From assembly GCA_017457955.1 (NCBI GenBank), contig JAFTGL010000009.1, positions 248,001-312,000 of the forward strand: a DNA stretch of 64,000 bases. The letters are read 5' to 3'. The stretch comes from Ruminococcus sp. (lineage in GTDB: Bacteria > Bacillota > Clostridia > Oscillospirales > Acutalibacteraceae). The position numbers and the translations under genes were made by a program. The notes beneath the pieces were generated by a model that was not told the origin of the DNA, made no database searches, and was given only the letters and a program-made list of their open reading frames with translations. Of this stretch, positions 1 to 64,000 are shown piece after piece (position 1 is the first letter of the stretch; every line of letters starts with the position of its first letter).

Positions 1-7
1 TCATTGT

Positions 8-1018
8 TTAAGAATCTGTTCGGATGAAATCTCCTATCGGATACAGAACAGTTAAATTAGCAAGATGACGCTCAATGAGTGTAACGTCGATAATAGTGAT
101 ATCATCATCACTGTCAACATCACCGTGTTCATAGACACAGGATGCCGGATAATCGAGGTTTGCTAATAAACGCTGGATCAGCGTTGCGTCTATTGATTCG
201 ACAAGGTTATTGCCGTCAACATCACCGAGATAGTAACCCTCCGGCATAGTAGACTCAACCGTCTCAGGTTGAGTAGGAACTTCAGTCTCGGGAACAGTCG
301 GTTTCTCAGTAGGAGGCTCGGTCGGCATATTCTCCGGGTCGAGAATTATATAGTTGATTCCTTCACTTACAGCATACTCGTGTGCATAGGAGTTGTAATA
401 CACGCCGAGGGTGATATCCGAATCATTCTGGAAAGATGATTTTGCAATACTTGTCACAGAGGCGGGGATCTCGATATATGTCAATGCAGGACAATTCGAG
501 AAAGCATAATATCCGATCTCGGTTACGGTATCAGTCAGCGTTACACTGCTAAGCGAGGTACATCCGCTGAAACACTGGTTCGGTACATAACCTGTTGACG
601 CGTCAAAAACAACAGAGTCTAATGAGCTGCATCCTTGGAATGCAGCTGTTTCAATTGTGGTAACCGTATTGGGGATCACCAAACCGCCGTCAAGATTCAC
701 GCAATTTGCGAAAGCAAAGGAACCGATACGTTCAAGATTTGTCGCATTGGAAAAAGCTACTGACGTCAATGCGGTATTATCAAAAAATGCTCTGTTTCGA
801 ATATCTACAACCGCGCGATTGTTTAATATATCGGGGACTATCAGTTCAAAGGCATTCTCATCATCCAGTCCATACAACGACACCTTTTCATTATTAATGA
901 AAGTATACAGATATCCGTTGTAAGAGTAAATCGTTTCAGCATAGACTGTTGTCATACTCAAACATAACATTATAGCTGCTAAGACAACTGCAAGTAATGT
1001 TTTTAAATTCTTTTTCAT
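8..1018 (-). CDS. Secreted BspA-type leucine-rich-repeat protein with C-terminal dockerin
   Basis: The protein starts with a signal peptide (MKK, hydrophobic core, cleavage near VYA-E). About 180 residues of BspA/LRR_5-type repeats follow, with recurring IP..V..I...AF..C. patterns. A Pro/Thr/Glu-rich linker comes next (about residues 232-262), then a type I dockerin with two calcium-loop/helix repeats beginning GDVDGNN and GDVDSDD. LRR_5 domains bind proteins or glycans at the cell surface, and dockerins dock onto cohesins of a cellulosome- or amylosome-like complex, so this is probably an exported, scaffold-attached binding protein without enzymatic activity. The ATG at 1018 is chosen because an AGGTGA box lies 5 bases upstream, whereas the in-frame GTG at 1027 sits inside that box. 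No cohesin or scaffoldin gene is in the window. Confidence 0.9.
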   Translation of the reverse strand: MKKNLKTLLAVVLAAIMLCLSMTTVYAETIYSYNGYLYTFINNEKVSLYGLDDENAFELIVPDILNNRAVVDIRNRAFFDNTALTSVAFSNATNLERIGSFAFANCVNLDGGLVIPNTVTTIETAAFQGCSSLDSVVFDASTGYVPNQCFSGCTSLSSVTLTDTVTEIGYYAFSNCPALTYIEIPASVTSIAKSSFQNDSDITLGVYYNSYAHEYAVSEGINYIILDPENMPTEPPTEKPTVPETEVPTQPETVESTMPEGYYLGDVDGNNLVESIDATLIQRLLANLDYPASCVYEHGDVDSDDDITIIDVTLIERHLANLTVLYPIGDFIRTDS

Positions 1019-1076
1019 ATCTATCACCTATAATCTTTTGACTATCAAGTAAAGATTATTCTGAATGGAAGTAAGT

Positions 1077-1105
1077 ACAGGCAGTACTTTTGGGGCACTG
1101 CCTGT
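1077..1105. other. Intergenic stem-loop
   Basis: A perfect 9-bp inverted repeat (ACAGGCAGT / ACTGCCTGT) with an 11-base loop lies between the small peptide gene and the LRR-dockerin gene. No T tract follows on the minus strand, so it is not a classical terminator. It may act as a processing or attenuation hairpin in a shared transcript. Confidence 0.55.
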
Positions 1106-1122
1106 AATCACAACAATTTGAT

Positions 1123-1263
1123 TTAGAGGTCGCCGTCTATACCTTCGTCACCGGCACGAGTCGGGATCTCAGGTTGAGGCGTATATGTTGATGCCGCCAA
1201 AACATCAAAAGTCTTAAGTGAGACGATATCAATCTCAGGAGAAGAATATTTTCTTTTATTCAT
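1123..1263 (-). CDS. 46-residue peptide of unknown function
   Basis: A short reading frame with a strong Shine-Dalgarno sequence (AAAGGAGGAAA, 7-8 bases from the ATG at 1263) starts 20 bases after the stop of the giant surface protein. The peptide begins MNKRKYSSPEIDIV, runs through SLKTFDVLAAS, and ends in a Pro/Thr stretch and an acidic Gly-rich tail (AGDEGIDGDL). It has no signal peptide, no membrane segment and no cysteine. The shape (basic start, Y-x-x-P-E-I, hydrophobic middle, short polar tail) resembles small clostridial peptides of unknown role, some of them near peptide-modification genes. A PqqD-like protein and an S24/S26 peptidase are encoded about 46 kb away, but no link is shown. 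The frame and ribosome site are seen directly; a precursor-peptide role is speculation. Confidence 0.6.
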   Translation of the reverse strand: MNKRKYSSPEIDIVSLKTFDVLAASTYTPQPEIPTRAGDEGIDGDL

Positions 1264-1283
1264 AAGATAATTTCCTCCTTTAA

Positions 1284-4200
1284 TTAATCAATAAATGAAC
1301 CGTTCTCGATCGTAGCCATATCGTAGATCGTGAAGTAAACGGGAGTCGGGCTGATATGAATCGTATTCGCTTTATCATTTACATCATAGATATAAGCATA
1401 TGCCCTGAAGTACTTATACTTATTTGTAAGATCATCTGTAAGCTCATATTGTGTTGTGCTTTCAGTATGTCTCTTATTTGCTAAGCTGTAGTAATATTGA
1501 ATACGGTTCTTGTTGTCAAGCGATGTTACGTCAAACTCAGATTTCGCAAAACCGCTCTGAGAGGTGTCGTTGATCAAAGAGGTCAACTTTGTCATAGTAG
1601 CTTCAGAGATGGTAGTACCATATTTGTTTCTATAGTACTCGGCGCTGGTTTCATATTCTTCTGTACCTGCCTTATATTCCATCGTACCGACCGCTTCGAT
1701 GATCAAGCCTGCCTTCTTCGTATTTGCATCAAGATCTTTCAGCGTAACATTACCGGCGATGTTGTTGTAGGAAATCAGGAAGTCGGAGTAGATACGGTCG
1801 CCGCCGCCCTTGCGGGAGTCAGCCATAGCAGTAGCTGCGGTTGAAGCGTCACCGAAATTGCCCAAATTGTACTGGTTACGGGAGTTCTCGAGGAAGGTGA
1901 TCGTGATACCGTTGGAAGAATCCAGATTCCTCTGAACATCCGGATCGAATCTGGTGTAATCATCCCATGTGCTGGGAGGAGAAGGCATATCTCCGGGGAA
2001 TGCATTACCGTAGATAGGCTGAATGATACAATCCTGGAAGAGAGCAAGATTGAACTCAGGATCGTAACAACGAGTGTATTCTACAGATTCCTGATTATAC
2101 TGTGCAACAGTGTGCACACTCCAATAGAGGAAGTAATACTTGTCAGCGCCGCTGCTGTCAGCCAGAATCAGCGGAGCCTTTACAAAGCTGGTATCCGCCG
2201 TCTTACTTTCATCAGGTATAACTCTTCCTGTTCTTGTATACCAATCTCGACCATAAATATCAGGCACGGGTACATAGTCCTGAGGTTCCTGATAATAAAC
2301 CTTGCTGTCAGAACTATTAACAGTGGGATCGAATGTCTTTCGGTCAGTAGGAGAATACGGCAGATGGAAGGTTACATTCAGCTTTTCTTGTTCTTGTTCC
2401 AACTCAATAGAGAGTTTAAACGTAGCCGTTTCTGCCACCCAAGTTCTGGAGGGTATCGTGTACGTATTGTACATCATGGTTTTCTGGAAGTTATCTTCGT
2501 ACGGTGCATGGCTGTTGATAAAAGTTCTCTTTATAGTATCACTGGAATATGCATCAGCATTGAACGAAAGCTCACCATTGTTATACACCATGTATTGCTC
2601 CAGTTCATCATCAGTAAAGTAACCTTTTACCGTGAAGGACTGATTGCCAAATGATTTATTATATGCAGGATATTTAAATTCCAGTTCATAATTGAACTCA
2701 GGCTTATCGATCAACGAATAGAACGGCAGAGATTTATATCGCTGCTCACCGGTCGAGCTATCGAACAGCTTACTGACTGAAAAATTATAAGTAAAGGTAT
2801 ATGTCTTTTGACCGTCACTTACTGTTTGATTCCATGTAGCCTCGTCGGGAGGAGTATGACCGGAGCCCAGATCAGTAGTCATACCCATATAATTCAGCCA
2901 GAACTTATTGAACTTACTGAAATCACCCACGTTGGTTTCGAGCGTAATTTTAATCGTATAAGCCGTCCTATCACTGCGTATAATGCTGCTGCCGAGTGTA
3001 ATTGCCTTGCCTTCGGTAAATCCTTCTGAGAATACCGTATTATTGTTTCCGTCAACAACTTCCACCTTCACCTTACATGTACCGGTACCGGTAGACGCGG
3101 GATCAAGAGCGTGGCTGATAGTCAATGTGCCGCTGGGAATCTTGTAGTAACGGGCAACATAGACGTCGTTAGCGGTAGCCTCAGAATCATATATGTTATC
3201 TCTGGAAACCAGGGAGTACTTGCCGTTGGTATACATATACCAACCCTTAAATACATATTCGCCGTTAGGATCATTTACCGCCTTCAGCTTAAATACATGT
3301 TCACCGTCAGAAATAGCGGACGCTTCAGTGTAACCGGAAGTGTTCTGATAAGATTGACCCTGATAAGTAACTTCGTTGCTATTATCAAAATACGCCTGGA
3401 GTCCGGTTGCTAAACCTGTATGAACACTGGGATCATAACCGGAAGCGGAGGTATAATCGATACCGTTGCCTTGGTAATAGTCGCGGTGATACAAGCTGTC
3501 GTCGTCTTTTTCCGCATACTCAATGATCGTGTGCGCTGTCAAGAGCTGATCCGAGCTTGTGGTAAACCAGCGACCGTCGGAACGGTAACCGGGCTGACCG
3601 TCGTCGCTCGCGCTTTCAAGATTCAGGTTGGAGAAACCATCTTTAACCTCAAATTCATATGAAATAACGGTGGGAACTTCTGCTAAATCAAATATGAAAG
3701 ATGCTCCGCTATGTGTTTTGGAAGAGTCATTAGCATACGCGTAATCATATTTATCTCTGAGGTTAGTTGTCCATGTCGGGTTAACCAAATAACTGGAAGA
3801 ACCATAGGTGCTCTTGCCCTGACCGCCATATACTTCAAACAACTCATAGTGATCGTAGTCGCCTTCGTACTTCAGATTTCCGCTTGCGTCTACAGGCTTA
3901 TACACCGCCCAAGCCGTTGCGTACTTACCGGCTTCGTTGTAGTCGTAGCCGTTGGATACGATACGGATCGGGTTGTAATTCGCCTTGGGATTCGTAACAG
4001 TTCCCGATGAATCCTTGGTGTCTACATAGTCGCCAAAGATATCCACACGGTTGCCGTAGAAGTCGGTCAGATTCTCCCACTGGTAAATAGAATCGTTGGG
4101 GTCGATCGTGTTAAAGCCTTTGCGGTAATCATAATCTCTTGTCGCGCTGGCATTATCGCTGTTGACATAGTAAGTGGACTTTCCGAGTTGGCTGGTAGCC

Positions 4201-7013
4201 TTGGTGTTATAAGAATCGTTCCTTCTGTAGCGGAAGGAGAAGATCATATCCTCGTCTTCGCCGGAAGCGTCCATCCTCTGCTTCAAATAGGTGAAGTCGT
4301 TGAAGTCATAGGTCTGGTAGTTGTTTGCCTGTACTGTTGACTCGTGACCGGTGCTTGTTCCTGTCGTACCGTAGAAGAGGTTAGAGTGGATTCTGTCCCA
4401 AACATAGTTGTTCAGCGTAATACCGGTAACGCCGGTACGGGGAAGATCAACAACATAACGTCCGTTGTAGTTGATCATCGGCTGACCGGGATATTCACCA
4501 AATATACGGTCTCCGGAGGTATTATACGCGTCGATCGCCAGTGTTCCGCCCCAGTTTTTGTATACATCGCCCGCAAAACCTTCAACATAGAAACGGATGT
4601 TATCGCCTGATTCGGTCTCTATGACGGCGTAAACAGGGGTGATCTCGATGTTTTTCTCGGGATAGCCGTCTATGGTAAGCTCAAATTCGTTATAGCCGGA
4701 GTGTATCCAATCTCTGTCATCATAAGTTGCCTGCTCTGCGCCTTCGCCATCAAACTCCTGCCAAAGAACCGAGAAGGATTCCTCATAACCGGACACGACA
4801 AAGCCCTTGACATAATAGCCGTTGTTGACATATGCAGACTTGGTTTGCGTCTTGATTTTGAGTTTTACACCGTTTCTGACGTCATTTGCCGTGAGATTGT
4901 AAGCAACTGCCTGACCGTCATACGCGTTATTATCAACTGTACCCGTAATGCTGGAAGGTGAAACAAGCTCTACCGTAGTGTCGCCAAATGCGCTGGTATA
5001 ATCAGTGTTATATGTTTTGTAACCGTAACGGATGGTACCGTCCTTGGCAACGACGGTTACGCCATAGAGGTCGTCTTTATCGGTTGTGATCCACACTTTA
5101 TTTGTAGCCGGATCATACACAACATAATGTGTTCCGCTTGCTTTTTTATAGGTATTAGAATCACTCCATGTCGTACCTGTCATCCAAGTAACATCATATT
5201 TTGTGCCATCGGTAGCCAGCGCTTGAGGGCTGGCGCTTCCTTTGGATCTTTCTCCTGTAGCATTCCTGACAATGATAAACCAGTTATCTGAAGTCAATGC
5301 TTCTGAAATATACGTTCCATTTGAAAGCTCTCTCATGTTTTGGGTAACGGATGCTCCTGCTAACAACTTATAGCCTTTCGGTCCGAAATTACCGACAACC
5401 GTTGTATCTGCACGGATCACACGGGTTACGGAAGTAGCTGTGGTATCAAACGCACTCCAAGATGTGAAAACATTGCCTGTTGTAGGCGTAGCGGTAAAGG
5501 TAACGGAATCGCCTTCCTTTACACTGGCTCCGGAGGTGATGGTGTTGCCGCTGCCATCCTTTGCAGTTACGGCACCATAGCTATTGTTGTTGCTGCTGAA
5601 TGTTACTGTATAGCGGGGGATGTACTCGTCAGCTGAGTTGGAAATGGTGGCATCAGCAGATGTCCAGACCTCGTCGTATTGTGCTTGTTGGGTAGCTGAA
5701 GTAGGCTTAACGGAAGCATAATACGACTTAACTCGAGCGTTAGGTGTTACGGTAAAGGTGACAGAAGTGGAACCGTTCGTAACAGCGCGAGAATCAACAA
5801 CGCTGTCATTATCTCTGTCATAAATCGTATATGTCAAATTAGTTACGCCGCTTGCAATATCGGTAGCTGTCACAGTTACTGTAGACGTCTGACCAACTGC
5901 GCTAAGCTCGGTCGGAGAAGCTGAAATGGTCAAAGAAGCGGCTACAGGATTGGTAGCAGCAACCCATGAACCTTTATTGGTATCTGCAGTATCATAATAC
6001 TTGGTACTGTTTGTTGTGGTAGGATTTGTAGTTACAGGAACATATACAGGAGTAGAAGCAGAAAATTTACTGTCATTTGCATATGTTTCTGATAATTCAA
6101 TGTAAGCAGCTTCGGTTTGCCAGAAGTTATTATAACCATTTTGCTCGTCTCTCAAGAAAACAACATGTGTTATCGAATCTGATATTGAAGTCTTATATAA
6201 CCCCAATGCCGAATCATATTCCATCTCAACACCATTATCCCTACCACTGCTACCGGAACCTTTCTCTTTGTCCCAATAACTGGATGTGTAAAGGTAGGCG
6301 TACACCTTTGACCAATTCGTGCCTGAGTTATTAAAATAAATGTAATCAGATGAGGGTTCCGGATCATCTCCACCGCCGCCGCTGGAAGTTTTCCAGAACT
6401 TATATTCCAAGCAGTTGGCGTTGTTGCTCTGGATGCCAATCAGCTGGAACTTATAGGTGCCGGCAGGCAGGCTGACCGAGAACTGGGTACTGTCACCCTT
6501 ATTAGCGTACCAAGTGTAGCTCTCTTGGCTGGAATCGGAAGGAGTACCCTGATTACCCTTACCGAAGTTACCGCCGCTGCACGAGAAGGTATAATAGATA
6601 GTCGTAGTCGCGCTCAGCGTAAATTCATAAGCAGAAGTACCCATACCGTGCCAACTGGTAGTAGACGTACCGATACCCAGATGGATACCATCGCCGCTGT
6701 CAAGAGCGGTAGACGAGAGGTCAACGCCCGCACCGGTATCTGCGAGGTCGGAATCCTTCTTCGCGAGAGACAGCATGGTTTCCTCTGTGTCATAAACGTC
6801 AGCAAAAGAGGTTCCATCCGCTTCTTCAACGTCAACGGTCTCAACCGCTGCGGATTCATCCGCAGCGTCGTCAGTCTTGGTGACAGCAAGCGCGCTGAGC
6901 ACCGAGCCGGAGCCGATGGCGGTGAGAAGCATGACGCAGCACAGCACCATCGCTATCATGCGAGTGCTGAGCATTTTTGTTCCTGTTTGTGTTCGGTCGA
7001 TCTTATTTTTCAT
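1284..7013 (-). CDS. Giant secreted surface protein with starch-binding-module-26-like region
   Basis: This is a 1909-residue protein. Residues 1-45 are a long signal peptide (basic, then a hydrophobic core ending VLSALA). An acidic linker and a beta-rich domain (about 100-210) follow. A Gly/Pro-Glu linker leads to a region around residues 222-306 (YIYFNNSG..WSKVYAYLY) that resembles starch-binding module 26. Next come an Ig-like segment and an InlB-type repeat (about 466-546; YTVTF..G..VTFTATP). About 1300 further residues rich in Tyr, Asn, Ser and Thr show no domain I recognise. I see no glycoside hydrolase motif, dockerin, LPXTG or C-terminal membrane anchor, so it is more likely a substrate-binding or adhesin protein than an enzyme. 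The ATG at 7013 has GGGAGGAA 8 bases upstream; the frame stays open 79 codons further but that part looks like leader sequence. Confidence 0.8.
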   Translation of the reverse strand: MKNKIDRTQTGTKMLSTRMIAMVLCCVMLLTAIGSGSVLSALAVTKTDDAADESAAVETVDVEEADGTSFADVYDTEETMLSLAKKDSDLADTGAGVDLSSTALDSGDGIHLGIGTSTTSWHGMGTSAYEFTLSATTTIYYTFSCSGGNFGKGNQGTPSDSSQESYTWYANKGDSTQFSVSLPAGTYKFQLIGIQSNNANCLEYKFWKTSSGGGGDDPEPSSDYIYFNNSGTNWSKVYAYLYTSSYWDKEKGSGSSGRDNGVEMEYDSALGLYKTSISDSITHVVFLRDEQNGYNNFWQTEAAYIELSETYANDSKFSASTPVYVPVTTNPTTTNSTKYYDTADTNKGSWVAATNPVAASLTISASPTELSAVGQTSTVTVTATDIASGVTNLTYTIYDRDNDSVVDSRAVTNGSTSVTFTVTPNARVKSYYASVKPTSATQQAQYDEVWTSADATISNSADEYIPRYTVTFSSNNNSYGAVTAKDGSGNTITSGASVKEGDSVTFTATPTTGNVFTSWSAFDTTATSVTRVIRADTTVVGNFGPKGYKLLAGASVTQNMRELSNGTYISEALTSDNWFIIVRNATGERSKGSASPQALATDGTKYDVTWMTGTTWSDSNTYKKASGTHYVVYDPATNKVWITTDKDDLYGVTVVAKDGTIRYGYKTYNTDYTSAFGDTTVELVSPSSITGTVDNNAYDGQAVAYNLTANDVRNGVKLKIKTQTKSAYVNNGYYVKGFVVSGYEESFSVLWQEFDGEGAEQATYDDRDWIHSGYNEFELTIDGYPEKNIEITPVYAVIETESGDNIRFYVEGFAGDVYKNWGGTLAIDAYNTSGDRIFGEYPGQPMINYNGRYVVDLPRTGVTGITLNNYVWDRIHSNLFYGTTGTSTGHESTVQANNYQTYDFNDFTYLKQRMDASGEDEDMIFSFRYRRNDSYNTKATSQLGKSTYYVNSDNASATRDYDYRKGFNTIDPNDSIYQWENLTDFYGNRVDIFGDYVDTKDSSGTVTNPKANYNPIRIVSNGYDYNEAGKYATAWAVYKPVDASGNLKYEGDYDHYELFEVYGGQGKSTYGSSSYLVNPTWTTNLRDKYDYAYANDSSKTHSGASFIFDLAEVPTVISYEFEVKDGFSNLNLESASDDGQPGYRSDGRWFTTSSDQLLTAHTIIEYAEKDDDSLYHRDYYQGNGIDYTSASGYDPSVHTGLATGLQAYFDNSNEVTYQGQSYQNTSGYTEASAISDGEHVFKLKAVNDPNGEYVFKGWYMYTNGKYSLVSRDNIYDSEATANDVYVARYYKIPSGTLTISHALDPASTGTGTCKVKVEVVDGNNNTVFSEGFTEGKAITLGSSIIRSDRTAYTIKITLETNVGDFSKFNKFWLNYMGMTTDLGSGHTPPDEATWNQTVSDGQKTYTFTYNFSVSKLFDSSTGEQRYKSLPFYSLIDKPEFNYELEFKYPAYNKSFGNQSFTVKGYFTDDELEQYMVYNNGELSFNADAYSSDTIKRTFINSHAPYEDNFQKTMMYNTYTIPSRTWVAETATFKLSIELEQEQEKLNVTFHLPYSPTDRKTFDPTVNSSDSKVYYQEPQDYVPVPDIYGRDWYTRTGRVIPDESKTADTSFVKAPLILADSSGADKYYFLYWSVHTVAQYNQESVEYTRCYDPEFNLALFQDCIIQPIYGNAFPGDMPSPPSTWDDYTRFDPDVQRNLDSSNGITITFLENSRNQYNLGNFGDASTAATAMADSRKGGGDRIYSDFLISYNNIAGNVTLKDLDANTKKAGLIIEAVGTMEYKAGTEEYETSAEYYRNKYGTTISEATMTKLTSLINDTSQSGFAKSEFDVTSLDNKNRIQYYYSLANKRHTESTTQYELTDDLTNKYKYFRAYAYIYDVNDKANTIHISPTPVYFTIYDMATIENGSFID

Positions 7014-7508
7014 GTAAAGATTCCTCCCTTTTGTTACGTGTGCCGTGATCGGTCGTGCGGTAGTAAGGGCAACGCGCTGAGCGGACGAATAGGGAAAGAG
7101 AAATCGATCGTCAAATGGCCGGCGGGAACTGACCTTTCGCTCGGAAACCTTCCGAATGCTTCTGCCGGACATCGCTGAGCATCGCTGTACGCCGCAAAAC
7201 CTGCGCAGCTGTAACAGCCAAAAAATTGCTGAATCAGTGTTGATGAACATTATTTTCGGTCAAATTTCCGACAGAATATAAACGTCCATCAAAAATTGTG
7301 CACATTTCACAATATGCATGAATCTTGCATATTGCAAAAATGCCGTTTCGTACAAGATAGGAGATTTTGGAATTTTATGCTTTTGTGCATATTGCACAAA
7401 ATGGCGGTTTTGTGTATGGTAAAAACGCACTACGCAAAAGAGCCGTTTTAATGCTTTATAAGCACATTTGGGCATAGTAACCCTTATCATCCTATTATTA
7501 ATACTAGC
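7014..7508 (-). promoter_or_regulatory. Long leader of the giant surface-protein gene, with palindromes
   Basis: About 490 bases separate the likely promoter from the start codon. The distal half is AT-rich and holds two 9-bp-arm palindromes: CAATATGCA...TGCATATTG at 7310-7334 and TTTTGTGCA...TGCACAAAA at 7381-7401. Further TTGTGCA-like words occur nearby. The half next to the gene (7030-7250) is GC-rich and could fold. I recognise no riboswitch class. Short open frames here lack convincing ribosome sites. Confidence 0.4.
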
Positions 7509-7537
7509 ATTATAGCAAATCGCCGTCAAATAGTCAA
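7509..7537 (-). promoter_or_regulatory. Sigma-A-type promoter for the surface-protein gene
   Basis: The minus strand reads TTGACT (7532-7537), a 17-base spacer, then TATAAT (7509-7514). Confidence 0.7.
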
Positions 7538-7693
7538 TAATTTGTTACACGATTTTCAATTTTCTTGACGTTTTTGTGCATTTGTGCCAGATGATTGTGT
7601 TCGGTTTCGTGCAGAAATACAAAATGTTGTATTTTCGTATCAATTTAAAAAATTTCAATTTTGGGGGCTTGACAAGCCCTCTCCCCTCTCTTG

Positions 7694-7725
7694 ATAAAAA
7701 AACAAGCCCCCAAAAGGGAGCTTGT
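7694..7725 (-). terminator. Terminator of the rpsF-ssb-rpsR operon
   Basis: The minus strand carries the stem CAAGCTCCC / GGGGGCTTG with a TTTT loop, followed by seven T. It lies about 200 bases beyond the rpsR stop, so the repeated elements at 7741-7930 are in the 3' untranslated region. Confidence 0.85.
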
Positions 7726-7740
7726 TGAATGATCGGTTAG

Positions 7741-7930
7741 CGCAGTAGCTTTCAGCCAATCAGCGTTCGTGCAGAGCACTCCGCTTCTTGGGAAAGCCTT
7801 GCGTGGGAGTTGTATACCAAATCGAAGATTTGGACAACTCCTCAGCAGTGGCGCTTAGCCAATCGCTTTGCTCTTGGAGCGCTGTTGCATGGGAGTTGTA
7901 TACCAAATCGAAGATTTGGACAACTCCTCA
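7741..7930 (-). repeat. Two copies of a palindromic intergenic element in the rpsR 3' UTR
   Basis: The segment holds two related units. Each ends in the same 36-base imperfect palindrome, with outer arms GGAGTTGT / ACAACTCC and inner arms CCAAATC / GATTTGG (7806-7841 and 7892-7927). The 73 bases at 7741-7813 recur identically at 8212-8284; the second unit is a diverged version. This is a dispersed hairpin element placed in translated-gene spacers of a ribosomal operon. Confidence 0.85.
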
Positions 7931-8164
7931 TCAGTCTGAAGTGTAAGGTAAGAGTGCCAGCTGACGCGCACGCTTGATAGCGGTGGTCAGGTCGCGCTGG
8001 TGAGCGGCACAGGTGCCGGTCACACGGCGGGGCAGGATCTTCGCGCGCTCAGACATGTAGCGGCGCAGACGAGCGATATCTTTGTAGTCGATATGCTCAA
8101 CTTTATCTACACAGAAACCGCATACCTTACGGCGGCGTCTGTTACCCATAGGTCTATCAGCCAT
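7931..8164 (-). CDS. rpsR: 30S ribosomal protein S18
   Basis: A 77-residue protein with the S18 core ([23 protein letters not shown]-like [25 protein letters not shown]). S18 pairs with S6 on the platform of the small subunit. It keeps two Cys in the N-terminal CGFC motif, a zinc-binding-type (C+) S18 form. It is the last gene of rpsF-ssb-rpsR, the usual order in Firmicutes. An AAGGAGAA site precedes the ATG. A repeated hairpin element separates it from ssb and two more follow its stop codon. Confidence 0.97.
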
Positions 8165-8211
8165 GGTGGGTTCTCCTTTCGTATATTAGAATAGGACTTT
8201 TATCGGAAATA

Positions 8212-8312
8212 CGCAGTAGCTTTCAGCCAATCAGCGTTCGTGCAGAGCACTCCGCTTCTTGGGAAAGCCTTGCGTGGGAGTTGTTAGCCAAATCGAAGAT
8301 TTGGACAACTCC
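8212..8312 (-). repeat. Palindromic intergenic element between ssb and rpsR
   Basis: This is a third copy of the element seen after rpsR. The first 73 bases match 7741-7813 exactly, and the palindrome (8277-8312) differs only in its central TAGCC/TATACC bases. It begins directly after the ssb stop codon and fills most of the ssb-rpsR spacer, so it is transcribed. Confidence 0.85.
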
Positions 8313-8819
8313 TCAGAACGGTAAATCGTCGTCTAAAGGCATTGCCTGGAAGTCGTCGGGCGAGCCTGCGGAATATGCCGCGGGCTGGGGCGCGGGAGCT
8401 TCGGGAGCGATTTGAGAGCCGCCGTACACGTTCGCGCGGGGCGCCTGATTGTAGCCGCCATAGGAATTGCCGCCGTAAGAGCCGCCGCCTGCAGAATCAC
8501 GGCGTTCGCCGGTGAAGCTGACGTTATCGGCAACGACCTCGATCGCGGTGCGGTTCTGACCGTCCTTCGTCTGATACTGACGGGACTGGAGCTGACCGTC
8601 TACGGCGATGAGAGAGCCTTTAGAGAAATTGCGGCATACGAACTCAGCGGAGCTGCGCCATGCGACGATATCAAAGAAATCCGCCTGACGCTGTTCGCCT
8701 GCCTTCACATAGCTGCGATCGACAGCGATGCGGAAGGAAGTTACGGAAATGCCGGATGTAGTGGTTTTCAGTTCGGGATCGGCAACTAAGCGACCCATCA
8801 AAATTACTCTGTTGATCAT
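8313..8819 (-). CDS. ssb: Single-stranded DNA-binding protein
   Basis: A 168-residue SSB. The OB-fold covers about residues 1-105 (MINRVILMGRL..DPE; FRIAVDR; DFFDIVAWR with Trp54). A Gly/Tyr/Pro/Ala-rich flexible linker and the acidic tip DDDLPF follow; that tip recruits repair and replication partners. It coats single-stranded DNA in replication, repair and recombination. It sits between rpsF and rpsR, the conserved Firmicutes arrangement. The length is normal. Confidence 0.97.
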   Translation of the reverse strand: MINRVILMGRLVADPELKTTTSGISVTSFRIAVDRSYVKAGEQRQADFFDIVAWRSSAEFVCRNFSKGSLIAVDGQLQSRQYQTKDGQNRTAIEVVADNVSFTGERRDSAGGGSYGGNSYGGYNQAPRANVYGGSQIAPEAPAPQPAAYSAGSPDDFQAMPLDDDLPF

Positions 8820-8894
8820 AATAAAATCCTTTCGTTCCGGTTTACGGTAGTAATCGTAGGTAAACCGCTAAAATACTTATTCGTTTTTGCCTGA

Positions 8895-9302
8895 TTACTC
8901 AGCAGCTTCTTCAGCGGCAGGAGCTTCCTCAGCGGGAGCTTCTTCAACTGCGGGAGCAGCTTCCTCGACCTCAGCCTTGGGCTCTTCCTTAGCAGCAGGA
9001 ATCTCAGCGCCCTCGGGCTTACGGATGATCAATGAGCGGATAACGCCGTCGGTGATCTTGTAGATACGATCCAGCTCTGCGGGGAACTCAGCTTCACTCT
9101 CGAAGTTCATCAGCACATAGTAACCCTCAGACTCTTTGTTGATGAGATAAGCCAGCTTACGCTTGCCCCATTCGTCAACGCTCTGCAGAGTAGCGTGCTT
9201 CTCGATGAGAGCCTTGAACTTCTCGATGAGAGCCTGGATACCATCCTCGCCCTGCTTCATTGAAAATACCATTACGGTCTCGTAATTAGCCTTCAATGCC
9301 AT
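8895..9302 (-). CDS. rpsF: 30S ribosomal protein S6
   Basis: A 135-residue protein. The first 95 residues match S6 (YETVMVFS; WGKRKLAYLINKESEGYYVLMNFE; LDRIYKITDGVIRSLIIRK). About 35 residues rich in Ala, Glu and Pro (EEAPAAEEAAE) form an unstructured acidic tail, as in many Clostridia. The ATG at 9302 has GGAGGTG 6-7 bases upstream; the frame runs further upstream but with no ribosome site. It is the first gene of the rpsF-ssb-rpsR operon, behind a consensus promoter. Confidence 0.97.
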   Translation of the reverse strand: MALKANYETVMVFSMKQGEDGIQALIEKFKALIEKHATLQSVDEWGKRKLAYLINKESEGYYVLMNFESEAEFPAELDRIYKITDGVIRSLIIRKPEGAEIPAAKEEPKAEVEEAAPAVEEAPAEEAPAAEEAAE

Positions 9303-9399
9303 GTTTACACCTCCTCTTGGACTATTGGCGCCATACAAATCTATATAGCGCAAGGTAATATTGTTGGTTATGGGCATAGTTACACACATAACAGGAGTT

Positions 9400-9428
9400 A
9401 TTATATCGGAAAAAACTGAATTTGTCAA
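9400..9428 (-). promoter_or_regulatory. Promoter of rpsF-ssb-rpsR
   Basis: Exact consensus on the minus strand: TTGACA (9423-9428), 17-base spacer, TATAAT (9400-9405). Confidence 0.9.
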
Positions 9429-9456
9429 GGAGTAGCAATACTTTTTTCTGTTACGA

Positions 9457-10317
9457 TCATGAGCTGAATCCGAGTCCTGAGATGGCGGTAGCTGTGGTCG
9501 TGATGATGAAGGAGTGTTCATCCTCCCCTATCACGGCGGTCTTGACGCGGTAGGCGTCGTGCGGACGGACCGCGCAGAGGATGACGCCTACGGGGCTTTT
9601 GCTGTAGCCGCCGCGGGCTGAGAGAAGCGTGACTCCCCTATCCTCTCTTGCGGTTATCATGTCGGCGATCTCAGCGGGCTTTGAGGTGATGATAATGAGC
9701 AGCTTGCCGTTGTCGCGGGAGAATCCGAACACGACCGCGTCGATCAGCTTGGACGAGGTGAAAATCGCAATCACGGCGTAGAGGGCATTCTCAAGACTGC
9801 CATAGACGATGGCTGACAAAGCGACGACTACCGCGTCGGAGAACAAAACGATACTGCCGATGCTGATGTAGGGAAATCTGCGGTTCAGATTGCGGGCGAT
9901 GATATCCGTACCGCCCGTACTGCCGCCGCGCAGGAATATCAGCCCGAGTCCCGTGCCCGAGAGGATACCGCCGAAGATAGAGGCGATGATGAGATCGCCG
10001 TGATAGGAAATGTCCCACAGCGCGAACAGGTCGATCAGCAGGGATACCGCGCCTGTGGCGATAATCGTGCGAAAAATGAAACGCCAGCCGCTTTCGATAC
10101 CGCCCCAGATGAAAAGAGGAATGTTGATGATCAATGCCATGGCACCGATCGGGGTGAAGAACAGATGGTTCAGCATGGTGGCAAGTCCCGTGACGCCGCC
10201 GGGCGCAATATTATTGGGCGCGGTAAAAAAATCGACCGACAGAGCATAGATACACGCGCCTGAGAATATCACAAGATAATCCCGCACGCAGGTCCATACT
10301 CTGTCGGTTTGTTTCAT
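9457..10317 (-). CDS. YitT-family membrane protein
   Basis: A 286-residue protein of the YitT/YqfU family. Five or so hydrophobic segments occupy residues 12-195, including the signature NNIAPGGVTGLATML and a Gly-rich GGSTGGTDIIA region. A soluble C-terminal DUF2179 domain follows (about 205-280; SKPAEIADMITAREDRGVTLL...GY). The family is widespread in Firmicutes and its transport or sensing role is unproven. It lies between the rpsF promoter and mrnC, on its own or at the end of the obg transcript. Confidence 0.9.
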   Translation of the reverse strand: MKQTDRVWTCVRDYLVIFSGACIYALSVDFFTAPNNIAPGGVTGLATMLNHLFFTPIGAMALIINIPLFIWGGIESGWRFIFRTIIATGAVSLLIDLFALWDISYHGDLIIASIFGGILSGTGLGLIFLRGGSTGGTDIIARNLNRRFPYISIGSIVLFSDAVVVALSAIVYGSLENALYAVIAIFTSSKLIDAVVFGFSRDNGKLLIIITSKPAEIADMITAREDRGVTLLSARGGYSKSPVGVILCAVRPHDAYRVKTAVIGEDEHSFIITTTATAISGLGFSS

Positions 10318-10336
10318 TGTTCACACACCCATACAT

Positions 10337-10722
10337 TTATATATAGTTTATTATGAGCGTGAAAAGTTCATTTATGCGGTCATGTCTGCCTTTGAGATAC
10401 AGCCAGCCGAAAAGCGCTTCCAGTCCCGTAGCGGCATGGTAATCGGAAAGAGTCGAGTGCTTTGACGCGGAATTGACCTTTGTATTGCGTCCGCGCTTAT
10501 AGACTTCTTCCTCTTCCTCGCTGAGCTCGGGCAGGATCAGCCTGACATACTCCGCCTGACTTTTGCAGTTGACCATCTTCACCTTGCGCTGATTCAGCTC
10601 GCCGACATGGGCAGAGCTGTTCTGCACAAGGTACTCGCGTACCAAAAGATCATAGACGCCGTCGCCGATAAACGCGAGGTTCAAAGTCGGCATCGACTGA
10701 ATTGTTTTATCGTCCATAGCCA

Positions 10723-10723
<1 letters not shown>
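10337..10723 (-). CDS. mrnC: Mini-ribonuclease III
   Basis: A protein of about 128 residues made of one RNase III catalytic domain without a double-stranded RNA-binding domain. The family removes the ends of 23S rRNA precursor. The catalytic motif is GDGVYDLLVREYL (Asp at the GDG and at YD), and a conserved Glu lies in GLEALFGWLYL near the C-terminus. The ATG at 10723 overlaps the obg stop by one base (TGATG), which suggests translational coupling; an ATG six bases downstream is an alternative start. Confidence 0.9.
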
Positions 10724-12077
<1,354 letters not shown>

Positions 12078-12086
12078 ATTTGGTCA

Positions 12087-12371
12087 TTACTGCTCAACAG
12101 GATAAACGCTCGCGCGCTTTCTGTCTTTGCCCATACGCTCGAAGCGTACAACGCCGTCTACCTTAGCGAAGAGAGAATCATCAGAACCGCGGCCAACGTT
12201 GTTGCCGGGGTGGATGTGAGTACCTCTCTGCTTCACGAGAATGTTGCCGGCTAATACGAACTGACCGTCAGCGCGCTTAACGCCGAGACGCTTAGACTCG
12301 CTGTCACGACCGTTCTTTGTTGAACCCATACCTTTTTTATGAGCGAACAACTGCAGATTTATTTTCAGCAT
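12087..12371 (-). CDS. rpmA: 50S ribosomal protein L27
   Basis: A 94-residue L27 with the Firmicutes N-terminal extension MLKINLQLF ahead of AHKKG. In this lineage the extension is removed by the cysteine protease Prp, so that the new N-terminus can reach the peptidyl-transferase centre. The core matches L27 ([36 protein letters not shown]). The protease gene lies directly upstream, which completes the rplU-prp-rpmA set. Confidence 0.97.
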
Positions 12372-12375
12372 AACC

Positions 12376-12693
12376 TTACACCTCCGAATATGTGATTGTT
12401 AGATACTTTGGATATTGCTCCGAAAGGGAGCTTAAATGAAGCCTTAACCCGTCAAATAACGAACGGCATTGTTCGGCTTCGGAATCAGTCTTTACTTTCA
12501 GGTACATATCGCCGTCAGCTGCGTGCAGCTTCGGATCAAGTCCGATCACATCCGTAACCGTGTTGGCTGTCATATATGCAGCGCTTGATACCGCCGCGCA
12601 TAAGATCTCGGGACCCTCGGGATTCATATCCGAGTGACCGGTGATGTGAAAGCCGTACAGCGTATCCGTACCGAAAAAGACGACTTTGATCAT
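12376..12693 (-). CDS. prp: Ribosomal-processing cysteine protease Prp
   Basis: A 105-residue Prp/YsxB protein. The predicted dyad is His19 (ITGHSD) and Cys32 (EILCAAVSS), the family's catalytic pair. It trims the N-terminal extension of L27, whose [10 protein letters not shown] site is encoded by the next gene. Its ATG overlaps the rplU stop by one base, and rpmA follows 4 bases after its own stop, so the three genes should be co-translated. Confidence 0.93.
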
Positions 12694-13001
12694 CAGGCGT
12701 TGATTGCCTTGATTTCAACCTTAGTGTAAGGCTGACGGTGACCCATCTTACGCTTCTCACCCTTCTTGGGCTTGTAAGTGGAGACATAGATCTTCTTAGC
12801 CTTATCGGTCTTGATGACCTCGGCTGTAACCTTTGCGCCGTCAACATAAGGTGTGCCGGCTTTGATACCGTCGTCGGTAGAAACAGCAACAACGTCAAAT
12901 TCTACGGTAGCGCCGTTCTCCGCGTCGAGCTTCTCGACATAGATCACGTCACCGTTCTGAACCTTGTACTGCTTACCGCCGGTTTCGATAACTGCGAACA
13001 T
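12693..13001 (-). CDS. rplU: 50S ribosomal protein L21
   Basis: A 102-residue L21 beginning [15 protein letters not shown] and ending in the [20 protein letters not shown] motif that binds 23S rRNA domain I. The ATG at 13001 matches the family start and has an AAAGGAA site; the frame continues upstream through leader sequence. It is first gene of rplU-prp-rpmA. Confidence 0.97.
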
Positions 13002-13009
13002 TTTATCAT

Positions 13010-13118
13010 TCCTTTTACTCAGACTCGCTACTCTCAGGTGGCAACGAAGTTGCTTATATTGCAAACTGCATAAGCAATTTTACGCGCACTTAACAAACCC
13101 ACAGTATGCGGCTTATAT
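13010..13118 (-). promoter_or_regulatory. Possible L21 leader RNA
   Basis: The 118 bases between the promoter and rplU contain GTGGGTTTGTTAAGTGCGC and a second hairpin-forming half. An autoregulatory L21 leader is known at this position in Firmicutes. The match is by position and partial recollection of the motif, so it is tentative. Confidence 0.4.
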
Positions 13119-13147
13119 ACTATATCATAAAGGTTTTTGCTTGTCAA
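13119..13147 (-). promoter_or_regulatory. Promoter of rplU-prp-rpmA
   Basis: TTGACA (13142-13147), 17-base spacer, TATAGT (13119-13124) on the minus strand. Confidence 0.85.
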
Positions 13148-13154
13148 GAAAAAT

Positions 13155-14003
13155 TTACTGATTCTGAAGATGATACGCCTTCAAGGTGTTCTGCATGAGC
13201 ATGGCGATCGTCATGGGACCTACGCCGCCGGGAACGGGAGTGATATAGGAGCATTTTTCTTTTACAGAATCAAAATCAACGTCGCCGCAGAGCTTGCCGT
13301 TCTCATCGCGGTTCATGCCGACGTCGATCACGACCGCGCCGTCCTTCACCATATCGGCGGTGACGAACTTTGCCCTGCCGACAGCGGCGACTAAAATATC
13401 CGCCTGCTTCGTGATCTCAGGAAGGTTCTTGGTGCGGCTGTGGGTGATGGTCACGGTGCCGTTCTCATGAAGCAGCAGCATGGACATCGGCCTGCCGACG
13501 ATATTGCTTCTGCCGATCACAACGCAATTCTTACCCTCGACCGCGATATCATAGTAGTGCAGCATTTCCATCACGCCCGCGGGAGTGCAGGGCAGGAAAT
13601 CATAATCGCCGATCATGATTTTGCCGACGTTATAGGACGAGAACGCGTCGACGTCCTTTTCGACAGAGATCGCGGCGATGACCGCCTTGTCGTCGATGTG
13701 CTTCGGTACGGGCAGCTGACAGAGAATACCGTTGACGTCATCCCTTTCATTCAGCTCCTGTATCAGCGCGATCAGCTCTTCCTGTGTCGTCTCGGCGGGG
13801 AGAGCGTATTCCAGCGAACGGAATCCGACATACTCACATGCCTTCTTTTTATTATTCACATACACGCGGGAAGCGGGATCGTCGCCGACGATGATGACAG
13901 CGAGGGTGATCTCCCTGCCATCCTTTTTCAACTGAGCGGCCTCGTCACGGATCCTGTCCTTGACGCTTTGCGATACCAGCTTGCCGTCTATCAACTGAGC
14001 CAT
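13155..14003 (-). CDS. folD: Bifunctional methylenetetrahydrofolate dehydrogenase/cyclohydrolase
   Basis: A 282-residue FolD that interconverts 5,10-methylene-, methenyl- and 10-formyl-tetrahydrofolate for purine and formyl-methionine synthesis. Visible motifs are the substrate site YVNNKKKACEYVG with its lysines, GILCQLPVPKHID, the dinucleotide-binding GRSNIVGRPMSMLL, and the C-terminal TPVPGGVGPMTIAML. The length is typical. It starts 2 bases after lgt ends, so the two are co-transcribed. Confidence 0.97.
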   Translation of the reverse strand: MAQLIDGKLVSQSVKDRIRDEAAQLKKDGREITLAVIIVGDDPASRVYVNNKKKACEYVGFRSLEYALPAETTQEELIALIQELNERDDVNGILCQLPVPKHIDDKAVIAAISVEKDVDAFSSYNVGKIMIGDYDFLPCTPAGVMEMLHYYDIAVEGKNCVVIGRSNIVGRPMSMLLLHENGTVTITHSRTKNLPEITKQADILVAAVGRAKFVTADMVKDGAVVIDVGMNRDENGKLCGDVDFDSVKEKCSYITPVPGGVGPMTIAMLMQNTLKAYHLQNQ

Positions 14004-14005
14004 AT

Positions 14006-14863
14006 TTATCCCCTTTTCTTAGACTTTTTATAGGTTTTTGTGAACTTTCTGCCCTTCATGCCGTCATTCTTCTTACGGTTGACGATCAGCAGGATGATAC
14101 CTGCCAGAACCAATGCTGCCGACAACGCCTGCGATACACGGACGTCATAGCCGAATACCTGAAACGGCAGATACAGGCTGTCGGTGCGCAGTCCCTCGAC
14201 GATCATACGCTCCGCTCCGTACCAGACCAGATAGAGATAAAACGCCTGTCCGTGGTACTTCTGAAACTTGCGGTTGAAGATGAACAGGAACAAGAATCCC
14301 AGCGCGCACCATACCGACTCATACAGGAAGCAGGGATGCACCCCTACCCCGCCGGTATTTTCGCTGACCATGCGGAAAACGTTGTCCGTCGGTGTGCCGA
14401 ACGCCTCCTGGTTGAAGAAGTTGCCCCAACGTCCGATCGCCTGACCGATGAAAAAGCTGGTCATCGTGATATCAAGGATCGGCAGGAACTTCATCTTGCG
14501 GATCTTCGCCATGATGAGACCGCCGACCAGCGCGCCGATGATACCGCCGTAAATCGCGATACCGCCGTCACGGATGTCGATGATCTCGGACGGATGCGCC
14601 GAGAAATAGTCCCATTTGAAAATCACGTAATAGGCGCGCGCGCCGATGATCGCGGTGACGATGCCGACGATCACGCAGTCGATCAGCTTATTGCGGTCAA
14701 CGTCATAGCGGTACGCGTTGAAGTAGGCGTACAGCACCGCGAGCAATAGACCTGTCGCGATCAGGATGCCGTACCAATAGACATTGAAGGAGCCGATGGA
14801 AAAGGCAACGCGGTTGATCGGAAGATCTTCGATACCTAATCCAGGGAATGAAACATGAAACAT
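14006..14863 (-). CDS. lgt: Prolipoprotein diacylglyceryl transferase
   Basis: A 285-residue polytopic membrane enzyme that moves diacylglycerol from phosphatidylglycerol to the lipobox cysteine of prolipoproteins. The signature RWGNFFNQEAFG is present, as are YGGIIGALVGG and a conserved Arg-rich ERMIVEGLRTDSLY segment near the C-terminus. The tail KFTKTYKKSKKRG is basic and cytosolic. GGGTGATTAA precedes the ATG. One predicted lipoprotein substrate is encoded at 44.5-45 kb. Confidence 0.96.
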   Translation of the reverse strand: MFHVSFPGLGIEDLPINRVAFSIGSFNVYWYGILIATGLLLAVLYAYFNAYRYDVDRNKLIDCVIVGIVTAIIGARAYYVIFKWDYFSAHPSEIIDIRDGGIAIYGGIIGALVGGLIMAKIRKMKFLPILDITMTSFFIGQAIGRWGNFFNQEAFGTPTDNVFRMVSENTGGVGVHPCFLYESVWCALGFLFLFIFNRKFQKYHGQAFYLYLVWYGAERMIVEGLRTDSLYLPFQVFGYDVRVSQALSAALVLAGIILLIVNRKKNDGMKGRKFTKTYKKSKKRG

Positions 14864-14940
14864 TTAATCACCCAAATAGTGTTCTATGTCTGATATAAAG
14901 AGTATGACTTTCTGACAGATACATCAAACTCGCATCAAAA

Positions 14941-14970
14941 CGAAAAAAGACTTGCCTCAGCAAGTCTTTT
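14941..14970 (-). terminator. Terminator of the tRNA-Leu gene
   Basis: Stem AAGACTTG / CAAGTCTT with the loop CTGAGG and a T tract on the minus strand, six bases past the tRNA 3' end. Confidence 0.85.
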
Positions 14971-14975
14971 CGTTT

Positions 14976-15060
14976 TGGTGCGAGTGACGGGACTTGAACC
15001 CGTACGTCAAAGACACACGCCCCTCAAACGTGCCTGTCTGCCTATTCCAGCACACTCGCA
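14976..15060 (-). tRNA. tRNA-Leu (anticodon GAG)
   Basis: An 85-base gene with encoded CCA. The acceptor stem TGCGAGT pairs fully with ACTCGCA. The anticodon loop TTGAGGG gives GAG for CUC/CUU leucine codons. A long variable arm marks it as a class II tRNA, and GGTTCAAGTCC is the T arm. It is a single gene with its own promoter and terminator. Confidence 0.95.
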
Positions 15061-15074
15061 TATCGAACAGTCGA

Positions 15075-15103
15075 ATTATAGCATTTTATTCATTAAATGT
15101 CAA
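15075..15103 (-). promoter_or_regulatory. Promoter of tRNA-Leu
   Basis: Consensus TTGACA (15098-15103), 17-base spacer, TATAAT (15075-15080), 15 bases from the tRNA 5' end. Confidence 0.9.
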
Positions 15104-15167
15104 TATCTAATTTTGTAAAATGTTGAAATCCTCTCTTCGGTAATATAGAAAAATTCATAAATAATAT

Positions 15168-15196
15168 TTGATATCTTCTATATATTATGGTATGAT
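15168..15196 (+). promoter_or_regulatory. Promoter of the acyltransferase-ade-oxidoreductase operon
   Basis: TTGATA (15168-15173), 17-base spacer, TATGAT (15191-15196), about 30 bases before the start codon. Confidence 0.65.
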
Positions 15197-15227
15197 TAAT
15201 TGATAATAAGATTTTCAGAGGTCAGTT

Positions 15228-16493
15228 ATGGAATTTGAGAGATTTGACATGAAGAAGCCGCCGGTGCGGACAAAGTGGTATTTAAAACCGCTGACCATGC
15301 TGCTGTCGGCTCCCGATAATATCGCTCATAAAAATAAGCTCACGAAAATCGGATGTGATGATCTCAAACCGCCGTATGTCCTTTTATGCAATCATAACGC
15401 CTTCATGGACTTCAAGGTCGCGACAAAGATCATCTACCCCAACTGCGCCAACTACGTCGTAGCGATCGACGGCTTTATCGGGCGTGAGAACCTCTTGCGC
15501 AGCGTCGGCTGTATCTGCAAGCGCAAATTCACCAACGATGTCACACTTGTCAGACAGCTCAAGCGCGTCATCAAAAACGGCGATATCGCGGTCATCTATC
15601 CCGAAGCGCGGTATTCGCTGTGCGGCACGACCGCCATCCTGCCCGAGTCTCTCGGCAAGCTGTGCAAGCTGCTGGGCGCTCCTGTGGCCACCCTCATCTG
15701 CCACGGTCACCACGTCAATTCCCCCTTCTGGAACACCAGGAACCGCGGCGTGAAAGGAACACAGGCGGAGCTGAGTTATCAATTTTCTCCCGAAGAATTA
15801 AAAGAGCGATCTGTCGACGAGATCAACGCTCAGCTGGTCAAAGCCTTTCAGTATGACGATTTCCGCTGGCAGAAGGATAACAACATCAGGATCACCTATC
15901 CGAAACGTGCCGAGGGCTTGCACAAGGTGCTGTACCAATGCGCACACTGCAAAACGGAGTATCAGATGACGTCCGAGGGCACAAAGCTGAAATGCAACGC
16001 CTGCGACAAGACATGGGCGATGACGGAATTTGGAGAGCTATCCGCCGACAGCGGTGATACGGAATTCAGCCACATCCCCGACTGGTACGAGTGGGAACGT
16101 GAAAACGTCCGCAGAGAAGTCGAAAACGGAACTTATTCCACAGGCGAAATGCCTGTCACCGTCGACAGCCTGCCGAACGCAAAGCGTTTTATCAAGCTCG
16201 GCAGCGGCACTATGGTGCATGACAGGAACGGCTTTCATGTCCGCGGCAAGACCGCAGACGGTAAAGTATTCCGCATGGAAAAGAGCGTGCCGTCGCTGTA
16301 TTCCTGCCACATCGAGTACGAATATCTCGGCAAACACGGCGACTGTGTCGACCTCAACACCTTAGAGGACACGTGGTATATCTATCCGCACGACTGCGAA
16401 TTCAGCGTCACCAAAATGGCGCTCGCCACGGAAGAACTCTATTTACAGCATAAGCGAAACACCGGCAGAGAGATCAAGCCGGGATTAGCATAA
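15228..16493 (+). CDS. PlsC-like acyltransferase with C-terminal zinc ribbon
   Basis: A 421-residue protein. The first 210 residues look like a 1-acylglycerol-3-phosphate acyltransferase domain, with the HX4D motif HNAFMD (about residue 54) and a PEAR in place of the usual PEG motif. Residues 232-265 form a zinc ribbon (CAHC...CNAC). About 150 residues after that carry no domain I recognise. It has no long membrane segment. The substrate is unknown; a membrane-lipid or lipid-intermediate acylation is inferred. It is first gene of a plus-strand group, with ade starting 11 bases downstream. Confidence 0.75.
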   Translation: MEFERFDMKKPPVRTKWYLKPLTMLLSAPDNIAHKNKLTKIGCDDLKPPYVLLCNHNAFMDFKVATKIIYPNCANYVVAIDGFIGRENLLRSVGCICKRKFTNDVTLVRQLKRVIKNGDIAVIYPEARYSLCGTTAILPESLGKLCKLLGAPVATLICHGHHVNSPFWNTRNRGVKGTQAELSYQFSPEELKERSVDEINAQLVKAFQYDDFRWQKDNNIRITYPKRAEGLHKVLYQCAHCKTEYQMTSEGTKLKCNACDKTWAMTEFGELSADSGDTEFSHIPDWYEWERENVRREVENGTYSTGEMPVTVDSLPNAKRFIKLGSGTMVHDRNGFHVRGKTADGKVFRMEKSVPSLYSCHIEYEYLGKHGDCVDLNTLEDTWYIYPHDCEFSVTKMALATEELYLQHKRNTGREIKPGLA

Positions 16494-16504
16494 AGGAGGT
16501 AAGT

Positions 16505-18229
16505 ATGGACCTCAAAAGAATCATCGACGTTGCGACGGGGCGCAAAAAAGCCGATCTCGTCCTCAAAGGCGCGAGCGTGCTGAACGTCTTTACCGAGCAA
16601 TTGGAGCACAAGGACGTCGCGATCTGTGACGGGTATATCGCGGGCTTGGGACGGTATGACGGCATTGACAAAATCGACCTGAGCGGCAAGATCATCGTAC
16701 CGGGCTTTATGGACGGTCACATGCACCTCGAAAGCACCCTGCTGACTCCCGCTGAGTTTGAGCGCGCCTCCCTCCCCCACGGCACGACCGCCGTCATGGC
16801 TGACCCGCATGAGATCGCCAATGTTGCGGGTACACAGGGGATCGACTACATCATGCAGCTGTGCGAGAAGCTCGATATGCACATTTACTTCAACCTTCCT
16901 TCCTGCGTTCCTGCGGCACCTTTAGAGGAAAGCGGCGAAACTTTGGAAGCGGAGGATCTGAAGCCCTATTATGAAAAAGACAATGTCCTCGGACTCGCCG
17001 AGGTGATGAACTCCGTCGGCGTTACCGAAGGGGATGAAAAGCTCCTGCGCAAAATCAGCGACGCAAAGTCCTTTGACAAGATCATCGACGGTCACGCGCC
17101 GTTTTTGGGCGGCAAAGATCTCAATGCCTACGTCGCTTCGGGCGTCAGATCCGATCACGAGTGCACCAATGCGCATGAAGCGATCGAGAAGATCGCGGTC
17201 GGTCAGTGGATCATGATCCGCGAGGGCACTGCGGCGAAAAACCTCAACGCCCTGCTGCCCATCTGCAAACCGCCGTACTGCTACAGGGCGATGTTCTGTA
17301 CTGACGACAGACATCCAGAGGACATCGTGCGGGAAGGTCACATCGACGCCATCATCCGCAAGGCGGTCGACAAGAGAATTAACCCCGCGCACGCGATACG
17401 GATGTGCACCCTCAACACCGCGGAATACTTCGGACTGCGCGGCTACGGCGCGGTTGCCCCGGGCTATCACGCGGATATCGTGGTGCTGAGCGACTTTATC
17501 GACTTCACGGTCGAACAGGTCTATATCGGCGGCAGACTCGTCGCGAAGGACGGCGCCGTTTTCAACGACAATACCATTCCGCTCCCCGAGAATGAAAAGA
17601 TCCTGCACTCCTTCCATATGCGGGAAGTGACGCCTGAGAAGTTACATCTCGGCGAGATCAAAGAGCGTCAGCGCGTGATCGGTCTGAAAAAGCGCGAACT
17701 GCTGACGGATGAGATCATCATTCAGCCGACCGACCACGGCAGAGAGAACAACGGTATCGATATCGAACGCGATATCCTGAAAGCGGCGGTCTTTGAGCGC
17801 CATCACAACACGGGGCACGTCGGTATCGGCTTCATCACAGGCTACGGGCTGAAACGAGGCGCGATCGCCACCAGCGTCGCGCACGACTCCCACAATTTGA
17901 TCGCCGTCGGCTGTTCTGACGAAGATATCGCCGCGGCGGCGGAAGCGGTGCGCAAAATGGACGGCGGCTTTGCCGTTGTGGAGAACGGCGAAGTCATCGA
18001 GACCCTTCCCCTGCCGATCGCGGGGCTGATGAGTCCGCTGACCATCGAAGAAACGAACATCCGGCTGCAAAGGCTCAAAGAAGCGGCAAAGCGGCTGGGC
18101 GTGTCGGACGACATCGACCCCTTCATGACGCTCGGCTTTGTCAGCCTGCCGGTCATCCCGATCCTGCGGCTCAACGGCAAAGGGCTGATCAACGTGACAA
18201 AACAGGAAATCGTAGAAGCAACATTTTAG
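16505..18229 (+). CDS. ade: Adenine deaminase
   Basis: A 574-residue amidohydrolase-fold adenine deaminase that converts adenine to hypoxanthine and ammonia for purine salvage. The metal-binding GHMHLEST motif is near residue 74. ADPHEIANVAG, the DDRHPEDI segment and the C-terminal family domain (HHNTGHVGIGFITGYGLKRGAIA) are all present. The length is full. AAAGGAGG lies 4-5 bases before the ATG. The FAD oxidoreductase starts 10 bases after its stop. Confidence 0.96.
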   Translation: MDLKRIIDVATGRKKADLVLKGASVLNVFTEQLEHKDVAICDGYIAGLGRYDGIDKIDLSGKIIVPGFMDGHMHLESTLLTPAEFERASLPHGTTAVMADPHEIANVAGTQGIDYIMQLCEKLDMHIYFNLPSCVPAAPLEESGETLEAEDLKPYYEKDNVLGLAEVMNSVGVTEGDEKLLRKISDAKSFDKIIDGHAPFLGGKDLNAYVASGVRSDHECTNAHEAIEKIAVGQWIMIREGTAAKNLNALLPICKPPYCYRAMFCTDDRHPEDIVREGHIDAIIRKAVDKRINPAHAIRMCTLNTAEYFGLRGYGAVAPGYHADIVVLSDFIDFTVEQVYIGGRLVAKDGAVFNDNTIPLPENEKILHSFHMREVTPEKLHLGEIKERQRVIGLKKRELLTDEIIIQPTDHGRENNGIDIERDILKAAVFERHHNTGHVGIGFITGYGLKRGAIATSVAHDSHNLIAVGCSDEDIAAAAEAVRKMDGGFAVVENGEVIETLPLPIAGLMSPLTIEETNIRLQRLKEAAKRLGVSDDIDPFMTLGFVSLPVIPILRLNGKGLINVTKQEIVEATF

Positions 18230-18239
18230 GAGGAAACCC

Positions 18240-19610
18240 ATGAAATACGATATCATCATCATAGGAGCCGGTCCGGGCGGTATCTTCTCGGCATATGAAT
18301 TCGCTACCAAGCGCCCCGACCTGAAAGTCGCGGTCTTTGAAACCGGCAACCCGCTTGAAAAGCGCAAATGTCCCATCGACGGCGACAAGATCACATCCTG
18401 TATCAAGTGCAAGACCTGCGCGATCATGAGCGGCTTCGGCGGCGCGGGAGCCTTCTCGGACGGTAAATACAACATTACCAACGACTTCGGCGGCACCATG
18501 CACGAGTACATAGGACGCGACAAGGCGCTCGACCTCATGCGCTATGTCGACAAGATCAATGTGGAAAACGGCGGTGAAGAAACGAAGCTCTATTCCACCG
18601 CGGGCACAGACTTCAAGAAGATCTGCACCCAGAATAAGCTGAAACTGCTGGACGCTTCTGTCCGTCACCTCGGCACGGACATCAACTATATCGTGCTCGG
18701 GAATATCTACGACAAGATTTCTGATATCATCGACTTCCACTTCAACACCCCTGTCGAGCATATCGAGATCATCGACGGCGGCTACCGTGTTCATCACAAG
18801 GGCGGTTATGACGACTGTACCGACTGTATCGTATCGGTCGGACGCTCGGGCTCCAAGTGGATGGAAAAGGTCTGCGAGGAGCTTGATATCAGCACCAAAT
18901 CCAACCGCGTCGATATCGGCGTGCGCGTCGAGCTGCCCGCGGTCATCTTCTCTCACCTGACCGACGAGCTGTATGAGAGCAAGATCGTCTACCGCACCGA
19001 GAAATTCGAGGACAACGTGCGCACCTTCTGCATGAATCCCAACGGTATCGTTGTCAATGAGAACACCAACGGCATTGTCACGGTCAACGGTCACAGCTTT
19101 GAAGATCCCTCGAAAAAGACCGAGAACACCAACTTTGCCCTGCTGGTATCGAAGCATTTCTCAGAGCCGTTCGAGGACTCTAACGGCTACGGCGAGAGTA
19201 TTGCGATGCTGAGTAACATGCTCGGCGGCGGCGTCATCGTACAGCGCTTCGGCGACCTCGAGCGCGGCAGACGGAGTAATCACAAGCGCATTGAGGAAAG
19301 CACCGTCCGCCCGACTTTGCAGGCAACGCCGGGTGACTTGAGCCTGGTGCTCCCGAAACGTATCCTCGACGACATCATCGAGATGATCTATGCCCTTGAC
19401 AAGATCGCGCCCGGTACGGCGAACGACGACACCCTGCTCTACGGTGTGGAGGTCAAGTTCTATAATATGGAGGTCGCTTTGGACGAGAACCTCGAGACCA
19501 AATATAAAGGTCTCTACGTCATCGGCGACGGGTCGGGCGTCACCCACTCCCTCTCCCACGCATCCGCGAGCGGCGTCTACGTCGCGCAGAAGATCATGGA
19601 AAAGATCTGA
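18240..19610 (+). CDS. NAD(P)/FAD-dependent oxidoreductase with a cysteine cluster
   Basis: A 456-residue FAD-dependent dehydrogenase of the COG2509 kind. The dinucleotide motif is at residues 7-12 (IGAGPGG) and the C-terminal FAD-closing motif is YVIGDGSGVTHSLSHASASG. A cysteine-rich stretch follows the Rossmann motif (C-P-I...SC-IK-C-KT-C, about residues 41-60), then GFGGAGAFSDGK. The physiological substrate is not known. It is last in the plus-strand group and is followed by a strong terminator. Confidence 0.85.
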   Translation: MKYDIIIIGAGPGGIFSAYEFATKRPDLKVAVFETGNPLEKRKCPIDGDKITSCIKCKTCAIMSGFGGAGAFSDGKYNITNDFGGTMHEYIGRDKALDLMRYVDKINVENGGEETKLYSTAGTDFKKICTQNKLKLLDASVRHLGTDINYIVLGNIYDKISDIIDFHFNTPVEHIEIIDGGYRVHHKGGYDDCTDCIVSVGRSGSKWMEKVCEELDISTKSNRVDIGVRVELPAVIFSHLTDELYESKIVYRTEKFEDNVRTFCMNPNGIVVNENTNGIVTVNGHSFEDPSKKTENTNFALLVSKHFSEPFEDSNGYGESIAMLSNMLGGGVIVQRFGDLERGRRSNHKRIEESTVRPTLQATPGDLSLVLPKRILDDIIEMIYALDKIAPGTANDDTLLYGVEVKFYNMEVALDENLETKYKGLYVIGDGSGVTHSLSHASASGVYVAQKIMEKI

Positions 19611-19621
19611 TCCGCCAGACA

Positions 19622-19661
19622 CAAAACACCCCTTTGTCACAGCGACAAAGGGGTGTTTTTA
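19622..19661 (+). terminator. Terminator after the FAD oxidoreductase
   Basis: A 13-bp stem (ACACCCCTTTGTC / GACAAAGGGGTGT) followed by TTTT on the plus strand. The A-rich left side lets it also serve the converging dacA gene. Confidence 0.9.
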
Positions 19662-19673
19662 TTGAATAGAGCA

Positions 19674-20990
19674 TCAATCTCTGTATCTGCGTCTGGCTCT
19701 CTCTCTGCGGATTCTCTTCTTGCGCGCCGAGGAGGCTGCCGCCAGAATGATGATCAACGCAATCACGACGACTGCGGCAAGGATGACCAGAATCAGGTGC
19801 GATTTGAACCACTCGCCGAGGTTGTGGAAAAAGAGCTTCATGTTATCAAGCTCTACCGCCTTGGAGGCGACGATGTTGGTTGTGCCGACCGTCATATCGT
19901 CATAGTGCACGATAGCGGTACCGAGCACCTGTCCCTGTTCGATCGGCGCGTCGAAGCTGTCCTCGCACTCGACCTCGACCGTGATCAGGCTTTGGTCATA
20001 GCTGTTCGGCAGCAGCGCTGTCAACTCGCCTTCGGGGATCAGGTTGAGCTTATCATCGCTCTTGCCGAAGTTGACGTCCACCGTCTTGACGACGTCCGCT
20101 GAACCGTAGACGACCTGCTGGCCGAGGTTGGTATACGCCCAGTCATACAGCGAAGCAGTGTCGAGCATGGCGTAGTTGACGTCCTCTTCAAAGGAATACT
20201 GAGCGCCCAGTGCGACGCACAGATAGGTAAAATCATCCTTCTCGGCTGTCGTCACCAGACACTTGCCCGCTTCATCGGTATAGCCTGTCTTGATGCCTTT
20301 GGTATAGGAGTAGTAATACTTACCGCCCTGCTCAGAGGAGCTGAGCATATAGTTGGTGTTGGTGATGGGCTGATCAAAACGGGACGGCGTATAGCTGACC
20401 GTGTTGGTGATCTCCATAAAGCCGGGCAGGGAACGCGCGTATTTCGCGATCGCCGCCAGATCCTTCGCGGTGGTGTAATGGTTCGGGTCATGCAGACCGT
20501 GGGGGTTGGCAAAATGGGTATTAGCACAGCCAAGCTCGGCAGCCTTGCTGTTCATCATATCCACAAAGCCCGAAATACCGTTGCCGACATAATCCGCCAG
20601 CACCAGCGCCGCGTCGTTGCCCGACGGCAGCATCATACCGTAAAGCAGTTCGCGGATGGAATACTGCTCGCCGATATGGTCGGAAAGTCCCATCACCGTG
20701 CTCTCGGGATCAAGACCTGTCAGGACGTCCTCTTTGATATCGACCATCGTGCCGTCCAAGTCGGAAACATTGTCCGCGACGACAACGTAGGTCATGATCT
20801 TTGTGGTGGACGCGGGATACATCTGCCCGTCGGCGTTCTTTTCATAGACGATCGCGCCTGTATCAAGGTTTTCAAGATAGATCGCCCCTGATACCGTGCT
20901 GACGTCACAGCCGTAGTCGACCGCGGAAGCGGAGACCGACGTCACAAATATCGCGGCGACCGCAAGCAGGATACAGAAAACTCGTTTCAT
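19674..20990 (-). CDS. dacA: D-alanyl-D-alanine carboxypeptidase (PBP5 type)
   Basis: A 438-residue low-molecular-mass penicillin-binding protein that removes the terminal D-Ala from peptidoglycan stem peptides. It has a signal peptide (1-23), the catalytic S61-TT-K64 motif, LPSGN as the SxN motif, and IKTGYT as the KTG box. A beta-rich domain follows. The C-terminus is a hydrophobic transmembrane helix with a very basic tail (RRERARRRYRD), so it is anchored in the membrane by a helix rather than an amphipathic segment. The ATG at 20990 has AGGGGA six bases upstream. A second paralogue lies at 27.7-28.9 kb. Confidence 0.93.
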   Translation of the reverse strand: MKRVFCILLAVAAIFVTSVSASAVDYGCDVSTVSGAIYLENLDTGAIVYEKNADGQMYPASTTKIMTYVVVADNVSDLDGTMVDIKEDVLTGLDPESTVMGLSDHIGEQYSIRELLYGMMLPSGNDAALVLADYVGNGISGFVDMMNSKAAELGCANTHFANPHGLHDPNHYTTAKDLAAIAKYARSLPGFMEITNTVSYTPSRFDQPITNTNYMLSSSEQGGKYYYSYTKGIKTGYTDEAGKCLVTTAEKDDFTYLCVALGAQYSFEEDVNYAMLDTASLYDWAYTNLGQQVVYGSADVVKTVDVNFGKSDDKLNLIPEGELTALLPNSYDQSLITVEVECEDSFDAPIEQGQVLGTAIVHYDDMTVGTTNIVASKAVELDNMKLFFHNLGEWFKSHLILVILAAVVVIALIIILAAASSARKKRIRRERARRRYRD

Positions 20991-21009
20991 ACTCATTCCC
21001 CTATCGTAA

Positions 21010-21714
21010 TTATGATTTCTTCGCTTTGATCCGCTTCTCTTCACCGCTGAACAATCTTTTCAGATTATCCTTGTGGCGGAAGATAACGATCGCGCCGACC
21101 GCGAACGCGCAGGCGGTCGAGATCAGCACAAAGCGAAACCTAAGTTCGTTCGGTGTATCGAGATACGGCAGATAATCACAGAAGTAGGTTATCACCAAGG
21201 TATATACAGGGTATAATGCCGCGCAGGCAATAGAGCCCAGCGAGATCAGCTTTGTCGCAAAAAAGATGATCAGGAATGTGCCGAGGATCATCAGGAACAC
21301 GCGCCAGTCGACCACCAGCATGAGAGCGTTGGCGGTAACCACGCTTTTACCGCCCTTGAAGCCGTAGTAGATCGGGAAGGAATGACCGATGATGACGAAG
21401 AGTCCCGCGAGGTATCTGCCGTATTTGACATACTCGAGGGGAGCGACGTCGTTGGTCACGGTCAGCTGAGAGAAGATCCACCAGCCGATGGCGACCGCGA
21501 TAATGCCCTTGAGGTAATCGCAGATGATCGTCGCGATGGCAGGACCTTTGCCGACAGAACGCAGAACGTTGGTGAAGCCTGCGTTGCCCGAGCCCATCGT
21601 GCGGATGTCTTTTCCTGTTTTGAAGTGCGTAATGATGATTGCGGGGCTTAAACTGCCGATCAGATAAGCGATCACCATCGTAGCTAAAGTGCGAAGAATC
21701 AGTTCGAGTGTCAC
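21010..21714 (-). CDS. plsY: Acyl-phosphate:glycerol-3-phosphate acyltransferase
   Basis: A 234-residue polytopic membrane protein. It makes lysophosphatidic acid from acyl-phosphate and glycerol-3-phosphate, the first step in phospholipid synthesis. The three PlsY motifs are visible: GSGNAGFTNVLRS, GHSFPIYYGFKGGKSV and the late Gly-rich loop. It follows der with a 4-base overlap, a common Firmicutes pairing. Confidence 0.95.
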   Translation of the reverse strand: MTLELILRTLATMVIAYLIGSLSPAIIITHFKTGKDIRTMGSGNAGFTNVLRSVGKGPAIATIICDYLKGIIAVAIGWWIFSQLTVTNDVAPLEYVKYGRYLAGLFVIIGHSFPIYYGFKGGKSVVTANALMLVVDWRVFLMILGTFLIIFFATKLISLGSIACAALYPVYTLVITYFCDYLPYLDTPNELRFRFVLISTACAFAVGAIVIFRHKDNLKRLFSGEEKRIKAKKS

Positions 21715-23030
21715 TTATTATTCCTCTCCCTTATAATAAATCTGATGGGTGTGCCGCTGAAATCAAAGGCTTCACGCAGGCGGTTCTCCAGATATCGCTG
21801 ATACGAGAAGTGGAACAGCTCAGCGTTGTTGCAGAAGAAGATGAACGTCGGCGGCTTGACAGAAGCCTGTGTCATGTAGTAGATCTTCAGCCTGCGTCCC
21901 TTATCGGTCGGCGGCTGTACGCGGGCGGTCGCGGTCGCAAGCAGATCGTTCAAAAGACCTGTCGTGATACGCATTGCCGCGGTATTGGTCACATGGACGA
22001 TATTTTCAAAGAGATTATCCAGTCTTTGACCTGTTTTCGCGGAAATAAAGACCGTGGGCGCATAGCTCATGAAAGCAAAATCACGCTCGATATCCTTGCG
22101 GAAGTTCTGCATGGTCTTGTCGTCCTTTTCGATCGCGTCCCATTTGTTGACCGCGATCACGCAGGCTTTGCCCGCTTCAAGAGCGAGTCCCGCGACCTTG
22201 GTGTCCTGTTCGGTGATACCTGTCTCGGCGTCGAGCATAATGACGCATACGTCACAGCGTTCGATCGCCATTTTCGCGCGCAGGATGGAATAGTGCTCGA
22301 TATCGTCGTGGATCTTGCTCTTGCGGCGCATGCCCGCGGTGTCAATCAGGTTGAATACGCCGTGCTTGTTTTCGATCTTGGTGTCGATACTGTCACGGGT
22401 GGTGCCCGCGATATCCGATACGATACAGCGGTTTTCGCCTGTGATCTTATTGATCAGCGAGGATTTTCCGACGTTCGGTCTGCCGATAACTGCCACCGAG
22501 ATCACCTCGGGATCGGCTTCATCCTCTTCAAAGCTGTCAAGCTCGCGGAACGCGGCATCCAGCAGATCGCCTGTGCCGTGGCCGTGCACCGAAGAGACCG
22601 CGATCGGCTCTATAGGCAGCTTGTAAAATTCGTAAAACTCCGCGGGCGGGTCGCCGATGGAGTCGCATTTGTTGACGCAAAGCACCACGGGCTTATTGCT
22701 CTTGATCAGCATATGGGCGACCTCTTCATCGGTCGCGACCAGTCCCGAGCGCACGTCCGTCACCATGATGATGACGTCGGCGGTGTCGATAGCGAGCTGT
22801 GCCTGCTCGCGCATTTGGGAAAGAATGATATCGTCCGAGAACGGCTCTATGCCGCCGGTGTCGATGAGAAGCGCTTTTCTGCCGCTCCACTCGACGTCGC
22901 CGTAGATACGGTCGCGGGTCACACCGGGCGTATCGTCTACGATCGAGATACGCTGACCGACGAGCTTATTGAACAGTGTGCTTTTGCCGACGTTCGGTCT
23001 GCCGACGATGGCAATGACGGGCTTAGACAT
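21711..23030 (-). CDS. der: Ribosome biogenesis GTPase Der
   Basis: A 439-residue GTPase with two tandem G domains ([14 protein letters not shown] near residue 9 and GRPNVGKSSLINKI near 180), switch motifs DTGGIEP and DTAGMRRKSKI, and a C-terminal KH-like domain. It acts in 50S subunit maturation. It overlaps the DUF512 gene by 8 bases and plsY by 4 bases, so the three are translated together. Confidence 0.97.
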   Translation of the reverse strand: MSKPVIAIVGRPNVGKSTLFNKLVGQRISIVDDTPGVTRDRIYGDVEWSGRKALLIDTGGIEPFSDDIILSQMREQAQLAIDTADVIIMVTDVRSGLVATDEEVAHMLIKSNKPVVLCVNKCDSIGDPPAEFYEFYKLPIEPIAVSSVHGHGTGDLLDAAFRELDSFEEDEADPEVISVAVIGRPNVGKSSLINKITGENRCIVSDIAGTTRDSIDTKIENKHGVFNLIDTAGMRRKSKIHDDIEHYSILRAKMAIERCDVCVIMLDAETGITEQDTKVAGLALEAGKACVIAVNKWDAIEKDDKTMQNFRKDIERDFAFMSYAPTVFISAKTGQRLDNLFENIVHVTNTAAMRITTGLLNDLLATATARVQPPTDKGRRLKIYYMTQASVKPPTFIFFCNNAELFHFSYQRYLENRLREAFDFSGTPIRFIIRERNNK

Positions 23031-24339
23031 CTTCCCCCTCCTCTCCTAAGATGGCATCCAATAACATTTTTCCGTCGTTATGGATGGGTAAAACTTCTAT
23101 ATTCAGCTTCCTCTTGACGTCGTCGATATGGACGTCGTCGAGGAACAGGTCGTTTTCAAATCGCAGCATTGCCGAGGAAATGAGCAGAACATCCCCCAGC
23201 GGCTTTGTTTTCAGCTGAGCGATCAGATCGCTTCCGACGATCAGCCCGCTGACGTTGATGGAATCGCCGAAGAAATCATTGACGATCGGGTATACATGGA
23301 TCTTCACACGCGGGAACTTCGCTTCGACTTTATCCATCAGCTCCCTGAGATACGGCGCGGCAGAGGTGCCGCAGGCTAAAGATACCGTCCGACTAATATG
23401 ATCGTCGGCTTCACGCCAGTCCAGCTCGTCATTCAGATCCTCACGCAGCTGGGCGATCAGTCCGATACCGTTTTCGATCGCTTCAAAGTCGCCGTAAAAC
23501 GACGCGTCGGGGATCTCATATCCCGCCTTGATATACAGCTCGTCAGCGGCGTAAGCGATACGTTTTCCCTTGGTTTTCAGACACATATCGCCGAACTCTT
23601 CAAGGATATCCACCGTCTCGGCGGCTGTCTCTTTGGTAAAGGGCGTCAGCTTCGCCAATCCCTCGCGGTATTTGGTCAGCCCGACAGGGACGACGCCGAT
23701 CAGGTTCACGTTCATGTCGTACAGATCCCGCAGGGAACGCTTCAACTCCTCGCCGTCGTTCCACCCGGGACAGCAAACGATCTGGGTATTGATCGCGATG
23801 TCATGGTCGGCAAAACGCTTCAAAATCGCCAGAGAATCGCCCGCGAAACGGTTGCCCATCATCTTCACGCGCAGTTCGGGATTGGTCGTGTGCACGCTGA
23901 CATTGATCGGGCTGATGTGCATTTTGATGATACGGCTGATCTCATGCTCGGACAGATTCGTCAGCGTCACGTAATTGCCGAATAAAAATGACAGACGGCT
24001 GTCGTCGTCCTTGAAATACAGGCTTTCACGCAGTCCCTTGGGAAGTTGATCGATAAAGCAAAAGACGCATTTATTGCGGCAGGACTTTTCCTTATCCATC
24101 AGGTAGGTGTCAAAATCCAGCCCCAGCTCCTCATACTCGGGCTTGCGCACTTTTACGGTGTGCACCTCGCCGTGTCTGTCACGGATTTTTAATTCTAATA
24201 CAGAATTAAGCTGATAAAAGCGATAGTCGAGCACGTCGACGATATCGTTGCCGTTGATCGAGAGCAGGGTGTCCCCCGCTTCACAGCCGGCGCGCTCGGC
24301 ATAGCTATGGCGGACAACCTCTTTAATTGTAACAGCCAT
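23023..24339 (-). CDS. Radical SAM protein with PDZ and DUF512 domains
   Basis: A 438-residue protein. A PDZ-like domain (residues 1-65) is followed by a radical SAM-type cluster motif C87-xxx-C91-xx-C94 and a DUF512 C-terminal domain. This TIGR03279-type family is conserved beside der in Firmicutes and Cyanobacteria, but the reaction is unknown. The internal FGNYVTLTNLSEHE and NVSVHTTNPELR segments are family signatures. It is the first gene of the group with der and plsY. Confidence 0.88.
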   Translation of the reverse strand: MAVTIKEVVRHSYAERAGCEAGDTLLSINGNDIVDVLDYRFYQLNSVLELKIRDRHGEVHTVKVRKPEYEELGLDFDTYLMDKEKSCRNKCVFCFIDQLPKGLRESLYFKDDDSRLSFLFGNYVTLTNLSEHEISRIIKMHISPINVSVHTTNPELRVKMMGNRFAGDSLAILKRFADHDIAINTQIVCCPGWNDGEELKRSLRDLYDMNVNLIGVVPVGLTKYREGLAKLTPFTKETAAETVDILEEFGDMCLKTKGKRIAYAADELYIKAGYEIPDASFYGDFEAIENGIGLIAQLREDLNDELDWREADDHISRTVSLACGTSAAPYLRELMDKVEAKFPRVKIHVYPIVNDFFGDSINVSGLIVGSDLIAQLKTKPLGDVLLISSAMLRFENDLFLDDVHIDDVKRKLNIEVLPIHNDGKMLLDAILGEEGEDV

Positions 24340-24355
24340 AGTTCCCTCCGATGTT

Positions 24356-24493
24356 TAATGAGGAATTAGGAGTTAGGAATTAATGGCGGGCGTTGCCCGC
24401 ACCCGATTTTTATATGAGTATGAAACGCTTTATTTCTATCCAAAGCACAAAGTGTTCCAAAATTCCTCATTTCTCATTCCTAATTCCTAATTA
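24356..24493. repeat. MITE-like inverted-repeat element
   Basis: Arms built of repeated GGAATTAGGA-type words (left about 24357-24382, right about 24460-24493) are inverted copies flanking some 80 bases, which include the hairpin GGCGGGCGTTGCCCGC. It looks like a miniature non-coding mobile element between the DUF512 gene and rpmF. Confidence 0.65.
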
Positions 24494-24496
24494 TCC

Positions 24497-24536
24497 AAAA
24501 AAACAAAAGGGCGGTCAGTTATCCTACTGCCCGCCT
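24497..24536 (-). terminator. Terminator of DUF177-rpmF
   Basis: An imperfect stem (GGCGGGCAGT / ACTGACCGCC) followed by TTTTGTTTTTTT on the minus strand, 25 bases after the rpmF stop. Confidence 0.85.
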
Positions 24537-24560
24537 GATTTCTTTTGTTAACAGATTGAA

Positions 24561-24746
24561 TTAGTCAGCGTCCTTGACGATGACCTGTCTGCCCTTGTAC
24601 ATGCCGCAGTTGGGGCATACCTTATGGGGAGCCTTGTACTCACCGCACTCGGGGCAAATAGACAGAGCAGGAGCCTGGAGCTTCCAAACATTAGATCTTC
24701 TCTTCATTTTACGAGCATGTGAATGTTTTCTTGCCGGTACAGCCAT
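24561..24746 (-). CDS. rpmF: 50S ribosomal protein L32
   Basis: A 61-residue L32 starting MAVPARKHSHARKMKRRSN. A zinc ribbon made of CPEC and CPNC pairs follows. It binds the large subunit near the exit tunnel region. The usual partner, the DUF177 gene, is 27 bases upstream. GGAGGG precedes the ATG. Confidence 0.97.
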   Translation of the reverse strand: MAVPARKHSHARKMKRRSNVWKLQAPALSICPECGEYKAPHKVCPNCGMYKGRQVIVKDAD

Positions 24747-24773
24747 GAAAAACCCTCCTTACATATATCATCT

Positions 24774-25268
24774 TTACTTTAATAACTCTTTCAACGCCTC
24801 AAGCCGCGGATCAATCTCCATACTGTCGCAGCCGCAGTCGCCCAAGTTAAGATTATGTCCACATTTTTGACAGAGACCTTGACAGTCTCCCCTGCAAAGG
24901 AACTTGGTCGGCAGCTCTAAGAGGATATCGGACGAGGTCAGCTCATCTAAATCCAGGGTGAGGTCGGGCGCCTCAATGTAGTCGTCGTTAAAATCCTCTT
25001 CAAGATTCTCGATGATCTTGTGAGAGAAGTGATAATCGAACTTAAGCTCCAAAGGAGTCAGGCAGCGGCCGCACGCCGTATGATACACAAAAGCGGTATC
25101 GATCGACAGCGTTACCATGCCCGCCTTGTTCTCCACGTGAGCGTGAACCTCGACAGGCGAATTGAATGGATGTTCACCCGCGATCTCCACGTCGTTCAGC
25201 GAGAGCGTATAACTGACGTCTTTTGCGGCGCCGTCGGAAACGAAAATATCTTTCAAATCTAACAGCAT
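24774..25268 (-). CDS. DUF177 (YceD) family protein
   Basis: A 164-residue YceD-like protein. It has a CGRC motif (about residues 66-69) and a C-terminal cysteine cluster (CRGDCQGLCQKCGHN...CGC) that probably binds zinc. The family is conserved next to rpmF and is linked to 23S rRNA maturation, with an unclear biochemical role. It is first gene of the two-gene operon with rpmF. Confidence 0.92.
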   Translation of the reverse strand: MLLDLKDIFVSDGAAKDVSYTLSLNDVEIAGEHPFNSPVEVHAHVENKAGMVTLSIDTAFVYHTACGRCLTPLELKFDYHFSHKIIENLEEDFNDDYIEAPDLTLDLDELTSSDILLELPTKFLCRGDCQGLCQKCGHNLNLGDCGCDSMEIDPRLEALKELLK

Positions 25269-25309
25269 AAGCCCTCCGCACAGTTATCTACATTAAAACG
25301 CTACTTGAT

Positions 25310-25338
25310 ATTATAATAAAAGCGTTAAATTTTGTCAA
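25310..25338 (-). promoter_or_regulatory. Promoter of DUF177-rpmF
   Basis: Exact consensus: TTGACA (25333-25338), 17-base spacer, TATAAT (25310-25315). Confidence 0.9.
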
Positions 25339-25389
25339 GTAAAAATCACAGATATTCTGCGAAAGTTTGAGAAAAAATTGATAATAAAG

Positions 25390-25426
25390 ACAGCAAAACA
25401 GCCGCGCCGAATGATCGGTGCGGCTG
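25390..25426 (-). terminator. Terminator after the small P-loop gene
   Basis: Stem CAGCCGCACCGA / TCGGCGCGGCTG (one mismatch) followed by TTTTGC on the minus strand. It ends the pgi transcript. Confidence 0.8.
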
Positions 25427-25443
25427 CGATCGTTTCACTGTAA

Positions 25444-25860
25444 TCAGATCTCTTCGCAAACAGCCTTCAGACCTGAGGGCAGCTCTGCCTCGGCAGAGGA
25501 TACCAGCAGGGTGATGTGAGCCTCGCTCTCTTTGGAAAGAGCGTCCAGCTTGGTGATGAAGTCCTCGATACCGTCGACAGCCTCGGGAGCAATCTTGAAG
25601 GTAGAATCCACAAAGATATCGGTAACGTCGTAGTTACCCGCGCAAATACCGCTGATAAAGCCGAGAAGCATATCATAGCCCTTGATACCGTAAACGTCGG
25701 TGTCGATCAGACGCGCCTTATGGGTAACGTCATAGGTCAAACCCGCGCCCTTTTCGATAACGACTACGTTACCGCTGGACTTCGCGACGGCCTCGTTAGC
25801 GAGCTGGATGAGCTTCTTTGTCTTACCGGAGCCTTTTTTGCCAATAATTAATGTAACCAT
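25444..25860 (-). CDS. Small P-loop ATP-binding protein
   Basis: A 138-residue protein with a clear Walker A motif at residues 7-14 (GKKGSGKT) and a likely Walker B aspartate in DIFVDST. It matches no named enzyme I can place and is probably the short 'ATP-binding protein' found beside pgi in related Firmicutes. It lacks other domains. It follows pgi by 41 bases and shares its terminator, so the two are transcribed together. An ATPase or nucleotide-sensing role is inferred only from the motif. Confidence 0.7.
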   Translation of the reverse strand: MVTLIIGKKGSGKTKKLIQLANEAVAKSSGNVVVIEKGAGLTYDVTHKARLIDTDVYGIKGYDMLLGFISGICAGNYDVTDIFVDSTFKIAPEAVDGIEDFITKLDALSKESEAHITLLVSSAEAELPSGLKAVCEEI

Positions 25861-25901
25861 TTGTATATTCCTCCTGTGTTATGTTATGATAACAACATTT
25901 T

Positions 25902-27239
25902 TTACTTTAATCTTGCCTCGAGAGCCGCCTTCTGATCCTCATAGCCGGGCTTGCCTAAGAGAGCGAACATGTTCTTCTTGTAGCTTTCTACGCCGGGCTG
26001 GTTGAAGGGATTGACGCCGAGGATGTAGCCGGAGATCGCGCAAGCCTTCTCGAAGAAATAGATCAGATAGCCGAGATTGTATTCGTCCATCGCGTCAACG
26101 GTGAGGACGATATTGGGAACGCCGCCGTCGTTGTGCGCGAGAACGGTGCCCTCGAACGCCTTGCGGTTGACGAAATCCATCGTCTTGCCGGACAGGAAGT
26201 TCAGACCGTCCACGTTCTCGGGATCGGTGCCGAGAGCGATCTCACGCTGAACCTTATCGAACAGAACGACCGTCTCAAAGAGGTTGCGTCTGCCGTCCTG
26301 GATGTACTGACCCATGGAGTGCAGGTCGGTGGAAAAGATGACGGAAGCCGGGAAAATACCCTTCTGATCCTTACCCTCACTCTCGCCGTAGAGCTGCTTG
26401 AACCACTCGTTCATCAAGGTGAACGCGGGCTCGTAGCTGACGAGGATCTCGGTGGTCTTGCCCTTGTTGTAGAGCATGTTGCGGATCGCGGCGTACTTGT
26501 AGCAATCGTTCTTCTCGATATCGGGCTCGGCGAACTTCTCCTGAGCATCCTTGGCGCCCTGCATCAGCGCGTCGATATCTGCGCCGGAAACAGCGATCGG
26601 AAGCAGACCGACAGCGGTCAGAACACTGTAGCGTCCGCCGACGTCATCCGGAACGACGAAGGTCTCATAGCCCTCGCGGTCGGCAAGCTGCTTTAAGGTG
26701 CCGCGCGCCTTGTCGGTGGTGCAGAAGATACGCTCCTTAGCGCCTTCCTTGCCGTACTTTTTCTCGAGCATTTCGCGGAATACGCGGAACGCGATAGCAG
26801 GCTCGGTGGTGGTGCCGGACTTCGAGATCATGTTGATGGAAACATCCTTGCCCTCGCAGATCTCAAGCAGTTCCGCTAAAGCGTTGGAGCTGATGGAGTT
26901 GCCGGTGTAGTAGATCTGCGGCGTGTCCTTGCACAGCGCGTTGTAGTTCGGGGACTTGATGAACTCGATCGCGGCACGCGCGCCGAGGTAAGAACCGCCG
27001 ATACCGATAACGACGAATATATCGGAGTTTGACTGGATCTTCTTGGCGGCAGCCTTGATACGCGCAAACTCCTCTTTGTCATAATCCGTGGGCAGATTCA
27101 GCCAGCCGATGAAGTCGTTGCCCAGTCCCGTGCCCGCGTGGAGCGCGTCATGCGCCGCCTTAACAGCGGGAGCGATACCGACATATTCGTCAGCGCCTAA
27201 AAAGCCCTGTAAATGCTTATCACTTAAAGTTGTAGGCAT
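25902..27239 (-). CDS. pgi: Glucose-6-phosphate isomerase
   Basis: A 445-residue isomerase that interconverts glucose-6-phosphate and fructose-6-phosphate in glycolysis. Signatures are [16 protein letters not shown], the [15 protein letters not shown] substrate loop, [16 protein letters not shown] and the C-terminal [10 protein letters not shown]. The length is standard for the Firmicutes form. AAGGAGGG precedes the ATG, and a consensus promoter lies about 60 bases upstream. Confidence 0.97.
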
Positions 27240-27301
27240 TGAATACCCTCCTTAAATTCCCAAGAAGAAATATACATACTTCCTCTTATATTAATAACAG
27301 C

Positions 27302-27330
27302 ATTATACTATATTTTCGGGCTCAATGCAA
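27302..27330 (-). promoter_or_regulatory. Promoter of pgi
   Basis: TTGCAT (27325-27330), 17-base spacer, TATAAT (27302-27307) on the minus strand. Confidence 0.75.
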
Positions 27331-27738
27331 CATTTTTATCCGAATATTTATGAACAAAATCTAAATTTAGTCGGAGGACACGCCGACTGACACAATATCT
27401 TGCGATAATCGGAGGAGGTGGTGGAGAGTGGTGGAGTGTGGTGGAGCGGAAAGCTGCGCCTCCACCAACGAAAAAGCCACAGTTTATCCGGGTTTTGTGA
27501 GAGTTTGGTGGAGTTGGTGGAGTCATTCCGACTTGCGAAGGAACATTTGAAAAACGGAGCATAGTCCGTGAGTAAAAGACCATATAAAAATCTGTAAAAC
27601 AGAAATGGTTTTTACTCCACCAAGTCCACAATGATCATCATAAAAGCACTGTTTATGCGGGGTTTCAGCAGGTGGCGCTGCCGCGAAAGTTCCACCTGCA
27701 CCCCACCTGCGCTCTCACCGTCTCCACCTGTGTCCCTC
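27331..27738. repeat. Non-coding spacer with clustered GGTGGAG/CTCCACC words
   Basis: The gap between the pgi promoter and the dacF stop has no convincing gene. GGTGGAG occurs at about 27419, 27429, 27439, 27506 and 27515. Its complement CTCCACC, or CCACCTG variants, occurs at about 27460, 27614, 27690, 27701 and 27722. The open frames here are low-complexity Trp/Pro-rich and lack ribosome sites. Confidence 0.55.
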
Positions 27739-28878
27739 TTACATTTTTATCATAGACTGCAGCAAGAGCATGAGGATGCTGCCGAAGCTCTTTTCCTCCA
27801 CATCCTCTGCGGCAACAATATCAAAGGATGCGATCTCTTCTTCACCGAGTGAGAAGCTCAGACTGCCGACGACGTCGCCCTTGCTGACCGGCGCGGGGAG
27901 ACTTTCGGGAACATCCAGCGTTTGCTCCACGCCCTCTCCCTCGCCCTTCGGCACGGTGAGATAGGTCGAATCGTCGCAGGCGATCTCCACCTCTTCCTGC
28001 ATACCGCCCTCAACGGGAACGGGTGATAACTCATCCTCTAAGCTCAGCTCCCTGCACTCGAAGTTTGCGAAGCCGTAATCAAGCAGAGTCGCCGCGTCGC
28101 GGAAGCGGTCGGTACCGCTGCCCGCACCCAATACGACCGCGATCAGACTGAGTCCGTCGCGCTCGGCAGTCGCGCTGATACAGGAGCCCGCTTCGCCCGT
28201 CGTGCCTGTTTTCAAGCCTGTGATACCGTTATAGGATTTCAGGAGCTTATTGGTGTTGACGATCTGTGTCTCGCCGTCACGCAGATAATCAAGCCAGATA
28301 GAGGTATAGTCGAATATCTGCTCATGTTTGATCAGCTCGCGCGACATCACGGCGACGTCATGCGCCGAGGTGATATGCCCCTCTTCGTCAAGACCGTTGC
28401 AGTTCATGAAGGTGGTATCCTCCATGCCGAGGGATTTCGCCTTTTCGTTCATCGCCGCGACAAAATCGTCCTCACTGCCGCTGACAAACTCCGCCAGTGC
28501 GACCGCCGCGTCGTTCGCGGACGCGACCACGGTCGCCTTGACCATGTCGTCCACCGTCATCTGCTCGCCCTCTTCGAGCCAGATATCCGAACCGCCCATC
28601 GAAGCAGCATGCGCCGAGGTCGTCACCACATCGTCCATGTGAATCTTGCCGCTGTCGATCGCCTCCATCACAAGCGTGAGGGTCATGACCTTTGTGATCG
28701 ACGCGCAAGGGCGCTGATCGTGCGCATTTTTCTCATAGAGAATTTTGCCGGAATTCGCGTCCATCAGGATCGCCGCGGGCGAGCTGATCTCGTCCTCGCT
28801 GAGCGCGCTGACAGACAAAGTGGGGATTGCCGATAAAAGTACCGCCAAAAAAATTGCCGTAAACAGTTTTAATCTCAT
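27739..28878 (-). CDS. D-alanyl-D-alanine carboxypeptidase (DacF type)
   Basis: A 379-residue second penicillin-binding carboxypeptidase. It has a signal peptide (1-26), the catalytic S60-IT-K63, a SAN motif (VVASANDAAVAL) and the KTG box (GLKTGTTGEAG). It has a shorter C-terminal part than the 19.7-kb paralogue and ends in a weakly hydrophobic stretch (ILMLLLQSMIKM). In spore formers DacF-like enzymes act on cortex or vegetative peptidoglycan. It is last in the group 31955-27739. ATG 28878 has GAGAGGTG upstream. Confidence 0.9.
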   Translation of the reverse strand: MRLKLFTAIFLAVLLSAIPTLSVSALSEDEISSPAAILMDANSGKILYEKNAHDQRPCASITKVMTLTLVMEAIDSGKIHMDDVVTTSAHAASMGGSDIWLEEGEQMTVDDMVKATVVASANDAAVALAEFVSGSEDDFVAAMNEKAKSLGMEDTTFMNCNGLDEEGHITSAHDVAVMSRELIKHEQIFDYTSIWLDYLRDGETQIVNTNKLLKSYNGITGLKTGTTGEAGSCISATAERDGLSLIAVVLGAGSGTDRFRDAATLLDYGFANFECRELSLEDELSPVPVEGGMQEEVEIACDDSTYLTVPKGEGEGVEQTLDVPESLPAPVSKGDVVGSLSFSLGEEEIASFDIVAAEDVEEKSFGSILMLLLQSMIKM

Positions 28879-28928
28879 AAATAAAGCACCTCTCTCCATA
28901 TGTGTATGAGAGAAGCGCTTATATTATG

Positions 28929-29405
28929 CTATTCGATTTCGTCCAACAGGCAGACTGCCGTAGCGGAGATACCCTCCATCGAGCCTGTAAAGCCCAAGCC
29001 CTCCTCGGTGGTCGCCTTCACGCTGACGGCGCTTTTCCTGAGGCCGCAGGCGACGGCGATATTCTCGCGCATTTCGTCGATATACGGCGCAAGCTTCGGC
29101 GCCTGAGCGCAGATGGTGCTGTCGATGTTCACGGGCTTGTATCCCGCTTCTTTCAGCATACCGATCACATCCCAGAGCAGCTTCGTGCTTTCGATACCCT
29201 GATATTTCTTATCGGTATCGGGAAAATGCTTGCCGATGTCGCCCAGAGCAGCCGCGCCTAAGAGCGCGTCCATCACGGCGTGCAGTAAAACGTCCGCGTC
29301 GGAATGTCCGTCGAGACCTTTTTCAAACGGGATCTCTACCCCGCCGAGGATCAAATCGCGTCCCGCCTTGAAACGGTGAACATCATATCCGTGTCCGATT
29401 CTCAT
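28929..29405 (-). CDS. ispF: 2-C-methyl-D-erythritol 2,4-cyclodiphosphate synthase
   Basis: A 158-residue IspF. It forms the cyclic diphosphate of the non-mevalonate isoprenoid pathway. The zinc ligands in GYDVHRF (Asp8, His10) and [20 protein letters not shown] (second His) are present, as is the [14 protein letters not shown]-terminal signature. It follows ispD by 27 bases, the usual order. Confidence 0.97.
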
Positions 29406-29432
29406 AGTATCACGTGCCTTTCTGTCAGAATA

Positions 29433-30122
29433 TTACTTTCTTTTTGCCAACAATGCTTCCGCGATCGCGATATCCGACGGAGTCGTCAGCTTGATGTTGA
29501 AGTATTCTCCACGGATTAAAGTCACCTTCTCGCCGATTGCTTCGACCATTGAGCAGTCGTCGGTGACCTCTAAGCAATTGACAACGGCGTTGCCCATCGC
29601 GCGCTTGTACAGGTCTTTTTCAAATACCTGCGGCGTCTGGACAGCCCACATCGCCGAGCGGTCGGGCGTGGACTGTACGACTCCCTCTTTATCGACGACC
29701 TTGATCGTGTCCGTCACAGGCGTGCCCAATGCCGCGGCGCCGGTTTCATAGGCGGCGTTCAGCACCTTTGTAATCAGGTCACGCGTAATCAGCACACGCG
29801 CTCCGTCATGGATCGCGTAATGCGTCGTGCGTTTATCGGCGGCGTGGATGCCCTTGCTCACACTTGCCATGCGGGTGGAGCCGCCTGCCGTCACCGCGCT
29901 GACCTTTTTGAAATTGAACGCGATCTCTGCGATATCGTCGATATCGACCGACCTCGCGACGACGATGATCTCGTCGATCAGGGAACATTCCTGAAATGCT
30001 CTTAATGTATATTCTATCGCCGCTCTGCCGTTCAGGGGTATCAGCTGTTTTGACAGCTTGCCGCCCATGCGGGTGGAGTCTCCTGCCGCGACGATGATTG
30101 CGGATGTAAATGTGTCAGCCAT
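29433..30122 (-). CDS. ispD: 2-C-methyl-D-erythritol 4-phosphate cytidylyltransferase
   Basis: A 229-residue IspD that joins methylerythritol phosphate to CMP. The nucleotide-binding start is IIVAAGDSTRMGG, a mild variant of the usual AAGxGxRMG. The conserved HDGARVLI and WAVQTPQVF motifs and the late TDDCSMVEAIG segment follow. It lies 3 bases after metY and directly upstream of ispF. Confidence 0.96.
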   Translation of the reverse strand: MADTFTSAIIVAAGDSTRMGGKLSKQLIPLNGRAAIEYTLRAFQECSLIDEIIVVARSVDIDDIAEIAFNFKKVSAVTAGGSTRMASVSKGIHAADKRTTHYAIHDGARVLITRDLITKVLNAAYETGAAALGTPVTDTIKVVDKEGVVQSTPDRSAMWAVQTPQVFEKDLYKRAMGNAVVNCLEVTDDCSMVEAIGEKVTLIRGEYFNIKLTTPSDIAIAEALLAKRK

Positions 30123-30125
30123 AAA

Positions 30126-31391
30126 TTATACGTTCTCCAGAGCCTGAGCGATGTCCTCGATGATGTCGTCGGGGTTCTCGATACCGACCGAGAAGCGTAC
30201 CATATTCGGCGCGATACCCGCGTCGATCAGCTGTTGATCGGAGAGCTGACGGTGGGTCGTGGACGCGGGGTGCAGAACGCAGGTGCGCGCGTCGGCAACG
30301 TGAATGACGATCTTCGCGAGCTTCAAGGCTTCCATAAAGCGGACAGCGCCGTCCTTGCCGCCCTTGATACCGACGGAGATAACGCCGCAGGTACCGTTCG
30401 GCATATACTTCTGCGCAAGTTTATGGTACTTACTGGACTCAAGACCGGGATAATTGACCCACTCGACCTTGTCGTGGCTTTCCATGAACTCAGCGACCTT
30501 CTGCGCGTTGGAGCAGTGGCGCTCCACGCGCAGCGCGAGGGTATCAAGACCCAGATTCAACAGAAACGCGTTCTGCGGAGAAGCCTGTGAGCCGAAGTCG
30601 CGCATGAGATGGGTACGGCTCTTGACGATATACGCCGCCTTGCCGAACTGCTCGGTATAAACGATACCGTGATAGGTCTCGTCGGGTGTGGTCAGCATGG
30701 GGAAATCACCCTGTGTCCAGTCAAAGTTGCCCGAATCGACCACGACGCCGCCTAAGGATACCGCGTGACCGTCCATGTACTTGGAAGTGGAGTGAACCAC
30801 GATATCAGCGCCCCACTCAAAGGGACGGCAGTTGACGGGGGTAGCGAAGGTATTGTCCACGATCAGCGGCACATGATGGGCATGCGCGACCTTCGCGAAC
30901 AGCTCGATGTCGATAACGTCGAGAGAGGGATTGGTCAGGGTCTCGACAAACACAGCCTTCGTATTCGGCTTGAACGCCTTATCTAAATCCTCCTCAGTGA
31001 TCTCGGGGCTGACAAAGTCAAAATCGATACCGAGGTCGCGAAGCGTTTTGTTGAACAGATTGAACGTACCGCCGTAGATCGCCGCGGAAGCGATCACATG
31101 GTCGCCGGTTTTCGCAATATTGGTAATGCTGATCAGCGAAGCCGCCTGACCCGAAGAGGTCAGCAGAGCGCCGACGCCGCCCTCCAAAGCGGCGATCTTC
31201 TTCTCAACAGCGTCGAGAGTCGGATTGCCTAAACGGGTGTAGAAGAAGCCGTCGGCCTCCAAGTCGAACAGCTTGCCCATCATCTCTGCCGTATCATAGA
31301 CAAAGGTCGTGCTCTGGGCGATCGGAACCACGCGGGGTTCGCCGTTCTTCGGCTCATAGCCAGCCTGTACGCATAAAGAATCGATTTTCAT
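30126..31391 (-). CDS. metY: O-acetylhomoserine sulfhydrylase
   Basis: A 421-residue pyridoxal-phosphate enzyme of the Cys/Met metabolism family. It makes homocysteine from O-acetylhomoserine and sulfide. Family motifs are YTRLGNPT, SSGQAASL, DNTFATPVNCRPFEWGADIVVHSTSKYMDGHA (with the cofactor lysine in STSKY) and RFSVGIENPDDIIEDI. ATG 31391 has GGAGG eight bases upstream. I see no SAM riboswitch or T-box in the 42-base gap to the previous gene. It shares the transcript with ispD, ispF and dacF. Confidence 0.95.
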   Translation of the reverse strand: MKIDSLCVQAGYEPKNGEPRVVPIAQSTTFVYDTAEMMGKLFDLEADGFFYTRLGNPTLDAVEKKIAALEGGVGALLTSSGQAASLISITNIAKTGDHVIASAAIYGGTFNLFNKTLRDLGIDFDFVSPEITEEDLDKAFKPNTKAVFVETLTNPSLDVIDIELFAKVAHAHHVPLIVDNTFATPVNCRPFEWGADIVVHSTSKYMDGHAVSLGGVVVDSGNFDWTQGDFPMLTTPDETYHGIVYTEQFGKAAYIVKSRTHLMRDFGSQASPQNAFLLNLGLDTLALRVERHCSNAQKVAEFMESHDKVEWVNYPGLESSKYHKLAQKYMPNGTCGVISVGIKGGKDGAVRFMEALKLAKIVIHVADARTCVLHPASTTHRQLSDQQLIDAGIAPNMVRFSVGIENPDDIIEDIAQALENV

Positions 31392-31433
31392 ATATTTTAC
31401 CTCCAAATAGTTTCCTGTTAAAATAACCCTTGT

Positions 31434-31955
31434 TTAAAACAACCCTTTGATAAAGCCTGTCAGCGCGTCTGTCCCGAAAACGACCAGCGCCACCAGCGCT
31501 AAGAACAAAAGCGCCGTGATGATCTTGATGGTTGTCCTGAGAGCGGGATTCATCGGCTTATCCTCTTTTGTATCAGCGGTGCGCAGGCGGGTGATCTCAG
31601 CCTCTATCTCATCCATGTGCGGCTCAATCTCATTCTTCACCGTCTCGATCGTACTGAGCAGTCCGCTCGCTTTCGGCAGAGCGGAAAACGGTACGACGAC
31701 AGAGATATTCGACAGCTTCACATCATAGCCTGTTACCAGCTCATTCGCGACGCCCTGCGGCTGGACGTTCTCCTCCACAAAGGGAATCTGAGCGTCCGTG
31801 AGCATACCTGTCAGCATGGCGCGTTCCGTACCGCCTATGATACACAACCTTATCGGCTCGTTGATATCCTTGATCTCGCTGAGCTTATGCTTGCATCCGT
31901 CAAAGGGCAGCGTCTCGCCGAAGCACAACGCCTTACAAACCTTGCAGTATTTCAC
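31434..31955 (-). CDS. Zinc-ribbon/DUF2007-like membrane protein
   Basis: A 173-residue protein of uncertain function. It opens with a likely zinc-binding segment (CKVCKALCF...C). A region resembling DUF2007 signal-transducing modules follows (residues 37-65, GGTERAMLTGMLTDAQIPF), then a helical stretch that could be a coiled coil. The end is one transmembrane helix (about 145-165). It is first gene of a five-gene transcript with metY, ispD, ispF and dacF. No known enzyme motif is visible. Confidence 0.6.
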   Translation of the reverse strand: MKYCKVCKALCFGETLPFDGCKHKLSEIKDINEPIRLCIIGGTERAMLTGMLTDAQIPFVEENVQPQGVANELVTGYDVKLSNISVVVPFSALPKASGLLSTIETVKNEIEPHMDEIEAEITRLRTADTKEDKPMNPALRTTIKIITALLFLALVALVVFGTDALTGFIKGLF

Positions 31956-31978
31956 ATAAATACCCCCTATTCCAAACT

Positions 31979-32007
31979 ATCATAGCATAAGACGGCTTCT
32001 ATTTCAA
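31979..32007 (-). promoter_or_regulatory. Promoter of the metY-ispDF-dacF group
   Basis: TTGAAA (32002-32007), 17-base spacer, TATGAT (31979-31984) on the minus strand, just downstream of the dpaB terminator. Confidence 0.7.
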
Positions 32008-32019
32008 CTAAAATCACAG

Positions 32020-32052
32020 AAAAAATCACCATCCTCCTCAAAAGAAGGATGG
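32020..32052 (-). terminator. Terminator of dpaA-dpaB
   Basis: Stem CCATCCTTC / GGAGGATGG (one mismatch), followed by TGATTTTTT on the minus strand. Confidence 0.85.
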
Positions 32053-32095
32053 CGAAATCTATATCAAACGCCGCCATGAGTAATGACAGACAGCG

Positions 32096-32668
32096 TTAAC
32101 CAAAGAGGGGCTGCAGCTGCTTTCCTTCGAGCGCTTTTTCAATGCTCTCGGGGATCTTGTCAAAATGCGCTACCAGAGAGTTCGGCTTGTTCTCGGGATC
32201 GTCCTGAGAAAGCGGTACAAAGTACACGTTCTTGCGATTGAGGAGCTTGCCGATATTCTCTGCCGAGGCGCCGAGGGCATCGTTGGACGCGACGCACAGC
32301 ACCACGGGAGCGCCGATCCTCAGCTGAGACTTCACTGCCATCGTCACAGGCGTATCGGTGATACCCAAAGCGATCTTTGACAGCGTATTGCCCGTACACG
32401 GCGCTACGACCAGCACGTCGCACAGCTTGCGCGGTCCGATCGGCTCTGCCCCGCTGACGGTATGGATCACGCTCTTGTGCGTGATATCCTCGACGCGGGT
32501 TACGATCTCCTGCGCCTTGCCGAAGCGCGTCGACACGGTATAGACGTTCTCCGACATGATCGGCAGGATGTCATGATCCATCCCCGCAAGCCGCGCCATC
32601 TCTTTGATACTTTTATCCAGGGTGCAAAAGGAGCCGGTCATCGCGTAGCCCAATTTTATCTTTTCCAC
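32096..32668 (-). CDS. dpaB: Dipicolinate synthase subunit B
   Basis: A 190-residue flavoprotein-fold subunit of dipicolinate synthase (SpoVFB). It oxidises dihydroxytetrahydrodipicolinate together with DpaA to give dipicolinic acid for the spore core. Signatures include GYAMTGSFCTLDK, VVAPCTGNTLSKIALGITDTPV and CVASNDALG. It lies 34 bases after dpaA. The enzyme acts in the mother cell, so this strain probably sporulates. Confidence 0.95.
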   Translation of the reverse strand: MEKIKLGYAMTGSFCTLDKSIKEMARLAGMDHDILPIMSENVYTVSTRFGKAQEIVTRVEDITHKSVIHTVSGAEPIGPRKLCDVLVVAPCTGNTLSKIALGITDTPVTMAVKSQLRIGAPVVLCVASNDALGASAENIGKLLNRKNVYFVPLSQDDPENKPNSLVAHFDKIPESIEKALEGKQLQPLFG

Positions 32669-32702
32669 CGTTTTCCTCCTTTATACAAGGTGATTCGTTG
32701 AT

Positions 32703-33530
32703 CTATTCATTCATCATCTTCAAAATCGTTTCTTTGATGATCGTTCCCGCGGCAAGGGGAGCGGTTTTCCCGGGCAGGGATAACGCGTGGATACAGGTAA
32801 GGTTTCTTTCTTCAGCACGTTGAAAGTCGACGCCGCCGGGCTTTGACGCAAGATCGATGATATACACGTCCTCGCGCATGCGGTCAACGGCGGACTCATC
32901 CAGCACCAACGCGGGAACGGTGTTGAAAATGACCTGATACGCTGAGCAATCTGTCTCAGGATAATCGACCGCCTGCATCCCGCTGAGCGTGATCATCGCG
33001 CGGTCGGACAGCTTACGCGCCGCGACAGTGACGTTTGCTCCCATCGCTTTGAGATAGGACGACAGACACCTGCCGATCCTGCCGTAACCCGTCACCAGTA
33101 TATCCGTGCCGAACACAGCACCCTCATAGCCGTCCATCAACAGCCCGATCGCTCCTTCGGCGGTCAGCTCGGCGTTGCGCCACAAGAAGTCCTCGCGGGC
33201 GGCATAGTCATTTACCTTACCCGACACGTAAGGCTGTATCTGATTCGCACAGCCGCTGAAAACAGGCTTATCACCGATCAGCTTCATGAGTTCGGATATC
33301 TGAATTTTCTCTTCTGAAAACGGCGTGTTCAGACAGCCGTCCGCTATCGGTCTTACGGGCAAAACAGCGATATCACATTCCTCTGCCGCCTGAGCGATCC
33401 CGCAGACCTGTATCTCACACAGGCTCATCAGATGATCAAAGCCCGCTACAAAAACCTCATGTCCCTCATTCACAAAAGCGCGGGCGGCAAACAGCATCCG
33501 TTTATCGCCGCCGAAAATCGCAACTTTCAT
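32703..33530 (-). CDS. dpaA: Dipicolinate synthase subunit A
   Basis: A 275-residue subunit (SpoVFA) with a dinucleotide fold. The start KVAIFGGDKRMLFAAR and the NAD(P)-binding VTGYGRIGRCLSSYLKAMG motif are visible, with ending PGKTAPLAAGTIIKETI. It pairs with DpaB in making the spore marker dipicolinate. I chose the ATG at 33530, since the six residues upstream precede a better ribosome site (AGGTGAT). Confidence 0.95.
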   Translation of the reverse strand: MKVAIFGGDKRMLFAARAFVNEGHEVFVAGFDHLMSLCEIQVCGIAQAAEECDIAVLPVRPIADGCLNTPFSEEKIQISELMKLIGDKPVFSGCANQIQPYVSGKVNDYAAREDFLWRNAELTAEGAIGLLMDGYEGAVFGTDILVTGYGRIGRCLSSYLKAMGANVTVAARKLSDRAMITLSGMQAVDYPETDCSAYQVIFNTVPALVLDESAVDRMREDVYIIDLASKPGGVDFQRAEERNLTCIHALSLPGKTAPLAAGTIIKETILKMMNE

Positions 33531-33577
33531 CCTATCACCTCGCCACACCCTATACTATGCGATCCTCAGACAAATGT

Positions 33578-33607
33578 GAAAAGGCAGACTCCGCCATGAA
33601 GTCTGCC
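33578..33607 (-). terminator. Terminator of the DUF1540 gene
   Basis: Stem GGCAGACT / AGTCTGCC with a 9-base loop, followed by TTTTC on the minus strand. Confidence 0.7.
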
Positions 33608-33663
33608 AAAGCAAATACAAATCTATGTATCATCCCCGAAGGGATGATTTAGCGTCAGCAAGA

Positions 33664-33852
33664 TCAGCTCATCATGCTATCGCTTTTGCACTCGAAGGAG
33701 CGGCAGTCGACACAGCGCTCGTCGGTCGGATTCTTCTCATGAGAAGCGACGCGGATGCTGTCGAGGGAGCAGTAATCCTCTTCCCCGTTGTGATACTTAC
33801 AGTCCTTGACGCTGCAGTGGATACAGCGGTTGACGTTGCTATCGTTGAACAT
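33664..33852 (-). CDS. DUF1540 cysteine-rich protein
   Basis: A 62-residue protein with the DUF1540 pattern CIHCSVKDCKYH...YCSLDSIRV...CVDCRSF. Paired cysteines suggest metal binding. The family is common in clostridia, and some members are reported in spores, but the function is unproven. AGGTGAAAG precedes the ATG. It is upstream of dpaA but has its own terminator. Confidence 0.85.
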   Translation of the reverse strand: MFNDSNVNRCIHCSVKDCKYHNGEEDYCSLDSIRVASHEKNPTDERCVDCRSFECKSDSMMS

Positions 33853-33967
33853 ACTTTCACCTCAGATTAATATTGCCGATTCATCGACACAGTTATTATT
33901 ATCAAATATAAATACGGTATACACACAATCGGATTTTTCAAATAAGATAGAATGAGGTGATTTCATC

Positions 33968-34264
33968 ATGTATCTTTTCAGTATGATTATCCTGATATTT
34001 TTCGCGATCATCGGGCTGTGCGCGTTCATCACGGCGCTGTTAGATATCGCGTACAAGGGCAACAGCCGCGCCGTGCTCCTGCTCACCGATATGCTGCCTG
34101 CCGACGCAGAAGCGTGTATCCGAACGGCGGCGAGGATCTGTATGCACCACACGCGGATAAGGCTGATTTGCGTGTGTACGGAGGATAATCCCGCCTATGA
34201 CATCTGCAAGCTCATGCAGAAGGAATATCCGTTTCTAGAGCTTATGGACGAATACAAGGTATAG
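33968..34264 (+). CDS. Small membrane protein of unknown function
   Basis: A 98-residue protein on the plus strand amid minus-strand genes. One transmembrane helix (residues 5-27) is followed by a cytosolic part (ACIRTAARICMHHTRIRLICVCTED...). A GAGGTGATT site lies 5-6 bases before the ATG. I do not recognise the family. It faces the DUF1540 gene divergently. Confidence 0.6.
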   Translation: MYLFSMIILIFFAIIGLCAFITALLDIAYKGNSRAVLLLTDMLPADAEACIRTAARICMHHTRIRLICVCTEDNPAYDICKLMQKEYPFLELMDEYKV

Positions 34265-34293
34265 AAAAAGCCTCCCCGACGGGAGGCTTATCG
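34264..34293 (-). terminator. Terminator of the CofE-like/alr/ATP-grasp operon
   Basis: Stem AAGCCTCCC / GGGAGGCTT around GTCG, with a TTTTT tail on the minus strand. Confidence 0.85.
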
Positions 34294-34294
34294 C

Positions 34295-35326
34295 TTAGAG
34301 CTTAATTTGCTTGTACTCGTCGCCGAGGAAGTCGGCAACCTCTTTGAGGTGACCGGTCCGCTTGTTCTTCAGCGCATAGTGCTGTACAAGCCCGTAACCG
34401 GGATACTCGTTGCCCTCAACGATCACGGGACCGTTCTCGGAGAAAGCAACGTCCCAGCCGATATAGCGGCACTGAGGGATGCGTTTATGCGCCTCGACAC
34501 ACATATCAAAGGCTTCCTGAACGCCGTGGATGTACACGTCCTTGAACTTTACGCCGGTCAGCGGATGGGTGTCATACACCTGACCGTAGTCGTCGACGAC
34601 GTTGCTGTCGATCTTGCCGTCGGCGCCGAGGCTGAAATACAGATCGTTGGTACAGCCGATGACGACGCTGTCGTCCTGATTAACGCGCAGGGCGTTTGCG
34701 ATCATCTTGATCTCGCCCGCTTTGTTCATCAACGTGATGACACGGAAGGAGTTGACGACGTTGGGGTTGATCTGGTTGAGGTCAGGATGCTGCTTGATCG
34801 CGTCCTCAATGAGGAACTGGCCGCGCTCCTTGCACTCATGATAAAACTTTTCTACGTCCGTGATATCCTTGACGACGCACTTTGAGATACCGTGACCGCC
34901 TTCGCCCTTGGTTTCCTTGGCGAATACGGTGGTCTTGCCTTTGAGGAATTCTCTCAGATCGTCGGGGGAGCTTTTGCGCAGGTTGATGAAATCGCGCTTG
35001 AGATACTCGCGGAACACCTCGTCGAAGATCAGCTTGTCGCCCAGCACAACGATGTACTCTTCATCATTGAGATATGCCATCAGCCTGTAAAAGCGCTTGG
35101 CGGTAGCGAAGGTCTTTTTCTCCTCACGCGTTCTGTCAATAAAATGTCCGCGGAAATAATCCGTGTAGCCGGTGCCCTGCGTCAGGAAATTCCACATCAA
35201 ACTGCATTTGATATAAAATTTGGACTTGCCGCTCTGCTGCTGAATGATCTCGATGTGGCGGTTCATTCTGTCCTTGCTGATATCCTTGAATTTGTTCATC
35301 AGCCACTTGGTAACTGACATTGCCAT
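34295..35326 (-). CDS. ATP-grasp protein (sugar-transfer-associated type)
   Basis: A 343-residue protein resembling the sugar-transfer-associated ATP-grasp family (PF14397). An alpha-helical N-terminal region is followed by the ATP-grasp core with lysines in FAKETKGEGGHGISK, the conserved FRVIT strand, and the metal-binding end YIGWDVAFSENGPVIVEGNEYPG. ATP-grasp enzymes activate carboxylates as acyl-phosphates and join them to amines or thiols; the substrates here are unknown. It lies 21 bases after an alanine-racemase-like gene and two genes after a CofE-like ligase, and shares their terminator. Shine-Dalgarno AAGGTGAT. Confidence 0.85.
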   Translation of the reverse strand: MAMSVTKWLMNKFKDISKDRMNRHIEIIQQQSGKSKFYIKCSLMWNFLTQGTGYTDYFRGHFIDRTREEKKTFATAKRFYRLMAYLNDEEYIVVLGDKLIFDEVFREYLKRDFINLRKSSPDDLREFLKGKTTVFAKETKGEGGHGISKCVVKDITDVEKFYHECKERGQFLIEDAIKQHPDLNQINPNVVNSFRVITLMNKAGEIKMIANALRVNQDDSVVIGCTNDLYFSLGADGKIDSNVVDDYGQVYDTHPLTGVKFKDVYIHGVQEAFDMCVEAHKRIPQCRYIGWDVAFSENGPVIVEGNEYPGYGLVQHYALKNKRTGHLKEVADFLGDEYKQIKL

Positions 35327-35347
35327 ATAATCACCTTCTCAATGATG

Positions 35348-36508
35348 TTATTTCACATACACTCTCTCGTTGTTTTTGCCGATGCCTAAGAGGATCTCCG
35401 CGAGACCCAGTCCCGAAGAGCGGGAGAATCTGCCCAGACTGATACCGCCGCCGAGCAGGGTCACGGTGTCTGTAAGCTTGACGCGGTTGTCGATCTTGAC
35501 ACAGCACATGTTCATGCCGATCTCGCCGATAATCGGATAACGCTTGCCGTTGATCTCCACGACTCTGCCATGGTTTGCGTGACCGATACCGTTGTTGTAG
35601 CCGACGGGAAGCACCGCAATACTGATGAGCTCCGTCGCCTGATACTCGGCGTTGTAGCCGACATACTCGCCCGCGTTGACGTCCTTGATCTGCAAAATGC
35701 GGCATTTGTAGGACATCGCGGGACTTAAATCAAGCTGTACATCCTTGATGGTCTCGGTCAGGTTGAATTTACGCTGATTGCGCTTGTCTCTGAGATCGCG
35801 GAGTCTGTCCTTGACGCCGTTCCCATATGATGTAGGACCGATATTGTAGCCGTACATGATCAGTCCCATGCGGGTCGTGGTGGCAATATCGATCTTCGGG
35901 TGCGCGAGCAGCGAAACGCCGCTGCCGAGGTGCACCATCGGGATCTCGTCGAGATCGATCAGGGAGGTCAGTTCCTTGAAGCGGCGGATCTGATTGTCGT
36001 AATGCGGGTCAAAGATACCCGCGGTAGCGAAGTGCTGATAGATGCCTTCGAGGAAATGCTCGGATTCATTGATCAGCTTGACCGCTTCTTTGATCTCGCC
36101 TTTGTCCTTGAAGCCGAGTCTGCCGAAGCCCGCGTCCACCTGGATATGCATTTTAAAGCTGTGCTTGACGTCGGTCTCGAGCATTGCTCTGAGGTATTCG
36201 ATATCGGGGATACCGAGCGTCAGGTCAAGGTCGGCGGCTTCGCTGAGTCGGTCGAGCGCGACAGGCTCCAGACACAGCACGGGAACATGCGTGTTGAAAG
36301 TCCTGAGCTCCTTCGCCTCTTCCAGGGAAGATACGGCAAAGTATCTCAGCCCGCCCTTATGGAGCGCTTTGACCGCCCGCATGCCGTGACCGTAGGCGTC
36401 GCCTTTGACAACGCCGATATAGCTGCGGTAGTCGGGGTACTTGTCTAAAATCGCCTTGATATTGTTGGTCAGGCGAGACAGATTTATCTCAACATAGGAA
36501 TCAGTCAT
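35348..36508 (-). CDS. Alanine-racemase-like PLP enzyme
   Basis: A 386-residue fold type III pyridoxal-phosphate enzyme. The cofactor lysine K35 is in VVKGDAYGHGM. Conserved Alr features are the HIQVDAGFGRLGF strand, MVHLGSGVSL and the R-x-G-L-I-M-Y-G segment. The C-terminal beta domain is divergent: the usual PIGYADG reads PVGYNNG, and the GxxxMDM(x) motif reads GEIGMNMCC, with Asp replaced by Asn. The substrate could be alanine or another amino acid. It sits between a CofE-like ligase and an ATP-grasp gene, which suggests it makes a D-amino acid for that pathway. Confidence 0.8.
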   Translation of the reverse strand: MTDSYVEINLSRLTNNIKAILDKYPDYRSYIGVVKGDAYGHGMRAVKALHKGGLRYFAVSSLEEAKELRTFNTHVPVLCLEPVALDRLSEAADLDLTLGIPDIEYLRAMLETDVKHSFKMHIQVDAGFGRLGFKDKGEIKEAVKLINESEHFLEGIYQHFATAGIFDPHYDNQIRRFKELTSLIDLDEIPMVHLGSGVSLLAHPKIDIATTTRMGLIMYGYNIGPTSYGNGVKDRLRDLRDKRNQRKFNLTETIKDVQLDLSPAMSYKCRILQIKDVNAGEYVGYNAEYQATELISIAVLPVGYNNGIGHANHGRVVEINGKRYPIIGEIGMNMCCVKIDNRVKLTDTVTLLGGGISLGRFSRSSGLGLAEILLGIGKNNERVYVK

Positions 36509-36519
36509 AATGTCCCTCT

Positions 36520-37218
36520 TTATTTCTTTCTGCGAATCAAAATGATCGGAGTCGTCTGGTGATCCTGTCCGCAGGGGTTGTCCGCGATCAGACCGAGGAG
36601 CTCTTCTTCGCTCAGGGTGATGTCGGAGGAATAGCCGAGCACTTCCTGACCAAGGTCGTTCGCGTCGACGATCATGCAGGACATGCCGAGCTTTTCTTTG
36701 ATCTCGTCGCAGACGCCGGAGGGATTCTCGGGATTCTCGATACCGATATCGCGGTACTCAGCCCAGACATGGTCATAGAAGCCGTCGAGACCCGCTACCT
36801 CGGAGCCGACGATCTCATAGAACACGCCGCGCTTGCCGAAGAGCTTGCATACGCCGCCCGCAAGGGACGCCCAAAGCACGCGGGGCAAACCGACCTTGGA
36901 GATCGCGTACTGCATTTTGATGGTCTCGCCTACGCCGACGCCGGTGTCGGGATGGGAAGCAAACTTTGAAAGGAATTTCGCCCAGAAACCGATCTTCAGA
37001 TCCTCGCGCTTGACGACGCGGTTCTGGCACAGCGCGATGATCTTCTCGGAAGAGGATACGATATCGCCTTCCTCGTACAGCGGGGATACGTACTTTTTGA
37101 ATATCTCGATATAATCCTCGCCCTGCTGAACAAAATGCGTTTTGATCGCGTGGCGCATATAGGTGACGCCGTTAACGGTAATCTCAACCTTTTTGCCTTC
37201 GTTTGCAACAAATTCCAT
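36520..37218 (-). CDS. CofE-like (F420-0:glutamate ligase family) protein
   Basis: A 232-residue protein resembling the F420-0:L-glutamate ligase family (PF01996). Signatures are EEGDIVSSSEKIIALCQNRVV near residue 50 and GVGVGET near 94. That family makes amide bonds with GTP or ATP. I see no other F420 synthesis genes, so the substrate is probably not F420. It is the first gene of a three-gene cassette: the racemase-like gene follows after 11 bases and ATP-grasp after that. Its exact start and function remain inferred. Confidence 0.7.
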   Translation of the reverse strand: MEFVANEGKKVEITVNGVTYMRHAIKTHFVQQGEDYIEIFKKYVSPLYEEGDIVSSSEKIIALCQNRVVKREDLKIGFWAKFLSKFASHPDTGVGVGETIKMQYAISKVGLPRVLWASLAGGVCKLFGKRGVFYEIVGSEVAGLDGFYDHVWAEYRDIGIENPENPSGVCDEIKEKLGMSCMIVDANDLGQEVLGYSSDITLSEEELLGLIADNPCGQDHQTTPIILIRRKK

Positions 37219-37397
37219 GATTTCACCTCATAAGGTAGCATTTTTACAAAATATATGATATACTGATTTCTGCAATACAAGATATATTGTTCAGGTAAAA
37301 ACAATATACACACGCATATATGAGTATTATAAGATAATTTGCGGAAAAATTCAACAGTAGAATTACCGATATTATCATTTTCACACAAGGGATTATT

Positions 37398-39596
37398 ATG
37401 ACTAATAACGAACAGCTTTTTGAAATAAACGGTCAGGTGGAGAGCGTTATCTACCGCAATGAGGAAAACGGCTATACCGTACTGGAGCTCAGCGGAGATG
37501 AAGCGCTGATCACCGCTACGGGCATCATGCCGCTGGTCAGCGTCGGCGAGAGCGTCAAGCTCTTCGGCGTTTTCAAGAACCACGCCACCTACGGCGAGCA
37601 GTTCGCGGTATCCGCTTTTGAACGCTCCATGCCCGAGAACCTCGACGGTATCCTCAAATATCTCTCGAGCGGTGCGATCAAAGGGATCGGTCCCTCGACA
37701 GCCCGCAGACTGGTGCTGGAATTTGGCTCAGATACATTGAATGTCCTGGAAAATGATCCTTTACGTGTTGCTAAATTAAAATCTATTTCTCTCAAAAAAG
37801 CTCTTGAAATCAGTAAGCAATTAAAAGCAGCAATTGGCATCCGCGAGCTGATGGTCTACCTCGCGGCCTACTCCGTCTCAGCGAACGCCGCGGTGCGTAT
37901 CTGGAAAAAATACGGCAACAACGCGATCGTCGCGATCGAGGAGAATCCCTATGTGCTGTGTGAAGAAGGCTTCGGCATTTCCTTTGAGACTGCCGACATG
38001 ATCGCCCTCGCGCAGAACACCCCTCAGGACGCGCGCGTCCGCGTGCGCGCCGCTCTGGCTTTTGTCTTAAAGCACAATCAGCTCAACGGGCACACCTGTC
38101 TGCCGATGAATAAGCTGATCGAGGCGACAGCAGGTCTCCTGGAGATAGAGCCCGTATCCTGTGAAGCGGCATTAAAAGAGATGACAGACGACAATTCGCT
38201 GATCTGCGAGACGCTCGACGAAAAGGAATTCATCTTCCTGCCGTCGCTGTATAACGGTGAGACATACATTGCCGCCCGTATGAAAATGCTGCTGCGCTAT
38301 CCCGCGCCCGCGATCGACGGCGCACAGGAAAAGATCGCGGCTGTTGAAAAAGAAACAGGGATCGAATATGCCGACTTGCAGAAAAAGGCGATCTCTGACG
38401 CGCTGACCACAGGTCTGCTGATCCTGACAGGCGGTCCCGGCACGGGCAAAACCACGACCCTCAACGCCATCATCCGCCTGCTCAAAGAAAGCGGTCAGAA
38501 GGTATCCCTATGCGCTCCGACAGGCAGAGCAGCCCAGCGCATGACTGCCGTCACAGGCGTAGAAGCGAAAACCATCCACCGCATGCTCGAGGTCAGCTAC
38601 GATATCGAGGACAAGCCTGTTTTCAAGCGCAATGAACGCAATCTGCTGAACACCGACGCGCTGATCGTGGATGAGGTCAGCATGGTCGACACCGCCCTGC
38701 TCGAAAGCCTCATGCGCGCCCTGCCCCTCTCCTGCCGTCTGATCCTGGTCGGCGACAGCAATCAGCTCCCATCTGTCGGCGCGGGAAACGTTCTCCACGA
38801 CCTGATCGCATCCGACATCATCCCCGTGGTCACGCTCAACGAGATCTTCCGACAGTCCATGCAGAGCCTGATCGTCACTAACGCCCATAAGATCATACAG
38901 GGCGTCATGCCCGATATCCGTGTGCGGGACAACGACTTTTTCTTCATGCCCGACTACAATCAGGAGAGTATCGCCGCTACCGTCGGTGATCTCTGCGCCC
39001 GCAGGCTGAAAAACGCCTACGGCTATAACCTGCACGAAAATATTCAGGTGCTTTCCCCCACCCGCAAGGGCGTTTTGGGCACTTATGAGTTGAACAACCG
39101 CTTACAGGCACTGGTTAACCCCAATCCATCCCGCGGAGTAAAGGTCGGATTTTACACGCTCTATGAAGGCGACAAAGTCATGCAGAGCCGCAATAACTAC
39201 GATATCCTGTGGAACAAGGACAGCGGCGAATACGGCGAGGGCGTATTCAACGGCGATATCGGTGTGATGATCGAAGTCAACAACGCGTCCAAAATCTATA
39301 AGGTGCGCTTTGACGACCGAATCGCCACCTATGACCACGAAAGCGTCGGCGACCTTGAGTTAGCCTATGCCTGTACCGTCCACAAAAGTCAGGGCAACGA
39401 ATTCGACTGCGTGATCCTGCCGATGTTCCGCGGAGCGCCGCAGCTGATGTACCGCAACCTGCTGTACACCGCTGTCACCCGCGCGAAGAAAATGCTTATT
39501 ATCATCGGCGACGAAAGCGCTTTGCGCTATATGGTAGAAAACAACCGCCGTATCGGACGCTATACGGGACTGAAAACATTCTTGATGAGGGATTGA
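37398..39596 (+). CDS. recD2: ATP-dependent RecD2-type DNA helicase
   Basis: A 732-residue SF1B helicase. An N-terminal OB-like and helix-hairpin-helix region (GIGPSTARRLV near residue 98) precedes the motor. Walker A is GGPGTGKTTT and Walker B is DEVSMVD. The motif VI region reads AYACTVHKSQGNEFD and TRAKK. It has 5'-3' unwinding activity in DNA repair when acting without RecBC. The length is typical of the RecD2 form. comF starts one base after it. Confidence 0.95.
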   Translation: MTNNEQLFEINGQVESVIYRNEENGYTVLELSGDEALITATGIMPLVSVGESVKLFGVFKNHATYGEQFAVSAFERSMPENLDGILKYLSSGAIKGIGPSTARRLVLEFGSDTLNVLENDPLRVAKLKSISLKKALEISKQLKAAIGIRELMVYLAAYSVSANAAVRIWKKYGNNAIVAIEENPYVLCEEGFGISFETADMIALAQNTPQDARVRVRAALAFVLKHNQLNGHTCLPMNKLIEATAGLLEIEPVSCEAALKEMTDDNSLICETLDEKEFIFLPSLYNGETYIAARMKMLLRYPAPAIDGAQEKIAAVEKETGIEYADLQKKAISDALTTGLLILTGGPGTGKTTTLNAIIRLLKESGQKVSLCAPTGRAAQRMTAVTGVEAKTIHRMLEVSYDIEDKPVFKRNERNLLNTDALIVDEVSMVDTALLESLMRALPLSCRLILVGDSNQLPSVGAGNVLHDLIASDIIPVVTLNEIFRQSMQSLIVTNAHKIIQGVMPDIRVRDNDFFFMPDYNQESIAATVGDLCARRLKNAYGYNLHENIQVLSPTRKGVLGTYELNNRLQALVNPNPSRGVKVGFYTLYEGDKVMQSRNNYDILWNKDSGEYGEGVFNGDIGVMIEVNNASKIYKVRFDDRIATYDHESVGDLELAYACTVHKSQGNEFDCVILPMFRGAPQLMYRNLLYTAVTRAKKMLIIIGDESALRYMVENNRRIGRYTGLKTFLMRD

Positions 39597-39597
39597 T

Positions 39598-40269
39598 ATG
39601 GAAGTGATCCGCACCTTAACAGCGCTGGTCTTCTCCGAGCGCTGTCCGTACTGCAACGATCCGGTCGAACCGTGCGAGATCGCCTGTCCTGCCTGTTATG
39701 ACAAGCTCCAAAGAAAACATCTCGCGATCAAAGGCGGCGCGAGGGGCTTTCGCTGTGTATCGTCCTTTGTTTATGACGGCAAGGTGCGAAGGATGGTACT
39801 GCGTCTGAAGTATCATGACCGTATCCAATATATCCCACAAATCACAGGGATCCTTGCCGACGATATTATCGGCGCATACGGAGAGAAAGCCTTCGACCTT
39901 ATCACCGCCGTGCCTATGCACTCCCGCGATTTAAAGAAGCGCGGGTACAATCAATCGGAGCTTTTGGCAAAGTCGCTTGGCAAAAGTCTCGGTATTCCCT
40001 ATCACGATACTATCCTCAAAGTCAAGCGCACCAAAAAGCAGCACAAGCTGAAATATCAGGAGCGCAAAACCAATCTGAACGGCGCGTTCGCCTTGATCGA
40101 CAAAGACCTTATCAGGGACAAGTCCGTCCTTATCATCGACGACATCGTCACCAGCGGCTACACCTTGGGCAAGTGCTGTAAGGCGCTGAGCAAAGGAAAA
40201 CCGAAGCTGATCTGCTGTGCCACTATCGCCAACGCTCAGCACAAATATCCCGAGTCTTCCGTCATATAA
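39598..40269 (+). CDS. comF: ComF-family phosphoribosyltransferase-like protein
   Basis: A 223-residue protein with the ComF pattern. An N-terminal zinc finger (CPYCNDPVEPCEIACPAC) and a PRPP-binding motif VLIIDDIVTSGYTLG are present, as is KRTKKQHKL. The family takes part in natural transformation, converting captured DNA in the cytosol. It follows recD2 by one base, a pairing that fits DNA uptake or repair. No other competence genes are in the window. Confidence 0.88.
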   Translation: MEVIRTLTALVFSERCPYCNDPVEPCEIACPACYDKLQRKHLAIKGGARGFRCVSSFVYDGKVRRMVLRLKYHDRIQYIPQITGILADDIIGAYGEKAFDLITAVPMHSRDLKKRGYNQSELLAKSLGKSLGIPYHDTILKVKRTKKQHKLKYQERKTNLNGAFALIDKDLIRDKSVLIIDDIVTSGYTLGKCCKALSKGKPKLICCATIANAQHKYPESSVI

Positions 40270-40273
40270 GCTA

Positions 40274-40302
40274 TTGAAATTGTCAGGATTCTTGTATATA
40301 AT
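40274..40302 (+). promoter_or_regulatory. Promoter of the MreB-like gene
   Basis: TTGAAA (40274-40279), 17-base spacer, TATAAT (40297-40302), 30 bases before the start codon. Confidence 0.8.
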
Positions 40303-40331
40303 AATCTCACAGAAACCAAAAGGAGAAACAT

Positions 40332-41345
40332 ATGGATATCGCTTTAGATTTAGGTACAGCCAACTCGCGGCTGCGCGTCAATAATCAGGAGAACGCCATC
40401 GACCAGCCGTCGGTGATCGCATACAACAAGGATAACAATGAGATCCTCGCGGTCGGCGAGGAAGCATATGCCATGCTCGGCAGAACGTCTGCGAAAATCA
40501 ACGTCGTATTCCCCTTGGAAGGCGGCGTCATCGCAGAGTCGGGACTGGTCGAAGAACTGGTCAACATCTTCATGGCGGAGGTCTGCACCAGCCGCGTCGT
40601 CATGCCCCGTGTCGTCGCCTGCATCCCCGGCGAGATCACCGAGGTCGAAAAACGCGCGATCGTCGGTGCGATTTCGAGCTTCGGCGTCAGACGCGTCCTG
40701 TTGATAGAAGCCGCGAAAGCCGCCGCGTTCGGCAGCGGACTGGACATCATGACGCCCCACGGCTGTATGGTGGTCGATATGGGCGCGGGCACTATTGATA
40801 TCGCGGTCATGTCGCTGGGCGGCATGTCGGTCAGCAAGACCATCAAGACCGCAGGCAACGCGATGGATGAAGAGATCATCAAGTATGTCCGCCGCAAGCA
40901 CGGGCTGATCATCGGCAAGGCGATGGCGAAATCCTGCAAAGAAGCGGTCGCCAGCGTTTCAACGCCCGAAACGGAGCTGACCTTCCGACTGAAAGGCAGA
41001 GACTCCCTGCGCGGACTCCCCCGCGCGGTACAGGTCACTTCCACCGAGATCGCGGAGGCTGTCAGCGACATTGCGAACACCATCCTTAACGCCGTGATCG
41101 ACGTTCTGGAGGACACGCCGCCCGAGCTGCTCGGCGACATCCAGATGGACGGTATCATGCTGACAGGCGGTCTTTCCCAGATCATCGGCATGAAAGAACT
41201 GCTCGAAAAAGAGACAGGGATCGCGGTACATATCGCAAAGAACCCCTCTGACAGCGTCGTCGCGGGCTGCTTCAAGGCGACAAAGTTTATCGAAGAAGCC
41301 GAAGCCCAGCGTGCAAACCTCAACCCGCTGATGACGGTTTATTAA
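40332..41345 (+). CDS. MreB-family actin-like protein
   Basis: A 337-residue bacterial actin homologue. The nucleotide-binding motifs are DLGTANSRL at the start, VVDMGAGTIDIAVMS in the middle and GIMLTGGLSQI near the C-terminus. It patterns the rod-shape peptidoglycan machinery. It stands alone rather than in the mreBCD cluster, so it could be a paralogue such as Mbl or MreBH. A strong terminator follows. AAAGGAGAA lies before the ATG. Confidence 0.93.
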   Translation: MDIALDLGTANSRLRVNNQENAIDQPSVIAYNKDNNEILAVGEEAYAMLGRTSAKINVVFPLEGGVIAESGLVEELVNIFMAEVCTSRVVMPRVVACIPGEITEVEKRAIVGAISSFGVRRVLLIEAAKAAAFGSGLDIMTPHGCMVVDMGAGTIDIAVMSLGGMSVSKTIKTAGNAMDEEIIKYVRRKHGLIIGKAMAKSCKEAVASVSTPETELTFRLKGRDSLRGLPRAVQVTSTEIAEAVSDIANTILNAVIDVLEDTPPELLGDIQMDGIMLTGGLSQIIGMKELLEKETGIAVHIAKNPSDSVVAGCFKATKFIEEAEAQRANLNPLMTVY

Positions 41346-41358
41346 TACAGTTGTAAAG

Positions 41359-41393
41359 AATGCTCACGGCAAACCACCGTGAGCATTTGTTTT
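41359..41393 (+). terminator. Terminator of the MreB-like gene
   Basis: Stem ATGCTCACGG / CCGTGAGCAT with a 7-base loop, followed by TTGTTTTATC. It can serve the converging SDR gene too. Confidence 0.85.
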
Positions 41394-42150
41394 ATCGTTC
41401 GTTTTTTCTGCGCTGGAAGCCGTAGGCGATTTTCAGCAGACCCTTTTCCGACAGGAATTTGCGGAAGAACAAGCCTGTTTTCATCATCGCGCCGGGAATG
41501 ATGATCAGCTTGCCTTTCAGCGCGCCGTCGATCGCGGTGCGGGCGCACATCTCGGACGAAATGCCGTCGACGGCGAATTTCACCTTTGCTACCCGATTGA
41601 ACTCGGTGTTCACGGGTCCAGGGCACAGCACGGATATTTTCACATGACTACCCTTGCGGCGCAGTTCCTCATAGATTGCTTCGCTCAGACGCAGCACGTA
41701 ATTCTTCGTCGCGTAGTAGGTCGACAGCAGAGGTCCCGACATAAAGCCCGCGGACGACGCGACGTTCAGGATGATCCCGCTGTCACGCTCTGTAAAATCG
41801 CGCAGAAACAGCTTTGTCAGGATATGCACCGCGCGGATATTGACGTCGATCATGTTCAGCTCTGTATCGAGGTTGGTCTTGATGAATTCTCCCGCAAGCC
41901 CGAATCCCGCGTTATTGATCAGCATGTCGATCTTTTCATCCTTCACCCGCTCATACAGCGCATAGCAATCCTCTGCTCTTCCGACGTCGAGGACGATACA
42001 TTGAACATTGACGGTATCCAGTTCCTCTTTCAGATCTCTGATCCTGTCCTCACGCCTTGCGACGAGGATCAGATCCCAACCCATTTTAGCCAGATATCGC
42101 GCCATATCTCTGCCGATACCCGACGACGCGCCTGTGATCAAAGCCTTCAT
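41392..42150 (-). CDS. Short-chain dehydrogenase/reductase
   Basis: A 252-residue classical SDR with GASSGIGRDMA near the start (nucleotide binding), NNAGFGL, the active-site triad region SSAGF...YYATK and a C-terminal extension ending in basic residues (FQRRKNER). The substrate is unknown; the C-terminal region suggests membrane association, as in ketoacyl or sphinganine-type reductases. The gene is transcribed alone, converging with the MreB-like gene. ATG 42150 is chosen; an ATG six bases upstream is possible. Confidence 0.9.
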   Translation of the reverse strand: MKALITGASSGIGRDMARYLAKMGWDLILVARREDRIRDLKEELDTVNVQCIVLDVGRAEDCYALYERVKDEKIDMLINNAGFGLAGEFIKTNLDTELNMIDVNIRAVHILTKLFLRDFTERDSGIILNVASSAGFMSGPLLSTYYATKNYVLRLSEAIYEELRRKGSHVKISVLCPGPVNTEFNRVAKVKFAVDGISSEMCARTAIDGALKGKLIIIPGAMMKTGLFFRKFLSEKGLLKIAYGFQRRKNER

Positions 42151-42204
42151 AATCATCACATCCTGTACTGTAATTATTATGTCTAGAATTTTACAACTTA
42201 TCGC

Positions 42205-42233
42205 TTGCTTTTGTCAACCGTTTCCTATACAAT
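42205..42233 (+). promoter_or_regulatory. Promoter of the MscS gene
   Basis: TTGCTT (42205-42210), 17-base spacer, TACAAT (42228-42233), 31 bases before the start codon. Confidence 0.65.
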
Positions 42234-42263
42234 AATGATATTGTTTTCACGGGAGTTGATAGC

Positions 42264-43085
42264 ATGGAAGAAGCGTTGAGCTTTTGGGAAACGCTGAAAA
42301 AAAGTATCATCGAATTCCTACCGCAGTTGGTCGCCGCACTGATCATCACGGGAGTTGGCGTCTTAATCGCGTTCATCGTTGTGCGTATCGCAAAAAAAGC
42401 GATGGAGAAGCATAAGGTCGACTCATCTCTGTCAGCCTTTATCTGTAAGGCTGTGCGGATCCTCATCTACATCATGACGCTGTTCTCGGCGTTATCCGCA
42501 TTAAAAATCTCTACCGCGGGGCTGGTCGCGTTCTTTTCAACAGCAGCCGCCGCAATTGCCTTAGCTTTGCAGGATCGGCTCAACGATATCGCCAGCGGTA
42601 TCGTGATTCTGTTCACAAGACCCTTTGTCACAGGCGATTTCATCGAGTTTGACAAGTATCAGGGCTATGTGCAGAAAATCGACATCATGCACACCAACAT
42701 CATGACCTATGACCGCACCAACGTCATCATCCCCAACTCCGTTATCTCCGCGGCACAGGTGAACAACCATACCGCCCAGCCTGTCGTCAGGGTGCAGGTC
42801 GTCGTCCCGATCCCGTACGAAGCAGACGTCAAAGCGGTCAAGGAGATCCTTTATCAGGTGCTCAAAGAAACCGATCTTTTAGTACGTGACGAAACGCACG
42901 CCGACTCGGTCAACCTCGAAAAGTTCGGCGACAGCGCGCTGGAATTTACCGTCCGCTGTTTCTGCGACTTCAAGGACTACTGGACAGTCTACTACAGCGT
43001 GACGCAAAATGTGAAAGAAGCGCTGGACAAAAACGGCGTCACCATCCCGTTCAATCAGCTCGACGTCCATATCAAAAACGACTGA
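42264..43085 (+). CDS. MscS-type mechanosensitive channel
   Basis: A 273-residue channel with three N-terminal transmembrane helices (about 18-40, 62-80, 85-110). The pore helix region is TAAAAIALALQDRLNDIASGIVIL, followed by the beta domain (DFIEFDKYQGYVQKIDIMHTNI; IPNSVI) and a cytosolic alpha/beta end. It opens under membrane tension to protect against hypo-osmotic shock. It is divergently transcribed from the SDR gene. Confidence 0.95.
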   Translation: MEEALSFWETLKKSIIEFLPQLVAALIITGVGVLIAFIVVRIAKKAMEKHKVDSSLSAFICKAVRILIYIMTLFSALSALKISTAGLVAFFSTAAAAIALALQDRLNDIASGIVILFTRPFVTGDFIEFDKYQGYVQKIDIMHTNIMTYDRTNVIIPNSVISAAQVNNHTAQPVVRVQVVVPIPYEADVKAVKEILYQVLKETDLLVRDETHADSVNLEKFGDSALEFTVRCFCDFKDYWTVYYSVTQNVKEALDKNGVTIPFNQLDVHIKND

Positions 43086-43144
43086 ACCTATGAAGCGGCT
43101 GCTGTTGCGACCGCTTTTCTGCTATAAGAATCTGATACCATTAC

Positions 43145-43173
43145 TTGACTTGTCGGACAGAAAGTATTATTAT
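43145..43173 (+). promoter_or_regulatory. Promoter of pncB
   Basis: TTGACT (43145-43150), 17-base spacer, TATTAT (43168-43173) on the plus strand. Confidence 0.75.
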
Positions 43174-43228
43174 TTTAGTTAATGTCGGCGCTTCATACCA
43201 AAAAATGCCGACCGAAAGGAAACATAAA

Positions 43229-44425
43229 ATGAAATTCGATCCGATCGTCATATCCCTGCTGGATACCGACCTGTACAAATTCAATATGGATCAGGTCATC
43301 TTCCACAAGCATACAGATCTGTGCGGCAAATACTATTTCAAGTGCCGCAATACGGATGTCCGCTTCACTCCCGAAATGCTCAGCGAGATCAACGCCCAGA
43401 TCGACCACCTCTGCACCCTGCGCTTCCGCAAGGACGAGCTGGATTATCTGCGCTCCATCCGCTTCATCAAGAACGACTATGTCGAGTTCCTGCGCCTGTG
43501 GAGACCGATCCGCGAGTATGTCACCACCGAGCTGAGCGGGGACGGAGAGCTGTCCATCATCGTGGACGGTCCTCTGTTCTCAGCCATGCAGTTCGAGATC
43601 CATCTGCTCGAGATCGTCAACGAGGTCTACTTCCGCATGTCCTATGACTACGATACGCTGTTAAAATCAGCGGAAGAAAAGCTCAACGCCAAGATCGAGG
43701 CGCTGAACAACGGCACCTACACCTTCAAATTCGCCGAGTTCGGCTGCCGCCGCAGACTCTCGCGCGAGTGGGAGGACGTCGTGGTACGGAGACTGTCGAC
43801 CGAGACGGACAAGTGTATCGGCACCTCGAACGTCTATCTCGCGATGAAATACAACCTCACCCCCATCGGCACCTACGCGCATGAGTTCGTGCAGATGTAT
43901 CAGGGCATCGACCGCTATCCCCTCGCCTACACCAACCACTATGCCCTGCGCGACTGGTACGACGAGTACGACGGCGACAACGGTACCGCGCTGACCGACA
44001 CCATCACCACCGATCTGTTCCTGCTCGACTTCAACCGCTCTAACGTCAACAACTACAGCGGCGTCCGCCACGATTCGGGCGATCCGTATGAGTGGGGCGA
44101 AAAGATCATCAAACACTACGAGAGCTACGGCGTAGACCCGCGCACAAAGCAGCTGCTCTTTTCCGACGGTCTCGACTTTGACCGTGCCCAGAAGCTGTAT
44201 GACCACTTCAAGGACAGAGCAATTGTCGCCTTCGGTATCGGAACCTTTGTTTCCAACGATACCTGCGCCGACCCGCTGAACATCGTCATCAAGCTCCAGT
44301 ACGTCAACGACAAGCCCGTCGCGAAGCTCTCCGATAACCCCGAAAAGAGCATGTGTCATGACGAATCGTATCTCAAGTACCTCAAGCGTTCCGTCGCGTT
44401 CCGACTGAACCGCGAATCACTTTAA
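43229..44425 (+). CDS. pncB: Nicotinate phosphoribosyltransferase
   Basis: A 398-residue enzyme that makes nicotinate mononucleotide from nicotinate and PRPP for NAD salvage. Family signatures are LLDTDLYKFNMDQ at the start, AEFGCRRRLSREWEDVVV, GTSNVYLAMKY, TYAHEFVQMYQ and RHDSGDPYEWGEKIIKHYE. The ATG at 43229 has AAAGGAA seven bases upstream; the frame extends back over the promoter. The strong terminator after it also serves the converging lipoprotein gene. Confidence 0.96.
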   Translation: MKFDPIVISLLDTDLYKFNMDQVIFHKHTDLCGKYYFKCRNTDVRFTPEMLSEINAQIDHLCTLRFRKDELDYLRSIRFIKNDYVEFLRLWRPIREYVTTELSGDGELSIIVDGPLFSAMQFEIHLLEIVNEVYFRMSYDYDTLLKSAEEKLNAKIEALNNGTYTFKFAEFGCRRRLSREWEDVVVRRLSTETDKCIGTSNVYLAMKYNLTPIGTYAHEFVQMYQGIDRYPLAYTNHYALRDWYDEYDGDNGTALTDTITTDLFLLDFNRSNVNNYSGVRHDSGDPYEWGEKIIKHYESYGVDPRTKQLLFSDGLDFDRAQKLYDHFKDRAIVAFGIGTFVSNDTCADPLNIVIKLQYVNDKPVAKLSDNPEKSMCHDESYLKYLKRSVAFRLNRESL

Positions 44426-44443
44426 AATCTAATATACGCAAAA

Positions 44444-44472
44444 AAGCGGACAGGATCTCCTGTCCGCTTCAT
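44444..44472. terminator. Bidirectional terminator between pncB and the lipoprotein gene
   Basis: A perfect 12-bp stem AAGCGGACAGGA / TCCTGTCCGCTT with a two-base loop, with A/T tracts on both sides. Confidence 0.85.
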
Positions 44473-44482
44473 TTATGCAGTT

Positions 44483-44986
44483 TTATTCTGCAACAGGGAT
44501 CTCCTGTTCGGGTACGGTGAAGCCGTCTCCGACATACACGTAATACACGGTTTCATCAGAACCGTCTGTCGTCTGAAAGCCGAGATACCATGCCTCACGG
44601 TTGCGCAAAAATCTCTGCTCCTGCGAAACGCACTTGTACCCGCCGCTGACAACGCCTTCATCAAACGCCTGCTGTGTCGCGGCTTGGAGAGTCATTCCCG
44701 CATATTGATCGTCGCTTTTGGACTCGGGTTCCTCTATTGCGGCAGCGGTCTCAGCCTGTCCACTCACGATTTCATTGTCCTGACCTGCGGTCTCGCCTTG
44801 AACAGTCTCTTCCTCCTGCGGCGTTTTCTCCGCGCCGATCGGAGAAACTGTCGACTGAGCAATCGTAGCTTCTGTCGTCTCTGTCGCACCGATTGTCGGG
44901 GCGTCAGTCTGCTTTTTACAGGCTGTAAAAATCACACAGGTCACCGTCAGCGTTAACGCCGTTAAAGCGCATATGATCCTCTTCAT
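44483..44986 (-). CDS. Predicted lipoprotein of unknown function
   Basis: A 167-residue protein. The signal peptide ends in the lipobox-like FTAC with Cys23, so Lgt (14 kb) should modify it. A low-complexity acidic/Thr/Ala linker (about 27-92) leads to a C-terminal domain of about 70 residues (YAGMTLQAATQQAFDEGVVSGG...YYVYVGDGFTVPEQEI). I recognise no named family. It has its own transcript, upstream of which lies the CotH-dockerin gene. Confidence 0.75.
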   Translation of the reverse strand: MKRIICALTALTLTVTCVIFTACKKQTDAPTIGATETTEATIAQSTVSPIGAEKTPQEEETVQGETAGQDNEIVSGQAETAAAIEEPESKSDDQYAGMTLQAATQQAFDEGVVSGGYKCVSQEQRFLRNREAWYLGFQTTDGSDETVYYVYVGDGFTVPEQEIPVAE

Positions 44987-45014
44987 TTTCGTTATCCTTT
45001 GCGTATCTGAAAAA

Positions 45015-46598
45015 CTATCTTAATTTTACCTTACAGGCGGTATCCAACTCATAGGGATTACCCATATTTGCAAGATAACGCTGGATCACCGTCACGTCGG
45101 TGACATTCAGCTCGTTGTCCTTCATCGCCGCGCGGATCGCCATTCTGCCGTCGTCATTCACACGCAGACCTACTAACGCACGTTGGATACAAACCGCGTC
45201 GACAGACTCGACAGCGCCGTTGCCGTCAGCATCGCCGCGCAGGAATTCATAGCTGAACAGATCGAAATAATCATACAGCCACGCGTTGCGCTCATTCAGC
45301 CAGTTTTTCAGATAGTCCATGTTCTCGGCATAAGTCGGAAGCGGTCTTTTCTGATAATTATACCACCATTTCGACCAGGTCCATACATCGGCGTTGCGTG
45401 TAAAGAGCTCCATATACGAGGCGCTCCATGTATCCAGCAAACCGCCGTCGGCAGAAATACCGGCCATGTAGTCGTAGTTCTCCTCATAAACCCGTTTGAC
45501 TTCATCCATGAACCAGCTCTTGTTGCAGAGGTGCTTATAGATGTTTCTGTTGTTCTGCAGGATACCGTCGCTTGCCGCGGTAGCCTTCGCGCGGGAAGAG
45601 TTCAGATTGGCATTCGTGTTGCCCGTGGACATGTCATAGTCCCACGCGGGGCCCGCGTAGAGCTTGCCGTCCTGATAGAAGTAGAACACCGAGCTCATGT
45701 CGAAATCAAATGTTTTCAGATATTCGTTCAGTAAATAGTATTTTGAGAAAGACGGCACGTCGATGACGGCTTCTATCTCTTCCCTGCTGCCGTTTTTCAG
45801 CGTATTGATAATTTGCGTCATGGTATCGACGATATACCCGAGCTGATCGTCGTCGGGCTCATCGGGATCGCTTGCGATAAAACGCAGACCGTCTACAGTA
45901 AAGTAGGTGGTGTCCTCTTCCTCTCTCTGCGCTTCATATTCGATCAGAAAGTCCTTTTTGCCGTCGTTGCTCTCGATGTCGATATTGACCCTGTCCTTAC
46001 CCTCCTGGATCGGCTCATAGAGCTCATAGCAGCCGCGGTAGGAATCATCGACGATCACCTCAACGATACGATGCTCGGAGGTGTAGGGCAAGTCAAGATG
46101 ACGCGCGAATTCATTCGCCATATAATTGCGGAGCAGTGTAGGGTCAAAGGCGTTTGCGAGCAGCGCCCACTTCTTGCCCTTGCCCATCCCGAGGACGTCC
46201 TTTTTCTTTTCAAACTTAAAGGTATATGCCTTCTTTTGAACGAAGGTCATAGCGGTCGTGTTTCCGCGTACCTTAAATGAGCACGTATCACTCAGTACAG
46301 AACCATCGGTATCGGTGATCGTCACCACAGCGTCAACGTAGCCGTCATCCTTCTGTAAGCTCGCGCCGTTGCCTTCTTCCGTTGTAATGCGGATCTGCGG
46401 TACGATCAGGTCGCCGTCATCCGCAGTAAAGGCAGCTGCTCTGTCAGCGCCGACTGCGGCAAGGTCATTGACATCTTCGATGATCTCCTCATAAGGCGGC
46501 TCAGATATGTATTCTTCCGCGAACACCGTAAAGCACGATGCTCCGACGATACAAAACGCAAGCATAAAGCACAGCGTTATAGCGATCATTCTTTTCAT
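45015..46598 (-). CDS. Secreted CotH-kinase-family protein with dockerin
   Basis: A 527-residue exported protein. A signal peptide (1-27) and a linker precede a CotH-like kinase domain with family motifs FKVRGNTTA, KKAYTFKFEK, LLANAFDPTLLRNYMA, DSYRGCYELYEPI and AGPAWDYDMSTGN. CotH phosphorylates spore-coat and other secreted proteins. The end is a dockerin: one full calcium repeat (GDADGNGAVESVDA) and a second in which the DxDxD residues are lost (KDNELNVTDVT). A dockerin on a CotH kinase suggests it is carried on an extracellular scaffold. The S24/S26 peptidase gene is 73 bases upstream. Confidence 0.9.
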   Translation of the reverse strand: MKRMIAITLCFMLAFCIVGASCFTVFAEEYISEPPYEEIIEDVNDLAAVGADRAAAFTADDGDLIVPQIRITTEEGNGASLQKDDGYVDAVVTITDTDGSVLSDTCSFKVRGNTTAMTFVQKKAYTFKFEKKKDVLGMGKGKKWALLANAFDPTLLRNYMANEFARHLDLPYTSEHRIVEVIVDDSYRGCYELYEPIQEGKDRVNIDIESNDGKKDFLIEYEAQREEEDTTYFTVDGLRFIASDPDEPDDDQLGYIVDTMTQIINTLKNGSREEIEAVIDVPSFSKYYLLNEYLKTFDFDMSSVFYFYQDGKLYAGPAWDYDMSTGNTNANLNSSRAKATAASDGILQNNRNIYKHLCNKSWFMDEVKRVYEENYDYMAGISADGGLLDTWSASYMELFTRNADVWTWSKWWYNYQKRPLPTYAENMDYLKNWLNERNAWLYDYFDLFSYEFLRGDADGNGAVESVDAVCIQRALVGLRVNDDGRMAIRAAMKDNELNVTDVTVIQRYLANMGNPYELDTACKVKLR

Positions 46599-46671
46599 AT
46601 CATTCTCCTTGTTGTTAACAAATTATCTGAATACTCCAAACAATACGGAGTACAGCGAAAACAAATCTCAA

Positions 46672-47097
46672 TCATCGCTTAAGAGCATGCAGACGATTCA
46701 ACACCCGCAAGATAAAGCAGCGGACAGGAAACAGATCGCACCAAAGATGGGCGTAAATACGGTAACCTGCACTGTATACAGACTTCATCTTACCTTTGCG
46801 GACGATAGCTGTCAGCACGCCGATAATATGGCGATCCGTGATCCCCTCTTCGACAATATTCCGATTATCGCCGCAAATGACATAATCGTTCTGTCGTACC
46901 TTGATGATACGGTGCAGGACATATTGTCCGCTGTCGCGCTTATAGAGCGGGATATCCAAACGTCTGAGCGGAAGCTCGGGCTTTTTGATCACCAAAAGAT
47001 CGCGCGGCTGTATCAGCGGATACATGCTGTCCCCTATGTTGGTGTAGATCAGCTCGCCGCGCTCGGCGATCACCTGTTCAAAAGAGGATTTAGCCAT
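46672..47097 (-). CDS. S24/S26-family peptidase (signal-peptidase-like)
   Basis: A 141-residue protein of the LexA/signal-peptidase-like fold. The serine motif is GDSMYPLI (Ser24). Lys53 (LYKRDSGQYVLHRI) is the likely catalytic base, and CGDNRN matches the family's second conserved region. No N-terminal transmembrane helix is visible, so it is not a normal signal peptidase. Similar short peptidases lie beside PqqD-like genes in ruminococci, often with small secreted or modified peptides. It overlaps the PqqD-like gene by 8 bases. ATG 47097 has AGGTG six bases upstream; a GTG three codons earlier is possible. Confidence 0.8.
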   Translation of the reverse strand: MAKSSFEQVIAERGELIYTNIGDSMYPLIQPRDLLVIKKPELPLRRLDIPLYKRDSGQYVLHRIIKVRQNDYVICGDNRNIVEEGITDRHIIGVLTAIVRKGKMKSVYSAGYRIYAHLWCDLFPVRCFILRVLNRLHALKR

Positions 47098-47350
47098 CGA
47101 TGGCACCTATTGAGCGAAGCTTAGCGATCACGTCGGAGATATCCGCGCGCATATCGCTCTCGTCGCCGTCGAATCTTTCTTGCATCACAGAAAGGATCTC
47201 ATCCTCCGATGTATCCTTCAAAAGACAGTTCAGGATAACTTCTGCCGTTTTGTTGCCCTGCACCAAGCCGTGGAACGACGCGTCACCCGTGGGTACAAGC
47301 AAGGTTTCTTCCCCTAAATTGTGTACAATGAATTCATCCTTCAACTTCAT
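47090..47350 (-). CDS. PqqD-like peptide-chaperone domain protein
   Basis: An 86-residue stand-alone PqqD-fold protein. Family features are EFIVHNLGEETLLVPTG, FHGLVQGNKTAEVILNCLL (the N-x-x-A/G-xx-I-L pattern) and C-terminal helices with DISDVIAKLRSIG. PqqD-like domains recognise leader peptides of ribosomally made peptides or deliver other substrates. No radical SAM maturase, ABC exporter or clear precursor lies next to it. Its stop overlaps the S24/S26 peptidase start, so the two are co-translated. ATG 47350 follows GGATGTGAT. Confidence 0.8.
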   Translation of the reverse strand: MKLKDEFIVHNLGEETLLVPTGDASFHGLVQGNKTAEVILNCLLKDTSEDEILSVMQERFDGDESDMRADISDVIAKLRSIGAIDG

Positions 47351-47426
47351 ATAATCACATCCGTATCCGTTATCATGAATCTGTCTTATACTAATATTCA
47401 ATAAAAGACTTTAAACAGATATTAGC

Positions 47427-47611
47427 GGAAAATTTTGCAGAGCGCGGCGGAGGTCGCAGGCATACTGCCGTATGTCAATTATCGGGGTCCCCAACGCACC
47501 CCTGCGCGGTGGGGAAAGGAGGAGTCGCTTCGCGAGGTCAAGGCATACCTACTGGATATGCCTACCGAGTACAGCGTGCGACGACGCCAACAAAGCTATG
47601 CAGAATTTTAC
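47427..47611. mobile_element. MITE-like element with terminal inverted repeats
   Basis: A 185-base non-coding block bounded by imperfect 17-base inverted ends (GGAAAATTTTGCAGAGC at left, complement of GTAAAATTCTGCATAGC at right). Inside is a GC-rich palindrome (TCCCCAACGCA...TGCGCGGTGGGGA). No transposase is present, so any movement would need one elsewhere. The rest of this 438-base gap to the next gene is AT-rich and shows nothing else. Confidence 0.7.
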
Positions 47612-47788
47612 GCAATAGATGTTAAAGGGTTTTATGGAATATTAGTATTAATCAAGACACATAAAGGGACCGTAAAAACAGCCCCTCGCTCAACATATTT
47701 GATTATCGCATTTGAACGGATAATTGTCAATGCTTTTTGCAAACATTTCCTCTGTTTGCTGTATTTTATCAGTAAAGCCGACAGCAGA

Positions 47789-48787
47789 TCATATCCCGCT
47801 GTTTTTGTAGAACTGAACGATATCGTCCATAAAATCCCCGTCAAGTTCATTGGCGGTCACAGGATCGGAGACTTCATCAGTTGAAGCCAAGCGGTAATCC
47901 AGCGCCTCATCGCTCAGCCACAGTCCGCTGTGACCGCTGTGCAGCGGATCTGAGAGGATGGTAAGACTCAGATCGGGGTTGTCGGAATCACTGAGAAAAG
48001 CGCTCAGGCGCACCGCTTCGGGGATCGTGCTGTCATCACTGCCTTCGAAAACCGCGACAGGTTTTCCCGCTTCATAGATACATTGTGAAGCGCTCTGACT
48101 TCCCCGACCGCTGAACACAAGGCTGTTTTCGAGCGACAGAAAGGGATATTCGATATCCGCGAGGATTCCGACATAATTCCTTGCCGTTTCACGCATGAGC
48201 ATCGTCGGAGATTCAAAGCCCGAGAGGATGACAGCCGCTTTGACAGAGGGAAGAATGGAACAGGTCGCGACGGCATAGCCGCCCGCGGAATGTCCGTAGA
48301 GATAAATCGGAAGCTGATTCAAAGCAGGATCATCCGCAACCGCGTCAAGTGCAGACCGCAGATCAAGCGCGGGCTGGGATAATCCTACTGTACCCGTACC
48401 TTCGCTTTCGCCGATACCTGTACCGTCATAGCAGAGAACGTCATACCCGCTGTCGGCAAAATACATCATCTCGGGCAGATGCGCCGCGCCGCTCTCGCCA
48501 AAGCCCGCGGCGATCACTACCAGTCCCGCGGGTTCTTCGCAAGTATAACAGTATCCTGTCAGCGTATTTTCACCCGACGGAAATTGTATCCGACGGCAGG
48601 GATAGCGTGAAGCGTCAATATCGTCATACCGCATGGAGTACGCGGGAAGCGTATCCCTTCGCGGAAAAAATGAATGAAAAAACAGCGAAGCCGCGACCAT
48701 CGACACGATACAGAAAGAAAGAATCACTACCAAGAGAGTAGAAAGCACCCTTTTCACATACGATTTTGTTTTTGTATGTAAAGACAT
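47789..48787 (-). CDS. Membrane-anchored alpha/beta hydrolase
   Basis: A 332-residue protein with one N-terminal transmembrane segment (about 13-36) and an extracellular alpha/beta hydrolase domain. The nucleophile elbow GHSAGG is near residue 165, with the acid in SDDSTIPE and the base in DPLHSGHSG. The substrate is unknown. Related enzymes act on lipids or esters. ATG 48787 has AGGAGA upstream. It is one of three such hydrolases within 6 kb, along with FakA/DegV genes. Confidence 0.88.
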   Translation of the reverse strand: MSLHTKTKSYVKRVLSTLLVVILSFCIVSMVAASLFFHSFFPRRDTLPAYSMRYDDIDASRYPCRRIQFPSGENTLTGYCYTCEEPAGLVVIAAGFGESGAAHLPEMMYFADSGYDVLCYDGTGIGESEGTGTVGLSQPALDLRSALDAVADDPALNQLPIYLYGHSAGGYAVATCSILPSVKAAVILSGFESPTMLMRETARNYVGILADIEYPFLSLENSLVFSGRGSQSASQCIYEAGKPVAVFEGSDDSTIPEAVRLSAFLSDSDNPDLSLTILSDPLHSGHSGLWLSDEALDYRLASTDEVSDPVTANELDGDFMDDIVQFYKNSGI

Positions 48788-48835
48788 GTTCAATCTCCTT
48801 TCTTATTCTTTCCGTAAAATTTTCTGTCATTCCTA

Positions 48836-48872
48836 TAAAAAGTAATCGGGGACAAGTCGCCCTGTCCCCGAT
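48836..48872 (-). terminator. Terminator of the zinc-ribbon membrane protein gene
   Basis: Stem CGGGGACA / TGTCCCCG with an 8-base loop, followed by ATTACTTTTT on the minus strand. Confidence 0.8.
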
Positions 48873-48888
48873 AGGTGCATGTTACTGA

Positions 48889-49563
48889 TTAATAATAGTA
48901 ATAACCGCTGCTGTAGTAGTTGTTATAGGAGGACGTCGCGCCGATGATCACCGCAATAATAATAATCATCCAGAACAACGTACAGACAATACCGGCAATC
49001 AGACCAACCAAACCTAAAATTTTGCCTGTCTTGGCACGACCTGATAAAACATAACCGGAAGCAGCATACTTCTTTGCTTTACTCAATGCAATAGCTCCAA
49101 AAATGATACCCAAGAAATTGACATAAGGAATAAACGCAAAAGAAATCGCCAAAATTCCGAAAACAAGCACAGATTTCGACATGCTGCGCTCAACAGGGTC
49201 CTCCATCGGCATGCCTGCGTTATACTGAGGCTGAGCGAAATCGTACTGCTGAGGCTGATACTGGGGCTGCGCGTACTGAGGCTGAGCAGGCTGCGCGTAC
49301 CGGGGCTGCTCAGGCTGCTGAACCGGCTGTGCGTATACGGGCTGAGCGGGCTCAGGCTGAACCGGCTGCGCGTACTGGGGCTGTTCGGGCTGCTGAACAG
49401 GCTGTGTGTATACGGGCTGAGCGGGCTCAGACTCGACAGGCTGTGCGTACTGAGGCTGTGCGACCTCCTCTACAGGCTGGGGAGCAGCCTCCGCAGGAGT
49501 ACCGCAAACACCGCAAAACTTTGCGCCGGGAGCAAGTTCGTTTCCACATTGCTTACAAATCAT
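48889..49563 (-). CDS. Zinc-ribbon protein with AQP-rich repeats and DUF4190-like membrane part
   Basis: A 224-residue protein. Residues 3-21 form a zinc ribbon (CKQCG...CGVCG). A long Ala/Gln/Pro-rich stretch (about 28-115) contains a 25-residue repeat found twice in tandem (residues 39-63 and 64-88, DNA 49300-49449). The C-terminal part has two transmembrane helices with GIIFGAIALSKAKKY between them and ends in Tyr-rich YNNYYSSGYYYY. The topology suggests a cytosolic metal-binding domain on a flexible arm. Its function is unknown. GGAGGTAAAA precedes the ATG. Confidence 0.8.
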   Translation of the reverse strand: MICKQCGNELAPGAKFCGVCGTPAEAAPQPVEEVAQPQYAQPVESEPAQPVYTQPVQQPEQPQYAQPVQPEPAQPVYAQPVQQPEQPRYAQPAQPQYAQPQYQPQQYDFAQPQYNAGMPMEDPVERSMSKSVLVFGILAISFAFIPYVNFLGIIFGAIALSKAKKYAASGYVLSGRAKTGKILGLVGLIAGIVCTLFWMIIIIAVIIGATSSYNNYYSSGYYYY

Positions 49564-49608
49564 ATGTTTTACCTCCTTATATTGATATATATGATGTATG
49601 CAACTACA

Positions 49609-50544
49609 TTATATATCCAAATGCTGAAAAAAGCCAATTACAGTTTCGTCATATCTTTCGGGCGCGTTGATACGCACGCGTGAATGGTCGCCTTTATCGA
49701 ACCAAACGAGCTTCTTTTCGCTCTGACAGCGGTCGTATACGCGCTGTACTTCGTCGGGCTTTGAAAAGACATCCTCACGGCTGTGGAGGAAGAGGATCGG
49801 CTTTTTCAGCTTGTCGATACGATAGACAGGACCGTCATGCACGACGTCAGCGCCGCCGAAAATACGGATATACAGCATGACAAAAAAGGTCGCGGGCTGA
49901 ACGGGATGATGGCCGTCGATCAGGTGGTTGACGAAGGAATCATGGAAGGTGGTGTACATTCCCTCCGCCGCCATCGCCTTGAAGTAATCGGGGCACTCGG
50001 GCGCGGTCAAAGCAAACAATCCGACACATGAACCGATACAGATACCGTGTATCACGATACTGTTCTGATGGAATTTGTCGTGCAGCAGCTCACCCCAGCG
50101 CAGGATATCGCGGTATTCCTTGAAGCCGAGGGAATGGTATTTGCCCTCGGAGAGTCCGTGCGCACGGTTGTCGATCACTAAGACGTTGTAACCGAGCTTG
50201 CGGTACGGTTCGGCAAAATAGTAGGAATAGAGCAATGACTCCATCCTGCCCGCAATGATGATCACCGAGGTATCGGAACCGAAATCGAAGTATTCACCGA
50301 CCAGCCTGAAGCCGTCGCTGACGATCTCGACAGGCTGTTTATATTCTGCGTACTGTTGATCCCACGCGATACCGATGTCAAACATCCTCTTATATTCTTC
50401 GTCATCAGGGATACTGCACTCTCTGCCCCACTTCTTCTTAGAAGTCCTGACCAGCAGGACTGAGTAAAGATAATAGCCTAAGATCGGCAGGGGCAGCAGT
50501 CCTACGATGACAACAGCAATAATGATCCAAATCCAGAAAGGCAT
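49609..50544 (-). CDS. Alpha/beta hydrolase with a GxCxG nucleophile elbow
   Basis: A 311-residue protein with one N-terminal transmembrane helix (about 5-27) and an alpha/beta hydrolase fold. The usual G-x-S-x-G elbow reads GICIG, so the predicted nucleophile is Cys, as in dienelactone-hydrolase relatives. An SREDVFS segment may hold the acid and KGDHSR the base. The substrate is unknown. It follows the FakA-like gene by 16 bases and is co-transcribed with it. AAGGAGTCG site upstream of the ATG. Confidence 0.85.
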   Translation of the reverse strand: MPFWIWIIIAVVIVGLLPLPILGYYLYSVLLVRTSKKKWGRECSIPDDEEYKRMFDIGIAWDQQYAEYKQPVEIVSDGFRLVGEYFDFGSDTSVIIIAGRMESLLYSYYFAEPYRKLGYNVLVIDNRAHGLSEGKYHSLGFKEYRDILRWGELLHDKFHQNSIVIHGICIGSCVGLFALTAPECPDYFKAMAAEGMYTTFHDSFVNHLIDGHHPVQPATFFVMLYIRIFGGADVVHDGPVYRIDKLKKPILFLHSREDVFSKPDEVQRVYDRCQSEKKLVWFDKGDHSRVRINAPERYDETVIGFFQHLDI

Positions 50545-50560
50545 AACGACTCCTTATACT

Positions 50561-52201
50561 TTATGCTAAACCGACGATCCAGTGGTAGATCTCCTGACCG
50601 CCGTCGATAAACTCGAAATCCATCAGCGGATAACGCGCGGACAAAAGCTCATACAGTGCCTCTTCCCTGTCGGCGGGAACGTCCTTGCCGCGGAAGATCA
50701 CGCAGGTCTCTTTATCATCGATATCAGGCACGACCGATAACGTATCAGCGATCGTCTTGGCAAAATCCGAGCCTACGGAGACGATCTCGCCATCGAGGAG
50801 TGCGATCTCGTCGCCCTTTCTGCATGAGATCTCATGGAAGGAATAGTTGCGCGAGGCGACCGTCTGGCTGACTGTCGCGATATTGTCGATCCCGCTTTGC
50901 ATCTGGGAGACGCGGAACTTCGCGTCGTCGCTGTCGGGGATATCCATTGCCATCGCGAAATATCCCTGCGCGACGCTCTTTGACTCGATCACCGTGATGT
51001 TCTTGCGTTTGGACAGCTCCACCGCCTGATTCGCCGCAAGAATGATGTTGGGATTGTTTGGCAGGATGACGATTTCTTCCGCGTCGAGCTGTTCGATCGC
51101 TTCGAGGAATTCTGCCGACGAGGTGTTCATGGTAGTGCCGCCGTCGATCACGATATCACAGCCGAAGTTTTGAAACAGCTCCTTCATCCCCTCGCCGTTG
51201 ACGACAGAGATGATTGCGAGCGGCTTATGCTCCTTTTTCTGATTCAGGTCACGGTCATGCTCGTTGTGCTGGACCTGCATATTCTCCATCTTGAAGGTCA
51301 AAAATTCGCCGTACTGTTGGGCGAAGGCAATCACCTTCGAGGGATAGAGCGTGTGGATATGCACCTTCACGCGCATGCCGTCCACCACGACAGCGATCGA
51401 GTTGCCGAAGAAGCGCAGTTCACTGATGAAATCGTTCTTCGAAAACTCCTGCTGATAGCGGGAATGGTTCAGCCGCTGTAAGATAAATTCGGTGCAGTAG
51501 CCGTCGGTAAACTCCGAATTCTCATTGAACAGCGAGAGATCGACCAATCCGCTCTGCGGGTGAGCGTTTTGCTCCTTCGGGATGATGACCTCGCCGTACA
51601 GGCACTTGAGCATGCCCTCTACGATCAGGATAAAGCCGTATGCGCCGCTGTCCACAACGCCCGCTTCTTTCAGCACGCTGAGCATTTCGGGCGTATAGGA
51701 AAGCGTCTTGCGCATTTCGGCAATGTACATCGAAAGGATACTTTCGATGGACGAGTTGCGGGTGATCTGCGTGCGGATATGCTCGATACCCTCGCGGGTG
51801 ACGGAAAGGATCGTACCCTCCACAGGATGGACGACCGCTTCATACGCCGTGCGGTAGCCGCGGATCAAACCATTGCGCAGCTCGCCCGGACCGATCAGCG
51901 GAGAACGCGTCATCTCCACCGCGAAGCCCTTAAAAAACTGCGACAGGATCACGCCGGAGTTGCCTCTCGCGCCCAGCAGCATACCGTCCGAAAGGCTCCT
52001 GAGATACGCGCCGCAGTCCTCGGAGGACTTCGCGTAGCGCGTGCCGTTGCCAAGCGTCAGCGCCATGTTGGTGCCGGTATCGCCGTCGGGCACGGGAAAA
52101 ACATTCAGACGGTTGACCTCGCCCTCATGCTGCTGCAAAAAGGCAAGACCGTTTTCTATCATTTTTTCAAGTAATATTCCGTTGATTCTTCTTGTAGACA
52201 T
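50561..52201 (-). CDS. FakA-like fatty acid kinase (DAK2/DegV-associated)
   Basis: A 546-residue YloV/FakA-type protein. The N-terminal DhaL/DAK2 ATP-binding domain has NVFPVPDGDTGTNMALTL; the middle domain has GMRVKVHIHTLYP; the C-terminal part has the FakA ending (VILPNNPNIILAANQA). FakA phosphorylates fatty acids held on DegV-type carriers to make acyl-phosphate, the substrate of PlsY (21 kb) and related acyltransferases. A DegV gene starts right upstream (22 bases). The ribosome site before ATG 52201 is weak, so the start is the likeliest but not certain. Confidence 0.9.
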   Translation of the reverse strand: MSTRRINGILLEKMIENGLAFLQQHEGEVNRLNVFPVPDGDTGTNMALTLGNGTRYAKSSEDCGAYLRSLSDGMLLGARGNSGVILSQFFKGFAVEMTRSPLIGPGELRNGLIRGYRTAYEAVVHPVEGTILSVTREGIEHIRTQITRNSSIESILSMYIAEMRKTLSYTPEMLSVLKEAGVVDSGAYGFILIVEGMLKCLYGEVIIPKEQNAHPQSGLVDLSLFNENSEFTDGYCTEFILQRLNHSRYQQEFSKNDFISELRFFGNSIAVVVDGMRVKVHIHTLYPSKVIAFAQQYGEFLTFKMENMQVQHNEHDRDLNQKKEHKPLAIISVVNGEGMKELFQNFGCDIVIDGGTTMNTSSAEFLEAIEQLDAEEIVILPNNPNIILAANQAVELSKRKNITVIESKSVAQGYFAMAMDIPDSDDAKFRVSQMQSGIDNIATVSQTVASRNYSFHEISCRKGDEIALLDGEIVSVGSDFAKTIADTLSVVPDIDDKETCVIFRGKDVPADREEALYELLSARYPLMDFEFIDGGQEIYHWIVGLA

Positions 52202-52223
52202 TACTAAAACCAATTTTTTAGAT

Positions 52224-53159
52224 TTATTTCGCCTCGGCGATAAACTTCTCGATCAAAGCGCGCTCTTCGGACAGATCCTCGGAGATCGGCTTGCCCATAT
52301 AGTAAGCCGCCATCAGTCCGGGACCGATGTTGATGCCGCAGAACGGGAATACGTCGTTGATATAAACCGCCTTCGGATGGAACTTCTCTTCGATCATCTT
52401 CTTATACTGCTCCGCCTGCGGGAAACGGCTGGTCTGAGCGATAAAGATATACTGATCTTCGGGGTTCTCGATGGTGGCTTCGATGTACTTGAGCAGTACC
52501 GCGTATGCCGCCTTAGCGCCCTTCGCCTTGCCGAGAACGGTCGTCAAACCGCCGGCGTCGAACTCGCCGATAGGCTTGATACCCGCGAGCTGACCGAAGA
52601 ATGCCTTCGGGTGGGTGATCCTGCCCTTCTTCGCGACAAAGCTCAGATCATCCAGCCAGCCCGCCTGATGGAAACGGTTCTTGTTCTGCTCCAGATACTC
52701 CGCGACCTCTTCAAAGCTCTTGCCGTCACTGCGCAGGATGGAAGCGTGTACCAGCATGAGACCGAAGCCCGGACCGAAGCGCATGGAATCGACCAGAGTG
52801 ATCTTCGCGTTCGGGTACTTCTCCAGAATATTCTTGCGGGCAGTCGTCGCAAAGCCCAGTGCGCCGGAAATAGCGCTGGAAATGGTTACGCAGATGACGT
52901 CCTTGCCGTCCTTGACATAAGACTCAAACGCGTTCTCGTACTCCGTGATATTGGGCGGAGCGGTCGCGTAATCGTTCGGATTCTTCTTCAGCTCGGTGTA
53001 GAACTGCTCGCGGGAAACATCCTCCCACTTCATAAAGGTCGGGACGTCGCCCTTGCCGGGCAATACCAGATGTCCGTTGATGACCTTGATATCATACTTC
53101 TCCTGGAATTCGGCGGAGAGGTCACAGCCCGCGTCCGCCATCAAAATAAATTCACTCAT
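52224..53159 (-). CDS. DegV-family fatty acid-binding protein
   Basis: A 311-residue DegV/FakB protein that holds fatty acid for phosphorylation by FakA. Motifs are ILMADAGCDLSAEF at the start, TSPPN-like TAPPN (residue 67), ISSAISGALGFA (about 94) and the KGRITHPKAFFG segment. The partner kinase FakA-like gene follows after 22 bases. This pair could supply acyl-phosphate to the phospholipid and acyl-lipid pathways in this region. Confidence 0.92.
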   Translation of the reverse strand: MSEFILMADAGCDLSAEFQEKYDIKVINGHLVLPGKGDVPTFMKWEDVSREQFYTELKKNPNDYATAPPNITEYENAFESYVKDGKDVICVTISSAISGALGFATTARKNILEKYPNAKITLVDSMRFGPGFGLMLVHASILRSDGKSFEEVAEYLEQNKNRFHQAGWLDDLSFVAKKGRITHPKAFFGQLAGIKPIGEFDAGGLTTVLGKAKGAKAAYAVLLKYIEATIENPEDQYIFIAQTSRFPQAEQYKKMIEEKFHPKAVYINDVFPFCGINIGPGLMAAYYMGKPISEDLSEERALIEKFIAEAK

Positions 53160-53176
53160 TGTTATTCCCCTTTCAT

Positions 53177-54106
53177 TTATTTGATATATTGTTCAATATA
53201 ATTTGACATTGCTTTTGTGACCTGTTCTTCACCCGCGAGAAAGGCGGTGGTGTGACCGTCCGAGTCAACGATCACCATTTGCTTCCCAGAGGTACAGGCT
53301 TCGAAATTCGCCTGACCTTCCGACAGATCGACCGTCGGGTCGTTGGTGGTATGAAAAAACAGGATCGGTTTTTTCGCGTTCTTCAAATGCCCGACCGTCT
53401 GCTCATTGATGTCGATATGCATATCATGCCTGCATAGCAAGCGGATCAGCGGGATCAGCACGCCGAAAGGCAGGTGCATGCGCTTCGCGTCATGCCGGAG
53501 CTGGTGCTGTATCGAGACATACGCGCTGTCGATCATCATGCACTTTACATGCTCATCCGTCATCCTGTCGGACAGATACGCGAGGGTCGTTCCGCCCATC
53601 GACGCGCCGTACAGCAAAATTCGCTGTGATGGGTCATTATTTTCAAGATACCCGATCCATGAGAGAACGTCATCCTGTTCTAACAGCCCCATTCCGCTTT
53701 GCTTACCGCCGCTGTACGAATGAGCGCGCTGGTAAATGACCAACAGATTGAAGCCGCTGTCATACAGCCATCTTGCGGGCGACACCAGATTCACATACGG
53801 GTCGGCGTTGTAGCCGTGCACCATGACGGCGGTTTTATCCGCGCCGCGGTCATAGTGATCGGCGCAGAGCGTCACGCCGTCCTTTGCGGTGATACTGACA
53901 CGCTCATATCCCGCCTCTTTCAGATAACGCAGGTCGGACAGCATCCGCTCCTTATACAGCTCGACAGACGGCTTATGCAACCGTTCATCATCGAGCGGCA
54001 GTACCTTGCGTCGACCGAACACGGAACGGTAGCAGACCACCGCGGGAGCGAACACAAAGATCACTGACAAGAGAAGAATTGCTATGAAGATGTAGAGAAA
54101 AAGCAT
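53177..54106 (-). CDS. Alpha/beta hydrolase with N-terminal anchor
   Basis: A 309-residue protein with one N-terminal transmembrane helix (about 2-22) and an alpha/beta hydrolase fold. The nucleophile elbow is GASMGG (about residue 168); TTNDPTVDLSE supplies the acid and DSDGHTTAFLAG the base. It resembles the extracellular hydrolase family at 47.8-48.8 kb and may act on esters or lipids. It is 17 bases before DegV and 33 bases after the LRAT-type gene, so it belongs to the same transcript cluster. Confidence 0.87.
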   Translation of the reverse strand: MLFLYIFIAILLLSVIFVFAPAVVCYRSVFGRRKVLPLDDERLHKPSVELYKERMLSDLRYLKEAGYERVSITAKDGVTLCADHYDRGADKTAVMVHGYNADPYVNLVSPARWLYDSGFNLLVIYQRAHSYSGGKQSGMGLLEQDDVLSWIGYLENNDPSQRILLYGASMGGTTLAYLSDRMTDEHVKCMMIDSAYVSIQHQLRHDAKRMHLPFGVLIPLIRLLCRHDMHIDINEQTVGHLKNAKKPILFFHTTNDPTVDLSEGQANFEACTSGKQMVIVDSDGHTTAFLAGEEQVTKAMSNYIEQYIK

Positions 54107-54139
54107 TTCGACCCCTGCTTTCTGTAAGATTATTGGTTT

Positions 54140-54556
54140 TTATTTTTTCTCTGAAAGAAATTTTCTGAACTTTTCGCGTACTGCCCGCTCCTGCTCGGAG
54201 ACCGACTCGCCGAAAACGACCTCGTTGACAAAGTGCTCGCAATTGTTGTGGATCAGGCTGTAGCCGCCCTCGCCGATACGCGCTCTGGCTTCGGCAACGG
54301 ACTGTTCGGGAGATTTGCGGCGGCGTTTTTCTTTGAAGCTCAGCACTGCCGTCTCAACCAGCTTCCCGCAGGAAAAGACGTCGATATCGGTAGCGAGAAC
54401 CTTGATGTTCTGCTGATTTTTCAGATTTTCCGCTGTCGGCGGCAGTCCGAAGGCGATTACCTCGTCGTCGCTGACAAAGAGCCCGTAGTGGTACACGGAG
54501 CCGAGCTTCACGCGGATGATGTCGCCGAAGCAACATTCCCGATATTCCCATTTCAT
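54140..54556 (-). CDS. LRAT-type acyltransferase/hydrolase protein
   Basis: A 138-residue protein with an LRAT/NlpC-like fold. The predicted catalytic His23 is in VYHYGLFV and Cys106 in NNCEHFVNEVVFG. LRAT-fold enzymes transfer or hydrolyse acyl groups, usually from phospholipids. A basic, Glu/Lys-rich tail follows. The gene overlaps the ACP gene by 4 bases and is the last of the six-gene acyl-activation operon. It may act on a product of this operon, but no substrate is known. Confidence 0.8.
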   Translation of the reverse strand: MKWEYRECCFGDIIRVKLGSVYHYGLFVSDDEVIAFGLPPTAENLKNQQNIKVLATDIDVFSCGKLVETAVLSFKEKRRRKSPEQSVAEARARIGEGGYSLIHNNCEHFVNEVVFGESVSEQERAVREKFRKFLSEKK

Positions 54557-54807
54557 TTCAGACGTTCCTCGATATAGGTGATGACGTCGCCGACGGTCTC
54601 AAAGTCGTTGATGGTCGCGTTGTCGAACACGATCCCGAAGGTCTCTTCGATCGCGATAACGAGATAGAGCACGGAAACAGAGTTGAAGCCCAGCTCAGTG
54701 ATAAGCTTGGTGCTCTCGGTGCAGTTTTCGATCTTGTCGCGGTTTTTATCGTCGGCAAAGAGCAAAATCTCTTTCAGTTTGTCAAAAATCTCAGCTCTGC
54801 TTAACAT
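54553..54807 (-). CDS. Acyl carrier protein
   Basis: An 84-residue carrier protein with the phosphopantetheine site ELGFNSVSVLYL (Ser43), where the usual DS is NS. It is a dedicated carrier rather than the housekeeping AcpP, since it lies inside the ligase/acyltransferase operon. It starts 7 bases inside the end of the upstream adenylate-forming gene and overlaps the LRAT gene by 4 bases, so translation is coupled. The NS substitution is a minor departure from most ACPs. Confidence 0.9.
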   Translation of the reverse strand: MLSRAEIFDKLKEILLFADDKNRDKIENCTESTKLITELGFNSVSVLYLVIAIEETFGIVFDNATINDFETVGDVITYIEERLK

Positions 54808-56315
54808 TTGTGATACCTCTTGATCTTCATACTGGGCGTGCGCTCAAAGTCGGAGTCGCGCACGATGATGCGGGAGATCTTCTGCTCGGAGGGCAGCTCT
54901 GCGTTGATCTTCTCGAGTTCTTCGGTGATGACCTGTACAGGGTCCACATCACCCAGCTTCGCCACCTCGGGAGCGCGGGGCACGACTTCGAGAGCAAGGA
55001 TATGTGTGCCGTTCTCGATCACGTCCTCATACACCTGCGCGTCTTGAATCAAACTCAGTTCAAGGAACTTGACCTCCAGCTCCGCGGGAGAGATATTCTC
55101 GCCGGTCGGCAGGACGATGATCTCCTTGATTCGTCCTGTGATATACAGAAAACCGTCATCATCAAAACGAACGAGATCACCGGTGCGGAAGAAGCCTTCT
55201 TCGTCGTATACGCCCTCTTCCTCTTCGCCGATGTAGCCATCCATCATGTTCTTACCCTTTAAGAGCAGTTCGCCGTCAACGACCTTGATCTGCTGATTCG
55301 GATAAAGGATACCGACCGACTCGGGCTTTTTGAGGTTTTCGGGATTGCCGGAAACGAGATTTGCGCTCTCGGTCAGACCGTACCCGGGCAGAAGTGTGAT
55401 ATCAAATACCTTCTTATACTCCTGGATCAGGTAAGGCGGTACGGCAGCCGCGCCGCAGATGATGTATTTCAGCGAATCGCCGAGCATGTTCTTGTTGAAC
55501 TTCTTTGACAGGTTCAGCGCCATTTCCGCAAGCGCGGGAACCAGCACCAGAACCGTCGGGCGGAACATCGCGATATCGCGGAACATGTCCTTATTGTTGC
55601 GGCAGATGTACAGAGTCGAGCCGGTGTACAGTGCGCTCATCAGGTTGCGGATCAGTCCGAATACGTGGGTCAGAGGCAGTACCAGCAGATAACGCTGACC
55701 GAAAACGTCCCACAAGCCGTAACAGCCGTTGACCGTACCCTGCATGACAGCGGAGTTGGACAGCAGAGCGCCCTTGCTCTTGCCTGTCGTGCCGCCTGTG
55801 AACATAATGACACAGGGATCGCCGCCGTCAGGGAAAGCCATATCCACATCGGTCTCGCCCTCTGCGTCGGAAGAGATCACCGTGACGTCGGGACGCTTCA
55901 TAGAAAGGATCTCTAAATTATCTTTTAAAGCGGGATGATAAACGAGTGTATCGATACCGAACTTCATCACACAGCCGAACACAGTCATTTTATCGAGCTG
56001 GGGCGGCAGGATCACCGCGGTATAGCCGAGAGTAGTGACTGCCAGATACGCGCGGACAAAGTCATAGGAATTGGGGCAGTAGATACCGACGCGGGGCTTT
56101 TTGTCCTCACGCTGTATCAGTGAGCGGAATCTTTTCACATCCGCTTCGATCTGTGCGTAGGTATACTTTTTACCGTCGTCCTCGATCGCGATAACGTCGG
56201 GATACTGTTCAACAGATTTTTGCCACATTTCGGACACGCTGTCCATCTCAACAATGCGGTCGAACTGCTGCGGGTCGCAGTACTTTCTGAAAGGTTCTCT
56301 TGAAGTTATTTGCAT
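54801..56315 (-). CDS. Adenylate-forming ligase (acyl/aryl activating)
   Basis: A 504-residue ANL-family protein. Motifs are MFTGGTTGKSKGALL (P-loop), YGLTESANLVSG, and the C-terminal TGRIKEIIVLPTGENISPAELE hinge, with Lys in SMKIKRYHKC at the end. It activates a carboxylate with ATP and loads it onto a thiol, likely the ACP encoded next to it. It ends 7 bases inside the ACP gene. The substrate is unknown; a fatty acid or other carboxylic acid fits the acyltransferases beside it. Confidence 0.9.
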   Translation of the reverse strand: MQITSREPFRKYCDPQQFDRIVEMDSVSEMWQKSVEQYPDVIAIEDDGKKYTYAQIEADVKRFRSLIQREDKKPRVGIYCPNSYDFVRAYLAVTTLGYTAVILPPQLDKMTVFGCVMKFGIDTLVYHPALKDNLEILSMKRPDVTVISSDAEGETDVDMAFPDGGDPCVIMFTGGTTGKSKGALLSNSAVMQGTVNGCYGLWDVFGQRYLLVLPLTHVFGLIRNLMSALYTGSTLYICRNNKDMFRDIAMFRPTVLVLVPALAEMALNLSKKFNKNMLGDSLKYIICGAAAVPPYLIQEYKKVFDITLLPGYGLTESANLVSGNPENLKKPESVGILYPNQQIKVVDGELLLKGKNMMDGYIGEEEEGVYDEEGFFRTGDLVRFDDDGFLYITGRIKEIIVLPTGENISPAELEVKFLELSLIQDAQVYEDVIENGTHILALEVVPRAPEVAKLGDVDPVQVITEELEKINAELPSEQKISRIIVRDSDFERTPSMKIKRYHKC

Positions 56316-56335
56316 TTTAGATTCCTCCGATAGGA

Positions 56336-56995
56336 TTATTTTCCATGTTGTTGAAAAGCAAGCTCTTTCAGCTCTGATTCTTTATTAAAAATCAGGTTCG
56401 TCACCTGCTCGATGTCGGACATCGTGGGACGACCTCCGAACATTTCGTTGATGTCGATCGCCTCGCCGATCACGATACGCAGTCTGCTCCATCGCGGTTC
56501 ATGCGCCTTGATATAGACGGGGATGATCGGCACTTTCGCGCGCATCGCCATCAGCACCATACCGCTTTTGAAGCCGCGCATTTCACCCGAACCGTCGTTG
56601 ATGTGCCCCTCGGGAAAGATCGAGACGACCTCGCCGCTTGTGAGGTGTTCATTGATCTCCTTCATCGTCCCGAAGCCGGTGTTCTCGATGTCGATCGGGA
56701 TACAAAGCACGTGCTCCAAAAACCATTTTGCCTTGGTCTCATAAAACTGCTTGTTGCAGATATAGTGCTGTCTGCGGTACCATACCGCCAGCATCAGGTA
56801 CACAGGGTCAAAGAAGCAGTTGTGGTTCGACACCAACAGTGCGCCGCCTTTGATTTTCTTCTTCGCGGCTTTGTTTTCATAAATGAATTTCGGACGGTAC
56901 CAGGTCAATGTCGGCAGAACGCCCGTGATCCTGACAAAATCCACAAACAGATATTTCAGGGAAAACAACTTAGCCTTTTTTCTTTGTTCTTTCAT
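56336..56995 (-). CDS. 1-acyl-sn-glycerol-3-phosphate acyltransferase-like protein
   Basis: A 219-residue PlsC-family acyltransferase with HX4D as HNCFFD, followed by IDIENTGFGTMKEI and the FPEGHINDGSG motif. It is likely soluble or peripheral at the membrane. It overlaps the upstream paralogue by 26 bases and is 20 bases from the ligase gene. It could acylate a glycerol-phosphate or another hydroxyl with an ACP-bound chain; the acceptor is unknown. Confidence 0.9.
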   Translation of the reverse strand: MKEQRKKAKLFSLKYLFVDFVRITGVLPTLTWYRPKFIYENKAAKKKIKGGALLVSNHNCFFDPVYLMLAVWYRRQHYICNKQFYETKAKWFLEHVLCIPIDIENTGFGTMKEINEHLTSGEVVSIFPEGHINDGSGEMRGFKSGMVLMAMRAKVPIIPVYIKAHEPRWSRLRIVIGEAIDINEMFGGRPTMSDIEQVTNLIFNKESELKELAFQQHGK

Positions 56996-57617
56996 TCAGC
57001 ATTTGTCCTAAGTCAATGATTTTGTCCCGCATGACACGGGTCAAGAACGCGATATTCTCCTTATCGCTCAGCGCGGGATCGGCGATCTCGGACGGAATGA
57101 TAGGCGTGCCGATCATCACATGCGCGCGTTTTTTGAGATTGAAATACGAGCCGTCCGTGTACAACGGCACGATCGGGGTATCGGTCGTCAGCGCTAAGTA
57201 CGCCGCGCCTGTCTTGAATTCGAGCGGCGGAGTCTCCCCAACTCTGGGCAACCGTCCCTCGGGACAGATACCGACCACACCGCCCTTTGACAGGATCTTT
57301 TCCGATTTCGCCATAAAGCCGTAGTCGTGGGTATTGCGGTTGACATAAATGCCGCCGAGCATTCGGAGCAGTAAACCCAGCCCGGGCTTATCCATGACAA
57401 GCTCCGACATTTGAAAACGTAATGTACGCCGCCAAAAGACGAAGATCGCGACAGGATAGTCAAAGACCGACAGGTGATTCGAAATCAGGATCGCCTTGCC
57501 GCGGATACGGCGGGACTGCACCGCCTTGTTTTCATAATATATCTTTTTGCGAAAGCAGATGAACTGGATAGGCCATCCTGTGATCTTCGCAAACCAGTTA
57601 AACAAAAAGTAAAACAT
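56970..57617 (-). CDS. Second PlsC-family acyltransferase
   Basis: A 215-residue paralogue of the next gene, with HX4D as HLSVFD and the CPEGRLPRVG motif. It starts with a hydrophobic stretch (YFLFNWFAKI). Two acyltransferases in a row suggest two successive acylations of one product. It starts 3 bases after the stop of the large ligase gene, so translation is coupled. Confidence 0.9.
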   Translation of the reverse strand: MFYFLFNWFAKITGWPIQFICFRKKIYYENKAVQSRRIRGKAILISNHLSVFDYPVAIFVFWRRTLRFQMSELVMDKPGLGLLLRMLGGIYVNRNTHDYGFMAKSEKILSKGGVVGICPEGRLPRVGETPPLEFKTGAAYLALTTDTPIVPLYTDGSYFNLKKRAHVMIGTPIIPSEIADPALSDKENIAFLTRVMRDKIIDLGQMLNERTKKKG

Positions 57618-57620
57618 ATC

Positions 57621-59546
57621 TTATAATTTATCCGATAAGTATTCATGGAACTTTGCGACTGTTGATAAAGCCGCGCTCTGCTCCACAGGGATCTTCACCG
57701 AGAACTCGGTCTCCAGCCCGCTGATCATACCGAAGTAGTCGAGCGAGGAACCGCCTAAGTCGAGGAAGAAATCCGCCTGCTTGGGGATATCCTCCGCTTT
57801 CATGCTCAGCGCGGCGGCAAAGAACTCTTTGATCTTCAGCGCCAGTTCATCGTTCAAGCCTTCCTCCGCATTCAGCGGCTTGACAGGCGTGAACCTGCCG
57901 TTTTCCAGCTGATCGCGCAGACGGATACGGTTGAGCTTGTATTCATCGCCGACGATCAGCCGATCGCTGACGTACAGGATCTTGCGGATCTCAGAGGATA
58001 AATGCATTTCCTCTAACTTCGCCTTGACAGCTTTGTCCAGCGCGGCGAACTTTTCCTCGGAAATGAACGCGCCCACTGAGATCACCAAGGTCGGGACGAC
58101 CTGAGCGCCTTCACGCGCGCCGATCAGGCAGACTTCGTTGACATTTGTCAGCTTCAATTCAGGCTCGATCAGGTTGGGATTGAGGTTCTCGCCCGAATAG
58201 CCGATGACCAGATCGTCCCTTCTGCCGAGTATCTTATAATGTCCGTTGTCGCAGACAGCTAAATCGCGGGTTTGGAAGAAGCCGTTGTTGATGATTTTGC
58301 GCTCGCCGTCCTCGATGATATAGCGGGCGATCGCCTTGCCCTTGACCTCCAGCTCGCCGTCCGCGTTGATACGGTATTCCATGCCGTCCATCGGCTTGCC
58401 GATGTAACAGTCGTTGAGGATACTCGGCTTTTTGGAAAGTTCAACGGATGTAATGCCGATCTCGCTCATGCCGTAGCCGTCGGCGATATGATAGCCGATA
58501 CCATTGAAGAAGCGCATGGCGTCGGTGGAGATCGACGAGCCGCCTGTAATCATGAAGCGGATGCTTTCGCCGAACAGATTCTCTCTGACTTCCTTGAACG
58601 CGAGCTTTGAGAACGCCTCGCCTAAGGCGGAGTCGCCGAGCTTATAGCGCAATTTCATCGCTTTGTTGAACTTGTTCTCCGTCTCTTCACCGCGCAGGTG
58701 GATCGTCTTTTTCGCCTGTTCATAGACCTTTTCCCAGAACAGCGGCACAGCGAAGATATGCGTCACCTCGTGACGGCGCACCGTGCCCGTGATCGTCTCG
58801 GGCATCATATCCTTTAACTCGACAAAGGTTCGCGAGAAGAACGAAAACCAGATATATACCGCTACCAGACCGAAGGCGTGGTAGAACGGCAAGAATGTCA
58901 ACAGCTTCAACCTGTCTTTATAATGGCGTTTGATCAGATCACATTCGGTGATGATCCCGTAGCTGCCCTTGATCTGGTGGAACAGCTCTTCGGCAGAATA
59001 GGCGCAGAGCTTGACATGCTGCGAAGTACCCGAGGTCATGACGAGGATCTCCGTGCCGAACTTTTCGGGAATGATCCGCTCGTTGGGGCGTTTGATCTCC
59101 TCATTCATCACGGTTTTGACAGAATAAGTGCGCTTGTCAGAAACGACCGCCTTCGCGCCGCAGTCACGGATCGCTCCTTCGACCATCTCCTGCGACAGGC
59201 GCAGGTTAATGAGCAGAGGTGTATATCCGCAGATGATGATTGCCCAGAAATTCTCTATCCAGTCAAGCGAGTTGTCCATCGACAGTCCGACGACAGAGCC
59301 CGCTTCTATATCGCTCAGCAGTCGGGACAGCGACAGCGACTTTTTCATGATCCTGTCCTCGACCTCGCCGTAGGTAATACTCTCGATCCGATAACCCTTG
59401 CTGCGCTCATACATGATATTGTCCTTTTCCTGAAACATCAGGGAAAAGAGCGTTTCCATCGTAAGCCCCTGTTCCTCAAAGGTCCTCAGCTTAGACTGTA
59501 CATAGTCCTTGATACTTTTATACTGTCCGAGTCCGATATCTCCCAT
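57621..59546 (-). CDS. Adenylate-forming ligase fused to a carrier domain
   Basis: A protein of about 641 residues with an ANL adenylation domain (TSGTSQHVKLC as the ATP loop, YGMSEIGITSVE, the C-terminal GRRDDLVIGYSGENLNPNLIE segment) and a C-terminal acyl-carrier domain (LDLGGSSLDYFGMI, phosphopantetheine Ser). It both activates a carboxylate and carries it. Its loading to a transfer step by the following two acyltransferases is inferred. The start is uncertain, as ATG 59546 lacks a strong ribosome site and the frame extends to 59642; a promoter lies just upstream (59609-59637). Confidence 0.88.
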   Translation of the reverse strand: MGDIGLGQYKSIKDYVQSKLRTFEEQGLTMETLFSLMFQEKDNIMYERSKGYRIESITYGEVEDRIMKKSLSLSRLLSDIEAGSVVGLSMDNSLDWIENFWAIIICGYTPLLINLRLSQEMVEGAIRDCGAKAVVSDKRTYSVKTVMNEEIKRPNERIIPEKFGTEILVMTSGTSQHVKLCAYSAEELFHQIKGSYGIITECDLIKRHYKDRLKLLTFLPFYHAFGLVAVYIWFSFFSRTFVELKDMMPETITGTVRRHEVTHIFAVPLFWEKVYEQAKKTIHLRGEETENKFNKAMKLRYKLGDSALGEAFSKLAFKEVRENLFGESIRFMITGGSSISTDAMRFFNGIGYHIADGYGMSEIGITSVELSKKPSILNDCYIGKPMDGMEYRINADGELEVKGKAIARYIIEDGERKIINNGFFQTRDLAVCDNGHYKILGRRDDLVIGYSGENLNPNLIEPELKLTNVNEVCLIGAREGAQVVPTLVISVGAFISEEKFAALDKAVKAKLEEMHLSSEIRKILYVSDRLIVGDEYKLNRIRLRDQLENGRFTPVKPLNAEEGLNDELALKIKEFFAAALSMKAEDIPKQADFFLDLGGSSLDYFGMISGLETEFSVKIPVEQSAALSTVAKFHEYLSDKL

Positions 59547-59608
59547 AATCTTTACGGTCAGGCGGTCAGTACCGCCGAAAGCCGAAACTCTCCTTTTTAG
59601 CATTAACG

Positions 59609-59637
59609 TATTAATGTTATCACAGAACAGCCCAAAA
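59609..59637 (-). promoter_or_regulatory. Possible promoter of the acyl-activation operon
   Basis: TTGCTT (about 59632-59637), 17-base spacer, TAACAT (about 59609-59614) on the minus strand. Moderate match only. Confidence 0.45.
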
Positions 59638-59687
59638 AGCAAGGAAATTCGACATTTCCCACGGATTTACAGCCATTCTATCCATAT

Positions 59688-59720
59688 GAAAAAACTGCCG
59701 GCAGAATGACTGTCGGCAGT
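59688..59720 (-). terminator. Terminator of the DUF1846 gene
   Basis: Stem ACTGCCGACAG / CTGCCGGCAGT (imperfect) followed by TTTTTTC on the minus strand. It separates this gene from the acyl-activation operon. Confidence 0.85.
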
Positions 59721-59734
59721 AGATATTTGATAGA

Positions 59735-61216
59735 TCAGCCGCGGTAGAGCTTCTTGGTCTCGTACTTCGGCTCGGTGGTGAGCAGGATACCCAGCTTTTT
59801 CAGCGTGCGGGTATCTGTCTCGGAGAGGATAACGGTCGCGTGCGCTTCACAATTTCTCAGCTTCGGCAGCTGCTGCATAGCGAGTCTCGCGGTGGGATTG
59901 GTAACGGCGGAGATCGACAGCGCGATCAATATTTCGTCGGTATGCAGGCGGGGGTTAACGGAGCCGAAGCTCTCGACCTTGAGCTTCTGGATCGGCTCGA
60001 TAACCGCGGCGTCGATCAGATCGACCTCTTTCGGGATCTTGCCGAGGAATTTTAACGCGTTCAGCAGCATGGCGGAGCATGCGCCGAGCAGATCAGAAGT
60101 CTTGCCGGTGATGATGGTGCCATCGGAAAGCTCGATCGCCGCGCCGGGGTTGCCGGTGGTTTCTTCTCTGTCAAGCGCGGCGGCGATCACGGGACGGTCG
60201 TCGGCAGAGAGCTTGTTCTGCTTCATCAGCAGTCCGATCTTATACGCTTCATCGGGAGAGCCGTTGCCCTTCGTCTGATTACACATTGCGGTGTAATAGC
60301 GGCGGATGATCTCCTGATTCGCGGCGGCACAGGTCGCCTCGTCGTCGATGATACAGTTGCCCGCCATGTTGACGCCCATATCGGTCGGAGATTTATATGG
60401 CGATTTGCCGAGGATACTCTCGAACATGGTGTTCAGCACGGGGAAAATCTCGATATCGCGGTTATAGTTAACGGTCGTAATGCCGTAGGCTTCGAGATGG
60501 AAGGGGTCGATCATATTGACGTCGTTGAGGTCGGCGGTAGCCGCTTCATAGGCGACGTTGACAGGGTGCTTCAAGGGCAGGTTCCAGATCGGGAAGGTCT
60601 CGAATTTCGCGTAACCCGCCTTCACGCCGCGCTGGTTCTCATGATAGAGCTGAGAAAGGCAGACTGCCATCTTGCCCGAGCCGGGACCGGGCGCGGTGAT
60701 GACTACCAGTCTGCGCGAGGTCTCGACATAGTCATTCTTGCCGTAGCCGTTCTCGCTGACGATCAGATCGACGTCGGAAGGATAATTCGGGATGGAAAAG
60801 TGATGGTACACGCGAATATTATTCTCTGTCAGTATCTCCTCAAACTTCACAGCGGCAGGCTGATCGGCAAACCGCGTCAGAACGATCGAGCCGACATAGA
60901 GCCCGCGAGAGCGGAACACGTCGATCAGGCGCAGGACGTCGAGATCGTAGGTGATACCGAGGTCGCCTCTGACCTTGTTCTTCTCGATATCGTCGGCATT
61001 GATGACGATGACGATCTCAGCTTCGTCCTTGAGCTGCATGAGCATTTGCAGCTTACTGTCGGGCTTGAAGTCCGGCAGGACGCGGGACGCGTGATAGTCG
61101 TCAAAGAGCTTGCCGCCGAACTCCAGATAGAGCTTGTCGCCGAACTGGGCGATGCGGTCACGGATGTGCTGGCTCTGCATATCCAGATACTTTTGATTGT
61201 CAAAACCGATTTTCAT
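59735..61216 (-). CDS. DUF1846 family protein
   Basis: A 493-residue conserved DUF1846 protein. Family stretches are GFDNQKYLDMQSQHI at the start, GGKLFDDYHASRVLPGF-like (here LPDF), TAPGPGSGKMAVCLSQLYHE, which looks like a P-loop-type segment, and HTDEILIALSISAVTNP. Members are common in clostridia and streptococci but the activity is unproven. It has its own transcript. The ATG at 61216 has AGGGA upstream. Confidence 0.9.
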   Translation of the reverse strand: MKIGFDNQKYLDMQSQHIRDRIAQFGDKLYLEFGGKLFDDYHASRVLPDFKPDSKLQMLMQLKDEAEIVIVINADDIEKNKVRGDLGITYDLDVLRLIDVFRSRGLYVGSIVLTRFADQPAAVKFEEILTENNIRVYHHFSIPNYPSDVDLIVSENGYGKNDYVETSRRLVVITAPGPGSGKMAVCLSQLYHENQRGVKAGYAKFETFPIWNLPLKHPVNVAYEAATADLNDVNMIDPFHLEAYGITTVNYNRDIEIFPVLNTMFESILGKSPYKSPTDMGVNMAGNCIIDDEATCAAANQEIIRRYYTAMCNQTKGNGSPDEAYKIGLLMKQNKLSADDRPVIAAALDREETTGNPGAAIELSDGTIITGKTSDLLGACSAMLLNALKFLGKIPKEVDLIDAAVIEPIQKLKVESFGSVNPRLHTDEILIALSISAVTNPTARLAMQQLPKLRNCEAHATVILSETDTRTLKKLGILLTTEPKYETKKLYRG

Positions 61217-61330
61217 GATACCATTCCCTTGCTCACAAAATATACAAAGGAATTTTATCATAAAATGACACCTCTATAAATATGTAAAAGAAATTTAGCG
61301 AATTTTTGTAAAGAGCACATTGCCCGCGCA

Positions 61331-61359
61331 TGGACAATTGGCAGAAGATGTGATATAAT
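61331..61359 (+). promoter_or_regulatory. Promoter of the GNAT pseudogene
   Basis: TGGACA (61331-61336), 17-base spacer, TATAAT (61354-61359), 42 bases before the start codon. Confidence 0.65.
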
Positions 61360-61400
61360 GCTAATATGATAAATTAGAATTTACAGGAGGTATAAGATAA

Positions 61401-61914
61401 ATGCAATTACGATTAAGACAATACAAATCTTGCGATGCTGATAGTATTGTAAGTTGGATAAAAGACGAAGACGCTTTACGTAAATGGAGTTCAAACAGAT
61501 TCGGTGATTTCCCTATTACAAACGAGGATATAAACAACAAGTATTATAAAAACAACGGAGATTGTATTGAATGTGTTAACTTTTATCCTCTAACTGCCTT
61601 TGACGAAAACGGAATTGTAGGTCATCTGATTTTGAGATATATTGATGAAGAAAAGAAAGTAATCCGCTTCGGCTTTGTTATAGTAGACGAATCAAAGAGG
61701 GGGCAAGGGTTACGGCAAGCAAATGCTAACCCTTGCAATTAAATATGCTTTTGATTTTTTCGGCGCAGAGAAAATTACGCTTGGAGTATTTGACAACAAC
61801 AAGCCTGCGTACTACTGTTACAAAGCCGCAGGATTTATAGAAACCGGCGAAGAGATAATTTATGAATTTTTTGGTGAGCATTGGCGACTAGTTGAGATGG
61901 AACTCAAAAGATAA
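61401..61914 (+). pseudogene. Frameshifted GNAT acetyltransferase
   Basis: The first part (61401-61742) reads a GNAT N-terminus that goes off frame at GQGLRQANANPCN. The second part (61723-61914) continues the family in another frame (MLTLAIKYAFDFFG...LGVFDNNKPAYYCYKAAGF). One base less in the G run at about 61698-61702 restores RGKGYGKQMLTLA, the acetyl-CoA-binding motif. So the gene is a GNAT of about 170 residues broken by a +1 change in a homopolymer. It keeps a promoter, AGGAGG site and terminator, so the break may be recent, a sequencing error or phase variation. Confidence 0.85.
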
Positions 61915-61986
61915 GTTTGATAAAAAGATAAATTCCGATTTATGTTATCTAAGATTATAACAAACAAACTCCAATTTGTCTATCAA

Positions 61987-62022
61987 AAAACTCTGAACAG
62001 CAATCTGCCCTTCAGAGTTTTA
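61987..62022. terminator. Bidirectional terminator between the GNAT and integrase remnants
   Basis: Stem AACTCTGAA / TTCAGAGTT, with TTTAT on the plus side and TTTTTTG on the minus side. Confidence 0.8.
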
Positions 62023-62066
62023 TCACTTAATTTAAATTATCGATCAGATACCAACATATATCATTT

Positions 62067-62553
62067 TCACAGATTGAACGCGTCTGTTAACCCCTCCAGT
62101 TTAGTGTTGTCCTTTTTGACGTAATACAGCTCTGTGATCTCTGTGGTGGTATGTCCAAGGAGATCAGCTACTTGTTTTACTGTGAGGCTCTTGATCGTTC
62201 CATCGGGTTGCTTGATGCCGTTGATTAGAGTGGTGGCGAAGGTGTGTCTAAGGGCGTGCAAGCCTTTCAGTTCTTCTTCAGGGATACCTGCTGCCGTCTG
62301 CAGTCGATAGAAGCGTCGGAGCAGATTGATTGGCTTGATGAAGTCACCTTTTTCATCCGGGATCAAAGGGCTGTCCTCGCCGAGATACACTTCCTCTCTC
62401 AGTTTCTTTATCATCTCGATTGCCGTATCGTTGAGAGGTACATCTCTCACGCTGGTGGCTGACTTTGGAGGACCCACCTTCTTTTCCTGTCCCCTACCTC
62501 GCTCCATTCCATCTCTGCGGTAATACTCTTTTACCGCTCGCCTTATTTGCCAT
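62067..62553 (-). pseudogene. Remnant of a tyrosine-recombinase integrase
   Basis: The C-terminal catalytic half survives: VGPPKSATSVRDVPLN, the arginine motif LHALRHTFATTLI, DLLGHTTTEITELYY with the tyrosine. The gene's own start (ATG 62553 after AAAGGAG) reads MANKASGKRVLPQRWN and stops, in a different frame from the catalytic half. So the N-terminal DNA-binding and core parts are deleted. It probably came from an integrative element whose other genes are gone from this window. Confidence 0.8.
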
Positions 62554-62978
62554 AATATCAGCTCCTTTTATCTATATTCTATCATTTTTATATATAATAT
62601 TCTATTATTTGACAATATATTGCATTTAGAAAAATAGTTATTGTTTTTGTTGAAAAATCATAAATTTTCATAAACAAAAATGTGAAAAGATAAACCATTA
62701 TCATGCCAATCCTCCGGTTTCAACTATAATTAAAAAAGAGCCGAGAAATCTCGACTCAAATCAATATGCTATTCCTCGTTTGTACTTTTCTATCTTTAAC
62801 AACAATATACTTCATATCTTGGACACGTCAAAATCATTCGTTTTAATCCGTAACAATTATCATCGATTATAAAACTCCACAGTTACAGGTATGATTCTCT
62901 GTCGCTTGCGTCTTTTATAATAATGATCAGCGTGAAGGTGTCGCCGTAGGCAATACCTCAAACTTTGTTTAATGCAAT
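62554..62978. other. AT-rich spacer
   Basis: No gene is seen. It contains a minus-strand terminator (62731-62756) and otherwise AT-rich sequence, in keeping with a transferred segment. Confidence 0.5.
62731..62756 (-). terminator. Terminator after the HEPN-like gene
   Basis: Stem GAGTCGAGA / TCTCGGCTC with a T tract TTTTTT on the minus strand, about 220 bases past the stop of the HEPN-like gene. Confidence 0.75.
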
Positions 62979-63941
62979 TTATACTTCAATTATTCCAATG
63001 TCTCTTTTAAGAATATCTCTAATAACTGATGCTACAATACATGGGTATAAAAGAGCCGTATCTTTAGTAACAGACCATATTTGTCCATTTTCTTCATTAT
63101 CTGCACCATGGTCAGCCGCGTTTCGAACTTGTCCTATATACTCAATCATACCTTTATGTTTTTTTGACAAAAATGCGCTTAGCGCATCCCGTTTCTGTAT
63201 TATTCCGTTTCGATTTGATAACGAAACTCCTTTATTAGATGCGTATTCATTTAAAAAAGATTCGAAAGCGTTTGCCGCGTGTACAATTACGGATTTAGTA
63301 TCAGGAAAATCTGCTCTTGATTTTTGAAAAGCATTTGAAAGTGGTTCAATAACTGTGGATGAGTTAATGCTGTTATAGATGTTATCCCCAAAAAACTCTT
63401 GTAGTAAACTTTCTGAAACAGAACTCATAGATAGAGATGATTCTATAAGCGAATATGTATTATCTTCATCAACAAAGCTATACAGATTTGCCCCTTCACT
63501 TTTTAGCGTTTTAGCATATGTTGCAATACTAATTAATGTATTCTTGATATCCCTCTCATTTGCAGAAATAGAACATATTATTCTTGTTTGTCTGCAGGCT
63601 AAATCAATTTGATGTGTGAAACCATATCTTGTCCTAAACACTTTGAACGGCGGGTATTGTTCCAAAATCAGGCGCATGATAGCCGCTTTTTGATTATCAG
63701 AAGTAGCTGTAACAAGTCTTTCTGCCAAATAAGACTTCACATCGTAGTTCCCGGTTGAGTTATCCCGAACCAGCATCTCAAGTTCAACAGCCATACAAAG
63801 TGCTTTATTTACTTGATCGTTAGTTGCAATGCCGGTAAACTCACAAATATAATCAATACCTGCACTTTTCCCTTTTGCAACAACAGCATCCACAACAGAA
63901 ACAATATCTTCAGCAGTTGTTAACGCTATATTGTATGCCAT
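62979..63941 (-). CDS. HEPN-like/Abi-C-type protein, unknown function
   Basis: A 320-residue protein. The N-terminal part (about 1-110) looks like a winged-helix or similar small domain; the C-terminal part (about 215-320) has features of abortive-infection C/HEPN domains, with the R-x4-H-like RNAADHG near residue 285 and a helical VIVHAANAFESFLNEYA before it. HEPN proteins are often RNases in phage defence or toxin systems. AT-rich base use and position beside an integrase remnant suggest acquisition. GGGAGAA lies 8 bases before the ATG. The call is by pattern only. Confidence 0.6.
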   Translation of the reverse strand: MAYNIALTTAEDIVSVVDAVVAKGKSAGIDYICEFTGIATNDQVNKALCMAVELEMLVRDNSTGNYDVKSYLAERLVTATSDNQKAAIMRLILEQYPPFKVFRTRYGFTHQIDLACRQTRIICSISANERDIKNTLISIATYAKTLKSEGANLYSFVDEDNTYSLIESSLSMSSVSESLLQEFFGDNIYNSINSSTVIEPLSNAFQKSRADFPDTKSVIVHAANAFESFLNEYASNKGVSLSNRNGIIQKRDALSAFLSKKHKGMIEYIGQVRNAADHGADNEENGQIWSVTKDTALLYPCIVASVIRDILKRDIGIIEV

Positions 63942-63964
63942 AAGATTGTTCTCCCACTTCCAGT

Positions 63965-64000
63965 TTATTCTGAAAGATCTCCCAACAGTTTTTTGAGCTT
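63965..64000 (-). CDS. C-terminal end of an upstream gene (partial)
   Basis: The last 11 codons of a minus-strand frame, ending KLKKLLGDLSE and a TAA stop 24 bases before the HEPN-like gene. The rest lies beyond the window. Short spacing suggests it is co-transcribed with that gene. The identity cannot be told from 11 residues. Confidence 0.45.
   Translation of the reverse strand, partial: KLKKLLGDLSE

Follow-up and report, generated by a model that had tools for sequence, protein, structure and literature searches.

The window analysed here, a stretch of 64,000 nucleotides from a Ruminococcus sp. genome, carries on its minus strand the six genes that an earlier note had described at positions 54140-59546, and both the open reading frame list and the Pfam scan agree with the order and tight spacing given there (Table 1). 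From the ligase-carrier fusion LA through the acyltransferases P1 and P2, the second ligase L2 and the carrier protein ACP to the LRAT-type enzyme, consecutive genes are separated by a 3-base gap, a 26-base overlap, a 20-base gap, a 7-base overlap and a 4-base overlap. Six is too low a count, however: past LRAT come the same-strand genes for abhA, FakB, FakA, abhB and a zinc-ribbon protein, at intervals of 33, 17, 10, 16 and 45 bases. The six genes open a longer unit that runs to the zinc-ribbon gene, probably its last. The hydrolase gene abhC, past the hairpin, is a frequent neighbour whose membership in the operon is doubtful. LA has an ATG start, with the open frame reaching a TTG at 59642. 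Further upstream, the imperfect hairpin, which lies outside the listing of the consensus scan (loop limit 8), is probably the terminator of the upstream DUF1846 gene. The open reading frame list holds no MFS gene in this operon, and the profile scan of the window proteins identified no head-group or condensation enzyme in it.

Table 1. Genes and hairpins of the operon and its borders in the window.
Feature	Position	Strand	Evidence
Imperfect G+C-rich hairpin + six T, between upstream DUF1846 gene and LA	59689..59719	-	seen in sequence
LA, adenylate-forming ligase with fused C-terminal carrier domain	57621..59546	-	641 aa; AMP-binding 8.8e-34, PP-binding 9.2e-8 (Pfam)
P1, PlsC-type acyltransferase	56970..57617	-	215 aa; Pfam 3.7e-21; NHX4D motif
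P2, PlsC-type acyltransferase	56336..56995	-	219 aa; Pfam 1.6e-21; NHX4D motif
L2, stand-alone adenylate-forming ligase, fatty/carboxylic-acid type	54801..56315	-	504 aa; Pfam 4.6e-61
ACP, stand-alone acyl carrier protein	54553..54807	-	84 aa; Pfam 3.1e-7; Ser43
LRAT/PLAAT-type thiol acyltransferase	54140..54556	-	138 aa; Pfam 5.6e-16; His23, Tyr99, Cys106
abhA, alpha/beta hydrolase	53177..54106	-	ORF and Pfam; N-terminus hydrophobic by eye
FakB, DegV-family protein, presumed fatty-acid binding	52224..53159	-	DegV 2.3e-51 (Pfam)
FakA, YloV-family protein of fatty acid kinase type	50561..52213	-	Dak2 4.7e-34, FakA-like_C 2.5e-58 (Pfam)
abhB, second alpha/beta hydrolase	49609..50544	-	ORF and Pfam; N-terminus hydrophobic by eye
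Zinc-ribbon protein, C-terminal segments hydrophobic (by eye)	48889..49563	-	profile scan
Terminator-like hairpin, 12 pairs (7 G-C), 3' of zinc-ribbon gene	48845..48872	-	consensus scan
abhC, third alpha/beta hydrolase, past hairpin	47789..48793	-	profile scan

The gene string is common to many Clostridia-type bacteria, with ruminant-gut members frequent among them. Across 55 long loci on named contigs (those with enough DNA, LA being present in all by selection) the gene order recurs, and the exceptions are single genes. FakB, FakA and abhB are each found in every one of these loci, followed by P1 and P2 (54 each), abhA (52), ACP and L2 (51 each) and LRAT (49); the zinc-ribbon gene and an MFS gene sited between FakB and FakA occur in 29 loci each, and abhC in 20. 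The earlier note had thus missed the most constant neighbours, which exceed L2, ACP and LRAT in frequency. In the 200-genome family sample, LRAT matches above the Pfam cut-off were obtained in 11 genomes, all inside the 13 that carry the ligase-carrier gene (hypergeometric 2e-16), and matches below it in three further genomes. As the order recurs in 55 long loci and LRAT is nested within the ligase-carrier genomes, the association of the genes is not a matter of chance.

The co-occurrence in related genomes that the earlier note had called for holds in many of them but does not extend to smaller versions in other families, which keep kinase, ligase-carrier, acyltransferase and hydrolase and lack L2 and LRAT. 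Loci L131, L132 and L134, for example, read FakB-FakA-MFS-LA-P1-abhB, with the MFS gene beside LA. Since these versions retain the kinase without L2 or LRAT, the kinase belongs to the core of the system and the two-ligase theme does not. LA-like genes without partners exist as well (L033, L138-L140), and no Fak gene lies in the 19.9 kb of L137 analysed. Another cluster type holds PlsX, a PPTase, a deacetylase and a glycosyltransferase whose best models, AglJ and PpgS, match weakly. In the comparison of LA with plasmids, the best among the matches listed has 24.7% identity, too little to be informative.

The alignments show conservation of the activation machinery. The catalytic Lys537 and the carrier Ser601 of LA are invariant in 26 aligned rows, the window included; Lys497 of L2 is present in 64/64 rows, the columns TGGTTG, Lys181, GYGLTE and TGD in at least 63 of the 64, and Ser43 of ACP in 65/65. 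Both ligases therefore combine an adenylate-forming enzyme bearing the catalytic lysine with a carrier, fused in LA and adjacent to L2, as in acyl-ACP synthetases. In the profile scan acyl-ligase models outscored the amino-acid adenylation model for LA and L2, none of the best 25 models per ligase reaching its curated cut-off. A nonribosomal peptide synthetase reading, like the lipopeptide-like product suggested previously, is rejected on these scores and because no condensation domain was found in the window proteins scanned. The solved relatives of both enzymes are acyl ligases, the closest including succinylbenzoate, oxalate and feruloyl ligases beside fatty-acyl ones. Ligase specificity is not readable from sequence; we infer that LA and L2 load fatty acyl groups onto their carriers. 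The mixed set of relatives would also suit activation of other acids (aromatic, short branched or dicarboxylic) with the Fak genes as mere neighbours. We consider this very improbable, as FakB/FakA lie near LA in 55/55 long loci and in 10/15 stretches from other families, which points to fatty acid as the shared substrate.

Conservation of catalytic residues extends to the acyl-transferring enzymes, which, like the place of the carriers in the unit, supports the earlier reading. The NHX4D motif is found in 77/77 relatives of P1 and 73/73 of P2. In the second block, PEG is kept in 71/73 P2 sequences and in just 29/77 P1 sequences, where Glu120 and Arg122 are retained in 77/78. P1 and P2 each form one group in the tree (support 100/100 each), spanning two main cluster types. 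They appear to be old, separate PlsC-type paralogues retained from one cluster type to the next, in agreement with the two acyl-transfer steps proposed before. The best model for both is the Aas-type PRK08633, with scores far under its cut-off.

This resemblance, weak as the scores are, would be expected of a Gram-positive analogue of LplT-Aas, in which the MFS protein imports or flips a lysolipid, LA and P1 re-acylate it, and the hydrolases and LRAT trim. Aas joins an acyl-ACP synthetase to an acyltransferase and has the MFS protein LplT as partner (PMC11416262), and an MFS gene occurs in 29 of the 55 long loci and adjoins LA in the three smaller versions named above. The operon of the window has no MFS gene, however. 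For L023 and L131, whose MFS proteins were scanned, the matches are weak ones to GPH sugar-symporter models, and a likeness to LplT is not supported; the MFS protein had no solved relatives at 0.001. As Aas would also leave FakA and FakB unexplained, we regard such uptake and re-acylation as unlikely.

The LRAT-type protein scores 59.3 bits against a Pfam cut-off of 24.3, and His23 (63/63), Tyr99 (63/63) and Cys106 (61/63, the other two being gaps) are conserved. The second histidine of the PLAAT catalytic site is not: at what we take to be its position, the 17-row alignment has Ala or Gln. In 23/62 loci LRAT sits in a frame of 320 aa or more; one of two such frames scanned matched a PPTase family, and a W..KE motif occurs in 21/23. 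For abhA, one solved relative was found, the esterase 5g59.

FakA passes the TIGR03599 cut-off (509 vs 396 bits) and stays under that of the FakA_VfrB equivalog (393 vs 975), and FakB stays under that of the FakB1 equivalog (98.5 vs 350), with fatty-acid-kinase FakB structures among its solved relatives. The pair thus has the sequence features of the FakA/FakB system, a putative fatty acid kinase with an adjoining DegV-family partner. The genome of the window holds three FakA copies, the operon copy included; among 17 non-carriers tested, full copies numbered one in 12 and two in 1. PlsY, two PlsX and one more PlsC-type gene, this of the housekeeping type, also persist in the genome, so ordinary phosphatidic acid does not require P1 and P2. 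That the ligases replace PlsX was rejected, given the two PlsX of this genome and at least one in 12/13 carriers.

The persistence of these housekeeping genes and the extra FakA copy would also suit a dedicated pathway, apart from bulk membrane synthesis, for a single unusual product. This would be a lipid or signalling molecule that is N-acylated, glycosylated or polyacylated, and the kinase, carriers, acyltransferases and, in many cases, a PPTase-like domain would all belong to the pathway. The long LRAT frames and the cluster type with PlsX, PPTase, glycosyltransferase and deacetylase point the same way, as do the N-acyltransferases that PMC7387801 places among PLAAT enzymes. Against it stand the lack of an identified head-group or condensation enzyme in the operon of the window and the smallest versions (FakB, FakA, MFS, LA, P1, abhB), whose make-up seems too simple to yield an elaborate product. 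We consider such a pathway somewhat unlikely.

Neither FabF nor FabH gave a profile match in the genome of the window. In the family sample FabF was found in 0/13 carriers vs 72/187 other genomes (Fisher p 0.005), and FabH was missing in 12/13 carriers, an imperfect test in that one genome with FabF (G185) gave no FabH match while five others did. The wider sample, 50 of the 80 named-locus genomes, yielded FabF matches in 23/50 carriers, 20 of them above cut-off. Among the carriers with FabF (as G227) is Ruminococcaceae bacterium P7, a cultured rumen strain in whose record the operon is locus L074. When the samples were joined, three genomes present twice being removed, FabF occurred in 23/60 distinct carriers vs 72/187 (p 1.0), with carriers not all from the family of the controls. 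Fatty acid auxotrophy as a general explanation is thus rejected, and the link to missing FabF is kept solely for the window's own clade, whose first 12 listed relatives (G200-G211) gave none.

We lean, with modest confidence, towards an operon that captures exogenous fatty acids, activates them as acyl-phosphate and acyl-carrier thioesters and acylates a lipid through P1 and P2, with LRAT as an accessory. FakB would bind free fatty acids, for which the hydrolases are a possible source, and FakA would phosphorylate these acids to acyl-phosphate, which could supply the housekeeping PlsY/PlsX. In parallel, LA would activate a fatty acid with ATP and load its own carrier domain, and L2 would load the stand-alone ACP. 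P1 and P2, each fed by a carrier, may then each O-acylate a lysolipid or glycerol-phosphate acceptor, in succession or as alternatives to one another, and the PLAAT-like LRAT, forming an acyl-cysteine, may add an acyl chain to a lipid, remove it or pass it between lipids. Where FabF is missing, as in the window's genome, outside fatty acids could in this way reach both membrane-lipid positions. Substrates, direction and product are here our reading of gene content, order, catalytic residues and conservation. The conserved order, kept motifs, extra FakA, acyl-ligase scores, grouping of P1 and P2 and absence of FabF/FabH matches in the window's genome argue for capture. FabF in 23/50 carriers, the housekeeping PlsY/PlsX/PlsC, members without LRAT, ACP or L2, partnerless LA-like genes and the unconserved PLAAT histidine argue against it, as does one feeding trial in which Ruminococcus abundance fell with palmitate (PMC12394162).

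More speculatively, and with rather low credence, the operon may encode an as yet undescribed bacterial lipid assembly line, in which the chemistry of activation sorts scavenged chains, the kinase giving acyl-phosphate and the ligases loading two separate carriers, before the two acyltransferases place different chains at defined positions and a PLAAT-type enzyme adds or moves another, to give a new lipid class of ruminant-gut Clostridia. The operon supplies testable genes and would join both activation routes in one unit, in a clade with no FabF in sampled members (G200-G211). In addition, a bacterial LRAT/PLAAT-type enzyme would here stand next to enzymes that work with carrier proteins, an arrangement without precedent in the literature searched. 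Nor did the open-licence papers searched describe the six-family gene set, which agrees with the earlier impression that it is not a described pathway.

Several known systems resemble parts of this unit. As in the FakA/FakB system (acting with PlsX/PlsY), a FakB-type and a FakA-type protein occur together, here within one presumed transcription unit, but that unit also encodes ligases for acyl carriers, a pair of PlsC paralogues and LRAT, and its FakA is extra to two others. Like LplT-Aas (PMC11416262), it has an acyl-ACP-type ligase and an acyltransferase, relatives often adding an MFS protein; here, however, the proteins are separate, with their own carriers and an added fatty acid kinase, and the MFS protein is GPH-type where present. 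AasR and AcpR, the ligase and carrier that serve sphingolipid synthesis in rhodobacteria as a specialised pair (PMC9386255), likewise steer free fatty acids to one lipid, as proposed here, whereas our unit has no serine palmitoyltransferase among its identified genes, one ligase-fused carrier and PlsC-type enzymes instead. The OaaA-OaaACP-OaaC clusters for fatty acid amides, reported from gut Clostridia (PMC13142362), also have a stand-alone ligase and ACP, but the window proteins scanned have no condensation domain, PlsC and LRAT taking its place, and a fatty acid kinase is present. Finally, human PLAAT (HRASLS) and staphylococcal LnsA (PMC7387801) share with our LRAT-type protein the permuted papain-like superfamily, the His, Tyr and Cys being conserved here; the second PLAAT histidine is not, and many relatives have a long frame with a PPTase-like extension.

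ORF calls and domain profiles place the six frames of the earlier note on the minus strand, with the domains it had named: a ligase-carrier fusion (LA), two PlsC-type acyltransferases (P1 and P2), a stand-alone ligase (L2), a stand-alone carrier (ACP) and an LRAT/PLAAT-type enzyme (LRAT). The six genes are real, but the operon is larger than described, as the same-strand unit runs on into an alpha/beta hydrolase (abhA), a DegV-family protein (FakB), a fatty acid kinase-type protein (FakA), a second hydrolase (abhB) and a zinc-ribbon protein, preceded by gaps of 33, 17, 10, 16 and 45 bases, respectively, by ORF coordinates. On the upstream side, the interval between a DUF1846 gene and LA contains, as read from the sequence, an imperfect hairpin and a run of six T, and a consensus scan found no sigma-70-like site there on the minus strand. 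A terminator-like hairpin follows the zinc-ribbon gene (see table). From the gene spacing we infer that the eleven genes, LA-P1-P2-L2-ACP-LRAT-abhA-FakB-FakA-abhB-zinc ribbon, form one transcription unit. The dockerin-like repeat listed in the table suggests a cellulosome-type surface.

Coordinates of features in the window, in relatives and elsewhere in the source genome
Feature	Sequence	Position	Strand	Remark
Terminator-like hairpin, 12 pairs	window	48872-48845	minus	consensus scan; 3' of zinc-ribbon gene
PlsY match of the source genome	window	21022-21687		
Secreted-looking protein	window	45015-46598		C-terminal repeat dockerin-like (by eye)
Second Fak locus	L034 (contig C11)	9656-14609		row of FakA, FakB, GNAT-like gene, PlsX match, ACP
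plsX locus	L035 (contig C10)	4475-10743		plsX adjoins rnc-like gene, then radical-SAM-like and smc-like genes (named by eye)
AMP-binding region	contig C1 (L001-L006)	~89-152 kb		six AMP-binding matches, two in one 2409-aa frame
GT2 enzyme, weak AglJ/PpgS model matches	L041	2034-3047		deacetylase in same cluster
GT2 enzyme, weak AglJ/PpgS model matches	L026	6304-7179		deacetylase in same cluster
GT2 enzyme, weak AglJ/PpgS model matches	L136	13513-14547		deacetylase in same cluster
841-aa frame	L128	13161-15686		AP-endonuclease-type TIM barrel joined to AMP-binding ligase
Second LA-like gene	L054	before 9397		upstream of operon copy

A sample of 200 genomes from the window's family yielded LA in 13, among them the source genome, while the two further members of its genus in this sample gave no match; across the class, an LA profile (E up to 1e-60) matches 13 of 391 genomes from six families. 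Among the matches listed, named genome contigs gave at least 274 LA relatives, of which the best 80 were kept, a set that represents the most similar loci rather than the whole range of relatives. Within these 80, a ruminant host appears in 21 contig titles and horse faeces in 2, and 32 further titles carry RUG names, the labels of a rumen catalogue.

The earlier note had proposed a search for co-occurrence in related genomes, and the genes do occur together in many of them. BLAST with the proteins of the window and a few relatives as references served to call the genes, and order was counted in the 55 loci with at least 9.5 kb after LA, the other 25 being too short. FakB, FakA and abhB are found in all 55, as is LA by selection, followed by P1 and P2 (54 each), abhA (52), ACP and L2 (51 each) and LRAT (49), with an MFS transporter gene and the zinc ribbon in 29 each and a third hydrolase gene, abhC, in 20. 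The window's order through abhB is kept in 25 loci, a further 12 differ by an MFS gene inserted between FakB and FakA, and the remaining 18 deviate mostly at single genes (12 order patterns tabulated).

The catalytic residues are likewise retained. Lys537 and the carrier Ser601 of LA are invariant in 26 aligned rows, Lys497 of L2 in 64 (the window and the 63 of 67 relatives that were long enough) and Ser43 of ACP in 65/65; the NHX4D motif is kept in P1 (77/77) and P2 (73/73). In LRAT, His23 and Tyr99 are found in 63/63 rows and Cys106 in 61, the other two being gaps. The AMP-binding region on C1 is probably NRPS-like. In a tree of 50 chosen rows (24 P1, 24 P2 and two other PlsC-type proteins of the source genome), P1 and P2 each require one change (support 100/100) and each spans both main cluster types, which favours two different acyl transfers, both maintained from a time before the cluster types split. 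The two other proteins sit on very long branches on different sides of the tree.

For family members further off (33-37% identity in LA), seven long stretches were analysed (L025-L029, L031, L032); the remaining distant carriers are L030, which is short, and L033, which has LA only. All seven contain LA, two PlsC units (within one frame in L031), LRAT, FakA and, inside the cluster, PlsX, with another PlsX elsewhere in six of the genomes; ACP was called in five and L2 in none. In the distant members scanned, profiles identified a PPTase along with a GT2 enzyme and a polysaccharide-deacetylase-type protein, the last two being reminiscent of the Francisella FlmF2/NaxD pair. Other families contributed 15 stretches from 12 genomes. 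Three (L131, L132, L134) have the order FakB-FakA-MFS-LA-P1-abhB and lack L2, ACP and LRAT; L127-L129 carry GT2, a further gene, LA, a PlsC-type frame, FakB, abhB and FakA, the further gene being lipase-like and the PlsC-type frame having two acyltransferase stretches in L128. L133 resembles the window without LRAT, and L135 and L136 resemble the seven distant family clusters. L127 and L129 also have 841-aa frames, near the kinase gene. FakA/FakB genes occur in 10 of the 15 stretches. The fetched stretch of L137 has no Fak gene and L138-L140 are LA-like genes on their own, which counts against a fixed LA-Fak partnership; L141 ends at a contig edge.

The source genome has three FakA genes above the cut-off, in the operon, at the FakA-FakB-PlsX-ACP locus on C11 and on C1. 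With the C11 copy the operon FakA shares 38% identity, against 55-58% with the operon copies in L023 and L040. Among 17 non-carriers of LA, 11 have one over-cut-off match alone, G009 has one together with a fragment, G185 has two, G002 shows just a fragment, and the other three have no match; among carriers, G064 has none, G178 fragments only, G075 one and the others at least two. FabF matches 72 of the 200 family genomes, none of them among the 13 carriers, and was not found in the first 12 relatives listed (G200-G211); a general link between operon and FabF loss is contradicted by a wider test with FabF matches in 23 of 50 carrier genomes. The source genome (74% complete) has neither a FabF nor a FabH match. 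In Bacillus subtilis fab genes sit between plsX and rnc; on C10 neither a fab gene nor acpP stands in this interval, which looks like a loss at this place. The clade to which the window belongs may rely on external fatty acids, or else on a route outside the profiles used.

LRAT frames from 62 loci fall into three length classes: at least 320 aa (23 frames), 250-319 aa (14) and below 250 aa (25). In these classes a W..KE motif occurs in 21, 3 and 3 frames and one of G-D-E type in 16, 1 and 0, respectively. The L023 extension matches the Pfam 4'-phosphopantetheinyl transferase model (28.0 bits, cut-off 25); that of L024 does not. From length classes, motifs and the L023 match, many members seem to have a PPTase-like domain joined to LRAT, the domain being degenerate or lost in others. 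The window's LRAT is the short form, and PF01648 has one match elsewhere in the source genome.

Taken jointly, FakB/FakA, the carrier-bearing ligases and the PlsC enzymes are best explained, we infer, by a fatty acid as substrate. The main rival is a pathway dedicated to an unusual lipid, because PlsX, PlsY and another PlsC-type gene persist in the source genome; we regard it as rather unlikely. A private ligase-carrier pair directing fatty acids into one lipid has a precedent (PMC9386255). The earlier note did not recognise this exact gene set as a described pathway, and among the open-licence papers listed in literature searches none is on it. LplT-Aas lysophospholipid re-acylation (PMC11416262) and fatty acid amide clusters of the Oaa type (PMC13142362) share parts with the operon, but their defining features are missing from it. 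The solved relatives found for LRAT are PLAAT/HRASLS enzymes (best 2lkt, 0.00029), whose second histidine is not kept in the operon proteins. The conserved Tyr and Cys are seven residues apart, as are Tyr154 and Cys161 of LRAT, which a reference title within PMC3142127 names.
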